From Diprion similis (Eukaryota; Arthropoda; Insecta; Hymenoptera; Diprionidae), in assembly GCF_021155765.1 (NCBI RefSeq), contig NC_060115.1, positions 5,870,493 to 5,934,492 of the forward strand: 64,000 nucleotides of DNA, written 5' to 3'. A model generated the notes under the pieces. The model saw only the letters and a list, made by a program, of their open reading frames with translations, ran no database searches and was not told where the DNA came from. Both the position numbers and the translations under genes were made by a program. This document shows, one piece after another, positions 1-64,000 of the stretch; within the stretch, counting starts at the first letter, position 1, and every line of letters starts with the position of its first letter.

Positions 1-1220
1 TGCAAACATGGCATTCTTCAGTACACTGCTGTTCGACCTATAACAACGTTGATTTCATTGTTAGTTGAACAGTCATTTTTTGTTTTCATTTATAGGGAGG
101 GCAATATATCAGAAAAAGTAGAATTTTTTCAGCATGAAATTAATGTGGTATTTTTACAACGAAAGGAATAGAAAAAGATGTGTTTCAATGCTGGTTGTAT
201 CCAAGAGACAACACCTTTCAATTCCTAGCTTAAAATCAAAAATTTTTCAAGATATACAAGTTGGTATTTTAAAAACAATTGCCATTCATTGAACTTGACA
301 CTTTTTATGAATTGCAGTATTTGCGAATTGAACGGAGTCTATGGCGAAGGTGAATTCAGAGGAAAGGTTGCTTTTCCGTACATGATTGCGTTCAACAATT
401 TATCACAATTCATAGCAATGTACTGTTTAGTATTATTTTATCGAGCGAATTCAGAGGCGCTAAGCCCAATGAAACCAATTGGGAAATTCCTCTGCATTAA
501 AGCTGTTGTGTTTTTCTCATTCTTGTAAGTTTCCTATAATAGTGATATTTTCAATTATTCAATATTGTTCAAATAATTCATATATCCATATAAATTTTCA
601 TTTGTTCCAGTCAAGGTGTGATTATAGCCTTTCTAGTATATTTTGATGTAATATCGAGCATTTTCAACACAGACAACACAGATGATATAAGAAATATTTC
701 ATCAAAGTTGCAGGATTTTCTAATTTGTATAGAAATGTTCCTGGCTGCTGTAGCTCATCACTACAGTTTCAGCTACAAGCCGTTTGTTAATTTAGCACAG
801 AGCCAAGTATGGTGGGATGCGTTTAGGTAAATGTTGAATATTGTGAATCTTGTGAAATAGATCAAACATTTGGGCAAATTGTGTTAATTCAAACTGTTTA
901 ACGCTTTCAGAGCAATGTGGGACGTTTCAGACGTTCATAATGACATTAAGGAGCATCTCGGAGTCGTAGGATCATCTTTGAGCCGTAGGATTCGCGGACG
1001 CAGTTCCTATCACCAAACCTGGGGCAGTGCAACTGAGCGCACATCTCTATTACCACAGGCACAAGTCCCATCAGCTCAAAGTGCACCAGCATCTTCATTC
1101 GTGGGATACAACACAAACGAAGCTGGTACAAGTGATGATAACTCCCAGGATTTTATTGCCGGCTTTGTTGACTTAAGCCCTGAAGTTCCAGAAAGCAATA
1201 ATCGTGCTATCAACACGTAA
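1..1220 (+). CDS. TMEM184C: TMEM184-family membrane protein (3' part, 4 exons)
   Basis: Partial gene entering from the left edge. I join exons 1-59, 318-524, 611-826 and 911-1220 (stop TAA); all joins keep frame at GT-AG sites. The visible protein begins [13 protein letters not shown] and continues with a hydrophobic segment around [15 protein letters not shown], a conserved [20 protein letters not shown] stretch, a further membrane segment, the [17 protein letters not shown] motif, and [15 protein letters not shown] before a soluble Ser-rich tail. This order is that of the TMEM184/OSTalpha family of seven-pass membrane proteins; the AMWDVSD and tail pattern (ERTSLLPQ) resembles TMEM184C best. 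Function in this family is poorly known; transport or trafficking roles are inferred by homology only. The N-terminal membrane segments lie outside the window. Confidence 0.88.
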
Positions 1221-1515
1221 ATAAAAGTATAACTACGAGTAACAAAGTTGGAGAGATGCGGTTCCATCGCTCAATATTATATACATGAAACTGAAAACTT
1301 GAAAAATGTCTAAATTCTTTAAAATCGGATGAAAATAAGCAGAATTTTGATATCCGCAATGATATATATTTTAATAAAATGTTATATATACCGACTCTGT
1401 CTAAATAGTAATATATGTGGCTCAGAACTTTCGTTACCTCAGGTGAAGAAAGTGGAGTGTAAGAGAAATATTTAAAGCAGGATAACAATTGATTCAAAAT
1501 GATTTTGTAAATATG

Positions 1516-1521
1516 AATAAA
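1516..1521 (+). terminator. Poly(A) signal for TMEM184
   Basis: AATAAA about 300 bp after the stop codon, in AT-rich 3' UTR sequence. It is the first canonical signal on the + strand after the gene and marks its likely 3' end. Confidence 0.5.
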
Positions 1522-1549
1522 CGTGATAAATATAAATATTTCTTTAAAA

Positions 1550-1898
1550 AACTTGTTTCTCGTTAAAATTTTTAGATATCTCCTTTTAGTAAATTATAAT
1601 TTAATACAGACTGGCAAAATTTACACCGCTCAAATCTGTTGATTTTCGTTCTTTGCCTAGTTAAAAATTTCATAAGTCCCGCCTCAGGAAATCTGTGTAT
1701 ATACTAAGCAATACAGAATAGCAAATATAGTACATTGGCAACATTAAACTCTTCTTTAAAATTCATCTTACTAATTATTCGGAGTTCCTTTATACTCCCT
1801 TCAATTGTAACTAACTAATTTCATGCGCAAAGTAGTAACAAAGACTAGGTTTCCCGCGACTTCCGTTATATAGTTTCTGTGGCGTACTTTCCTAATTA
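1550..1898. other. Intergenic spacer TMEM184 - thymidylate synthase
   Basis: AT-rich DNA with no convincing reading frame or repeat. Its right-hand end grades into the thymidylate synthase promoter. Confidence 0.5.
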
Positions 1899-1909
1899 TT
1901 GGCGCCAAA
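1899..1909. promoter_or_regulatory. E2F-type site upstream of thymidylate synthase
   Basis: The sequence TTGGCGCCAAA lies about 100 bp before the thymidylate synthase ATG. Read on the minus strand it contains TTTGGCGC, a perfect match to the E2F/DP consensus TTTSSCGC, and the core GGCGCC is palindromic. S-phase genes for dNTP synthesis are classic E2F targets, so the position makes a functional site likely; binding itself is inferred. Confidence 0.6.
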
Positions 1910-1994
1910 TGGCCACAGTAGAATCATTCGTCTACATATATGAGTGGTAGTAGAGATTTAATCCATACAAATCAATCTCTGGAAATTTGGTTGA

Positions 1995-3437
<1,443 letters not shown>

Positions 3438-3752
3438 CAGAACCGGTATACTGATCTCGTTCCTAGAATTTAAAAACTTGGAAAGTATCCAAATGAATAC
3501 CTAATGGGGCTAAAATCGTTGATGATATTCACATGAGAATTAGTATCTTTCTGTACATTATAATGTGTAATATATCGATGACATATCTTGCATGAAATTA
3601 TGTATATTGTTCGACGCAGTGATTGGGCTGGCAGCTAATGGGCAATATTTTATTTCCATTGTTATTCCTTTCCAAGATGTTCAAATAGTATTAACAAACT
3701 GCTAATGGAATCACGTGCTACAGTATATTCTTTCATGTATATTTTATTTCTT

Positions 3753-3776
3753 AATAAAAATTATATATTTAATAAA
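3753..3776 (+). terminator. Poly(A) signals for thymidylate synthase
   Basis: Two AATAAA motifs, 3753-3758 and 3771-3776, about 320 bp after the stop codon, within an AT-rich 3' UTR. The region 3438-4274 otherwise holds only 3' UTR and spacer; I see no gene in it. Confidence 0.55.
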
Positions 3777-4274
3777 CTCATTTCTTAATATGTATTAAGA
3801 CTTAGTGAAAATCACTCAAGTATACAAATCTCATTTCATAATTACATTTTACAATTACTTTGAATTATCTTGAAGAAGAGATACACCTTTAAAAAACCGA
3901 AGCACATGCGAACATACTGTAAGTATAACGAATCTCAAGTTTTCAAAATTACAGGTTTCATTGAACAGTAACCAAGTGTACGAATTTGATTAGCCCTTAC
4001 ATTATTAAAGACAGGAATTTAGAAACATAGATTGATCACGCTTGTGAAAATTAGTGACAATCCCCTCGGTGAAATTAAAATTGATACCTTGAGATGGAAT
4101 TACAAGTTTGGAGACTGACAGATCGCAGTTTAAATAAGGTCAAAACTTGAGGACAAATGTGTGATAAACCGTAATAAAAATTCCATAGCCATATGAGCAA
4201 ATTAAACAGATGATATTTCTGGACATTTTCGTTTCTCATCAACAATTCAAGCATTGCAGACAAGAGAACAAAGG

Positions 4275-5255
4275 CTAGCACATTTGGACGTCATTGGCCT
4301 GCGAAGTACTTAATTGGTGTAACTGTTGAGTGACTGCCAATGTGCCTCCTTCGCACACAGTTATTATGACCCAAATTACATCTGAAACAAACGTTCAAGG
4401 AAATTCACCAAAAGAGATCATTTTTCCCAAAATACTGTGAGATGTTTCCATGCGTTTCACAAGATACCAAATTTTTCAGCCAACGTTGAATCTTACCACC
4501 AAAGTAGGAGCCGGTTGGCGTTGCCATTCTCCATTTGCTTTGGTAAACTCCAGGTTGTGCCGGACTCACTAATTCCACGCTCAGCTCGAGTGTAGTCTTT
4601 GGTGCTACGCAAGGAACAGCGACAGGGCTGGAATCTCCCATTTTGACTCCGCCTGTATGCTGTAGACAAACTCCTTCAGGCCAAGCTTCAGTTCCTGTAT
4701 TTTGCACTTGCCAAGATTTGCGAAACTTTGTATTAGGAGGGACGGATTCACCCTCGCCAATGGTAGAGTCGCATATCAAACCCATTGAAGGTAGTTTGAA
4801 TGAGGATTCAAAATCAAAGTAGCTACATATTGCTGCTTGAAGATTCCTGTTGCAGAATTAAATACAGTCGAAAGAGTCATTTTACTTCATAGCTAAGACA
4901 ATGTTTACAAGCTGTAAGATGGGAGGAAACTTTATCTCATAAAGTGATAAGTTAAAGATTAATGGAGCGTTACAAAATACGGCAATTGAAATAATGAGGT
5001 TAGGTTTCTCTAGCGTCTCAGTTTCGCAAAGTTCCTGTGATTACACCTCTCATATATTTTTCCATAAGACGGCAGAAGTGCTGAGGAAGATTTTTACCAA
5101 TTATTCATATCCAAGAAAAAGGCTGCCGTTGCTTCGTTGAGGTGGCTACCAGCCAATAACCTCTGAAGCTGTTTCACCAGGTCATCTTTGTCCGTCGTAC
5201 CCAGACAGCTGAACTGTTGAAGCAAATTTTGATCGAATTCGTTGTCCACATCCAT
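4275..5255 (-). CDS. ILRUN: ILRUN (C6orf106) homolog: UBA-like plus FW domain
   Basis: Three exons on the minus strand, 5255-5098, 4846-4497 and 4381-4275, join in frame to 204 residues. The start ATG is at 5255 (MDVDNEFDQNLLQQFSCLGT). Residues ~1-65 match the UBA-like N-terminus of ILRUN (SCLGTTDKDDLVKQLQ ... FFLDMNNWNLQAAI), and ~75-185 the Nbr1-type FW domain (GEGESVPPNTKFRKSWQVQN, WPEGVCLQHTGG, GVYQSKWRMATPTGSYFGGD, VTQQL). Vertebrate ILRUN dampens antiviral and inflammatory transcription through IRF3 and p300/CBP; a similar role here is only inferred. It stops soon after the FW domain, lacking the long disordered tail of the vertebrate protein. It is head-to-head with the forkhead gene, 1.26 kb between start codons. 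Confidence 0.9.
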
Positions 5256-6511
5256 ATTTCTCTCCTTTTATTTACTCGATTAACCCATCAACAGTGTTAC
5301 GCAATTTAAAATGATGCACTCGTGTTATTTTCGTTTGACAATACCGAGGCTATAAATTTTTAATGTCATTCTTCACGCGACGTGACTGTGACGTTCGTTT
5401 CGTTTACCGTCTTGTCCTATCCAGTCCTGTCCTGTACTGTCCTCTATGCCTGTTTGCTTTACCTACTTCGCTGTCGAGCCGCAGGTTGGCCACACGACCC
5501 CTCGCGAGGTTTTCAACCGAGCTTTCGAAGCGAAAAAAAATTATTCGGGAAAAATCTCTTGCTCTGCGGCAAGTATCTACTTCTAATACTTTTCGAACAT
5601 GAGGCCGCAGCTTTTTTTTCTTACCAGCGACCAGGGTCGCTCATTAGGCAGTCAAAGGTCAAGGTGTTATCGCGCATGAGAGAAGCGTACCGAACAAATC
5701 ATTTGCGGGTGGGCATGAAGAAAAAAGTCAGAAGTATATTATGTTATATTCAGTTATATTTCCAAACGTTGAGATATGATCTTCAGAGATGGCAGCTTTG
5801 AAATCGACTTTTGCATGCAATGCAATGCTCCATTAAAATTGACTGAAACATATGTGATACTGTCAAATTAAAAGCGACGAGTAATGTAGAATAATTATAC
5901 CCCAATCAAAGTAAAAATTTCCTTGAAATTTCAATGATAAATACCCGCTCATTGTACTTTCTTACCGATTAAAAGGCGAACTGTTGAAAATACAGATTTC
6001 TGCTGCAGTGCGAGTAAATGCACAACGAGTTGCAGAATACGAGACGTAGGCGCGCTCGGTTCGCCTACACACGTTGCGCATGATCCGTAAGTACGCGCCG
6101 CGCAAGAGAAGAAATACGAAACAACCGACAGTCGAGTAAGAAGTCCAGGGTGCATGCGGATGATATTAAAGCGCGTCGATGGTGTTAAGAAAAGAAGAAA
6201 CGCTTACGTGTTTTTAATCAGTAGACTGTAAAATCTTTGTCGCGTACCGTTAATGAACGGTGAAAAAAATAATTTCACACAAATAAAATCCGGGTTACAA
6301 TTGAAGAAACGAAATGGCATTCTCGTAGCAATTATTGTCACTAGTTGAAGTTGAAACTTGATACAGTGCTCCGCGGCCGATATACAGATATATACATATA
6401 TATATATATACAAATATATAATTATAAATATCCCCTAAAATATAAGCTAATTATAATTCGGTTGTACGTATAATTGATCAAGATTAATAAGAAAAACTTT
6501 GGGAAATATTT
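5256..6511. promoter_or_regulatory. Divergent intergenic region ILRUN / forkhead
   Basis: Contains the 5' regions of two divergent genes. Open frames at 5363-5801 are not supported by codon use, splice context or family similarity. A TATA-like CTATAAATT occurs near 5349, and a (TA)n run precedes the forkhead 5' UTR near 6395-6420. No clear conserved operator was recognised. Confidence 0.4.
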
Positions 6512-9500
6512 ATGATGATCGGACCGTCGTCGGGAACGAGTGGCGGGATGCCAAATCGAGAGACAACCGAATCGTCGGTTGTGAGAGCCAAAAGAAAGTT
6601 CTTCGACGATTTGGACCTGGATCATTTTTGCGACGACAGCTGCCAAAGCTGTAATAAACGTTATCATTTAACCGAACTGTCTTCGAACGGCATTCAGGGT
6701 ATTTACGGGGGTTCTTCGTCGACAATTTCAAGCGAAAAATCAGTATCCCCGTCCGTAACATACGTGCCGAACGCAGGTATCTCACCGATGTCGTCAGAAG
6801 AAATTTCTAGCTCCGGTTCGATGGCGAGACTTGAGGTTTTGGTGGTCGACGGTAACTGGGACGAATCGAGTATGAGCACAAACTTGACAAGTTTGTCCAG
6901 CCACCATTCAAACGTTATAAATTCGTCCGTTCTCTCCGACATCCAATCACTGCAGGATAATTACGGGACGATGCCTAATTGGAACACGGTGAACGCACCA
7001 AGTGCGAACAACGTTAATCAGACGCCCGAAGTATTCGTACCCCAGAATATGCAGCCTGCCGAGGATCAGGAAAATGGGAATTTGTCCTGGCTACTGGATT
7101 TTAAACTCGACTCACTGATCGAGGTACCAGAAGAAAAATTATCGGATCTTGGCTCGCGAGAGAATGAAAATGGTAATTTTTTAACAAAGTGATATCCTGA
7201 CCTATTTTTTTTTTTTTTGATTGTCTTTTTGTTTTTGTGTTTCTTTATATTTGTATTCGTTATTGTAATCAGTCGGTCGCTTAGAATTTTTGTCCTCCAT
7301 AACGGTCACTCAAAGTGTGGAATGTTTGGCTCTTCACAGAAGTAAAACACATTGAAGCAAAAAATAATTTCTCGCTAAATTTGTTTATTAAGATATTGCA
7401 AAAGGTGAATGATACACACCGCAGCGACATATTATAGTCAATCGAGACCACGGTGTGATCCATCCAGCAGCTTTTCTATCAGAAAAGATCGAGGGGAACT
7501 ACGAAGCATTTTGCATTACCACGGAAGGACTTCAAATCTTATTTCAGTCTTTTCATTTGAAAATAAATTCGCGCGCGTGGAGAAGTGCATAACATGTATA
7601 TTACTGCTTTGATAATCACCGTTAAGATATTTAATCCGCACATGTACCGATGAGCCCCGAACGAAATGTATGAAACGATAATAAACATCAACGTTGCAAT
7701 AAAAACCCGCTCAAAAATTGACGAGAAAAATTCTGTACTCTTTGAAAAATCGCGTGCAGGTGTGTCGAACGTCTGCAGCAATAGATTTACGGCGAACAAG
7801 ATGAGCACCGGATCGCCGTCGTCGTCGGGTTCGGTGTCTAGCTTCGTGCACGAGATCAGAAGACCCTACACTCACGCCGGGCTTTCCTCCGGGTCCGGAA
7901 ATTTGCACGGACATGTACAAAATGAAACAAAATCATCGTCGCCCAACAATTACAACGCGGTAAATGAAGCTCGAAATTTGGGAACGGGTCGTTATGGTGG
8001 TCCGAAGAAACCGCCTTTTACCTACACCGAACTGATAGAGCACGCATTACAAGAACGGGGAGAACTGACGGTCTCTGCGATCTATCAATGGATTTCGTAA
8101 GTGTACCATACATTGTTAGTGTTGTTGTTGTTATTATTATTATTATTACTAGTAGTCTGCTAATTTGTGTTTTATGTTGATACTCGAGCGCTACTATGTA
8201 ATATGCGCAGCATTGAATCGGATAAAATGTGAACAATAGACTGGTAATATCCTCCTAATGATGATACATATCATCATATCTTGAAAACCGACAATTATTA
8301 AGCTTTTACGCTGTTGTGAATCACAGATTATGAGACATCTGTAAGAACACAAAACTGGTGTGAGAGTAAATAACAAGATCGATATTGTAATTTTCATTTC
8401 ACATCTATGCTATATTTTATTAATATATTTGAAGGAAAGAGACTTGGACGAATATAATATATAATACAGCATATATGTGATAATATAACGTGACAATATT
8501 TTTTATCCGCTTTACACTCAAAACATTATCACGTGAATTATGTGTTTTTTTTTGTTTTTTTTTCGTTTCTATCATTACATGTGTCGTTTTTATTTTACAC
8601 TAAATGTCGCATAGCTTTAGCTATCTTCTACGAGAAAACGATTTGTTCGCTGGCACGGTGCAGTTACGCGATCGAGGGGCAAGCATCACGGCTCGGTTAG
8701 TCGAGGATGGTACTACTTGGTACCGGTACTACTACCACCACTGTGCACCCCTTTAACCCGAAGGCTTGGTACCACCTGGTACAAGTAAATCCCACCCTGG
8801 TCCCCTTCTCATCCCTTAGTCGAGCTTGGATTTGTTCGATCCACCTCGAGCATTCGAAAGTTACGATTTGCGCATTTTCCTCCGCGACTCCTTACGACGG
8901 TATAAGAGTTGTACTTGAAAAACAAACACATATAAAGAGGGTTGTGTCAGGTGAATGATGAATTCAAATTTTCAAGTAACAATCTCAAATTACATTGTGC
9001 AAAATCTGGGCTTCGTTTGCCAGTGGATGGAATCGAATATGGCACCCTGTTAAAGATTTTGGCTCGCCAAGTCCAGATTTCGATTAGGAATTTAATTTTA
9101 TACTAGCTATATGAGATATTTACAAAACACGATATCAGCACGAATAAATAAGTAAAGCTTTTTTCAAACGACGCGAATTTACATACGTGTTTAATCTTAA
9201 CACAAGGCGTAATATTGAAACCCCAATAAACGGAAACCGATGAACTCTTTCGATTATATTAGTTTTAATGCAAAATCAAGATCTCGGATTGGGGAGTTTG
9301 TTTAAGTCAACAGGAGATCGTGGATGCTGGAGAAGTAACAAGGCTCGAGGTTACGGGATAGATTGTCATCTCGATTGGCAATATAACGAAAGCCAAAAGG
9401 TTGTAGATACATGACAGGAGGTGCTCGGGGTAGCTGATAACGTTTAAAAATCGAGTTTATCAGCCTTTCGAACGATTATTTCTCTATCTTGTATGCGACA

Positions 9501-11492
9501 GATGGCTTGGATCACCTGCCCTCGATAATTGATTACCGTTTTCAAATATATTGCCGCAATGAGTATACACGACAGGATAAACTACAAACCACCGATAGAT
9601 GAGCCTGTAACATCTATATACATAGTTACACATACCTGCGCAATATCAGTGAGGTATGTATGTGTAACTAAAAAAAACTACACATACGTATAAAAGATCA
9701 AAGTATAGATACACAACGAATCAATTTATTCGAAGAATTGTTAAAAAACTTCATTTTTATCGTTGGACATCACTGAAGTTTAAAAGAAAATACTGACCAT
9801 TGATGTTATGTACGATTCGCCCGCGTGAAAAGCACGTGCATCGACACGCGACAATAAGAGGGCCCACAACAAAGATCCATATTAGTAATTGCCGAACGCG
9901 TAACCGACCGTGACGTCCCGGTACGAGATCAAGCAGGTGTAGGACAGGTAAAGGAAATTACATTCAGAATCGGCTACGCGCGGTACAAGGGTGATTTTCC
10001 GAACGATTAAAGTGGGGACCAGGGACCAGCGACCAAAGGGGGTGCTAGCGTGTGCCTGTCGCTTCGAAAGACCCTTCTGCGCGGTTTGACGCCCCTAAAA
10101 AATCCCGAGGAAAGGAACTTGTGAAAGAATCCTTGAAAGGTTCGACGAACTCGGTCGCTGATTCATGCTGGATCCAATGAAGTTATGCTTTTTCCAATGC
10201 AATACGATTTCGAATTCGAAATGAATATTACAATTTTCTGTAACAGGTTTTTCTGTATTAAATGTGTTGATTTTAGTTTCTAATCTCTTATTTTTTGTTT
10301 CAGAGAACATTTCCCTTACTACAAAAGCAACGATGATCGTTGGAAGAATTCTGTGCGGCACAATTTATCGATAAATCCTCATTTCCGTAAAGGGTCGAAA
10401 GCACCTCACGGAGCCGGCCACCTCTGGGCAATAGCTAATCGAGGAGAGACAAGACCTCGACAAATAACACCGACGAGTGGCGGTACTTTGACGCGGCAAT
10501 TCGTAGCGAAAAACGAGCAAGACAATAGTTATCGAAAAAGCAGCAATAATTTACGGTAAGTGTTGTTGAACGGAGTTTGATGTGAAAAATGAATTGAAGA
10601 AAATGGTCGTAAGATTTTGAAAAAATTTTCTATCATTGAAGTGTTGAGAATTTTTATTGTTCGTATATCTTTAAAACACGATTGCAGGTCTCAGCTGATC
10701 AATCAGGTTGTTACAATGGACGAGATTGCGGCTGCGACAGCAAGTATTCAGCAACCCGAAGAAACTAGCGAAGTAATTAACACTGTCACTCTGGAGCATT
10801 GCGCTGAGCAAATACTTAGCGGGATAAAAAGGGAAGTTGAGGTGCAATACCTTGTGCCTATGGTTATACCGAATAACGGGGAACACAATCCTATTCAACA
10901 AAATCAGCAGAATGGTCAATTGGAGCAACACTATCACCTCAAAGAAACAGGTAAATAGAAGAAGGAACCATTTAAACAAACTAAGTAGCGATATCCAAAA
11001 GTTATTATAAAAATATAAGTTTCTAGAAAAGAAGTACGAATCCCTTCCACTGTATACCTCAAATATTGTCTTTCCTCAGACTTTTTAAACCCGGTATCGA
11101 AAGAAGTGGTGGCAGAAGAGTGTGGGCTAATTGGCGAGGGTTATCTGGTAACGGACTTGAATCCAACAACTCTAGGGCTGAATATGGTGGAATCAGAAAC
11201 CATTACGCCAGAGAATCTTTTCGGTGAAGAACTGAGCTTCCAGTTTTACGAATTAACATCGCCGTCACAGCTGCAGTCAGCCTGACACACAGAGAAGGGA
11301 AAAATCCGTATAATTTTTCTGGAAGAATCGTGGATCCAGGACGTTCAAATGGTGGATAACTTTGATACTGGTTTGTCCTTGAAACAAGGGGATCTCTCGG
11401 TAACTCCAAATTCTGAACTCAAGGATTTAACTGCCTGCACAGACATAGCGGATAATCAAAACACAATGTGCATTTTAAACAATAAGAGCTGA
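6512..11492 (+). CDS. Divergent forkhead-box transcription factor
   Basis: Exons 6512-7172, 7760-8096, 10304-10555, 10688-10950 and 11080 onward. The ATG at 6512 is the first after an in-frame TAA at 6488. Read straight through, exon 5 stops at TGA 11283-11285 (572 residues). If a 69-nt intron-like segment (11224-11292) is removed, the frame continues to TGA 11490-11492 (618 residues). Residues ~303-377 form a forkhead winged helix: KKPPFTYTELIEHAL, the recognition-helix segment WKNSVRHNLSINPHF, and GAGHLWAIANRG, split by the 2.2-kb intron 2. The N-terminus is Ser-rich, with an NLSWLLDFKLDSL motif near residue 190. WKNSVRHNLS recalls FoxN, but the wing (FRKGSKAPHGAGHLW) fits no standard class I can name, so the subclass stays open. 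Nuclear DNA binding is expected. Confidence 0.88.
8097..10303 (+). other. Forkhead intron 2 (2.2 kb)
   Basis: Begins GTAAGT and ends TTTCAG, interrupting the forkhead domain within the helix 2 coding region. It holds a 48-bp hairpin (9623-9670) and otherwise no recognisable gene. Large introns in developmental regulators often carry enhancers, but nothing here proves that. Confidence 0.7.
9623..9670. repeat. Imperfect hairpin in forkhead intron 2
   Basis: Arm TAGTTACACATACCT (9623-9637) pairs with the reverse complement of 9652-9670, which has an extra four-base ACAT unit; the loop is about 14 nt. It could be a small MITE relic or a structured RNA element; there is no evidence for a microRNA. 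Confidence 0.5.
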
Positions 11493-11787
11493 TCGTCAAG
11501 TATCCTCAATTCACTTTACTTTACCTCTGGCGCAAACAACGGTCTGTTATTTATTTAAATATTTAATATCATAGCTGATTTGTAAAGTATGTTAATCAGC
11601 TTATTTCCATTCTCATTCGTAGCCAAACCAATGCGTCGTACAGTGCCTGGATGTGTCTTGAAACATAATTTATTATTAAATATTACTATGATGGTTTCTC
11701 CTAGTCCCTACAAAAAACTGTGTGTAATGTTTTTGTATTAGCAAAGGAAATATAATATAACATTTACAATTTCGCAGATGCTTCAAA

Positions 11788-11793
11788 TTTATT
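11788..11793 (-). terminator. Poly(A) signal for mL64 (minus strand)
   Basis: TTTATT on the + strand reads AATAAA on the minus strand, about 80 bp beyond the mL64 stop codon. The short 11493-11871 spacer lies between two convergent genes and holds only their 3' UTRs. Confidence 0.5.
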
Positions 11794-11871
11794 AAATACA
11801 AACTCCTGTTACCGCATTTCTTGTCAGTCTACGTATTGACTTTCATTGATTTCTGTACAACATTTCAGGAA

Positions 11872-12789
11872 TCATTCAGCATCTTTATCAACTTCACTAT
11901 CTTGACTCTTATTTCCTTTCGTTTTCTCCTGATTTGATTTAGCGATCTTGGCCAACAATTTCTGTTGTCTGGCTTCTTTTTTAGCTAACTTCTGCTGTTT
12001 TTTATCCGCTTTGTCCTTCTGAGCAAGCACCTCCTTGAATCTCGCATCATTGGGATTTATTTTGAAGCCAAAATGCCGTCTGACCTCTTCTATCAGGCGT
12101 TCCTTTCTCTCCCTGGCTGCCAACATCTCCGCTTCTTTCTTAGCTACTTTGGCATTCAGGTCCGCGATCCATTTATCAAGTTTCTTTAGATTTTGACCTA
12201 CAGCTTCATCCCTATGTCATGAAAATAAAAAAAGTAATTCTGATAACAACATGCAGCTTTCAGGTACAAAATTTTCATTATCGATTGCATTCATAACCAA
12301 AGTGCATTACCTGGCTCTGATACTTTCTGCCAATTCAATATTCTTCTTGGCAATCTTATCCCACATATCATGAATTGTTTCTGGATATAAGAGTGATTCA
12401 TATTCCTTCCTATCTGCAACTTCGTCCTTCGTCGGCCAGGCGATTCCAATAGGTACATCACTAGCCTCCATACCATACCTTCCAACCATTCTTCGCTTAT
12501 ATCTAACTGAGGTGTGAAAAGATTGTATTTCATCATATTCAGGACGCTTGTCAAACAAGATGTTTCTGTGCGAAGCATTAAGCCTGGACTTGTTTCGCTT
12601 CTGCTCAATTTCTTCCTCGGTCAAACCTGGGGTGCCTTTGGGTACTAAGTAGAATTGCTCATTCAGTGTTTCAATATCAAGATCATCTTTCTTCGACACT
12701 TCCTCGGCCTTTGTTGCAGCGAATCTTCTTGAAAAAACTCTTGGTAGCAGGGAAACGACGTTCCCGTTACGAGATAACATCACGTTCAT
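11872..12789 (-). CDS. GADD45GIP1: Mitochondrial ribosomal protein mL64 (CRIF1/GADD45GIP1)
   Basis: Two minus-strand exons, 12789-12311 and 12211-11872, give 272 residues. The N-terminus (MNVMLSRNGNVVSLLPRVFS, then RRFAATKAEE) looks like a mitochondrial presequence. The body contains SRLNASHRN, the conserved RRMVGRYGMEASDVPIGIAWPT region with a Tyr/Gly-rich turn, YPETIHDMWDKI, and a long charged helix rich in Lys/Glu/Gln predicted to be coiled coil. This is the layout of CRIF1, a subunit of the mitoribosome large subunit near the exit tunnel; the vertebrate protein also supports membrane insertion of OXPHOS proteins. It is head-to-head with the MOV10-family gene, only 262 bp apart. Confidence 0.9.
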
Positions 12790-13051
12790 TTTTCACCGTC
12801 TCTCAACACGGCGACGTCGTAACTTTCACAAGGATTCTAACCTAAGTATCTAACCTCAAAAAAGCAGGTTATGACACCAACAGCAGATCTTCAATGGCAA
12901 GTGTTGATAATCAGTTCACTGTTATTCTCGTATCATGGAGATTGAGATATTTCATGTTTTCATAGATATTTGTTATACTGTCTAGTTTGATATTAACTAT
13001 TAATTTATTATCAAGAGCATCAAGTTTTGATTTTCTACGATTCTGTAGACA
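12790..13051. promoter_or_regulatory. Compact bidirectional promoter mL64 / MOV10-like
   Basis: Only 262 bp separate the two divergent ATGs (12789 minus, 13052 plus), so transcription start sites and 5' UTRs of both must lie here if exon 1a of the helicase is used. The sequence is AT-rich without an obvious TATA box. Confidence 0.5.
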
Positions 13052-13309
13052 ATGGCCGACTACGACAATCACTCACACAGTCACTCAAGCACGTAAGTGA
13101 TGTTCTGTACTGACTGACACTGTATACAGATGTCGCGAGGAGGTTTCCGTAGCTGGATTTTCACGGGCAGCAAAATGCTGCCACATTGTTTTGCTGCCTA
13201 AGTTCTTGGCCAATAAGAATGCCAAGAAAATAGGTAATTTGAATTCAGCGGACCAGGCAAAAAACACTGCGAGAAATAGAGAGAGATAAAAACAGATGTA
13301 TATATGTGT

Positions 13310-13355
<46 letters not shown>

Positions 13356-16300
13356 CAATGAATGGGGATAAAAAAGATAGCTACGTAAGCGAAAGTTATT
13401 AGTTCACGAGGAAATTCTTTAGAATTTTGGTTACAACGTTAAAGTGTCTTTGCTTAGAAGGACATATCCGAAAATTTATGAACTTATTTTGAATTATCTA
13501 GTTTTTGATTTTTCTGTTCTATGCATCCACACGAAACACTAGTCGGGACAATTCGTGTAACTTCCGATGAACTTCCGACAGTTGCAGCGGGACTAGAAAC
13601 TTGAAGTGTCTGCCTGAATGAGGTTGCATCAGGTTGGGATTCCTCCAGTTCTACCATCATTTTACCACACGGGATTTATTCATTTATTTGCATAGAATCG
13701 ATTGTCATGTCAAATTTGGCCAATAAGATTCACCCTTATGCCTTCCTCTTCATATAAAAAGAGATAGGCAACTGACAGTTTCAACTATCAACTGTTACAA
13801 TAAGAGATTTCTATTCAAGCGCCGATGTTTCAGGTTCGTGTAACTCATTTTTATTAAGGCATTTAACTGCTAATAATATTAATGACATGTATACAAAATT
13901 TTTAATGAAAATCTATTCGCCGTAGGCATATTTATATTATAATTAAATGATTAATTTATGCGAAATTTAACCTGTAAAACATTTCTTCCTCAAGCTCCAT
14001 ATCTTATAACGTTCTATTATCTGTAACAGCAGTACTACTGGTCTATTCATGTCAGGTAAACTAAGGCCTCATTATTTGAAGCTTGAAGGAATATTGTTGA
14101 CTGGCTGTGACAGTTTAAAATTTGAATGCGCCAAAGGTTAGGACCGTAGAAGACGGAGGGTAAATTCTGATTAATTTCCCAACATCAAAAATTCATAGGA
14201 AATAAACATGTCACCACGAGGACCAAAACAATCGTATGTGGAACTCTTTTCCCGAATTTTTTGTTGTATTTAGTAGAAGAGGGTGAAAGGTATGAAATAA
14301 ATATTATAAAATATATTTTTGCAGCCGTCTGACACTTGTTGGCATGGCTCCAGAATTGAAGCTCCGACAGTATTGGATACCGAAGGATTTGCGTAAAGTT
14401 TTTGAGAACGGGATGAAACACTTTCCGGGAATTGATAATAAACAGGAAATTTATTTGGAAAAGGTAAAAAAAGTGATCAGTGAGAGGGATATTCAATCCC
14501 CTTCTTACATCGACAACCTGAAAATGCTGTTATACATGGAAGAGTATAATAGAGAACTTGAAATGAAAATGTACGATCTGGAAAAGCAAAAAATAAAAAA
14601 ATGCCCCAACGGAAAAGAGTTTCTAATTTACGTGCCAGGATTGAGCGAAGATCGGCCGTCATTGCAGTTATATGATGAAGTTCTACTGCGTAAATCAGGC
14701 AACAGTGATTATTGCTTTTCAACCATTACTTTCATCGGTGAGAAATATGTGAAAATCGAATCGTCGGCCAAGTAAGTAAGGCCTCCGTTTCCACTTGTGA
14801 ACAATGGACTGGCATGCCGAGTTATATACTCTCATATCCGATATAATGATTTAAGGGATGTTAAAACTGATTGCCTAATTACATTACAGATTTGCTAAGA
14901 AATTTAATGAAGAAGATCTGTATGATATTAAATTCTTGTTACCAAGGAGAACTTTGCAGTGTTGTCACTATGCCGTTGAATTGGTTGAAATAAATCAGCT
15001 GGTGCCTGCTTTGTTCCCAGAAATCAGAACCTCCTATAACAACTTATCCAAGTAAGTTTCTGTGGACAGGTATATGCTTTGATTATATGAAGTGAAAGCC
15101 AAAATAGTAGTGCACCTAAATTTAATAGGAAAATGAAAATCCATCAAAGAGTTGTCCAGTATTTAACAAAATATAATACTTCAGATTTAAGATTGAGCTT
15201 TGTATAATTCAGTTTTTGTGCCCATATTCAAAATTTTCAGAGAACTTAGTTGGTTTGATAAAAATATTGCTACTAATACCAAACAGAAGCAAGCGATTCG
15301 TAACATCGTCGCTAGAACGGCCCATCCAGCTCCTTACATTTTATTTGGTCCTCCTGGAACTGGAAAAACAGCAACCCTAGTTGAAGCTATTTCTCAAGTA
15401 AATATTTCATTTAAGAATAAATTGAAAATAACGTTTTGAATCGAACAAGCTTCTGATATTATTTGTTTCCATTATGAGACATGAGATTAAAATTTGTATT
15501 TTTAATGCAAAATATATGAGGAAACAAAATTCAGCTACTTTAGCTATTTGAGGTTTAATGTACGACAAAAAAAAGCAATTATTACTCAAGTCACAAACTC
15601 CATGCCGTCCTTAAGTATTGTAGTAGTTTCACAGCTGCAGTGTCCAAATGCGTGGACTATATGATATTTTTTGGATTAGTATTATGTTTCTCGTAATGAA
15701 AAAGATGGTATACTTGATGTCAAATTGAACAGATATGGAAACTCAACCCTTCGAATCGTATCCTGATTTGCACACCATCAAACGCAGCTGCGGATGAACT
15801 TTTGAAAAGATTATTGATAAACGTCCCCGAGCAAGACATTCATCGCATGTATGGGTCGTCACGAAACTGGTAGGTCCTTTCTCTCAACTATGCAACGAAT
15901 TTACCTCTACAGTGACCCAGTCAATACAAATGAAGGTATTTTATATTATGGATAATTAACAGGGATGACGTAGACGAAGAAATTCAACCGTGCTCTAACT
16001 TTGTCGATGGGGAAAAAATATTTTTACCAAAGGAACTCTTCATATTGAGGCGTATTGTAGTGGTTACTCTCGTGACATGTGCTAGGTATGTGCCAATTTA
16101 CTCTTATTGTAGTTTATGATGATAATAAAGATCACAAAGTTAATACAACAATAATTGGTAACTCGTAATGATGCCAAACATACTCATATGGCTCATATGT
16201 TTTAGATTCAACTCCTTCATATCGTTCTAAATTTGCCTAATAATTTTTTCTTTCTGTTCAGTATTTCCTTACATTAGCGGTATTAACTTTAGCGTCATTA

Positions 16301-18310
16301 TGATTTTGGAGTGATAGATGTTCGCATGTGTGAGACCAACGCATATAGAATTTATATTTGCTAAGTTTGGTAGTCATGGCTTGCTTTAAAATGTATGTGT
16401 TTCATTAAATTTGCAGATTACTCGCGTTGAAATTGTGGGAAAACCATTTTGCTTACGTGTTCATAGACGAGGGAGGCCAGGCAACAGAACCTGAAACGTT
16501 AATTCCCTTAGGTCTCATGAGCAGTGCAGATTCTTCCCATAAGGGACGCCTTCAAGGTCAACTAGTTATAGCTGGTGATCCAATGCAGCTGGGGCCAAGC
16601 ATTTCTATGAGAACACCGCAAAAATTAGGTGAATCAACTAATTAAATCTATTCCACTCGTAATAACGGCACATTGAGCTGGTTCCAACACCCCTCAATTT
16701 CACATTAAAACATTTATTTTCTTTTGAAGCAAAATCGATGTTGGAACGACTGATGGCACAATGTTCACCATACAAAAGAGATCAGTCTGGAAACTATAAC
16801 CCAAAATACATTACAAAACTTGTACAAAACTTCAGAAGCAATAAATTTATACTGCACGTACCTAACACCCTTTTCTATGATGGCGAGCTTCAGCAGTGTG
16901 GAAAAAGTGCAGATATAAATAGAGGGCTGGGTTTCAAAAAATTGATAAACAAATCCTTTCCTCTTATTTTTCATGCTGTAAATGGGCATGAATGCAGAAA
17001 TTCCAACTCACCGAGGTACTTTGAAATTACTTACTTAAAACAAGAGTTTTTCAACTGCTCACATGTGTGTTTTTTGACTTGTCCAACTGTATTTAACCAA
17101 GGTATAATTAAATTTGCAGTATATGCAACATGGCAGAGGTGGACGTAATAATGGTATACCTTGAAAGTTTGATTGGTACTAAACTCGGAGGTCGCAAATT
17201 AGAACAAAAAGATATTGGTATTGTCACACCATATAAACTCCAAAGAAATAAAATACATCAAGAGTTAGAAAACAGAAATTGGGACGAAGTATCTGTGGGG
17301 ACTGTAGAAATCTTTCAAGGCCAAGAAAGGGACGTCATTATTATGTCTACAGTGAGATCGCTTATGGTCAAACACAACGGAAGGGAACATCTTGGCTTTC
17401 TATCAAATCCCAAGGTATGCTATGTGTAATCAAAACTTACATTAACACCTTCGTTTTTTTAGAGCTCGATGACAATTCAGAATTAACCTTTAACACTTAC
17501 CTAATTCTGAACTTTTAAAACAAATTTGCCTTAATCGCGTGTTTTTTCACAGAGATTCAACGTAGCTATTACAAGAGCAAAATCTCTACTTATTACAGTG
17601 GGAAATCAACGTATCCTACAGGTCGACCCCTACTGGGATAAGCTGATAACTTATTGCAAGGAGAATAATGCGTACACTGGTGCGCGTTTTTATCCGAAAC
17701 AAAAACTTACAAACGGACAGAAAAAGAAACTCATTGCCAAGAAATATGTTCCACAGCCAGTTACTGATCAAGATTTCCAATTCCCAGACATAGACACTTC
17801 AGTCATTCACAAATTTAACAACTGCCAATTCTCAGAGAATCTTGTCCCAAGAAGGAGAGGACGCATGCCGAGAGTGAACATAGACCTCAACTCTTCTCCT
17901 CAATTCACGTCTGGTGAATATCATTTATGATTCATCAAACAGTTACATCTGAATCTTTTTGAAACACAGTAATGAATGGAGTTTTCTTATTCGTTTTTAT
18001 TTTTTTCTCTCCAGATTCTGGTGTAACCAGCACGTCAAACAGCAGTTCAACACCGGATTCAGAATTACAGGATACAGGTAGCAATTTTTCAAGTACCGAT
18101 GGACATATGCCACCCAGTAAAAGTGACAGCTTATCTTCAATCTACGATTCATCACCAGTGGACGCAGTATTAAATATTAGATCAATCAAAGATATTCTCG
18201 ATATTAGTTTCGATCTTGATGATTCGAATGAATCTACGACTTCTAGCAATGAATATGACCTTGATGATGTGTCTCTGGGATTAGAGAAAATACGGTTATC
18301 GGACGTTTAA
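13052..18310 (+). CDS. MOV10: MOV10-family superfamily 1 RNA helicase
   Basis: Ten common exons: 14325-14771, 14890-15051, 15241-15397, 15733-15869, 15963-16085, 16417-16628, 16730-17015, 17120-17414, 17553-17913, 18015-18310. Two possible phase-compatible first exons exist: 1a 13052-13092 ([13 protein letters not shown]) and 1b 14208-14233 (MSPRGPKQ), giving 838 or 833 residues. Motifs (1b numbering): Walker A GPPGTGKT ~248, Ia [12 protein letters not shown], motif II DEGG ~368, [22 protein letters not shown] and [30 protein letters not shown]. These define Upf1-like 5'-3' helicases of the MOV10/Armitage branch, which act in piRNA, miRNA or transposon control. The N-terminal ~200 residues of vertebrate MOV10 are absent, and the C-terminus is a Ser/Asp-rich tail. 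MOV10 versus Armitage orthology is not settled by eye. Confidence 0.9.
13308..13350. repeat. (CA)n-(TA)n microsatellite
   Basis: Compound dinucleotide repeat inside intron 1a of the MOV10-like gene, CA units running into TA units. Simple-sequence slippage is enough to explain it. Confidence 0.9.
13748..13840 (+). promoter_or_regulatory. Possible internal promoter of the MOV10-like gene
   Basis: A TATA-like CATATAAAAAG near 13751 is followed within ~100 bp by a possible exon end, TTTCAG then GTTCGT. It precedes alternative exon 1b (14208). The arrangement suggests a second promoter, but no transcript evidence is available, and TATA-like strings are common in this AT-rich DNA. Confidence 0.25.
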
Positions 18311-18683
18311 TGTATAAACAAAAGTGAGTGGAATTTGAAATGTGATGTTGATACATTATTTCACTGAAATCACGATGGTTCTCATGAAGTTACGTTTACT
18401 GTTTCACTGATTGAGTATTCATTTATGATGATGTCTCACGATAATATTTTAAAAATCCGTTAAACTTTTACCAAGAAATTACAAAAAATCACCTATTTCA
18501 ATGCAGATATCATTTTTAATAATACGTTTCATCTGTGAGTGAAAATCTTGTAGGTTTGCATGTGTTATTAATGGTGCAAAGTATATGACAGTAATATTGA
18601 AATGAACGTATTTTCCTATGCTTGATGAACAGATTGATGTGGTCGACGAACCTCAATCAAAAGCACAATTTTTTTTTTACATA

Positions 18684-18689
18684 AATAAA
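18684..18689 (+). terminator. Poly(A) signal for MOV10-like gene
   Basis: AATAAA 374 bp after the stop codon in AT-rich 3' UTR. Further weaker signals follow to about 19460. Confidence 0.45.
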
Positions 18690-20358
18690 AGTACGTTCGT
18701 AACAATTATTCTTTACTAATAGAATGTTCCAGAAAGATATGAATGATTGTAAGATTGATTCTATTTAAAAAAATATCATCTCTTTGATTCAATAATAGAT
18801 TTCACGGCGTGTATTATTTGTGAACAAACACAATATTCGATTATTAGATGCTTACTCATAAACAGTATATCATGACGCAGTCAAAGATTATAGAGACTAG
18901 GAATCTTGGAAAAATATTGAACTTTTATGATTTTTTGTAAATTTACAACTTCTCTGCATTTTTTATCCAAGTGGTTAGAGACGTACATGTCAATATTACA
19001 CTTAATATTATTATTTCCTACAATCCTTGTGTAACATTCATCATGTACGATGATAAGTTCCTATACACATTATTTGCAGTATTTGTTATTGGGGAAAAGA
19101 GATAGCGATAGAGATAGAGATAGTTTTTTGTTTTAATTTAGGCTAGCTTTCTGTGGTACCTCAGTCTTGTATAGCCTAATTGGCATATTATGGTTTGAAC
19201 AAAGTTTTACGTAAAATTTGTATGTTATGTTAAAATCGCGAATCTTTATACCTAATGATAAGACGATTTTAATCATGTTCAAGGAAACACTCCAACATTT
19301 ATGTGAGAAAGTTAGGCAACTATTCACAGTTGTCTTCGTGTATACAAGTTATTTTTTATACGATGTATGACTTTGTAATGTAAAAATTATTGCCCCGTTC
19401 AAGGCATTACTTTTTTATATCGTTAAACTTGTAACGATATCTTTTGTACCGATTAAATAAGAGAATGTTACAAAAAACTAATGACCATGAGTGATTTTGT
19501 CGAAAAAAAAAACCAACATGATTTACCCAACATCAGCTGTTTCGCCTAGCTGCTGTTGAAAATGATCAAATGATAAATAAATTTGCAAATGACATTGTAT
19601 GGTATTCACCCCCGAGTTACCTCTCTCTACGGAAAGCCAACCGTATTCGCTTCATGCGTTACTTAAAACACACACTATACATACATACACGACAGTAGGT
19701 GTAGCAAAAAAGCTCACACCTCTAACAGCGCCATCTATGGCGATAATAAGAACTTTGGGCTCAATGAATCGCATATACGAACTACGATCTCAATGCTTGA
19801 TTCCGTATTATGGTACTTCATGTACGAAGACCCGAGCCATGCAGTGATACAAATACGATATACACCAGTGATATACACCCAGTATTATTATATTTGAGTG
19901 GTGTACGGGTTGAATTTCATGGTCAAAACTCGTTAACGCAAAGAGGATTAGCACTGAGTACTGACAACAGTCATCAGTGGGATTAGATAGAGGGAACGCG
20001 CAGTGTATTTTGAATCAGAGTCATAATCCTCTTTGCGGTAACGGTTCATTCAAACACGGACTTATTAATAGAGTGCTGAACTGCAGATTCTGTTCAAGAT
20101 AAATGCTAATTGTAAAGAAGCAATTTATTTTCCAACTGGCAACTAACTAAAACAACGAAAACTTTAAACGTATCTCCAATCCTTTCATAACAGGTTAGGA
20201 TGTAATAAAATTCAGTATTTTATACCCTTGATTTTAGCACGAAATATAATCTGATCAATTACGTAGTTAATTTCGATAACCAGTAGTGAGTCCGTGTACC
20301 TTATTTTGATTTGTTCTCCTGCACAGGCTATTTCTTTACCATTGATTGATTTACAGAC
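18690..20358. other. Intergenic region MOV10-like / SAAL1
   Basis: AT-rich spacer. It holds a short inverted repeat (19931-20043) and a few GATAGA units near 19100. The open frame at 19599-19847 has no supporting features. The right end must contain the SAAL1 promoter. Confidence 0.5.
19931..20043. repeat. 113-bp inverted repeat, MITE-like
   Basis: Arms CGTTAACGCAAAGAGGATTA (19931-19950) and the reverse complement of 20024-20043 differ at one base. Between them is a second, smaller imperfect inverted repeat around CACTGAGTACTGAC. Size and terminal symmetry suit a very short non-autonomous element; no clear target-site duplication was seen. Confidence 0.6.
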
Positions 20359-22045
20359 ATGAGCACGATGGAAGAAGTGGACGATGATAGTAATAGTGAA
20401 GAGAATTGTCCAGAGTGTCAAATGGCATTACTGATGGATGCGAGTGATATAAGTGAATCTGACATGGAAACAATGAAAGGAGATACAATTGGCAACACTA
20501 TGTACAGTGCCAAGTGGATAATAACCGTCTTGATATCACTTTCAAATGTAAAAACTTGACTCGATCTGTCCAACAACTCTCACCTTACGATCAATCAAAG
20601 TCAATTCCCAACAAAAAAAGTCAGATTGTAACGATTCTTTCGACTGCTACTTTAATTGTTTCTTCAGGTAGACGAAACAGGGTGGTCAGAATCATTGGAA
20701 AAGGAGCTTTGCTTCTTATGGGACATGGCGGCGGAAAAAGATGTGACGCTATTTCTAGCAGAAAACAATTTCTTACAAATTGTTGAACTATCATTCAATG
20801 CTAGCAATGAGCCCAGATTGACGGTTTGTTTATATTTTAATATCATCTAGTGCTGGCTACTATTCTTGCATATCGCATGATGACAACAGTTTACTTTTTT
20901 TCTATTTACAGGAAATCCTTATGGGGATTCTTGGAAATATGTGTTCCCAGACGACCGTAATACAATCGGTAGCAGAAAGGGAGGAATTAGTTTCTTTGCT
21001 TTTTAATTTATTATTAACTAGTGATCCGGAAACGCTAATTCAACTCTTAAGACTGCTGCGGGTTGCTGTATGGGATATTCAACTGAAGGCAAGGGGGAAT
21101 ACGAATTCACTATGGTTGGAGCACTTGAAGAATTACCAAATACTTGGAACATCTTTAATTTTTATCCTAAACAGTTCAACCAATGGTGAATTTAATGGAC
21201 AATGGCTTTCTACAGTCGACCAGTTCCTTCATAATTGTAGTATTACCTATCCTATTTAATATTTTCCAGATGATTTACTGATAGCGGCTACAGATCTGAT
21301 ACAAGCAATATCAACCACGCAATTACCAAATGAAAAATTATTAGAATCTCTTTTTGGTATGCAACAACTACTTCCAGCTCTGATAGAATCATTCACGCAA
21401 ATGATACCCAAACAAGATGGAAATCACACAAGAAAAGAGCTCAAAGTAATTGAAAATTGGCTCACTATTGTGAGCAATTTATTAGAAGGCAAACACCTCA
21501 TGTTGTTTGAAGAGGAATACACTAAACATTTTATAGATATCCTTGATACTCTACTCAGGATACTACAGCCTTATGTACATTCTCACAATTTGATACCCTT
21601 GGATGAAATATCTGCTGTGTGTATTCACGACTCTGTGAAAATGATTCTAAGTTTCCAACAGAACAGATTACCCGTGGGCCCCGAATTCATATTTATGATA
21701 GTGACAATTATGTATCATCTGCAGTCAGGTGAGTAATAGAATAATTGTTGTGGGTTTAGACAAGTTTCTTTGACTAGATTGCTCGTTTATACTCATTTTG
21801 CAGGAAACCAATCAACTGATTCGGATACGAACAGCGATAACAACGAGTGGGAACTTTCAGAGTATTTGGAAAAATATTGGTTTAAAATATTAGCTTGGTC
21901 CGAACTGGATCACCTGCAAGACGTTCTACAAATGTGTGAAGATAGTATTGTCCAATACATTATGGATATAACCAAATCACACCGGTATACGACTAGTGCT
22001 ACAATGAGAAAACTAATAATAGCAAGTGAATCCCTAAGTCAGTGA
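20359..22045 (+). CDS. Saal1: SAAL1-like protein (serum amyloid A-like 1)
   Basis: Five exons, 20359-20547, 20668-20823, 20912-21185, 21270-21728 and 21804-22045, join in frame to 439 residues (human SAAL1 is similar in length). Matching landmarks in order: acidic start, GDTIGNTMYSAKWIITVL, LEKELCFLWDMAAEKDV, EILMGILGNMCSQT, SSTNDDLLIAATDL, then helical armadillo-like repeats and a short acidic stretch SDTDSNSDNNEWE. SAAL1 is a helical-repeat protein linked to cell proliferation in vertebrates; its biochemical role is unclear, so no precise function is given. An AG just before the ATG (20356-20358 region) allows a 5' UTR intron. Poly(A) signal AATAAA at 22208. Confidence 0.88.
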
Positions 22046-22207
22046 AATGATCAGTTATATTAATGTGTACAAATTAATGTAGGAACAATTTGTGTTTATT
22101 GATACCGTGTGCATTGTATTTTAATCAATTGCATAGAATATTGTTTTATGAAATGATGAATCATAGAACATTGGACGCTTACTTTCAATAGAATATTACT
22201 TGTCTTT

Positions 22208-22213
22208 AATAAA
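22208..22213 (+). terminator. Poly(A) signal for SAAL1
   Basis: AATAAA 163 bp beyond the SAAL1 stop codon. Confidence 0.5.
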
Positions 22214-22499
22214 AGATTCAAGCTCGAAGACACTGAATGTCTAATTACGCCTTGCAAAAATAGTATTATGTGCAACTATAAAGTAGAAAAATATAAATTC
22301 CATAATTAATTCTCAATAAAGAGAATATAAAATATTTCAGGAGATATTTTAAACGTGTTATTTACAAATATCATGAATGCTGAATACCAGGCATATAATG
22401 ATGCTATATTTCGACTATGATTCCTTTCACTCGATCTTTGACGTTAAAGTTCCAGTAAGCATGACAAAGATCATGTATTCGAGTTGTTGAAAGCAAATT

Positions 22500-23480
22500 G
22501 GTAAAATTTCTCTGTAGAAACAAATAGTGTTGATGATCTAGTTAAGACCACGAACAGTATTATCATTAACGTTATTAATAAACATGTTCCTAAGATTATG
22601 GTTAGGGATAGTACCCTCCCAAAATGGTTCTCCAAAGAGTTGATTCATAATTTAAAGGAGGAACAAAAAATGGGTCAACTTTATAAGTTTTATAAATATG
22701 ATTGTTATCATGGTTTATTCAGGAAGTTCAGAGTTTTGTGTAAAATTCTCTCCAAGAGAGTTGAATCTAGCCTTGTTAGTGAAACCAAAGCAGCATTGAC
22801 TGCTCACTGTAAGAAATTGCAGTGATATCTTAGTTCGATGAATGGCAAAGCTTCGAGGCAATAATGCATTATGATGGTGTAACTACCGAAAATGGAAAAA
22901 GTATAGCCAATCTGTTCGCATTCAAGTTTGGCAGTGTGTATAAAGACGATGATCTGAGTGAAACTGTGTTAAATTTTATTTATAACGATGGTATTGGGAA
23001 TATCTCACTAACCGAGCCTGATTGTATACACCCATTACTCGTAAAAAACTGTTTATTAATTTTATGTGAACTACTCACAGACTTATTCAATTATTCACTG
23101 CAAATCTGGGTTTGTCCTAATCAATGGGAAATGTCCTTTATCACCCCGCTTCATCAAGGAGAAGATATCACTGATGTGAATAATTACCACCCCATATGTG
23201 AGATTAATGTGTATGTTAAATTTTTTGATTCTCTAGTGTGTGAGAAGCTATCAAATTATTTGAGGAAGTATATTATTCTGGAACAACATGGTTTCTTGGG
23301 TTGTCGATCAACTTTGTTGAAAAAAAAATATTACAAATATAAATATTATAGATGCTATTTATACTGTGTCGGCAAAGGTCTTACATCTAGTTGATATAAA
23401 TCTGTTAATTAGGAAATTGAGACATTATGGTGTGTCTGGAACTTTGCTTAGGGCGATACTCTAGTCGATTTTGACATTGT
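22500..23480 (+). mobile_element. Decayed non-LTR retrotransposon (LINE) fragment
   Basis: Translated pieces resemble the endonuclease-RT linker and early reverse-transcriptase domain of a Jockey/CR1-like LINE. The linker piece (22598-22825) has LPKWFSKELIHNLKEEQK. The next piece (22864-23394) has MSFITPLHQGEDITDVNNYHPI, the decayed form of the family's P-L-K-G-D-N-Y-R-P-I segment, then LSNYLRKYIILEQHGFLGCRST. After a frameshift near 23320 comes LRHYGVSGTLLRAIL and a stop. The catalytic YADD region and both ends are missing. It has no coding capacity. Confidence 0.8.
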
Positions 23481-23519
23481 CGCATATATTTCCAAACGCA
23501 AAAGAGAGCTTAACAGCTT

Positions 23520-23570
23520 CATTCTATATGCAATTCTAAACAAAAACATTCCAATCTATTTTCATTTGAC
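23520..23570 (+). repeat. Dispersed repeat, copy 1
   Basis: The segment around AATTCTAAACAAAAACATTCC is about 70% similar over ~60 bp to 27650-27712, indicating a shared interspersed repeat, probably LINE-derived. Confidence 0.45.
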
Positions 23571-23643
23571 ATAGAACTAAAGAAATGGGATCATTTCTAC
23601 AAAATCGCAATTGTAAAAGCGTCTTCCAAAGTATACTCAGATA

Positions 23644-23666
23644 CAATGGTACATAATGTACCATTG
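23644..23666. repeat. Perfect 11-bp-arm palindrome
   Basis: CAATGGTACAT and its exact reverse complement are separated by one base. It may be chance in AT-rich DNA or an end of an unrecognised element. Confidence 0.5.
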
Positions 23667-24139
23667 CGACTTCATAGTTATTTCAATATTGTTTTCTTTG
23701 TATGTCAGGTATGTCCTGTCAAGTGAATAAAAAATAAGTAAATAAAATGCATAATCCAAAATACAGTCGCGAGTATAATTTCATGAAAGTTACGTTGTGC
23801 ACATTTTAAGACCCTATTCTTTCAGAAAGTTTTTTTTTTAAAGAGATTAATGTTTACTTTACGTTATTTGAAGCATTATTTGCGAAAAATACTATTTTTA
23901 GACCGTCCATAGTGGGCACTAAAAATGCCCAATAAACTTTTCCTAATAAAATTACAATTTTTCACTGAGACTAAAATTCAAACTAATATTTTATAGCCGA
24001 TTATAGTAGTTATGGAATAAATCTCCGAACCAATCAGTACTGAGAAACACGTTTTTGATCTATTTAGTCATCATGGAAACAAACATCTGGAAAAAATAAA
24101 TTGTTTGATTTTTGTTTTTCAATGGGGAAAGATTTATTC

Positions 24140-24220
24140 TTTTGTGACTCCCCGACTTCCCAGACTATTTTGTAAATTTCCCGACTTCCCAGTTTTTTCT
24201 GACCTCTGGTCACCGTTTCG
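24140..24220 (-). repeat. Interspersed repeat fragment (CCCGACTTCCC units)
   Basis: On the minus strand it reads GGTGACCAGAGG... with two GGGAAGTCGGG units. A related start (AGTGACCAATAGATCGGGAA) occurs at 43200-43265 in the Bap170 gene, pointing to a dispersed non-autonomous element family. Confidence 0.4.
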
Positions 24221-24270
24221 TCAAATCCTCTCATGAGGAAAACTAGAAGTTTGTCAATTACGTTTAAATC

Positions 24271-25562
24271 TTAACCTTTATTATTTGCATTATCAATCAT
24301 ACTACAAGGTATAAGCACTAATTTTGGAATCATACCAGGTGGAGCTATGAATTGTTGGGTATTTTGAGTCGAAGTTTGTCCGGAGTACTTTACTTCAGCT
24401 TCGGTAACAAGCTTACAAATTTCCATCTTTATATCAGCTTGAGCTTTGGCAGGTAATTTTTTCACAGTCTCTGCCATACTATCAAAGAAAAGTTCAATGC
24501 TACTTTTGCCCTCTGGGGCCAAATACACCTGATCAATATTAGTCTCTGTCAATTTTATGTCATTAGCATTTTTAGTCGGACTAACAGGAGTAGGCAGCAC
24601 TGTTGAATTTCTCAAAAAAATAGGTCCAGTAGTTGAACCATTAGCACTTGTTGACGGTATGATTAAATTTCCAGTATTTTGATTAGAATTTTTTAGAATA
24701 CTATAGGTGTTAGATACATCCACTGTAGGTTGGTGTTCGTATTTAGCTCTCTTCGGTCTTATTTTCCTAAATTTCGACTCTATCTGTTGGATGGGGGTGG
24801 TTACAATAACTTGCTGCATTTCGTTACTATTTGCAATTTGTTGGAACGAATTACTATCTTCCAGCATTTCGATCTTTTGATCCTCACTCTCATCCAATAT
24901 AGGATCTGCAGTCGTTTCTTCTAAGACTTCTAAATATTCCGTAAAATCATCGTCAGTTCTATCCTCTAATTGCTCCAAAAGTCCTTCTGTATTATTATCC
25001 CCAGCATTTATATCCTGTATATACTCCTCGGAAAGTTCAACACATTGCGGTTGATAATCTGATTCATAACTACCAAAATAGGAGAAAATTTATTGACCAA
25101 ATTGTAAATAAAATTTTGGTAATAATGAAATCGCAAATGAAAGAAATAGGTTATATTATCTTACGGAAATTTGAGAAAACTTAAATGGTCCTCAAATACC
25201 CATTTTTTCCGTCTGATTCCTTTGTCAGTCTTGTTTTTGTACTTTAATATGCGGCAGTAAGTATCCCTCAAGTTTTTCCACCGAAGTCGAACCCAGCCAG
25301 CTAAAAAGTTCAACCAGGATGTGAAATTCGCAGCGTAATTTCATCGTTGTAATAAAGAATGTGTCTCAATGATTGAATTAATCTTACGATCCAGGCCTAG
25401 TTCCAGCGCTATTCGTTTCCAAACTTTCTGTCTAAATTCTTGTAACTTAATTGCGCCACCTTTGACTTCAGAAATATAAAGAACAGGATGTTGTTCTATT
25501 GCCTCAATTATTTTGAGGGATATTTTGTGAGCGTCTGGGGGCATCGAGGGCATGGTCAACAT
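24271..25562 (-). CDS. MADF-BESS domain transcription factor
   Basis: Three minus-strand exons, 25562-25388, 25300-25165 and 25069-24271, join in frame to 369 residues. The N-terminal ~100 residues form a MADF (Myb/SANT-like) DNA-binding domain: IIEAIEQHPVLYISEVKGG, FRQKVWKRIALELGLDPGWV, RLRWKNLRDTYCRILKYKNK, KKWVFEDHLSFLKF. After an acidic and Asn/Thr-rich linker comes a BESS motif near residues 294-335 (SSIELFFDSMAETVKKLPAK, then ADIKMEICKLVTEAE). MADF-BESS proteins are expanded in insects, bind DNA through MADF and oligomerise or contact partners through BESS. No individual ortholog is recognised. Confidence 0.88.
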
Positions 25563-26426
25563 TTGTAAGTTGTATTAACTCTCCTTTTAGTTTCTTTCAA
25601 ATCGTCTGGGAAAAATATAAGTATCAAAGGCATGTATCGCAGGTACTTGCTGAGCGCCTTCCTCGCAAACATTATCGTTTTAATGAATCAAGAATGAGGA
25701 GAAATCACGAAAACGAGTCATTTTGTTTAATTTAAACTCAGTCGAAACTATTTTGATATGTTACGTTACTTTGAGACATTCAAAGTACGGTGAAATGTAT
25801 TAATTCGACGAATAACAATATAAAGTGTTGATATGTCGTCTGACGTTTCGAAAAAAAAAAAATGCATCACAGTAAAATATCGTTCGCAACTAAAATTTGA
25901 AATAGTCACCTGAATCTGCGAAAATCGCAAGTCGCTAGAAATGAGGGCTCGTCAACCCAACGACTGGTAACGAATGATAACGACAACCGTGGTATCAAAC
26001 TACAGTCGCCATTGCGTGTGCTTCTTTCTGTCGCTTACCGGAAGCAGCGACCGTATAAATAGACACTAAACGCTGCCCAGGGTTCACGGTGTTCAGTAAA
26101 TGTCAAAAGAGCCTAATTTTTTAATCATAATTTTAGCCATTTCATCCTCAAAAGCATAATTTTGAATTCGACGTATGCTTGGGAAGTACAGAAAAACTTT
26201 TCTACTCAAGCATTAAACATAACGTCCGACACATATTAAATACGCCAGGAAGCCAACCTCGAAAGTTGACGAATCAGCGTCGTGGTGCCGAAAAATCTAA
26301 CTTTTGTCCAGAATAATTGTCACGAATTATGTGTAGATTCAAGAGCGTCTGCATCAGCAAAGATCCCACTTGTTTGCAGAAAAGTGATGTATCAAGTCCA
26401 CGCGGACTTGTAGTAGATCACATTAA
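25563..26426. promoter_or_regulatory. Upstream region of MADF-BESS gene with lone core promoter
   Basis: On the + strand, GTATAAATAG (26053-26062) is followed 39 bp later by TTCAGT (26092-26097), a TATA plus arthropod-type initiator arrangement. No coding exon was recognised downstream on that strand before the foldback element. It may drive an unannotated transcript or be a chance match. Confidence 0.3.
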
Positions 26427-27132
26427 GGGATCTACTCAGCTAACGAGCAAAAAAAAGGGTTTTCTCAAGAATATTTTTAATAAGTTTTAACTGTAAATAT
26501 TGATATAGGCTTTGTTAGACTCAATAAATACACTCTCGAATTAGATAAAAGAAATTTTTTATTAATTTTAATCACTTTTGATACACGAAAATCGTAGTTG
26601 AAAATCAGTCTGAAAAAGGCAGGTCTAGGGTGTTGACGATTTCTCGGAGCTGGTTAATTTGAAACCAAAAAACCGAACGGTTTTAGATTCAGCATGTTGA
26701 TGCTCTTGGAATGAATCATACGTTTCTTGAAATTTGGATTTTAACTATATTTTTTTTTTGCAAAAAACGGCAAAAGAGCAATATTTTATAACTTTTTCAA
26801 AAAATGGCCACCATTTTGTTAATTTTGCAAATATCAAAAATCGTATAATTCATTCCAAGGCAATTAACATGCTGAACCTAAAACCTTTCAATTTTTTGGT
26901 TTCAGGTTAACCATCTCCGAGAAATTATCAACACCGCAGTTCTACCTTTTTCAGACTGATTTTTAACTACGACTTTCATGTATGTAAGTTATAAAAAACA
27001 ATAAATTAAAAAAAAATCTAATTCGAGAGTATTTATTAAGCCTAACAAAGCCTATATCAATATTTACAGTTAAAACTTGTTAAAAAAAAATCTTGAAAAA
27101 CCCTTTTTTTGCTCATGAGTTGAGTATACCCC
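26427..27132. mobile_element. 706-bp foldback (MITE-like) element with TTAA flanks
   Basis: Two arms of ~330 bp are inverted copies with roughly 85% identity by eye. Left terminus GGGATCTACTCAGC pairs with right terminus read on the minus strand, GGGGTATACTCAAC. Shared inner blocks include ACTGTAAATATTGATATAGG, AAAATCAGTCTGAAAAAGG and TTCAGCATGTT. Both ends are flanked by TTAA (26423-26426, 27133-27136). TTAA duplication is typical of piggyBac-like elements and some other superfamilies. No transposase is encoded, so it is non-autonomous. Confidence 0.85.
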
Positions 27133-28362
27133 TTAAAGGTTAAAATGTTAACGAAATTAAATATTGAAAATTAATAACTATTCAGAAATTTCACAATTAT
27201 TTATGCATGTTGTAGTCAAAATTAGAGTATCCTTCGCTTGAATTACACCTTGATCTACGATTTCGCTACATTTTCACATTTTCGATGTGGAGAACTTTGG
27301 CCATGGCAAACTAGACGTATAATCGTCGCATGGTCGATATGCGGAAAGTAAAATCGATATACAAAGGGCATATGATTTGCGAAGAAAAAGTGTAAGAAGT
27401 ATCATGATAATCATCAGATATATTCCGAATCCTTATTTGGAATGTTAGCCATTAAGAGATTTATAGAATTTTTTCAAGCGGTACAGCGTTACAAAATAAA
27501 TTGCTCACAATAAACTCACCAATCGCTGAAATTCTGCAGGATGTGAGCAGCTACAGCGGGTTACTTCCATGGCACTATTCACATGTAACTCAACACCTAA
27601 TACAGGCTTTAACACAGGCGATGTCCACATATCACAAATCCGAAAAAGGGCTCAACAACCCCATCCTATGCGTAATTCTAAACAAAAACACTCCGATGCA
27701 CTTTCCTTTCCTCGAATTTACTATTGAAACGTCTTACAATAAATTCACGTGAAGAAAAATGATGTCCTTCGTTTGTCCGCGTGAAACAAAAGACGTTGAT
27801 GCACGGACTAGATAGACGTTAAAGTTTTTTATACAGTATTTCAGTTGATAGATTCGATATCCACATATGATTTATTATTATTTTAACCATTTTTAAATGA
27901 GTCATCACTTTGGTACTTTTATTTCAACACGAAATATTAGATCACAAATAGTGCGAAATTTTTAAAAGTAATTCTCACAACAGTATCAATGCCAAGAGAA
28001 CTGAAATCGAATCAAACAATTGCCAAATCACTTAAAACATCAACGAATCAAATCAATAACGACAATCGGTTCATAAAAGCATTTAATTGAGTATTTAAGG
28101 TAACGTACTTAACTTTTTAATGTATGAATACCGAATTCGAGTGCTTAAGCGGTAATTATTTTCACTTTTAAGGGCTTAGTTTGTTATTTATAGAAATATT
28201 TATAGATCTATCGAATCAATCACCACACACGTACCGACACAATCACAACGCAATAGCCGACCGCGTTGGAATTTGGAAGAACACGTTTTGACTTATCGAC
28301 AGTCCGAAGATAACTGAAGACGCCGCTAAGTTTGCTCAGTTTGCTACTCGAGCGCCGCGGCG
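27133..28362. other. Intergenic spacer before NDUFB9
   Basis: AT-rich DNA. Contains copy 2 of a dispersed repeat (27650-27712). The 83-codon frame at 27501-27752 overlaps that repeat and is not considered a gene. Confidence 0.5.
27650..27712 (+). repeat. Dispersed repeat, copy 2
   Basis: Around AATTCTAAACAAAAACACTCC; pairs with copy 1 at 23520-23570. No terminal structure seen. Confidence 0.45.
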
Positions 28363-28381
28363 GTGACCGACAGCAACTACG

Positions 28382-28464
28382 GTAAGTTTGGTTTCCCGTG
28401 TTGTTGTCGAGTTCCTAGAATACAAATGTTAGTTGGGTTCGTGCCGTGTTGTTCGTCCTCGCAG
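28382..28464 (+). other. Possible 5' UTR intron of NDUFB9
   Basis: Begins GTAAGTTTGG and ends TCCTCGCAG, 83 bp, ending 71 bp before the NDUFB9 ATG. Good donor and acceptor, typical length for this genome. The GC-rich stretch just upstream (28350-28381) would be the first, non-coding exon. Confidence 0.5.
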
Positions 28465-28535
28465 CAGACGAACAACCAGCCTTTACATAACCGTAATTTT
28501 GATAAATACAAGTTTTTGGCTCAGCATACTCGACC

Positions 28536-29256
28536 ATGTCGGTGAAGGTGCCACTCAACTTGGTTTCGCACCCTCGCCGTGTCGCCAGTCTGTATAAAAA
28601 CGCCCTTCGAACTCTAGAAAGTTGGATTTGGATAAGACATGTTTATCGGTAAAATTCACCCTTTGATCAAATTTCTAGTACACTGACATTCACCGATAGA
28701 GCTTGATTGATGTACTAATAAAATTGCATCGCATAATTGCATGATTAATTATTAACGAACCAAGGTTCGACCAAGTGGAGTCCTTTGCAACCCTGAATAT
28801 TGTATTAATTTTCTTCAGTTCCTTTAATTTGGACAAGGTTGCTGATACACTGGCAACTTTGCTCTGTTTCCAAGTCACAACTGGCAATGACTGCCTTCAA
28901 AATAACTCCTTATTCATTATTCTATCAGATATAACGCAGTTTTGCTGAGACAACGTTTTGAGAAGAACAAAGACATAAAGGATCTAAGAATTGCAAAACA
29001 ACTGGTTATTGATGGTGAGAAAGAACTATTCGAGCACCAGCATTGGCTTCCAAGGAAATTTCCCAACTCTCCAGGAGGCGTAGCGTATGAAAGAGAAGTT
29101 GTGCTACCTGATTGGATCGTTGACTACTGGCATCCATCTGAGAAAGCTAGGTACCCTCACTACTTTGCTCGCAGAGAACAGCGTAAGAAAGAATTCATCG
29201 AATGGTACAACAAACAATATCCTGATGTAAAAGAGAATTCATCTTCAGGCCACTAA
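28536..29256 (+). CDS. NDUFB9: NADH dehydrogenase subunit NDUFB9 (B22), LYR protein
   Basis: Accessory subunit of respiratory complex I in the mitochondrial inner membrane arm. Exons 28536-28648 and 28929-29256 give 146 residues. The LYR-type motif sits at residues ~17-24 (VASLYKNALRTLESW), followed by VYRYNAVLLRQRFEKNKD, the strongly conserved FPNSPGGVAYEREVVLPDW and DYWHPSEKARYPHYFARREQ. These segments are diagnostic of NDUFB9 and its fly counterpart ND-B22. The C-terminus ends soon after KKEFIEWYNKQYPD, as in insects, and is shorter than in mammals. Confidence 0.95.
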
Positions 29257-32200
29257 AAATTTGGTGACAATAAGTCGTCCGTATGAATCATAGATTGAAG
29301 ATAGTTGGTTGTAAAATATGAAAATGTCATGTATCAAATATTAAATGAATACAATTCTTGTTACTCACACGTTTCCTTGTCGTCACTTTCCCTTTGATGT
29401 GTTTAACACGATGCTAAAATTTTCTCCAGTATACGTTGAAGTTTGATTGTATCATGGATAAATAGAGGAACTTCATTTTTTATGGCTCATTCACAGCTTA
29501 ATCAATTCTCTAAGATTTCGGCATATTGTTGAGTACTGAAACTCACAATGTAGTTTAATTCTGTAACTTTGATCAGATGTATTAAATTTTTTTTTTCAAT
29601 GTTAGGAATGAATGGCAAACCAAAACACGTGGCTTTTTGATGAATTGTTACGTTTAACATTAATTGCAAATATTAAATCAACAGTACGTTAAATGTAACG
29701 TTTATTGTTTATCCTTCCGTGATACTGCGAACATTGTACAGCACTTTCTATTGGATTTCACTAGAGTTAGTAGATTTTGTAAATGTAGAAATTGATTTTC
29801 ATCAAATTTCGAATATATGTTACAGACAATGATCGTTCTCTGTGAGATCGATTTCATTCGTACAGGTACTTTCAAATAGCAAAGTATGCGCAGTAGGAAC
29901 TTTGAATATGCCGAGATACTACGAAGGCAATACTAGCAGTCAAAATACACTAAACTTGTTATAACTAAGGTAATTCAGCAAGGTTTGATAAAATTTTGGT
30001 CACCAGACTTGACTGCTTTATTTTAATAATAACAGTAAGTTTGGTTACTAACTATGGTTTCAACTTCATTCAAATTCTCACACAGGATTTATCGAACCCA
30101 GTTTGAGAAGCCGAAGTTATGACAACTTTAATGCATGTGATCGACACAACGGAACATACACTGCTGGAATGATGATGCATTGTGTGTGGTTGTTTCTTAG
30201 CTACTGATTATTCGACCGCGTCAGTATTTAATTAATTATTCAATTCATTTATTACATCACCGGTTTAATTCCTTTACACAGTTCTTTATTTATCTTCTCA
30301 TGATCGTACCAAACGTTGAAACATTTAAACTAAGTAATTACAAATAATAAAAATAAAAAGCCTCTTGCAAGATTTTCACCCTCCTAAACGTTCAGCTAAT
30401 AAACTTGATTCGTATATATTTATAAAATACAAGATCGAGGCTTGCACAGGGTCCACTATTATACTTTTATGTACTTAGGTATTCTTAATCGGCTGTTTTG
30501 TAATACTGACCCAGCCTTTTTAACTTCGTTCCATTTAAATAATTACAAAATTTTTTCCTTGCAACTTCTACGTCTTGTCATATATACTATAATACAGAAA
30601 CTTTACTTCAGTTTTCTTAGACGTTGGAATCTACAACTTCCAAAAATTTACACAGTGGTTGTTGTGTAACGTCGTTAGTGAAATACAGATATTATTTACA
30701 AGTATGTATACGTTTATATTTTTCATTTTAATTTCATAACCACGAGTTAGTTTTTTTCCGTCAACGAGAGCTTGCCATTACTAAATAAATTATTTAAATG
30801 CAATACAAGCTACGGGGAATAGAATTTTGTGTATATAAAATTTTGCAGCCTGGACATAGAATTGCTGATTATATAGCTTCGTTAGATAAAACCAAAGAAG
30901 TTGGTGACGCAGTTAAGCAATTCAAGAAGTATGACACAAACTTTGTTATAAATCTCGGCAGAAGGTAAATAATATTTAAGTTCGTTATTCAGTATTTTTT
31001 TGTACATGTATGCATAAAATATGTTGCGCATCATTTAGCTCCTCGTTGAAAAAAAAAATGATCTTCAAATGAGAACCAATAAGAAGTGGTATCGCTTACA
31101 TTCACATACACTGGGTCAATTGAATTCTACGATCTGATAGTAGATCAGAAGCAAGAATTAGAAAAAAAAAAAAAATTATACACATAAATTTAATAATCGA
31201 GTCGATTCTTGCAAGATCTATCAAATTATTTCTTTCATATACTCGGTGGTAATGTTCAGCCCCAAGGAGGGCGAGTTAAACAAGAAGTACACATCATTTA
31301 TATCTATTCGTAAATGTAATAGAAACCATTGCTCAACGAGGATGAAATGTGATTATTTGCATACAGCAATGCGAAAGTTTCAATCGTATTTCTATACTTT
31401 ACATTTAATTTGAATTGTAAATAATATTAGGTATGTATGTAGGATGTATATAACAGAGCTGCCATCAACGTGGTCATAATCCTTAAAACGAATAAGTTGG
31501 ACAGTGTGAATGTTATGGATAACATTTAATACAATGTTTTGATGCATAGAAGTGAAATGATAATTAGTGTGAGTAATTTGTTGTAGTGATTGAAGTATTT
31601 TGTTCTAACGACGAATTCACTTACGCACGTGTTTTCTTGCCTTAATAACTTTCAGTATAAGATTATTCATTAACAAAACAAGAGAGACAATAATATAGCC
31701 ATGTGATTGCAATATGCAATCGTAAGCAAAAATAATAGATTCCTAACAAATACATTGAATAAAAAGTTCTTTACATTCTAAATTCTTTACGACTTATGAA
31801 AAAAACCATACTTCGTACGATGATGATAATAATGATTACAATTAACTATAACGTCCATAAAGTATTTTCTTCACCATTTTTTTCGTTTTTTTTCCTTTTT
31901 TTTGTACACGTTTACTAAAAACATTTTTTCCGTTTGTTGAGAAAATAAATATTAATATTAAATCTGAAATATTATCTTGTTCGTTATCACTGTTCTGGAT
32001 CACCTAACTGCTGTCCTCATTTCACGTCACTAGTTTCAGTTTTTTTATTTATTTAAATCTCGTTTTTTTTTTTTTTTTTACTTTTGTTCTATTTTCTAAA
32101 TCGGCAATGGTTTTTGCCTATTAAGTTTATAGGCCTCTTTTCTGCGTAAAACATCGCCGTATGTGTTATTTGTTCAGATTTGCACATAAGTCCACTTGCT

Positions 32201-32364
32201 TTATACTTTGTTTCAAAGATTAAGTCTTAATGCTTCTTCACAAATCCAAACCATTACTTTCCAAATCCGTAGTCACATCTTTTCCTAACCTTACACCAGA
32301 CTTTGCGATCTTGAATCCAATGCGGCTCATGAATTTGAGAATTTTAGAGGCCTGGTTCAAAAGG
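29257..32364. other. Intergenic region NDUFB9 / Bap170 with both 3' UTRs
   Basis: AT-rich sequence between the 3' ends of convergent genes. It contains one isolated exon-like segment (30849-30968). Several poly(A)-like signals for the minus-strand gene occur near 31930-32050. Confidence 0.5.
30849..30968 (+). other. Orphan exon-like segment (39 codons)
   Basis: Follows a good acceptor (ATTTTGCAG). Only one of three frames is open, giving 39 residues that begin PGHRIADYIASLDKTKEVGD and end INLGRR. It ends either at TAA (30966-30968) or at an overlapping donor, AG then GTAAAT at 30965. The translation looks protein-like, but I recognise no family and find no partner exon on the + strand. It could be a terminal exon, a retained fragment of a relocated gene, or chance. 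Confidence 0.35.
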
Positions 32365-35300
32365 TCACCTGTGACTACTGCTGCTCTGATCATTCATGTC
32401 ATATAACACTTGTGCTATTGTTCTGGATGATTCAACATTGCTTAGCGCCACTCCTGCCAGATGAGGTTCGTATGCCCTGAGATGCCTGTAATACAATTAC
32501 ATTTACTAATGACCTACAGTTCTTCCTTCTTTCTCAAGGAGTTTTTCATTGAATATTATACCAAATCAATGAAAAAATGTACGATGAATTTCTCTCAATT
32601 ATTGCTTACCTTCTTCCATGTGCAGAGTAAATGACTAGGTTTCTGAGAATCAAAGCTGCCGTCAGCCGAATACTTTTGGTCACTGGGCCTTCGTTGTCAT
32701 CCTGTAACGAAGAAATTACCAATGTCAAACCAGTTGAAGTATTTGTGCTCAAAGATAGTAACAAAAGATTAACTATTTTAACACAAATTAATAAACGATT
32801 GCATTGTAAATAAAAAATTTACAATAAAAATGGATGTGATAACTCATCGGACACTGATGGTAATTTTCTCATGCTTGTGAAAAGTAGATACTTACGGATG
32901 TTTTGATACAGGCAAATTGCAAAATGTAGTATTGCAATTCGCTCAAGTGAAATGAGTGAATCGCATGGTTTGGCAATTTTTTCAAACGAATAAGCATGAT
33001 ATTGGCCGTTTTCAACATCAAATGATACGGAAACAAATGAATGATTACTATGGGGGCTCATTTTGAACAAGATTCATAGAAAGAAAAAAAATGAATGTAT
33101 TACAGCTAAATTAGTTACACAAGGCATGCCAGATGGTGAACTAAAAAATGTACATCTGAGTAGAATTATCTGCATTAAACGAAATCTTGTTCTGTATATA
33201 CATTGAGGTCCATGACTTCAAAAATAGTTGCAAAATCAGATATATGGATTCAACGTGTTGTTGATTTGCTGATTCAGTTTTTTCTTTCCATGCTTTCAGA
33301 TGGATGAATATTCATAAAAAGAATATATTACTCGTTTTAATTAAATATTCGCTTTTGATCAATTTTGCCTTTTGGACTACTTTACAGACACACTTAATTG
33401 TACTGGAGGTAAGGCAATAATAAGCTATGAACGGTTCTATATTAGCAACAAAAAACACATCTCATTGTTTTTCAACTCACTTAAGGCTATTGACAATAGC
33501 ATTGTAAGTTTGGAAGATGTGTTGAGAAAAAAAATACATTACAACAATACTAGCTACAATATTAAAAGAATATCAGAAGAGAATGAAAAGAAAATGAAAA
33601 CCATGCCAGGGTAGGATAGTTGGGTAGTATTGAAAAAATGAAGAGAAAATAAATACGCTGCGAAAAATAAAGGTGTCAAGCATAAGTCAGCTGGTGCAGC
33701 ACACAAGGGCTGTGGCTGTGGCATGGCTCCTTTTTGATTCTGAACTCGTGTTTACCTGTTCCGGTGGAGGATTTTGCCCTGGTCTGGGAGAAGAAGTGCT
33801 CGAAGTGGCTGCAGCGGGCTTGGATGGCCTCTGCTGCTTCGCCAAGGGGAACAAGAAAATTAGTTAGGTTCACAGTAAAGACGCAGTAAAAGAATTGTAC
33901 AGATTCAAAGATGTTTGGGATATCGCAGGAATACGTTTTTTACGAGGGTATCAATTTAGTTGGGAAATTATTATTTATATATGTATATATATATATATTC
34001 ATTTTATCCTGAGATTTCGTATTTGAAGCAACTTGACTTTGCAACGTCTTAAAAATTATTAAACAAAGACCCCAACTTACATTTGTAAGCATATCAGACT
34101 TTTGCCATTCACACTCTGAGCTTTCGTTCATTTCAAGTAATTAGTAAATAGTGCTGTTATTAATTCAATATACCAGATGAATCGACTAGAATAGCAGAAA
34201 TTCTTATGAAACAAATTCATACTAAGCTTAACGTAATGTTGTAAGAAGCTTAAGATGTTGTGAAGAATTTAATGATAAAAAATCTGTCATATTTGACATT
34301 TCTTCAGTTGTATATAACTATGTTCAATAAATGATACCATAAACAGTGAGCCATTTGGAGGATTCATTTGGCATGGCATGAAACACTGTATTTTTAGCAT
34401 ATTCGGAAAAATGAAGACTAACGTACCATCAACTCCTTGGGGTTGACAAATTCCAGGGCGTGCCTTTTGATCGCATGAAATGCGGCATTGGGCGCATAAC
34501 CGGGATGGTGTGGTGTTGCTGGTGTTGATGTTGATATTTCAGTTTTACCAGTAACAGTCAATTGCTTTCTTCTTAGTGCCATAGTCTGTTGTTAACAGGT
34601 AAACAGGAATAAAGTTTTGAAAAAAAGAAGAGTAAATGTTGCATTACAGTTTGCTGAAAAATAGCGTTATATCACCTCTGAGTTGCAGTGTCTGTCATAA
34701 AGATGAGTCATCAGAGAGAATCTACGTCTCTTCAATCCATCACAGCTAGCCCAAAGACACAAAATCTCTTCACCTCCAACTGGACAATGTGCTTCACATA
34801 CGTGTAGGTAAACTTCATGGGCCGTTTTGAATTGCCTAATAAAATAAACGATCAAGATTCGTTTAGAAAATTTTATTAAACTCAAATAGAGAACTTGGTA
34901 ATTAATCAAAGTAATGAATCACATCATTACCTCAAACAACCTCGCCATTCGCACAAAAAAGCATTGGGATCAATTTTGATTGTGATGGTCTTAGTTTCGG
35001 CTGGATGTTGACTCGTCGAAGGTTTAGAATCCGTTTCGGTTGATGTTGAGGAGTTCGTAGTCTTCGTTATCTTCAGAGATTGCTTAACAGCAAGCCCATG
35101 AGTGGCAGCTGCCTGATGCGGTGTAGTGGGTCTGGTTGGTGGAGGGGTGGATGCGGGTGTGGGGGTAACCACTCTCGACGGTACACTAGTGGTTATCGAT
35201 CCTTGCTGAGCTACAGCTGGAATAGCAACTGTTACTGAGTTCGTATTGGCCTGAGCAACAGAGCTATTTACTATAATGGAAGTTTGAGGGATTGTGGCCG

Positions 35301-38300
35301 AAGTTGGCACCAAAGGCGGAGGGATATTACTCAAGGCTGGGCTCTGCAGAATTGGTCTTGGGACCTGTGTAACGACAACTTGCTGCCCTTGTGGTGTAAC
35401 TGCAACCATCTTCTGTGAACTTGGCTGGGCTGCAGACTGTGGTTGTAAAATAATTATAGTTTTTGCGCCAGTTCCTTGTTGCTGTGTCGTTTGAGCCACT
35501 AAGACTGTTTGAGCCTGTCCTTGAACCAGAGCAGTCTGAGACTGGGCGAGTACATAGTTTTGTCCAGGAACACCTCCAGAAACAACATACTGCAACTGAC
35601 CTCCTGCTCCTTGTTGCAAAAGGACTTGGGGCTGTTGAGGTTGTCTCCCTTTAACTGTGGTCGTTGGAATGATGACTTGATTATTTGACTGAATAGCTTG
35701 TTGGACGACTATTTGCCTGGGTGCAGCTACAATCAGTTGTTGTTGATGGTGTTGATGTTGATGTTGTTGGTGATGGTGTTGTTGCTGCTGTTGTGGTGTT
35801 TGCGTTTGCGTTTGCGTTTGCGTTTGCGTCTGCACTGGTGTTTGAGTTTGCTGGAGTTGCTGATGTAGCGGTTGTTGTTGTTCAGTTTGGTTCAACAATA
35901 CTTGTGGCTCTTCTTTTACGACTGGTTCGTCTTTCACTACGATTGCGTGATCATCTATTAAGTCAATTTCGTCTTCAATGCAATCCGCAGCTAGCGCAGC
36001 ATACAGGTTTGCGGCCGTTGAAGATACCGTTGCTTTTTCACTATCCTTGTCATCGTCTGGTTCTTCTGATTTCATGCTAGAAACTGTCGATTCAACTGTT
36101 TTCAAATCAACACCAGGTTCTGGAGATCTCGTACCATTAGAATATTTGGGTTTCTTTGATTGAATTTCGTCTGGCTCACTGGCTGATCTCTTTATACCCC
36201 TTGGTGCTTCGATAAGCGTCTCTTCAGACCCTTCCGTTTGTAATACGTCATTTTCGTCAACTTCAGTTTTCAATTTCACATCCGTTGGAGATTCTTTCAA
36301 TACTTTTTCAATATGATTTTCTACAAGGTCCATTCCCTTCTCGTTTATTGAATTTTTCCCTAAAACGCCGTTCATAATTGGTTCTTTGTCAACTTTTCTC
36401 TCCAACAGATCTGCAAGCATCATACTTTGCAGAGGTTTGTCTTTGGAGCTTATGCTTGATGAATCTTTCGAAGATCCATCCTCTTGGCCATCGATATCCA
36501 AGTTGATGGGGGCACCATTTAAAAGAATGCCCTCAAAACTAGTCAATGAGTTCTCTTCCTCAGCCCCAACACCAGAACAATCTCTACTCCCACCAATTCC
36601 GCTACTAGATGCAAGCGAATTATTAGTAGAATCTGAGTCTTCTGCTAATGGCGTACAGATGGTTCGATGATTAGTTTTATTTCCTCCACTCAATGGAACT
36701 AGAGGAGGTGGTCGACAGACTTTGACAGTGGAGGATATGTGATTTTCCGTTGGATGCGAAATCACTGTAGTTGACGTTACCACCTGATTGACGTTCTCAG
36801 AGTCGTTTATGTCAGCCTGGAACAATATGTTAAACAACAATTAACATGCGAGAAGTGGTTCAACTATTATTGACTTGCAGAAACGTAGAAAAACTGAACG
36901 TGATAATAATTTCGAGTTAGAGAGATGTTCACCGATCACATAAAATCAGTTAAATACTTAATTAGTCAACCAATTAAACAATATTTGCAATATATATAGT
37001 CATGTGCACCTTGTCACAATTGTTGGTGACGATAACCTTAGCTCCGTTAATCCTTTGGAATTTTTTTGCAGGAGTGGCAGCAGTTGTAGATTTCAGTTTA
37101 GTACTTGAGATTATTTTAGGTGAAGCTACTGCTGGAGTAGCGGTAGGCGCTGCAGGCTGAATGACTCCTGTCAATTGAGCCTGAAGTAGTCGTTGTTGTT
37201 GCTGACGCTGGGCAACCTGCATGAAAAATACGTTAGTACACACTATGAAGCATTCATCAGTTATAGCTTCGTAAATATTTTTCCAACACAGGAGTCCAGA
37301 ACGAATAAAAAGTGAAAGATTTAAACGAAAAAAAAAAAAACAAGACAACGGCTGGAAATTCAATTTCAGAATGATAATTTATTCTATGTGAATTTTTAAT
37401 TGTATTTGAAAAACTTTTATTTTATACTTGTTCATTTTTTTTCATGGATTGTTGAAAAAACATTTATTAAATCGAGTATTTCCAGGGTGTATACGGAAAT
37501 CAGAAAAAAAAATTCTGGGTTTTTCCCGAATTTTTCCCCTCAGGTATCTTGACATATTTTACCGGTATTACTTTTTATATCTAAGCAATAACAAGCCTTT
37601 CATATATTTTTACAACACCGGGCTCTAGTTTTCATGAACGTTGTTTATAGCTTGCGAAATATGAAATTCTATCAACGAAATCTGAGATCGCAGCAATGTG
37701 TGCGAGAGCTTTTCATCATCATGTTAAGGATTTCACGGTATATTCAGAATTTGAATATCTAAAATATATTAGAACCTTTATTCGGCATCAGTTATATCGC
37801 GTGTCTAATGGTATAAGGGCGTATCCATTAAACAAAGATCTTTTAGCTTTATTCATTTTACCGGCTAATTTTAGTTATAATAGATATGCGTTTTGAGCGC
37901 TTTTACAGCGAATTCTGTGAAAATAAAAAAAATAAAAGAAGAATTCGCCCTTTTACCACCAAATTCAACTTTTTTGTGGAAGCGTACTTCAACGATCAGA
38001 CATGCGATATTATTATATGATGGCAACCAGGCAGAACGGGAAAAAGTGTTCCCGAAAAAATATGATTTACGCATTAATTGATCAAAATTTATCTTATTAT
38101 TCCGAAGTCCCAGATAATTCCCGTATTTTTTTGAATTTTTGCCTGGTACGAAAAATTCCCGGTTTTTTCGCGGTGCGTATACACCCTGAATTTTTAATAC
38201 GTGCTTTGATTAGTACTGATCACTCAGTTATCAGTGCCTCTAGAAAATTTTAATAAATATCACTCTGTCAAACTACTAATCGTTAATATTTAAGGTTTTG

Positions 38301-41300
38301 TTTAAAGATGGGTGATGGGAATGTGGAAATGGTTGGCGGATGGATCAGTTCTCAGACAAGAGGAAAAAAATCATTCGAAATATTGCACAACACTACGTAT
38401 TAAGCCCAACTACGAACAGAACAATTGCACAAATTAAATAATCAAAAACATAATTTGTAGAGCATACATCATTGTTGGGAACTACGATCTATCGTTTGAA
38501 TTGTTTCCAAAATGATGTATTACTTTGTCACTGTTCAAATAATCAAAATCTTTATAACAAACATAAAACACAACACAATTCCATGCTCATCGCTCTGATT
38601 TTCACTTGAGCGAAGAAATTTTAAATCGCAACACTTCAACAAGAATTAATTTGGCAATAACTTCACGAGAAAAAAAAAAATTAAACTGGGTTGGTAACTT
38701 GCACATACATGAACTTTTTCAAGGGAGCTGGTGAAGGTAAATTTTTTTCATATCACAGTGTGTGAAATGATAAGAAAATAATAGAAAGAATGAGAAAACT
38801 GTAGATATGTAAAACACTTCGAAACTGAAGAAAAATATAAAGAGATCAAGTTTGATATCAATATGACTGCTTTTATACATTACGTTTATACATTATTGTT
38901 TGTCTCCTCGAGTCCACTATCACAGGTTTGTTACAGTAATACTGATAATTTTGTATGTATAGTTACATCGAAAGATACATATATATGTATATATATATAT
39001 ATATATATATAGATATATATATTTTTTTTCTCTTTAATCTATTTTGATATGGTGAATTTGAACGTTTCTAAATTCCTTGTTATTGTACAACAACAATACC
39101 TGGTTGCTGGTTATTAGCTGGTTGGCACTGATGCTGGATGCGATGCTAGTGGTAGTGTTTATTACGCAGGCAGAAGGGGCAGACACACAACTGGCAGCGG
39201 CGCTGGGCATGCAGTCGCCGCTGATCGTTACCTTTGTAGCCAAGAGGCTTTTTATTATTGAACTTGAAGTTGCACCGCTTCGAGGATCGTCCTTCATCGC
39301 TACTTGAACTTGGGATTGGTGCTGTTGTTGCAACTGAGAACCACTGGCCAGCAGGGCTTGACTCAGGTGGGGGTGCGACACTGACACCTGATCCACACCA
39401 ATCACAAACAATGCTCAACAATTCTAGCAATTACGGGTATACGGTAAACTACGCTAAAATGCTACATCTAAACCTCAAGTTTCTTTTGGGATGTCTAGCA
39501 TTAAACTTGAAATTGAGTTCTGTTTATTTCTTTGACTCGTTGAGGAGTTTAAATTTCATTGACTGTTTTGGTTAATTAAATGTAAATAAATACAATTTAG
39601 ATAAGCTCAAGTTTTGATTTTCGCTGTGCACATTAAGCCTTCTACCTATCAAGACAAGACAAAATGAAACATGATTTGGTAGAAAACATTTACAGCAACC
39701 CAACACCGATAGTCCCACAGTAATCGAAGCACAAGTTTTATTCAGCAACATAAATTTTGCTCCAGGATTCACGTCTTTTCAGGGTTATACATGGGAGGCT
39801 TTTTCTATTTCATTTAGTAACGGGTATTTAAAGGAAAATGTATATGTTTTTTTTCTGCACGATTCCCTGATGCCTGTTTTCTGATAACTAACTCAAAATG
39901 ACACACAATGGATGGAAAATGGATACCAGGTACAGTAAATACGAGAAAAGATTCATGTCCAAGTTACGATAGAAGAACTGAAAAAACTGACTTGAGAGAA
40001 ATAACGATTTTGGATTAGAAATTGTAGCTTTGATTTTTTCTTTAGGCATAAGTAAGTTCAGTAGCAGATACGTAGTAGTTGTCATGAAGTTTTCTGACCC
40101 AAAGTATTTGGAATAAATAATATCTATCCTATGAATTACGATAGATGAGAACCAAGGATACGAATGAGATATACAGAGCTAGGACTAGGACCCACCTGAC
40201 TTTTGGAGTCAACCTTGGTGACTGGAATCTGGGGTTGATTGGGGATCGTAGAGGGTGGTTTTGGTGGGGCTGATAACTGCGCTTTGAGAATGGGAGACGC
40301 GGGGGCCGGGGTTCTCTGTGCACCAGTTATGGAATTTTCTAGGGCTGTGCTATCGGGAGCAGGACTTATGGTCTTGAGTGTTCGCTGTTGTGTGGGAAGC
40401 ACCTTTACTGGAGTTGTGTTGGTCGCCGGGATCGGATGAATCATATTACTCGCTGGTAACGTTTGGCTCGGAAAGGACACTGTCAGTGGTACAGAGCGAA
40501 CTTTGATGCCTTCGTAGTACTGGGTTCCCGTTGACTCGCCCTTTATCGGATTTGGTCCAACGGTTCCGCCAAAAACGGATCTATATCAACAGATAATTGA
40601 ATTTTCGTCATCGAATCAATTAAATTCTACATTAATTTCACGTATTGAGCAATTCCAGAGTTTGAATGTTACCTAACACATCTGGGAAAATGAAGTGGCG
40701 CGATTACACCTCGTCTTCCGATCTTTGTACAACATCCAAGGTACTTTTTATACAGTTCTTCCTGTTCAATTTTGACTCCCGCCGAATGTTCGAATGTAGC
40801 CTTAAGCCAACTAAGGGCGAACTGCTCGTTTTCTTGAATTATTTGCTGGTGAGCATGTTGCTGCTGTATCGTATTCGAGGCTTCTATTGCTTCTAAACAA
40901 AGATAAATGAAAACAAAATTGCATTAAATTCTCAATATTTAATAAAGCACTGATCACGAATGGAAATTAATATTCTTCATACTAAAACCCTTGTTTCATG
41001 CTGTATAACAACCATTCAAAGCACATCAAAGTGGTCGCGAGTCCAACAAAAACTATTTCTCAGCAACCAAACAACCAAATAAATAATAGTCAGAAGAGCA
41101 TTGTGTTGATAAAAATACTAAAATATATATATCTAATGCGGAGAGATCAAAATTGCTTACTATGCGAAGTTTGTTTGCTATTAACGCTAGCTGGAGTGGT
41201 GGGCCTCGAGGGAGCTGGACTAACAGGGGCTGTGGTGGCAGTGATTGTCGTCGGTACAGATGGTACAGATGAAGCTACAACCTGAACAGGTGCCGCTGGT

Positions 41301-44300
41301 GTAGCAGTGGCACTTTGTCCACTGGCTGTTGTTGGGACTGTTATAGTCGATACCGTCTCCACGACTCTCATCAAAATGCAAGCTTTTGGTCCATAGCTTT
41401 GCGCCTCCACTGTGACCAGAGCAACTAGCGTATCTATAGCCCCGCGTACCCGCGCGACGCTTGTACAAGGACGTTCACCCAAAGAAGTAAGAGCGTAGAG
41501 ACACTCCAAGGTATAAACAAGCAAAGCAATGTCGCTCAGAGCTAGAAACCTTGAAATTTACAACGTGTGAAATCAGTGACGATAATTAGGTACCTTGAAA
41601 GTTTTCTGATTATTCATTTTTTTTATGTCGAGCTTGATTACTTCAAACTAAATTTGGAGAAAAATATACAGCCGTTTCAAGAGCTTTGAGCTTTTTGAGA
41701 CTATATGATTTTTTACTTTTGCTGACAAGGTTCAATAAAAAAATTCAATTCTTCTAAATATATTAATTGACGAATGAACATTTTACGTCCCAGCACACTT
41801 GCCGAATAATCAAGCTTGAGATGAAAATGTAAAAATAATAATGTATGAATCCAAGAATTAAATAAAATTGCCAAAAATTGTGCCAATGGCTGGATAGACG
41901 AATGGGTTTACAAATTGTGATAAGAAAATGACTCGAAGATATAATTTACCTGCATATTATTTCGTACGCGCTATCGTCTAGGCCGAGGGTGATAATTTCT
42001 TCATTACTATCTTGCTGGCTGATTTTGTTCAGCACCTCAAGGCAGGATATAACAATAAATCTGTCAGGTGAGTCGATGCCCCGTGATACGCAGGACAACA
42101 TGACATCGGTTATTCGATGGCCAGCTTCTTTCAGTAGAATTTCATTAGCAACATTGCCTAACATGTCAAAACCAAGCTGATGCAGATTGCTCCACCTGGC
42201 TCTGACGCATAGGAGTACAAATCTTAGGAAACATCTATTTCTCCCTAAAATCAATATGTTTTCGGGGGTAAAGCTCAAATTCCTTAGAATGGAAGCTATC
42301 TGAAGTACGCGCTGGCCATAAGGGTCCTGCGTCCCTAACGTTCGTCCCACACAAAACAAGTCTTTATCCTCCTCGTCGAACCTTATCGAATTCTGATTTT
42401 GATATCGACAACTTTCGCTCTCTTCTCTATCGGTTTGCGCGGTATCCAACCGCGAGCATTCCGTTGGTACCTAAAGAACCAAGAATAAATATAAACACCG
42501 TTTAAGAAATTGAAGAAGCAGAAACAAATTTTTTTCACTACATACCTCATCCACTTCCATAGGTGTAACATTTTCCTCATTCTCCGCTTGTATGAGCTTG
42601 TTCTGTTTTTCTTTTTCAAGAATTTTCCGCCTCGAGAAAGTCTTTGGCGTATTGATGGCTTTTTTCATAAAGTCTCTCTCGTCCGTCAGGTCCAGGGCAT
42701 CTTGCGCATCGATAACATCCGACCAAAATGAGTTGATGGAGTAATTCCTGACCCGTGAATAGACCTCGATAAAAAGCTGTCGAGTGCCAGGTGAATCGAA
42801 GACTCCAGCGTGTGCCAATAGTATATTAACAAGCCGTGGATACTTGTCAAGACGAAGCGAGTGTTTACCCTCGTTTGACAGCAAGGTGCAAACATTTATC
42901 GCAAAATCCTGCTCGTTCGGTAGCGGCGAGAGTAGAGACAGAGCAAGCTTGTCATAGTTAGACGGCTTGTACAAGTTTGCCGAGAGACCGTTGTAATCTC
43001 GCAGGGATTCTGAAATACCACAAAAATAATTCTGTACAGAAATTACATTTGGACAAATGAATACAAATCAACAGATCACAAGGGCGAAAAGTAAAATCGA
43101 AATTTATATCGATTAGCGTTCTATAATTTTGCATATTGAACTCGTCCGCGACATTTTTTTCTTCAACATTCCCTCTTTTATACGCCAAACTTAAATGCAG
43201 AGTGACCAATAGATCGGGAATTGCTAGGAAATCGCATCAATCGGGCAAAAGTCAGGGAATCAGCTCGTCCCGTCGGGAAAAACGAATTTCTTCTTTATTT
43301 TTCTTCCTCAATTATTTGAAAGTTCCCACTGTACTTCGTAAATTCAACCAAACTTACTTAAGACTGTTCAATTTTCGCACCGCTTCTCTGCCTCTTCGTA
43401 GAAAATTTAAGGTATCGTGTCACCGTAAAATCTGTTCAATTTTTCTTAACTTTTAGCGCAAAGAATTGAAGAATACACTAACATTTCTAGTGAAAAAAAT
43501 CATGTAATCATACCTATGCAGTTTCCAAAGCCTCTAGAATTAGCGTTATTTCACGTTTGTGGATGAAAAAAAAGTAAGTAGTAGTCGGTTGATACCGATA
43601 ACGCGATGTGCGATCGACGATTAGTTCATGAGCAGATAGACAATGAGTATCAAAATCGAACGTAAGTATCAGCAGCGTCACAATACAGTAGAAACCTTGA
43701 TTATCCGAGAAAATGAACTTTTGCTGCGAAATATACATTATTGCTCGCTAAAAAATGTGGAGCAGCCGTTCGTAAATTGACAAGAAGATTCTCTCGTCGA
43801 CTGATCCTCGTTTCTCCAATAACACTTCGGAATAATAAAATAAAGTAATGACAACCCTGTACTTTCGTCATCCTCGACGCGCACACATACACACATATAT
43901 GTCAGCGCACGATATTCTGGACGCAGTTCCTCACACTGTGATGTTTACAATATTGAAAAACATTTGGTTTATATTCAGTCTAAGCATATTTGTTAATATT
44001 TAGATTATTCATAGACCCTTAGCCTGATAAGTGGCGTAAAGGGGGTGGAAGAGGGGAGGACTCCGAGAAGCAGAGCCTTTCGTCAAACGTAGCCACAGCC
44101 CTAGAAGATGCTGTTTTGAGTATCAGTTGCATTGGAACCGAGCTGGAGATCGGTGAAAAAACGTAAAGACGTGTCAAGAGAATTCTAGAGACAGAGTGGA
44201 TTCGTTACCCCTTCGCCCTGTACGCGATAATTAATTATAAGTGAAATAGAAAACAGACTATATTAGAGATAGAGACCTTGTTAGTGAATTAAGACTATTA

Positions 44301-44761
44301 TTCGTGTTGTTATTATCAGTGATTAGATTAAGTGTAAACGAAGTTCCTGCAAGAGTAACTATAGAGACCCCTAAGCCACGCACATATACTATATATCACA
44401 CCTAAAGATGAAAATTGCATTCCGGGTATCCGAAGCATATAGACTGGGTCCCAATTAATTCTAATAATCGAGGTTCTACTGTAGTCGGTTCTTGACCGTC
44501 GGCCAGCTCTATATCAGACTTTATGGAGTGTGAACCTGGAGGCGAGTCAGCGCGTCATAGGCGATCGGTTGAGGCAGGTCAAGGTGGGAAAGCATCGTTA
44601 GATAATCCATCCATTATACCTAGGAGATAGAAAGAGAGAGAGAGGAGGTTTCTCGATGCGACGCGTCGCCGTAAAACGTTCGCACGTAGCTACGTACGTA
44701 CTACCTAAGCTACGTAGCTCGAGACGTCCGTCTCTATGCCCGATCTATGATCGTCTGTGGT

Positions 44762-44806
<45 letters not shown>

Positions 44807-47800
44807 TTAGCTACAACTTCTACGTAGTCTCTCGTCGAACGTGCGCGTCCCCCGCCGCGGCGGGCGCGACCCACGCGCTCAAAGTAGGTTGTCCTCGGTC
44901 AGGGTCAGACTTCTACGAATCGCTACGGAGGGGCGCGTAGCGTGGCTCGCTTCGCTGACAAGTGCAGTGCAGTCAGAGTCCGAGCCTCGAGCGAAGACGA
45001 GGAGCGAAACTTGGGAGCCTCTTATTTTCCCGGAAGCCGCGACTGGATTCGTAGCGTCTACCTTGGATCTCGTTTTGACGAGTAGCGGTAGTAGAAATTG
45101 AGAAAAATCTGTATTTTGCCAGGAAGTACAATATCGTGAGAGACATTTGAACATAATAAAAGTCATGATTTTAAACCGTAACGTTCGCGCCGACATCTTG
45201 AAAAAAGGTGTTCCAAATCAGTTTTTTGTTAATATCTTGATAAGCGATCGTTCTATCAACGCAGTTCGACGGAGATTTTTCTCGTTTATATAGTAATAGG
45301 CGGTTATAAAAACCGTTCTACACTCGGCCCGATCGATCGATCGATTTATCGGTGTGAAATTTTATCAACGAGTATCGCAGGAGCCGTGGATAACGAGCGT
45401 CGAAGGTTTTGAACTAGCTTCTCGGATCAGCTGCAACTCGCGGAATACCAACTGTAGACACTGTATTAAAGTTAGTAACGTTACTGCGACGATTCATGCT
45501 GAGAAAAAATGGAAAAACCGTTATTTCGGAAATTTGAAATAAAAAAAAAAACAAAGATATTCTATTATATTTTCTCATTCTTTGATCCAATAGCGATTTT
45601 TCAATATCCCGCGTCGTCGTGAATTATATTTGGAAAAAGGGACTAAGATATCGATGTCTGAACGAAAAAAAATCCCCATATTCACGAGGACGCAAATGGA
45701 ATTTTACTAAATTTCCTTAATAGTGAAAACCATAATACATTTATACGTAAATTAAGAAATAAGCTTAAAAAACGCCGCGTGCACTATGCATAGTAATTTT
45801 TTAAAACAATCATACTATATACACGTAATAATATGTCATTACAGCATAAAAGCAAGGCAGGAAAAGGCCGGTTATAATAAAAATCAGAAAATCCTGATGC
45901 AGTGCAGAAAATAGTCGTCTGCATACAATCCCCCCCCCCCCCCCCCCCACACCCCCACGGAAAGACAAAAAGTAAATAAAAAATTCATCCGAGGTATTAA
46001 CTTAGGAAGAAAAAAAAGTAAAAATATGAAACCCGCAGGTCGAAAGTGTGCGGTGACGACGTCAGAGCCGGGGATAAATGGTTGTACATACGGTGAAAGA
46101 GCCCCATAATACATGCAGAATGTATACACGCAACATAGATACAGGGACCCCTATAATACGCAGAGACTGGTATAGATAGATAGATGCTACCGGAGGCGGG
46201 GGAGGGCGTATTGACGTATTGACGTTCGATAACGGGACGTAGCGTCGATAAGCGGCCGTCATACTCGCGGTTTCCACACAACTTGTTCGCGATATGTGAA
46301 ACGTATGTATACTAGGGTGATCGTGGAAGTTTTTTGCTGTTTGAATTTTAATGTTGGATGATCGTAGATCAGCTTTAAATATGAGAAACTGATTTTCTAA
46401 TTTTTTCAGATTTTTATTTCGAGCCCTGAGTCTCCTTGCTGAAATTTTTTTCTGTAATTAATTCTTGAATACTAGAATGGAATTCCTCACACATTTTCTT
46501 TCTATACGATAAGAAATAACGACGAAGATTAAGAAAAAAAAGCTATTTCATACTTAGCTAGGTTTTGGATGGATATCTTTACTGATGCTTTGAAAAAATT
46601 TCCTAAAGCTAGCTGTAATGAGAGCTTTTCAATATACGCTTAGCGCTAAAGAGTACAACACAGTGAGGGACAGGAAGATTAATATTAACATTTAGATACG
46701 AATCATCACGATTTTCTATTTCCCATTTAAATAAAATGAGTAAAATCTCAGGTAAGCTCAAAATTATGAAAGAAAAAAAAAGATAATAATAACATTGTCG
46801 ATTTTTTTCCCTACATTCCTGTATACCGTATACAACGTGACTGATTGTCCTCTTCACGTTGCAGGTTGTCGGTAAAAAGTATTATTATTTTATAAAAATT
46901 ATATTATATTAATATTATTAAAACATTATTATTTTCATCAATATTACTTTGCATGAATAATTCTTGTATTATCAATGACGTTCGTTATACCCCGGGATCA
47001 TCGAATGACATACAGAAACGCGCGTGATACGATATTTCGTGAGTGGAAAAGCTGCGTCGACGAGCGATAGGTACGGGTGGGGATTCCCCAGGCCGCCCAG
47101 CAGCGAGCATCTCTGCAAACGCGTATTGATTCCGGGGACTCCCCACCGCGTCGTCGTCCGCGAAGGTGATGGTGGTGTTACACTATACCGTCGAACTGTA
47201 CCAAACGAACCCGGCATTGCATGTACATATAGCGTCGACCCAGAACAACGGAACTATAAGCTACCGGCAATCACAAATCTTCGTATCATGTGTGATGAAA
47301 CGACTGCCGGGATAATTGCGACGACGCCAAAATATGTTCGGAGGTTTGATTTAAAAAACTTATTGTAGGTACCTGTTCGACGTGGTTCAATGACTTTTGT
47401 TATATTTTCTTTCCTAGTTTATTCTTTTTTTTTTTTTTTGGGAAATTTTTCGCCGACAGGTGAGTATAACGTTAAAAAAGGATTTGAATTGATCGTTACT
47501 GTATGATTGCTGTGTTCGTCAAAGCTTATTTACCGCCGCTATTCGTACAAAGTCATTTTACGAAACATCGTCATTTTCAAAGACGTGCAAAAACCTCCCT
47601 TTCACTTATACTTTTACTGAATATTTTCATTTTTATTACATTTTCATTGACGTTGAATATAGTTACGGGTTACATAGTTAAAGAGTGGAACGTTGTTATT
47701 CAGATCTGTTTTAAAAAACCTGGTCTGCTACCGTGGTATACGTATTTTAAGCTCAAATAAGTAGAAAAGTGGGTGGAAGGTAAAAACTTGAAAGGATAAA

Positions 47801-48218
47801 TATATCGAAATTTCAAACATGCGAAAATATGGGTAAATCAACGCTTCGAACAATTCATTTTTCGTTATTTTATTTTCGATCATTCGAAATATCGATTAAT
47901 CTCAAATTTTCACCCCCACCCAAAAAAGTGAGTATTGAACGAGACGTTAACCAAATCATTACCATTATAATATCACAGTTTCAGAAGCTACTGACTAAAC
48001 CAAACTACGCGGTTGTTAAAAAAATTCAAAAAAAACTTTTCAAAATACAAGTCTCTTTCTAATGGTTTAAATCAAAAGTCTCCAGCAAAGTTCAGCCAAT
48101 GCAAAAATTGTAAAATAACAAATTTTCCCAGCAATAGATATTCGTTTATTATTACACTTCGTCGCTTCACCGACTTCTCGTCGTAAATAACTAATCGTAA
48201 GAAAAATGTTCACCTATG

Positions 48219-48249
<31 letters not shown>

Positions 48250-51200
48250 AAAAGATTAAAAAATAAACCAATTCCATCCCCGTTCGCAACTAAATCTCTA
48301 TCCGCATTTCGCGATGGAGGGATATTTGCAATTTCCCGGTTACCAGAACCAGGTCGAAGCGCGCCGGCGTCGTCGAGGATTCGAGGCCTACAACGAGCGC
48401 GCCCGGGATCGCAAAGTTGAACAACTTGAGCCGGTGAACATCGAGGAACGTCTGCATGGCGCATGCGTGCCGAATATAGACCGAGCGAGCCGAAACGCCT
48501 CGCGTGTATTGTGCTCACCTATAGACACGCGAGTATCACGCGTAACTCGGCAAATGCATGCCTACACGAGTACCCACACACACACACACACAGGATATGC
48601 ATATGCGTGTATAACGTAGAGAAAATGTATTTGCCTACCCTGCACCCACACACTATACATATATATCATCATAACAATGAAAACAATAAAAAACAGCAAA
48701 AACAACGACAACGAAGATGACGTAAAAACGGTGTAATTTCAGACTATTTGATAAAATTTAAACTCTCTGAATAAGCAGATATTTTTTTAAACCAGTATAT
48801 TAGGTATACTTTAGTATTTTATTATACGATTCTTTGTTCTCCCTGTTCGCGATGCGAGATGAAAGGATTTAAAGGAAAGAAAAGTGCAGGAAGAAAGCGC
48901 AACGCGATGTGATTATTTTCATTCTATTCTTTTCATTTTTTTCACCTATTAAATCTATTTTCCTATGTTTTGCTCTTATCGTAACTTGTACTGGTGTTTC
49001 ACGGCTCAAGACGACTCACGGAAATGAATATAATACGTATGTATGCGCATATATATATATATATATATAAATAAGATACACGTATTATACACTCGTAAAT
49101 GCATAGGCCGTAAAACGAGATAACACGCGACGCTCCTGCAACTACAGAGCGTCTAATCCAGTTGGCTTTGTAATATACCGTCGGATGGATATTTTTCAAG
49201 TATAATAATATAGACACTGGAAGAAAACAACGATTATACTGGACTACACATTTTGCATTTCTCTTCTTTATTCTCTAGATTTTTTCTTTAAAACAATGCG
49301 AAATAAGCAGCCGAGGCGTATAATTTTTGCAGAAATTCCGAACGTGTATAAACGGATTCGAAGAGACAAACGCGAGATGAACGGCAGCGTGTAATGCAGA
49401 GAAGAAAACTTATACATGCAATTATTAATAGCGTTATATTAGTTATGTACATCGAATATTTCGCGAGCGAGTGGGTTTTCGACGTTAAATTTTTGGCACG
49501 CCAACGTCAATGCTTGGAAAGAAGTTTATTAGCGTTATATTTTGTAAAAAATAAATTTATCGAAAACAAATTGGTTGTAAGAAAAAAGAAGAAAATAATA
49601 AATAAATAAATAAATAAGTACACTCACCGGCAACGTTGTGCTGATGATGATTGTAGGTCAAAGGTACCGAGTGAAGCGCTCTCGCTGACCATTTCCGGTG
49701 TCTCGAGTCCTCATCCTCGTCGTCCGCCTGCTGCCCGTCCTCCCCGAGGAAGTGAACCTTCTCGTACCTGTCTAGGTATCTGAAAATCGTCGATATTTTA
49801 ACATATATAGATACGTTATTATACACTACAAATAACATATCGTCCACGCAAAATATTGTTACATAAAATAAATATCATCCGTTCCTCTGAAAGGTATTTT
49901 GATTTTTATTTTTATTATTATTTATTTTTAACCCAGTAATCATGTATTTCTCCACCTCCCCCTCCTTCCAAATAATTACTTGAATTGAATTTATTTCACT
50001 TTTACGCATTTATCCTTTACGCGATTAAACGATTTTCAGACAAATTATATAAATGAATTCTGCACGCAACAATTAGTCGATCATTTTTGTACCGCGTAAT
50101 TATCTAGACGACGGTGAACTTTAAATCACTATAGAGTTTCTTTTTCTTTTCTTTCTTTTTCTCTCGACAATTCAATAATAATCGAGCCAAACCGATACCA
50201 CATTTTTGCATCATCGTTCATGGCTTCGGAATTCAAGTGTGCGTGGGTAGAGTAGAAGAAAAAAAAAAAAAAAATCATCACGACACTTACAAGACAACCC
50301 GTACTTACGTAACCGTAGCAATAAACGATATGTACATCAGAATACAAGAAAACAATTTATTATTACAAGAATATATGATGATGACGATGATGGAAAAAAG
50401 AAAACAAATATACGGAATGAAAAATGATTACGGGAAATTGCAAAAATCGCTGTAAACACGTAACGTACATACGTGTAAAAACAAGTTGCAAGAAGTTGTA
50501 AAACGTACGTTATCGACGATAAGCGTGTCCGACCGCATATCATCATCATCATCATCATCGTCATCCTCACTACTATTATTATTATTATTATTTTACCTTA
50601 TACGTAGATGTGGCGAGAGAAAAAAAAAACAAGAGAAGCTGAAAACAAAGTAGGGATGTAGAAAGGAAGTAAATAAGTAAGTATCCGCCGACGGAGTGCG
50701 AGCGAATGATCGTCGCGAAGTGACCGACTCTCACTCTCGGCGAGTAGTCTGAGATCGGAAGGCCCCCGCCCCTCCACCTCCCCACCCCCCGCCGGATTCA
50801 TTTCATTCATGCACCGAATACTACCTAGAGTACATAGTCGTCGTTTTGCGGCGTCGCGTCGCGTCGCGTCGCGTCGCGTCGCCTGGCGTCGTATCGGCGG
50901 ACGGAGTTGCCGAGAGTGTGATGGAAGAGCGGAGTGGATTGCCGGCCGGCGGTTTAGTTTGGTTTGGTTTTCTTGGTTGCCTGCTTGCAGGCATATTAGA
51001 TTGTATTATCGATGCCGCAGCACGTGTGCCGCCTCCCGCAGGCACGACTCGGCGTCGTTGCACCGACTGGTAAGTCTGACGATAAACGTGTGTATAGAAA
51101 AGCAGCCCCCCCACCCCCCCGCCCCCCGCGGCGGCTTTTGTGAATGGGGAAAAAGAGAAAATTGCGATGATGAATTGCCGGTACAGAAAATAATTAAGGA

Positions 51201-52505
51201 AAAATTATTACACATGCACCTCAAATGCAGAGCTAAGAAGATAAGTGTATAGGTAGCGTAGACTTTACTGATACGTTTAGAGCAAATTATAGAATATTTT
51301 ATTTACCAAAATTATAAATTAAATTATAATCCAATCGCTGGAGGGTTAGATATTGCACATTTATTTTTTTGGCAATTTTAGAACTAAGGATGAAACGGGA
51401 TCAACCAAAAAAGGTCGATAACCGGTACACTCGTCTTATCGTGAAAGATGATGGCTAATGAAATAGAAGGAGAAGAGGAAGAGTGCAAAAACAAAGAAAG
51501 AGAGAAGTTATTCTTTTCTTATTCGATTTCGGTATTTTCTATCTCACCTCAAACACGTTTGGCACGTTATTTTCTAGAAGACTAACAATAAGGCTTCTTC
51601 GTATCGATAACACGTTATGAGAACGATTGAGGTGATGTGAGAGACGTGATAGTATGTACATTATTGTACATACATATTGTGTAACAAGTAGGCAAACTCG
51701 GTTTTTTCGGGCTGAGCGTAAGTTCGCAATACGAGTCTCAGGGGAATATTGCAAATCCGCGAGACGAAAAGATCGTTGTCTCTTTGTTGCATATATATGA
51801 TTCTTTATATAACAAGAATATGTTACGCGTTTTTGCCACGAAGTACGAAATTGAGGTTGGGTTCGCGTGATATCTGATTTGTTCGCGAGATTTTTATTGA
51901 TTTATCAAGTATTGTGAATAAGGATTAATTTTTTTGTTCTTATTGCTTAATATCAATTTACGCTACACACAAGATCCACACTTGTAATATCAAGTCTCCA
52001 ATTGATGTTTGAAAAGTCTGTCTGACGACTTTTTCATTATTAATTCAACCTCGTAAAATAGTTATAATTCAATATGAACTTTCAATTTATGAGTATAAGA
52101 TTGCCGGACGATATATCGTTGTGTTATGGATCTTGATCTTTGGGTTAATTATAAATGTCACAACAGAAATAATAATTAAAGTGCTACAACGTGTTTCTTC
52201 ACCAATTCAAAAAAAAAAAAAAAAAAAATGCGAAAAAGATGAAAAATCGAATGAGCGTGATCACAGAATCTTTCTTTTGACCTGATCAAACTTCTAAGAG
52301 GAAGCGACGGTGTAAAATCGTCAATTATTTTTTTTTTTTTCCGAAACACCCTAATGTGATATACAATGTAAATAAAAAGTATACAATTCTACGCAATATT
52401 CGCTTACCTTAGGTATATTTGTTTCAAGCCGACACCGCTGTTCACGCATTCGGTTGGCAGGTGAAACTGTTCGCAGAGTGAGGTCCATTCGTTCCTCGAG
52501 TTTAC
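32365..52505 (-). CDS. Bap170: Bap170 / ARID2, PBAP chromatin-remodelling subunit (5' end missing)
   Basis: Subunit of the PBAP (PBAF) class SWI/SNF complex in the nucleus. Fifteen minus-strand exons join in frame: 52505-52408, 49779-49628, 43009-42546, 42470-41950, 41549-41161, 40892-40673, 40580-40196, 39387-39100, 37216-37010, 36816-34931, 34835-34676, 34585-34427, 33830-33756, 32701-32610, 32485-32365; 1738 residues visible. Order: second half of the ARID ([16 protein letters not shown] ... [17 protein letters not shown]), helical-repeat region ([36 protein letters not shown]), RFX-like winged helix ([20 protein letters not shown]), short SSIIKSLL motif, a 629-residue Gln/Thr/Ser/Pro-rich exon, two C2H2 fingers (CEWRGC...H; CLWASC...HLYDRHC) and the C-terminal block [20 protein letters not shown]. 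This matches ARID2. The first half of the ARID and the ATG were not found and probably lie beyond 64000. Confidence 0.93.
35725..35880 (-). repeat. Coding low-complexity tract (TQ)n and His/Gln in Bap170
   Basis: The hexamer GTTTGC on the + strand repeats from about 35797 and encodes alternating Thr-Gln on the minus strand, flanked by Gln and His runs. Repeat length keeps the frame. Such tracts vary between individuals and species. Confidence 0.85.
37483..38188. mobile_element. 706-bp DNA element with CAGGGTGTATACG terminal repeats
   Basis: Exact 13-bp inverted ends CAGGGTGTATACG lie at 37483 and, inverted, end at 38188. Subterminal blocks (GGGTTTTTCCCGAATTTTTC-like) are also mirrored. It sits in a Bap170 intron. 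A 66-codon open frame inside (37696-37893) has no recognised domain. The CAGGGTGT start and GGGAATTTTTC-rich flanks recall Kolobok/hAT-like non-autonomous elements, but no clear target duplication was found, so the superfamily is open. Confidence 0.75.
38976..39025. repeat. (AT)n microsatellite
   Basis: Long AT run close to the 3' border of Bap170 exon 39387-39100, inside the intron. Confidence 0.85.
43200..43265 (+). repeat. Interspersed repeat fragment (GGGAATTG/GTCAGGGAATC)
   Basis: Starts AGTGACCAATAGATCGGGAA and resembles, in the opposite orientation, 24140-24220. Likely piece of the same non-autonomous element family. Confidence 0.4.
43686..44481. mobile_element. Pogo/Tigger-like non-autonomous DNA transposon
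   Basis: Left end CAGTAGAAACCTTGATTATC and right end, read on the minus strand, CAGTAGAACCTCGATTATTA, form ~20-bp imperfect inverted repeats, each flanked by TA (43684-43685, 44482-44483). CAGTAGAACCTCGATTATCCG-type ends and a TA duplication are the signature of the pogo/Tigger branch of Tc1-mariner. An inner TTCGGATACCCGG block also fits. About 796 bp and no transposase frame: non-autonomous or internally replaced. Confidence 0.75.
44762..44806. repeat. (AGC)15 trinucleotide repeat
   Basis: Fifteen perfect AGC units, within a Bap170 intron next to a GC-rich patch rich in TACGTA palindromes. Not in a supported coding frame. Confidence 0.95.
45930..45948. repeat. Poly-C tract
   Basis: Nineteen C in a row followed by ACACCCCCAC, an unusually long homopolymer for this AT-rich region. 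Confidence 0.9.
47079..47144. promoter_or_regulatory. Pair of kappaB-like palindromes
   Basis: GGGGATTCCCC (47079-47089) and GGGGACTCCCC (47134-47144) both match the Rel/NF-kappaB consensus GGGRNWYYCC; insect Dorsal, Dif and Relish bind such sites. They lie 55 bp apart in a GC-rich patch inside a Bap170 intron. Activity is inferred from motif match only. Confidence 0.4.
48219..48247. repeat. Poly-A tract
   Basis: About 29 A in a row in a Bap170 intron. It could be the tail of an old retro-insertion, but no adjacent element was recognised. Confidence 0.85.
50851..50880. repeat. (GCGTC)6 pentanucleotide repeat
   Basis: Six perfect units at the left side of a CpG-rich island. Confidence 0.9.
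50921..51069 (+). other. Possible first coding exon of a + strand secreted protein
   Basis: An ATG opens 49 codons that begin [20 protein letters not shown] and then LLAGILDC, a signal-peptide-like hydrophobic core, and end in a strong donor (TG then GTAAGT at 51070). It lies in a CpG-rich island, antisense within a Bap170 intron. No downstream exon was identified, so it may equally be a non-coding first exon or chance. Confidence 0.25.
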
Positions 52506-54417
52506 CTGTCGGACAGATAACACAAACGTTTACAATAAATTTCAATTCAATTTCAATGTCAGTACGATGTGCATAATATACGCGAATTTTTTCGCATCAA
52601 CAAGCAAATCACAGAATGAAGCACAATAGACAAAATAAAAAAAAAAAATACATCAATGATCAATTAACACGATTTTGCCTAATTTATCATATCATAATCA
52701 CTTTATTTTTGGGTAAAACCAGAATTTCTCGCCACCCCTTAAGAAAATAATGCCTAAAATCAGAATAAAATGTTTAGAGTAATGACGATTTCCGAATAAT
52801 TCATATTTAATAAAAATTTCGAGCAGGTTGATTTAATCTCTTGTTATTTAAAAAATTCCTGGGATCCACTTTGCCCAACCCTCCCCACGTCAGTCTACGT
52901 CTAATGTAAAGTAATTATAATCGAAACAGTTAAAATGAGAGTAACAACGCAGTTTCTTCCGGATTTTTATCGATCAGTTTCTCACTTTTGCGAATATTCT
53001 CACGTGCATATATATGTATATGGACGTTGGTATAGATAGTTAGGTATACAGTACGCACCCTCAAGCAAAATCAGGGACGTTTATGGCCCCGCGGTTTACG
53101 AGCCCGCGGTTTATACGTGCAGCCTTATACACAGGCTTATTACAGCGCAAAGTTATTTCTAGTCGCGAGAAGCCTTTGACCCGCCACGAAGCCAGAAAGT
53201 AAGTATAAAGACTTGGATGTCGGTCAGAAAAGGTACAAAGAAAAAAAAAAAAAAACTTGTGCAGCCGCGATGATTGAATTTTTTTTTTCAATATTTCCCA
53301 ACGTTTTTTCTTTCTTTTTTTTTCTTTTTTAAATATACCGAATAATAATTAATTCACAATGTTTCATCGTACGATCGAAATTCCTTGATATGAATTCGGA
53401 AAATCGTCATAGTTTTTAATTTCCTACAATACATGTATAAACTGCTGTAGCCTCTGGAAGGACAGAGATTATTAGCAGACGTTCGACGGTATAGAGGGAT
53501 GAAAAAAATTCACCGGATTCTGGTGGCACAAATACCAGCAGTGTGTAGGTATAATATGGCATCCTGCATCAGCAGCACTGGGTTAGTGCTCCTTGGATCT
53601 CAGCCCGAGTCGGCGGCTGTCTATTCATAGCCTCGGAGAAGACCGAGGGACATCGTCTAAGGTGCAAGGTAATCCCGTCGTTGCACAATTTGTCGTCACT
53701 TTATACCGAGCAAGAATTTTTACTAATTTTAATTAAATCCTAGTTCCGCTGGAAATATAGGTAACCCGAAACAATAAACGTTAACTATATCGAATTTCCA
53801 AAATTTCAACCTGCATCAATCATATCTTATATTATGAAAAATAGTATATATATTATCTACTAAATCTACAAAATAAACGATTATCACGCTGACCAATTGA
53901 GGAAAAATGAATATATATATATATATATATATATATTTGAGCATAAAAAATTCCTGACTTTTCAAGTCAACTTTTTCTACCAACTCTTACAGAGTACTTG
54001 AAAGAAATTTACCTAGAATAACGAGATGTGCTTATAAACTTTCGTTCGACTTATTATCGTCAGTCCAGTGTCAGGCGATGATTGACAAACCTCGGTCACG
54101 ACGTCGTCTACTAGCCGTTCATAAATCGAAAGTTGCTGGCACAGGTTTCGTAATTGGTGATAAAAAAAATGATAAATTGCAACTGGTTCCGAAAATCGAC
54201 GCTCAGGAGTCGCGGAGCAGGAAGAAGAAGAGAAGAGAAGAAGAGAATAAGAGGTCACGGCTGTGTGTGTTTGATGCAGTCGAACGCGTGGTGGTTAAAC
54301 TCTGCGGCGCGATTGCCCCGACCTATCCCAACAACAACACGGTTGTATGCTATACAGACGTATACGTACGTCGCGGAAGACCACGTGACCCGCACTGACG
54401 TTTCGACTTTCTCGAGG

Positions 54418-54446
54418 AGCAGCAGCAGCAGCAGCAGCAGCAACAG
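54418..54446. repeat. (AGC)n trinucleotide repeat
   Basis: About nine AGC/CAG units, followed ~90 bp later by a TCC/TCT-rich tract (54530-54570). Both produce open frames on both strands. Confidence 0.9.
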
Positions 54447-57202
54447 CCAACCGAACACGAATGAAACGAAACGAAACGCAGACGCGTGCGAGCCCTCGCC
54501 GATACCAGAGCTACCCAAGGACGGCGCCTCCACCTCGTCCTCGTCCTCCTCCTCCTCATCTTCATCTTCGCCGCGAGGCATCGGAAAATCCTCCCAACTT
54601 TCTACCCTGATCGGTATTAACAGCAACGAAATCGCGAAGTTAGATAGCGGTATCAATAGAAAATCATTCCTCATCTTTATCTTCTTCTTCTATCTAACAA
54701 TTTTACATACACGCACAGAAGTGTACGATGTGCCAAAGTAGGTATGAACACTTGTCAAGGTATCGTTATTAGTGAAAAATTACGTATGGCGAGAAGTTAG
54801 CCGACAAGACGCATAAATAATATATAATAAATATTATACGACGAGATCGCACGTTATTTATTCTCCCCCCTCCCTCCCGCTCCTGTTTCTGCAAAGGTTG
54901 CCAGGATACTTTCTCTGGAAAGGAAAGATGTGTGTAAAAACAAATTGTAAAAAAAAAACAACAACAACAACAAATTAAAAACAAATAAATAAATAACTCA
55001 GCAAATCGTCGGACGTCAGGCGAATTTGAGGAGGCGGAGGGCCGAAGTCCCCTCGCTTAAGTGAGGAGGTTCATTTTCATTCGGTCCGCTCTCGTAGACG
55101 GTCGACCGTCTACGAACCCACCGGTTGCCTGTTTGCCCCCCGCGCACTCGTTTCTCTCCTCTCTCCGCACGGCGCTCGCTGCTCCTTCGTTCGGCTGTAC
55201 GCCAATCGCGAGGACCACGTGTTCGACTACGTAGTGACGTCACCGTTAACGTCACGGGAGTTTGAAAAACCGCGTGGTGCCAGCCGCTACTCGTCAATGA
55301 TTTTATCCGTGTAGTAGCACCAGCAGCAGCCTTAAACGCGGGCGCCCGCAGCAGAGCCGAGGTTCGGGATCGGGATCGTCTGCTGCGCCGTTTCTTCTCG
55401 TCGTTTGTAAAACCCCGCGTGTCCCCTTAGATTTGTAATGCATGGCAGCTATTCTTACGTAATATTCTTATCGTCATTTTCACCATTTTCTACATTTTTA
55501 GTGTTTCTCACTTTTTGGAAAACAACGCTTATCGATTTACTGTGGCGATCTCGTGGCGAAGAAGAAGAAAAGGAAAGGAAGAAAGAAAGAAAATAATGAA
55601 AAATTTCATTCGTTTCCCAATGTTTTCAGCTTATGAACTTTTTTCTTTCAGCAATTTACAGGAATGCGTGCATAAAAATACTGCACACTGTACGACTGTG
55701 ACAACTTGCACAGATAACGATCTTTGAAAGATATCTTATCGAATCGTGCTGTCATCGATAATTTCCGAGTGTTTTTAAGTTCGATTTATTCATTTGTGAC
55801 ATTTTTTAAATTATAGCTGTAAGATATCTAGAATTTTTGTTTTCAGCCTTTCGGTTAATCGATTGACGATTGTTAATAATCAAAGAAATACCAATACTTT
55901 TGCAGTATGTGAGTTATAATTGGAATATTATGAAATGTGAATATCGCCGTATCTATACAAGGTACCGATTTTTCTTTATTACAGGGAAATTCGACTTCTG
56001 ATCTGAGGTTTATGCATGACGACGTTTTCATGCTAATTCGTTGTATTCATGAACTGTAGCTTGCCTGGTAAATACGCAATTTGTATTTTCTCGCGCGTAT
56101 TTGTTACGCATAGGCTTTGCTTTTTAGCTACATTGTCAACGTTTTTAAATAAATTGAAGAAAAAAATATATTCGTATAAATTATTTCACCGTCCCCGCCC
56201 CCTCGAAAACCTCGATAACAACTTTGTTATCTAGGACGATGAGTCTGGAGAGATTATCCTGTAAAAAATCTCATAATTCTCGATAAAAATCTTTACAGAT
56301 AGTCAATACAGGGTGCAGAATTTAGAAATATGTATTTTGAAAGTCTCGTCTTCACACCCAATTGTTTCAAAGTACGGAAAGTAAGAGCATCAATTTTTGA
56401 GAATGTTTTAAATTTGAAAAAATCTTGGAAAATACACTTTCTGAAAGATTTAATTAATTACACGTATATGCTGAGGTAGATAAATAATTAATTCTTTTTA
56501 TTTAAATATCGAAAATTACGATAAACTTTTACCAATAAGACAGCGTCCCTATTAACACAACATATTGATTCGTTCCACCGTTTACATAATAAAAGACAAA
56601 AAAAAAGCTCATATCATCCGTTATTTTTCATCTCTCCATTTATTAGACTTTTCCATAGTTGAAATTATTATATATTTAGTATGAACAATAGACATTAAGC
56701 AATTTCACTTTGATCCATATTGAATCAAAACATTATATCGTTCGTCCTTGGAAATCCACATAAAATAGTGATTAGATTTTAACGTCACCAATGCAGATTC
56801 GAAGGTCCGTACATTTCACACTATATTTACAAATCATGGATAATAAATATTCTTCCAGATCAAAAAGATCAACACGATGCCCCATGACGAGTTTTATCGT
56901 CGTACCTTGCTGCGTAAAATTCATCGTCATAAACATGTACCTCCAGCTAGGAGATGACACGTATGTATAAATCCGTTCCATCGATGCGAAGGATATCGTG
57001 AAGATATAATAATTTTTTGTATAATTTTCGAGTTTAACGACAAGGTCGAGTTCCTCTCTCCCTCTGCACCCGAGACAGACTTCGAAGCGTCGTTTGTATA
57101 CTCGGCGAGCACGTGGGTTCGCAGTCCCAGAGCGCGACTGACAGTTCCTCTCGTAGTCAGCTGATCGGTCGTCGGTCGGTTGGTCGGTCGGTCGGAGAAA
57201 AG

Positions 57203-57236
57203 GGAGGAGGAGGAGGAGGAGGAGGAGGAGGAGGAC
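57203..57236. repeat. (GGA)n trinucleotide repeat
   Basis: Eleven or so GGA units preceded by GGTC/GGTCGGT repeats, in a GC-rich island. Confidence 0.9.
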
Positions 57237-57601
57237 GGGGGGGAGGTTGGCAGCGCGCAGTCTGGCGTCGAAGAGATCAGCTGATCGCGTCGTCGTCGCC
57301 TCGTGTGTCTTTGTATATAGTATAGGTACGCGCGTTATGCCCCCTCCCTCCACCTCCTCCACCTCCTCACCATGCGTCTCTCTGCAGTGTAGCAACATTG
57401 TAGCTGCCGGTGCAGCAGCGGATACCTCAAAGAAACGCGGGAACGACCGCCGAAGCCGCAGAGGAAACACGAGTCTGCAGAATGAAACCTCTTCGCGCTC
57501 TTCTCTTGTAGTCGATTGTTACAGGAAATGCTTCTGTTGATGGGTAGAGATGGGTGAGGATCGGAGTTACGAGATCGTTTCGAACAGAGATTAAATCTGG
57601 G

Positions 57602-57628
57602 GTTGGAAGTTGGAAGTTGGAAGTTGGA
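57602..57628. repeat. (TTGGAAG)n heptamer repeat
   Basis: Nearly four tandem copies of TTGGAAG. Confidence 0.85.
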
Positions 57629-60299
57629 TGAATTTTTATACAGATCATGTCACTAATTGGTAAGGGGTTGTTACAAGGGTTGTCTGAGTTTGGAAATTGT
57701 TTTAACCACGCCGTGGTTGTTGTATAACTTGAATGATAATTCGAACAATATGGGATTGACAAGGCAATTGATCGACGTATGGTTTCGAAAAACAAGCTCG
57801 ATGAACGTCAGACATGTGTAAAAATGAAATAAAAATATGTGAGTTAGAATAAATTTCGTAATTTAATTGATTCGGACATTTTTGACTCAACCGGACTTCG
57901 TTCCGTAGGATTTACAAGAGAATTCGGTGAAACGAGTATAACGCGTCGAGGTTGGCTAAACTTAATTTCCGCTCAATTTAACCGGGCGTAAAAATCGTCC
58001 GAGATCTTTGTCCGGTGAACGTAACGTTTATAGAATGAATAATAAAGGATCGTTGCAGGTGTAACGGAAAAGGTACTTGATAATTTAGACAACTATAAGT
58101 AAATTAGTCTGAAGAATATATAAGCTGTTTTACACTGCATCTAATTGTGAATAATTATATCACGTGATCACTGCCCACGTTTCTCGATTATACCAAGAAA
58201 ACACCTATAGTCGTTTGCAAGTGCCGTGAGAGACGGATATGAATTTAAATGTGAGAAGTCTGGGTTCAGATTAGATCTAAGCATTTAGATATAACGTATT
58301 TGTGTTACTTGTATACGTATACATACATAAATTTATGTATAACAAAGGTTTGCAAATTTGTGCAATTCTTGATGATATTCAGATAAAATCGCATAAAAAC
58401 AGGATCGAAAATAACGATTTAATAAAAGAGAAAAGATGTGCAGGCGATGGTATGACGGAATTCTGTAACGAGTGTATCGAAATCGAGAGCATGCATTTAT
58501 CGCTGAATGCTCATTTGAGTCCAAGAGCGTGAAAACGATATTCGAAAGGACGAGGTAATCTCAATCCAGTAAAACGCCTCTGGCGCAAAACAAGTGTAAT
58601 AGAACAATCAAGTATAAAAGAACGAGAACATAGAGCCTATAACTATACACGATGTACTTTTTGCCGAGAGACAATTTATGGTTTCTTTTCGTAATCGGAA
58701 GACGAATTAGATTCACACTTCCGTATCTGACAATCGTAATTGATAACACAAGGCTTCGTCAAGTGAGAATGATTTTTTTATTCTACGTTGAAAAAATTCA
58801 CGTATTAAATTTAAGCGTTCGTCAAAATTTTATAACGCAGATATGTTTAATTTTCCTAATCACATGCGTCTACATAGCGGTAAAAGAATCGATGATGCTT
58901 AAACATCCGTAGTAAATTATCATTATCAGAATTAATTAATTAATTACGTTGATATATAGAGGAGCACGTTGCGTCGCTTTGCGACCCGCAGGCAGTGTCC
59001 GACCGTCGAGTAATTTACGATTATACACGGTGAATATAACGCGATTATACCTTTTCTTTTTTTTTTTACTTTTACCGTCGATGCAACATACGCGCGTATA
59101 TCAAGACGGATTTTATGTAATATACTTTTATTAAAAGGGAACAAGTTGTTTACACCATACATATATATGTAAGTATATATCCGCCAGTTTAGCTTGTCTT
59201 GAATAAACATTTGTAATCTGTCGGTGAACAGTTAGAATCTGGAATTTATCCGCGAACCAGTAATGACGATAACAACGTTAGCAATACACAAGAAAATATA
59301 TTGTACATAGATAAAAATTTGCGTTTTATTTCGCGAGTTCAAAGTAGCGACTTATCCCCGAAGGAATCGACTAATGTGTGTGTGTTTTATATGCTCTCAC
59401 ACCCTTCGCGGCAATGAAGTAATTTTCAAAGCAATCATCGATTCAATATATCTCCTCTCTCTCCCTTCGTCCCTCCAACGACGCTCGAAAGAAAGTATCA
59501 CCCACAGAGAGGTTAATTGATTCTCAATTTTGGTTGTCTCGTAACCAATCCCACGATCAAACGAAAAAAGTGTCAGGTTTTTCGGTATTTGTAGTATATA
59601 AAATGTAAAAAACCAAAAATTTTATTCGAGGTAAATCGATAGCCTTGAATCGGAAATATCTACTTCATAAAAAAAAACTGCACCATCCACTGTGCACTAA
59701 GGGAATAACAATAGCGATGAACGGGCGGGAAAAGCGTGTCATACAGTACTTTGAAGCAAATTCTGCAACTTCTTGAAACCTGAAATCGGTATTCGCACGT
59801 ATTTACATGCATGCATATACATACGATACAATAAAATACACTCGGTGCGAGGAAGACGCGTATTACGCGCATTAAAGTAACGATAAAAGAGTCGAAAAGC
59901 GAGCGCCGGTGCAAAGCACACACACCGTGTACGTATGTACATCGCGCAGCAGGCGGGCAGCTGCAGCGCACGACGACGGCGACGTCGACGACGACGACAC
60001 TCTGCAGAGTACGATATTCCGTTGAGCCGGGTCTCCCCCCTTCTCGCCTCGTCCCTCGGTCTGTCTCTTTCTCTCGCTGGCGTATCGCGGCGGTTAACAG
60101 CGTTGCCAGATATAGGGTTCGACTATCCTTGTCCCCCGAGTCTCGTCGCTCGTCGCTGCCTCCCCCCCCCCGCCCCTGCGCCGGTGTCGCCGGTCCGTCG
60201 GCCTTAGCGAGCGTAAAGTTACTTCTTTCGCTCTTTTAACGACTCGTTTCTCCTCCCGTTTCTCCCCGCGGATAGAGAGCGAGTCTCTAACGAACTTAC

Positions 60300-60340
60300 G
60301 TATCGCGTTACTTAAAACCGATGCTGCCTCGCAGACGATG
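60300..60340 (-). other. Possible untranslated 5' exon of Bap170
   Basis: On the minus strand, TTATCCTTTCAG precedes a 41-nt segment that ends in GTAAGTTCG. Both splice sites are good, and it lies in a GC-rich island upstream of the known exons. It does not encode ARID residues, so a non-coding 5' exon is the best reading; no transcript evidence. Confidence 0.25.
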
Positions 60341-62040
60341 CTGAAAGGATAAAGCAAAGGTGAACGACGCGAGTGAGACTCTCCGGAGTACTTGGGTGCC
60401 TCGGAATCATAAGGATCTTCCGCACGACGTACAAAACCATTTATCTACCATGTACCGTTCGGATCGGTGAGGAGGGGGCCGCAGAATCACCGAGTATGGT
60501 ACTCTCGCGAAAAGCGTCTCTTAACTTCCGCGATAAAATATCAATCATTCGTCCGTTATTCCGTGCGAGCACCTCGATGCGAAGACTCGAAAATACATTC
60601 GCTTTGAAACACCAGAGGTTTCTTTTTGCTCCTCCTTTAAATTTGGTTCGATTGCAAGCTACAATGGTCGCCGTTGCGTCTTCTCCTCCAAAGCAAGAAG
60701 AGAGATCTGGACCAATAAGAGAATAAAAGAGAAGAAAGGAGACCGAGAGACTATAACGCTGGCCGATCTGACCGCCGCGCGTGTTGCTCTTCGAGTCTGG
60801 AGGCGAGGCTTCGAATCTTCGATGTTGGTGCCAAGCCGCTACCGTCGCGTCGGTGGCTATCGAGGCTCGGCTCTGGCTTCTTTGCTCCGTTCGCCGCCGA
60901 GTTCGCTCCCCGAGAAACCGCGCCGACGGCGGTGTTGCCGGGTCGGAATCTTCGCCTCGGCCTCGGCTCACTTCACGCGCGCTACTTGCTCGAGTAGTCG
61001 AGCAGCGCTGCGCGTCGCCCGGTATGCGACGCCGGGGCGCGGCGTTGCCGTATCGACCGCTGCCCGCCTGCCCGCCTACCGGCGGGGCGACCCCCGCCAC
61101 GAAACGTCGCCTCCTCGCTACCCGTTCGATCTTTCCTTCGTTCCGTTCCTCGCTGTGTGTGCCTCCGATCCTCGCTTTAACGACCGACAAACCGCGTGTC
61201 TAGGGATACGAGCCGAACCCGCATGCCTGTGCGTACACGTACCTAACTAACTACCTATACCCACAGCTTTAGCAGCCTTGCATTTCTCTCCCTTTCTCTC
61301 CGTGCGATTCGTACATTTTATTTCCGGAATAATGATAATAGAGTGTGTTTCTCGCTTTTTTACGTTTGTGATTCTGCAGAATGATTATCATTCTTATTAC
61401 CACTCACTATCTCACTCACTCTCAGAAAAAGATGGGTACATAATATGCGGTTGAGTGGCGAGAAGATGAACAAAAAGGTCGAACCACCCGGTCCGTCGGC
61501 GGTCGTTGTGCGAGGGGACCAACTTCCATAACACGGAATTATAATATATACGTTATAGTATCGGGACAGAAAGAAGTCGTAAAATTCGCATCAGTTATTT
61601 GCGCCGAGACGAATAAGAGAGGGTGAATTTTTTGCACGAGTTTAGACCAGATTATTATTCTGCTTACTGCAACGGAACACGTTTAAGGTGAAATGAACTG
61701 AGGAGAAAAAAAAATACGAATCGACGAAAAATCGAGCCAAGTCGTGCATAAAAAAAAAAAAAAAAAAAAAAAAATAGATCCACGGGAAAGTGAGTACCTA
61801 CTTCCTTTCCTCGGTTACCAACAAGAGAAGGAGACTAGGCGCCGCGACTGGCGCACACACTTGTTGACGGTTAAAGCCTTCGGCTACCGTCGGCCACCGT
61901 CTACTCCTCTACATCCCTTCCTCTTCTTCACCTCCGCTGATCTATTCCCCCCACCCTGCGACCGCGCAATGCGACCCTGACCTTGCGCCACTTCCGCGTT
62001 ATCCTTACGTTAATAAGTTTTTAGTAGGTCTGCTCCTGCC

Positions 62041-62071
62041 TCTCCTCCTCCTCCTCCTCCTCCTCCTCCTC
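62041..62071. repeat. (CTC)n trinucleotide repeat
   Basis: About ten CTC units; encodes Glu runs in spurious minus-strand frames. Confidence 0.9.
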
Positions 62072-62860
62072 CAACAGCCCGCAATCGGCAATCCCGGAAA
62101 TGGAAACAACGTGGAGAATAATAATTATCGTGTATTTCGCACAGGAAGCTTGCTTCTTGTAACAGTGTTCTTGGCACGGTACAGGATACAAGAAATTCGT
62201 CACACGTGTGGGCAGTTAATCGCTGCACACGGTCGGTGATGCTTTCCGTTAATTTAACGAGAAAAGCTGGATGGCCGCTGCTAGTGATTCGAAACACATA
62301 CGTGCATAAACAATATGCATTTTCCCCAGCAGCTGGAAGGCTTCAGTTTATCCGCTGGATTTCTCCCATGCAACGTTTACGACGTAATAATCACGTGTGT
62401 AGGCACGTATGTTCGCGCGTTACGCGGTGACTGTGACAGCAACAAGAGAGAGTCGATCGTGCTACCCGTGCAGCAGCAGCCCCTTTGATTTCTTTGGTAG
62501 AATAAAAAGAGAAAGACACGCTAATCAGCGTGCGTGAGGCTGCTGTCTTCTTTGCACATCCGTCGGTAAAGAAGAGTATCTAGTTAGGTGTACTCGTGAG
62601 GCACGCGTGTACGACACCGTCGACACAGGGTTAGTAACCCCCGGAGGGAAGGGAAGGGGATTTGCCGTCTATCAGTTCCGTGAGCGTTGCTTATCCTCCG
62701 TTAATTTCGTTCTATACCCATTTATCGTGTTTCACCGCGTGGCCTCTCATTCCCTCTTCTTCCTCCTCCTCTTCCTCCTTCTCCTCTTAATGGCACCTTT
62801 CGCCGAGTGTCAGCTCGCCACGCGACCAGGCGCCGAATATCGATGGTATAAGGGAAGGGG

Positions 62861-62890
62861 AGACGAAGAGAGACGAAGAGAGACGAAGAG
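62861..62890. repeat. Decamer tandem repeat (AGACGAAGAG)3
   Basis: Three perfect tandem copies in a purine-rich stretch. Confidence 0.9.
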
Positions 62891-63071
62891 AGTCCGATAC
62901 TGACTATCCGTGTGTCGTAGTATTACGTCAGGAAGGCTGCTGGCCGGCCGGCGGACGGCATTCGACGACCGAGTGCTGACTGCATGTCGCATCGGGACAC
63001 CAGAGGCGACGGTGGTTGCGCGGAGGTTCCGATTGACGCGCGAAGATTCGCGGCACTCGCCACGCGGACCT

Positions 63072-63118
63072 GGTCCTCTCCTCTCCTCTCCTCTCTTCTC
63101 CTCTCCTCTCCTCTCCTC
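63072..63118. repeat. (CTCTC/TCCTC)n pyrimidine repeat
   Basis: About nine pentamer units with one variant; a polypyrimidine tract with mirror-like character. Confidence 0.9.
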
Positions 63119-64000
63119 GCCGCTCCGCCCCGCGCCGGAAGCAGCGCGGCAAGTTCAAGGAACCGTCGTGCACTTCGAGGGCGGGGGAGGGGGAGGCGAA
63201 AGGTGATGTATATACGCATGTATCGGGAAGTCCCACCGCGACACGATAATGAGCGAGAATTTTATGTTTTTACAAGTGTGCGGCGAGTCAACGACGGACC
63301 GTCGGATATGCTTGTGCGGAGGTAGTTTTCGTTTCAAGGGTTTGTTGCTCTGATAATATTTTAAAATATGAAAAATAATTATATACCATATAAGTACCTA
63401 TAGAAAGGGTGTAGTTGCAACTTTTCACCCCGAAGACAATACGTAAATAAATAAATGTGCGTATTCTAATATACTGTGTGGAAATGTTAAACGATAGATT
63501 GTCCGTAACCCGATTTTTTATAAAAGTCCATTCTCGTCCGGCTGAGGATTTTATTGTACTCACATGGCGCATATTCTCTTGTATAATATAGACGTAGTCG
63601 TTGCTGCGGTTCGTTATACGAACTGAAACTGGCAGGAAGTACGACCGGGTCGTCGCATATGCTCGACTCGGGAAGAAAGTGTTTCCGATCGTATGATGAT
63701 TGTTATCCAAGGAATAATTATTTTCTTTTTTCTTCATCTTTCTTGCAGTACAACGTTACAAGAAATCCATCGTAGTCCTTCGTCGTCGCAATTACGATAA
63801 TTGAAAGAAACAAATTTCCAATAATTTATAACCGTTTTCTTTTTTTATAATACCTTTGGGGATAATCGTCGGTTTGCTCGTTTTAGTCCTCACGCGACGC
63901 TTTTTAAACTCGGAGCAATTTCCCCTGCCTCGTTTTCAGGCGCGCATCATCCGCTCGTTTGTTTACATACTTTACTTTTCTCCCGCACGAGGTTCTCTCC

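Follow-up and report, generated by a model that had tools for sequence, protein, structure and literature searches.

A forkhead gene of the hymenopteran Diprion similis (genome size, 269 Mb) raises the question of how the sequence downstream of its first stop codon should be understood. The gene is encoded on the plus strand of a stretch of 64,000 nucleotides, hereafter the window; its reading frame meets a TGA at 11283-11285 and, as the preliminary description had stated and as can be read directly from the sequence, the same frame then stays open for 68 codons, up to a second TGA at 11490. That description proposed two readings: either a facultative intron of 69 nt removes the first stop, or the TGA is read through.

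Stop codon readthrough has been inferred for hundreds of genes of flies, mosquitoes and bumblebees. In the bumblebee study, 851 candidates were reported, of which at least 306 were inferred to be functional (PMC7826183). The readthrough genes recognized by conservation favour TGA and a following C (PMC5100048; PMC7826183); this context is favoured, not required, and UGA represents just 25% of the events reported from ribosome profiling in the fly (PMC3840789). The Drosophila transcription factor Vvl/Dfr is a proven case of functional readthrough, in which the readthrough tail raises activity and matters for development (PMC8417969). In known readthrough regions, coding scores obtained from a single species are described as lying between those of coding and non-coding sequence (PMC5100048).

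In this work the gene model, the first stop codon, the 68-codon extension and the putative 69-nt intron were compared with other genes and with non-coding sequence of the same genome. We propose that stop codon readthrough at the TGA at 11283 is the best explanation of the locus, a view that we hold with slightly more confidence than doubt.

Results

The forkhead gene and its neighbourhood

Five exons join in phase to encode 572 residues up to the first stop, and the joined domain matches the Pfam family PF00250 (E 1.1e-26, 93.2 bits). The coding part of exon 1 (6512..7172) is an open frame that begins with the ATG at 6512 and is followed by the donor GTAATT at 7173, with a phase that fits exon 2. 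The first half of the forkhead domain is encoded in the open frame of exon 2 (7760..8096), and the second half in exon 3 (10304..10555). Exon 4 (10688..10950) ends at a strong donor, CAG/GTAAAT, at 10951, and the terminal exon (11080..11285 up to the first stop) is preceded by the acceptor CTTTCCTCAG, which scores 7.03. A home-made HMM recovers the last three exons at their exact boundaries and ends the gene at 11285; the seed of this HMM included pieces of exons of the forkhead gene. It also places an additional exon at 9559-9653. Exons 1 and 2 are not predicted by the HMM, which calls a weak minus-strand gene in their region (6703-8113, score 33). The junction of exons 1 and 2 is the least certain of the model, because intron 1 has an acceptor (7759) that scores -0.85. 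An earlier version of the HMM, whose introns had become very short (5th percentile, 28 nt), was replaced.

Among the 4-kb blocks of the window, 60001-64000 stands out with a GC content of 0.505, the rest having 0.335-0.410. In this block, and onward from about 43600, the GC-rich predictions of the HMM seem unreliable, as does its GC-rich gene class (class 0) in general.

We take the forkhead domain of this gene to be similar to those of the FoxT group (fd3F, Crg-1), an assignment that may serve as a lead. Genes fd3F and Crg-1 of Drosophila are included among the FoxT forkhead genes (PMC8918179). Literature searches for FoxT forkhead genes in Hymenoptera returned nothing related, and neither the forkhead-domain peptide nor two FoxT/Crg-1 phrases gave a match. 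A search of the genome of D. similis for the C-terminal part of the gene found one copy and no second one. In collections of contigs that hold no animals, the terminal exon had no match among the prokaryote genomes and the forkhead domain had none among the viral or prokaryote contigs. Across the genome there are at least 22 Pfam forkhead matches, counted exon by exon.

Downstream, a convergent gene of two exons on the minus strand (11872-12792) belongs to the CR6_interact family (GADD45GIP1, PF10147). Its stop lies 379 bases from the second stop of the forkhead gene and, given this distance, the 3' ends of the two genes may overlap.

The first stop and the open frame that follows it

Read in codons from 11082, the terminal exon runs into the first stop, and the next base is C; the sequence at 11283..11286 is thus TGA-C, a leaky-type stop context. 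The extension occupies 11286..11489 and is closed by a TGA-T at 11490..11492; the product of readthrough would have 641 residues (572 + 1 + 68). In the gene class of ordinary composition TGA-C is found at 1 of 49 stops, which is the forkhead stop itself; over all predicted genes it is found at 8 of 92, and it accounts for 6.1% of stop triplets at large. In view of the counts for predicted genes, the context adds moderate weight to readthrough.

A frame that is open for 68 codons was observed in 1,280 of 35,518 non-coding windows of matched GC (3.6%), and at least 68 open codons follow 3 of the 92 predicted stops, the forkhead stop included. The open frame by itself is therefore mildly unusual; it is the combination of openness with a codon-like content that is unusual. 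A comparable run follows another predicted gene, on the minus strand at 24271-25553, whose stop, TAA-G, precedes 68 open codons with a codon score of 0.109; possibly the end of this gene was mis-predicted or an intron was missed.

Codon content of the extension

Codon usage was evaluated with a model that contrasts the true frame of each training gene with its shifted frames. Nine Pfam-confirmed genes (2,777 codons) of the same genome served for training, with the forkhead gene left out. The training set was drawn from 41 predictions of the ordinary class, some of them short fragments; ten were given to Pfam, eight matched at 1e-4, and these eight were joined by one gene that had been confirmed by Pfam earlier. 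A first codon model (GC-rich forkhead frames) gave most exons of the forkhead gene scores of 0 or less and the extension -0.25, and was dropped.

The extension scores 0.132; ranked against 67 coding windows, it lies at the 57th percentile. Of the 35,518 GC-matched non-coding windows 1.0% do as well, a share that is 1.5% among the 1,280 open ones, and none of 47 in-frame windows located 3' of other predicted stops does. The two halves of the extension score 0.137 and 0.128, and the 68 triplets beyond the second stop -0.006. Summed along the frame, the score climbs from 7.1 at the first stop to its maximum, 18.0, at 11462; by the second stop it stands at 16.1, and it stays level 3' of that point. 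With a wider training set the extension scores 0.145; 184 of 18,294 windows, and 12 of 751 open ones, score at least this much, and the other five frames of the extension are negative. In the HMM, whose log-odds include base composition and whose training included exons of the forkhead gene, the extension obtains +10.5 nats, as compared with -18.5 for the 204 bases that follow the second stop. The earlier remark that the extension looks like real protein agrees with its codon content, which is coding-like as far as about the second stop. Support from amino-acid content alone is weaker than that from the codon score: among 32,388 windows with stops the extension ranks in the top 3.3%, and its level is reached by 14% of the 2,229 windows that are open, a set that includes real coding sequence.

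Single-genome codon scores are noisy. More than 0.08 is scored by 5% of the non-coding windows, and resampling of the training genes moves the score of the extension between 0.074 and 0.174 (5-95%). In addition, the scores of exons 1-3 of the forkhead gene range from -0.08 to 0.06, and that of the last 20 codons before the TGA is -0.002 (0.085 with the wider model), so one high score for the extension is not proof of coding.

Given this noise, the extension could be an ordinary 3' UTR that is open and codon-like by luck. Another 2 of the 92 predicted stops have open runs this long, one of them with the score of 0.109 mentioned above, and for this reason chance is not negligible. The case was also chosen by scanning 64 kb, and searches with the extension gave no Pfam family (E up to 1), no other copy in the genome and nothing in viral contigs. 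The joint requirement of length and codon content is much harder for luck to satisfy. Among 24,583 stop-to-stop runs of sequence not predicted to be coding, 5 have at least 68 codons and a mean score no lower than that of the extension; 22 further runs match or exceed its total score, so that 27 do so by total or mean. When the extension was shuffled with its dinucleotides preserved (n=20,000), 409 shuffles were open, 86 scored as high, and 1 did both. Its total score is the highest among the extensions of the 92 predicted stops. On this evidence we regard coincidence as unlikely, at roughly one chance in five.

A coding-like extension is also expected if the protein of 641 residues is ancestral and the stop at 11283 is recent, either as a nonsense change in the species or the individual or as an assembly error, in which case the extension would be a fresh relic. 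One base would suffice, the terminal exon (0.106) and the extension (0.132) have similar codon scores, and no credible intron separates them. Nevertheless, a C after the TGA would be less expected if the stop came from a random nonsense change than if it served readthrough, and insect readthrough genes are reported in the hundreds (PMC7826183). A recent stop gain therefore appears improbable to us.

The 69-nt GT-AG segment

The proposed intron was accurately described: the segment at 11224..11292 is 69 nt long, starts with GTGAAG after the first base of a GGT codon (phase 1), contains TTAAC at 11253-11257 and ends with ACACAG, and the alternative C-termini would give proteins of 572 (first stop) or 618 residues (segment removed). 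For comparison, we used introns inferred in 322 kb of the same genome; 46 of the 151 kept belong to the other, non-GC-rich class and have good flanking exons, intron 4 of the forkhead gene among them. Because the model that found these introns was consensus-weighted, the sample holds too few very weak true introns; GC content and body composition are less exposed than the site scores to this bias toward good sites.

Only 3 of the 46 introns have a donor, and 1 of the 46 an acceptor, with a score as low as that of the segment. The summed site score is -1.78 for the segment, and the lowest value among the 46 introns is 1.14. The GC content of the segment, 0.49, exceeds the maximum of 0.38 observed in the 24 introns shorter than 110 nt. 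In its body the segment is closer to the coding model than any of the 46 introns, with -0.081 bits per base versus a lowest value of -0.066 among them. In the four proposed introns of the forkhead gene the site sums are 2.24-13.76 and the body values 0.075-0.159. Pseudo-introns of this kind are common: a frame-preserving GT-AG pair, 55-120 nt apart, that spans the stop and opens at least 20 codons was found across 17 of 47 other predicted stops, in 9 of the 47 with a site sum at least equal to that of the segment (18 and 10 of 48 if the forkhead gene is kept in). The poor site sum, the high GC content, the coding-like body and these 9 pseudo-introns of equal or better sites make a facultative intron unlikely, and we judge that the segment is probably not one; this half of the preliminary description is not sustained.

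The stop could also be skipped if the donor at 10951 were joined to an acceptor at 11292 or at 11325, either of which would preserve the frame. This donor, which belongs to intron 4, scores 6.73, and 69 nt is within the sizes of the inferred introns (5th percentile, 69). The two acceptors, however, are weak (-2.41 at 11292 and -0.26 at 11325), and the HMM, in which introns are allowed, ended the gene at the first stop. Considering these routes together with the 69-nt intron, alternative splicing seems decidedly improbable.

The least probable explanation, very remote in our judgement, is that UGA is decoded as selenocysteine or that the mRNA is edited to a sense codon: the stop is indeed a TGA, but no SECIS-type Rfam match was obtained at 11000-12000 with E up to 5, and the honeybee and Nasonia are reported to have lost selenoproteins (PMC2500217).

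Features associated with readthrough

The motif CARYYA, placed after the stop, is associated with readthrough; the CACACA that follows the first stop does not fit it. RNA structure after the stop did not exceed that of shuffled sequences (z from -0.17 to 0.70 in 5 windows, from one sequence), and CAGCAGCA was absent from 250 nt 5' of the first stop through the second stop. Both are optional features, present in a minority of the known cases: RNA structure is reported for 9-10% and CAGCAGCA for 23% of the readthrough candidates (PMC5100048).

Discussion

A coding-like sequence after the TGA, with no credible intron, leaves three choices: readthrough, a recent gain of the stop, or coincidence. 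The weights that we give to readthrough and to its rivals are a matter of judgement. Of the two readings in the preliminary description, readthrough is the one that stands, on the TGA-C context and the coding-like extension. With the open frame, the TGA-C, the coding-like codon content and the poor fit to an intron as its observed basis, the proposal extends to the occurrence and rate of readthrough and to the function of the tail, which we infer from sequence.

Because the stop is of the leaky type and 68 protein-like codons come after it, ribosomes may sometimes pass it. Most ribosomes would terminate at the TGA at 11283 and yield the protein of 572 residues, and at the weak TGA-C a fraction of them would incorporate an amino acid through near-cognate decoding. 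These ribosomes would continue for 68 codons to the TGA at 11490 and produce an isoform of 641 residues, in which the acidic tail might provide the forkhead transcription factor with an additional activation segment. This role is suggested by the acidic character of the tail, which has a net charge of -5, and by a stretch in its first half that is rich in acidic and bulky hydrophobic residues. A matching acidic-hydrophobic 25-mer is present in 5 of 235 windows of 68 residues from other predicted proteins, and the stretch was sought post hoc, so it is weak support for an activation function.

The forkhead gene shares with the insect readthrough genes of Drosophila, Anopheles and Bombus the TGA-C, an open and protein-like second frame, and the lack of a credible intron; the difference is that those genes rest on alignments of many genomes or on ribosome footprints, whereas the forkhead case rests on one genome. 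Vvl/Dfr, a POU protein, is likewise a transcription factor, and in the forkhead protein a C-terminal extension would also come by readthrough. However, Vvl/Dfr has a UAG-C stop, a predicted stem loop and an extension of 286 residues, whereas the forkhead gene has UGA-C, 68 residues and no unusual structure; that the tail has the same effect in both would be an argument by analogy. In the main text of a paper on fd3F (PMC3414849), a word search found neither "readthrough" nor "stop codon", and in another forkhead-gene paper (PMC8365472) readthrough is mentioned as a caveat about a mutant.

A more speculative possibility, to which we give a low probability, is that readthrough acts as a switch in a FoxT-type (fd3F-like) factor, in which the decoding of UGA-C would depend on the cell type and the acidic tail of 68 residues would alter the strength with which the target genes are activated, by analogy with Vvl/Dfr in flies.

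If readthrough does occur at this stop, the forkhead gene of D. similis would be one more member of the large set of insect readthrough genes, and the understanding of readthrough would be unchanged.
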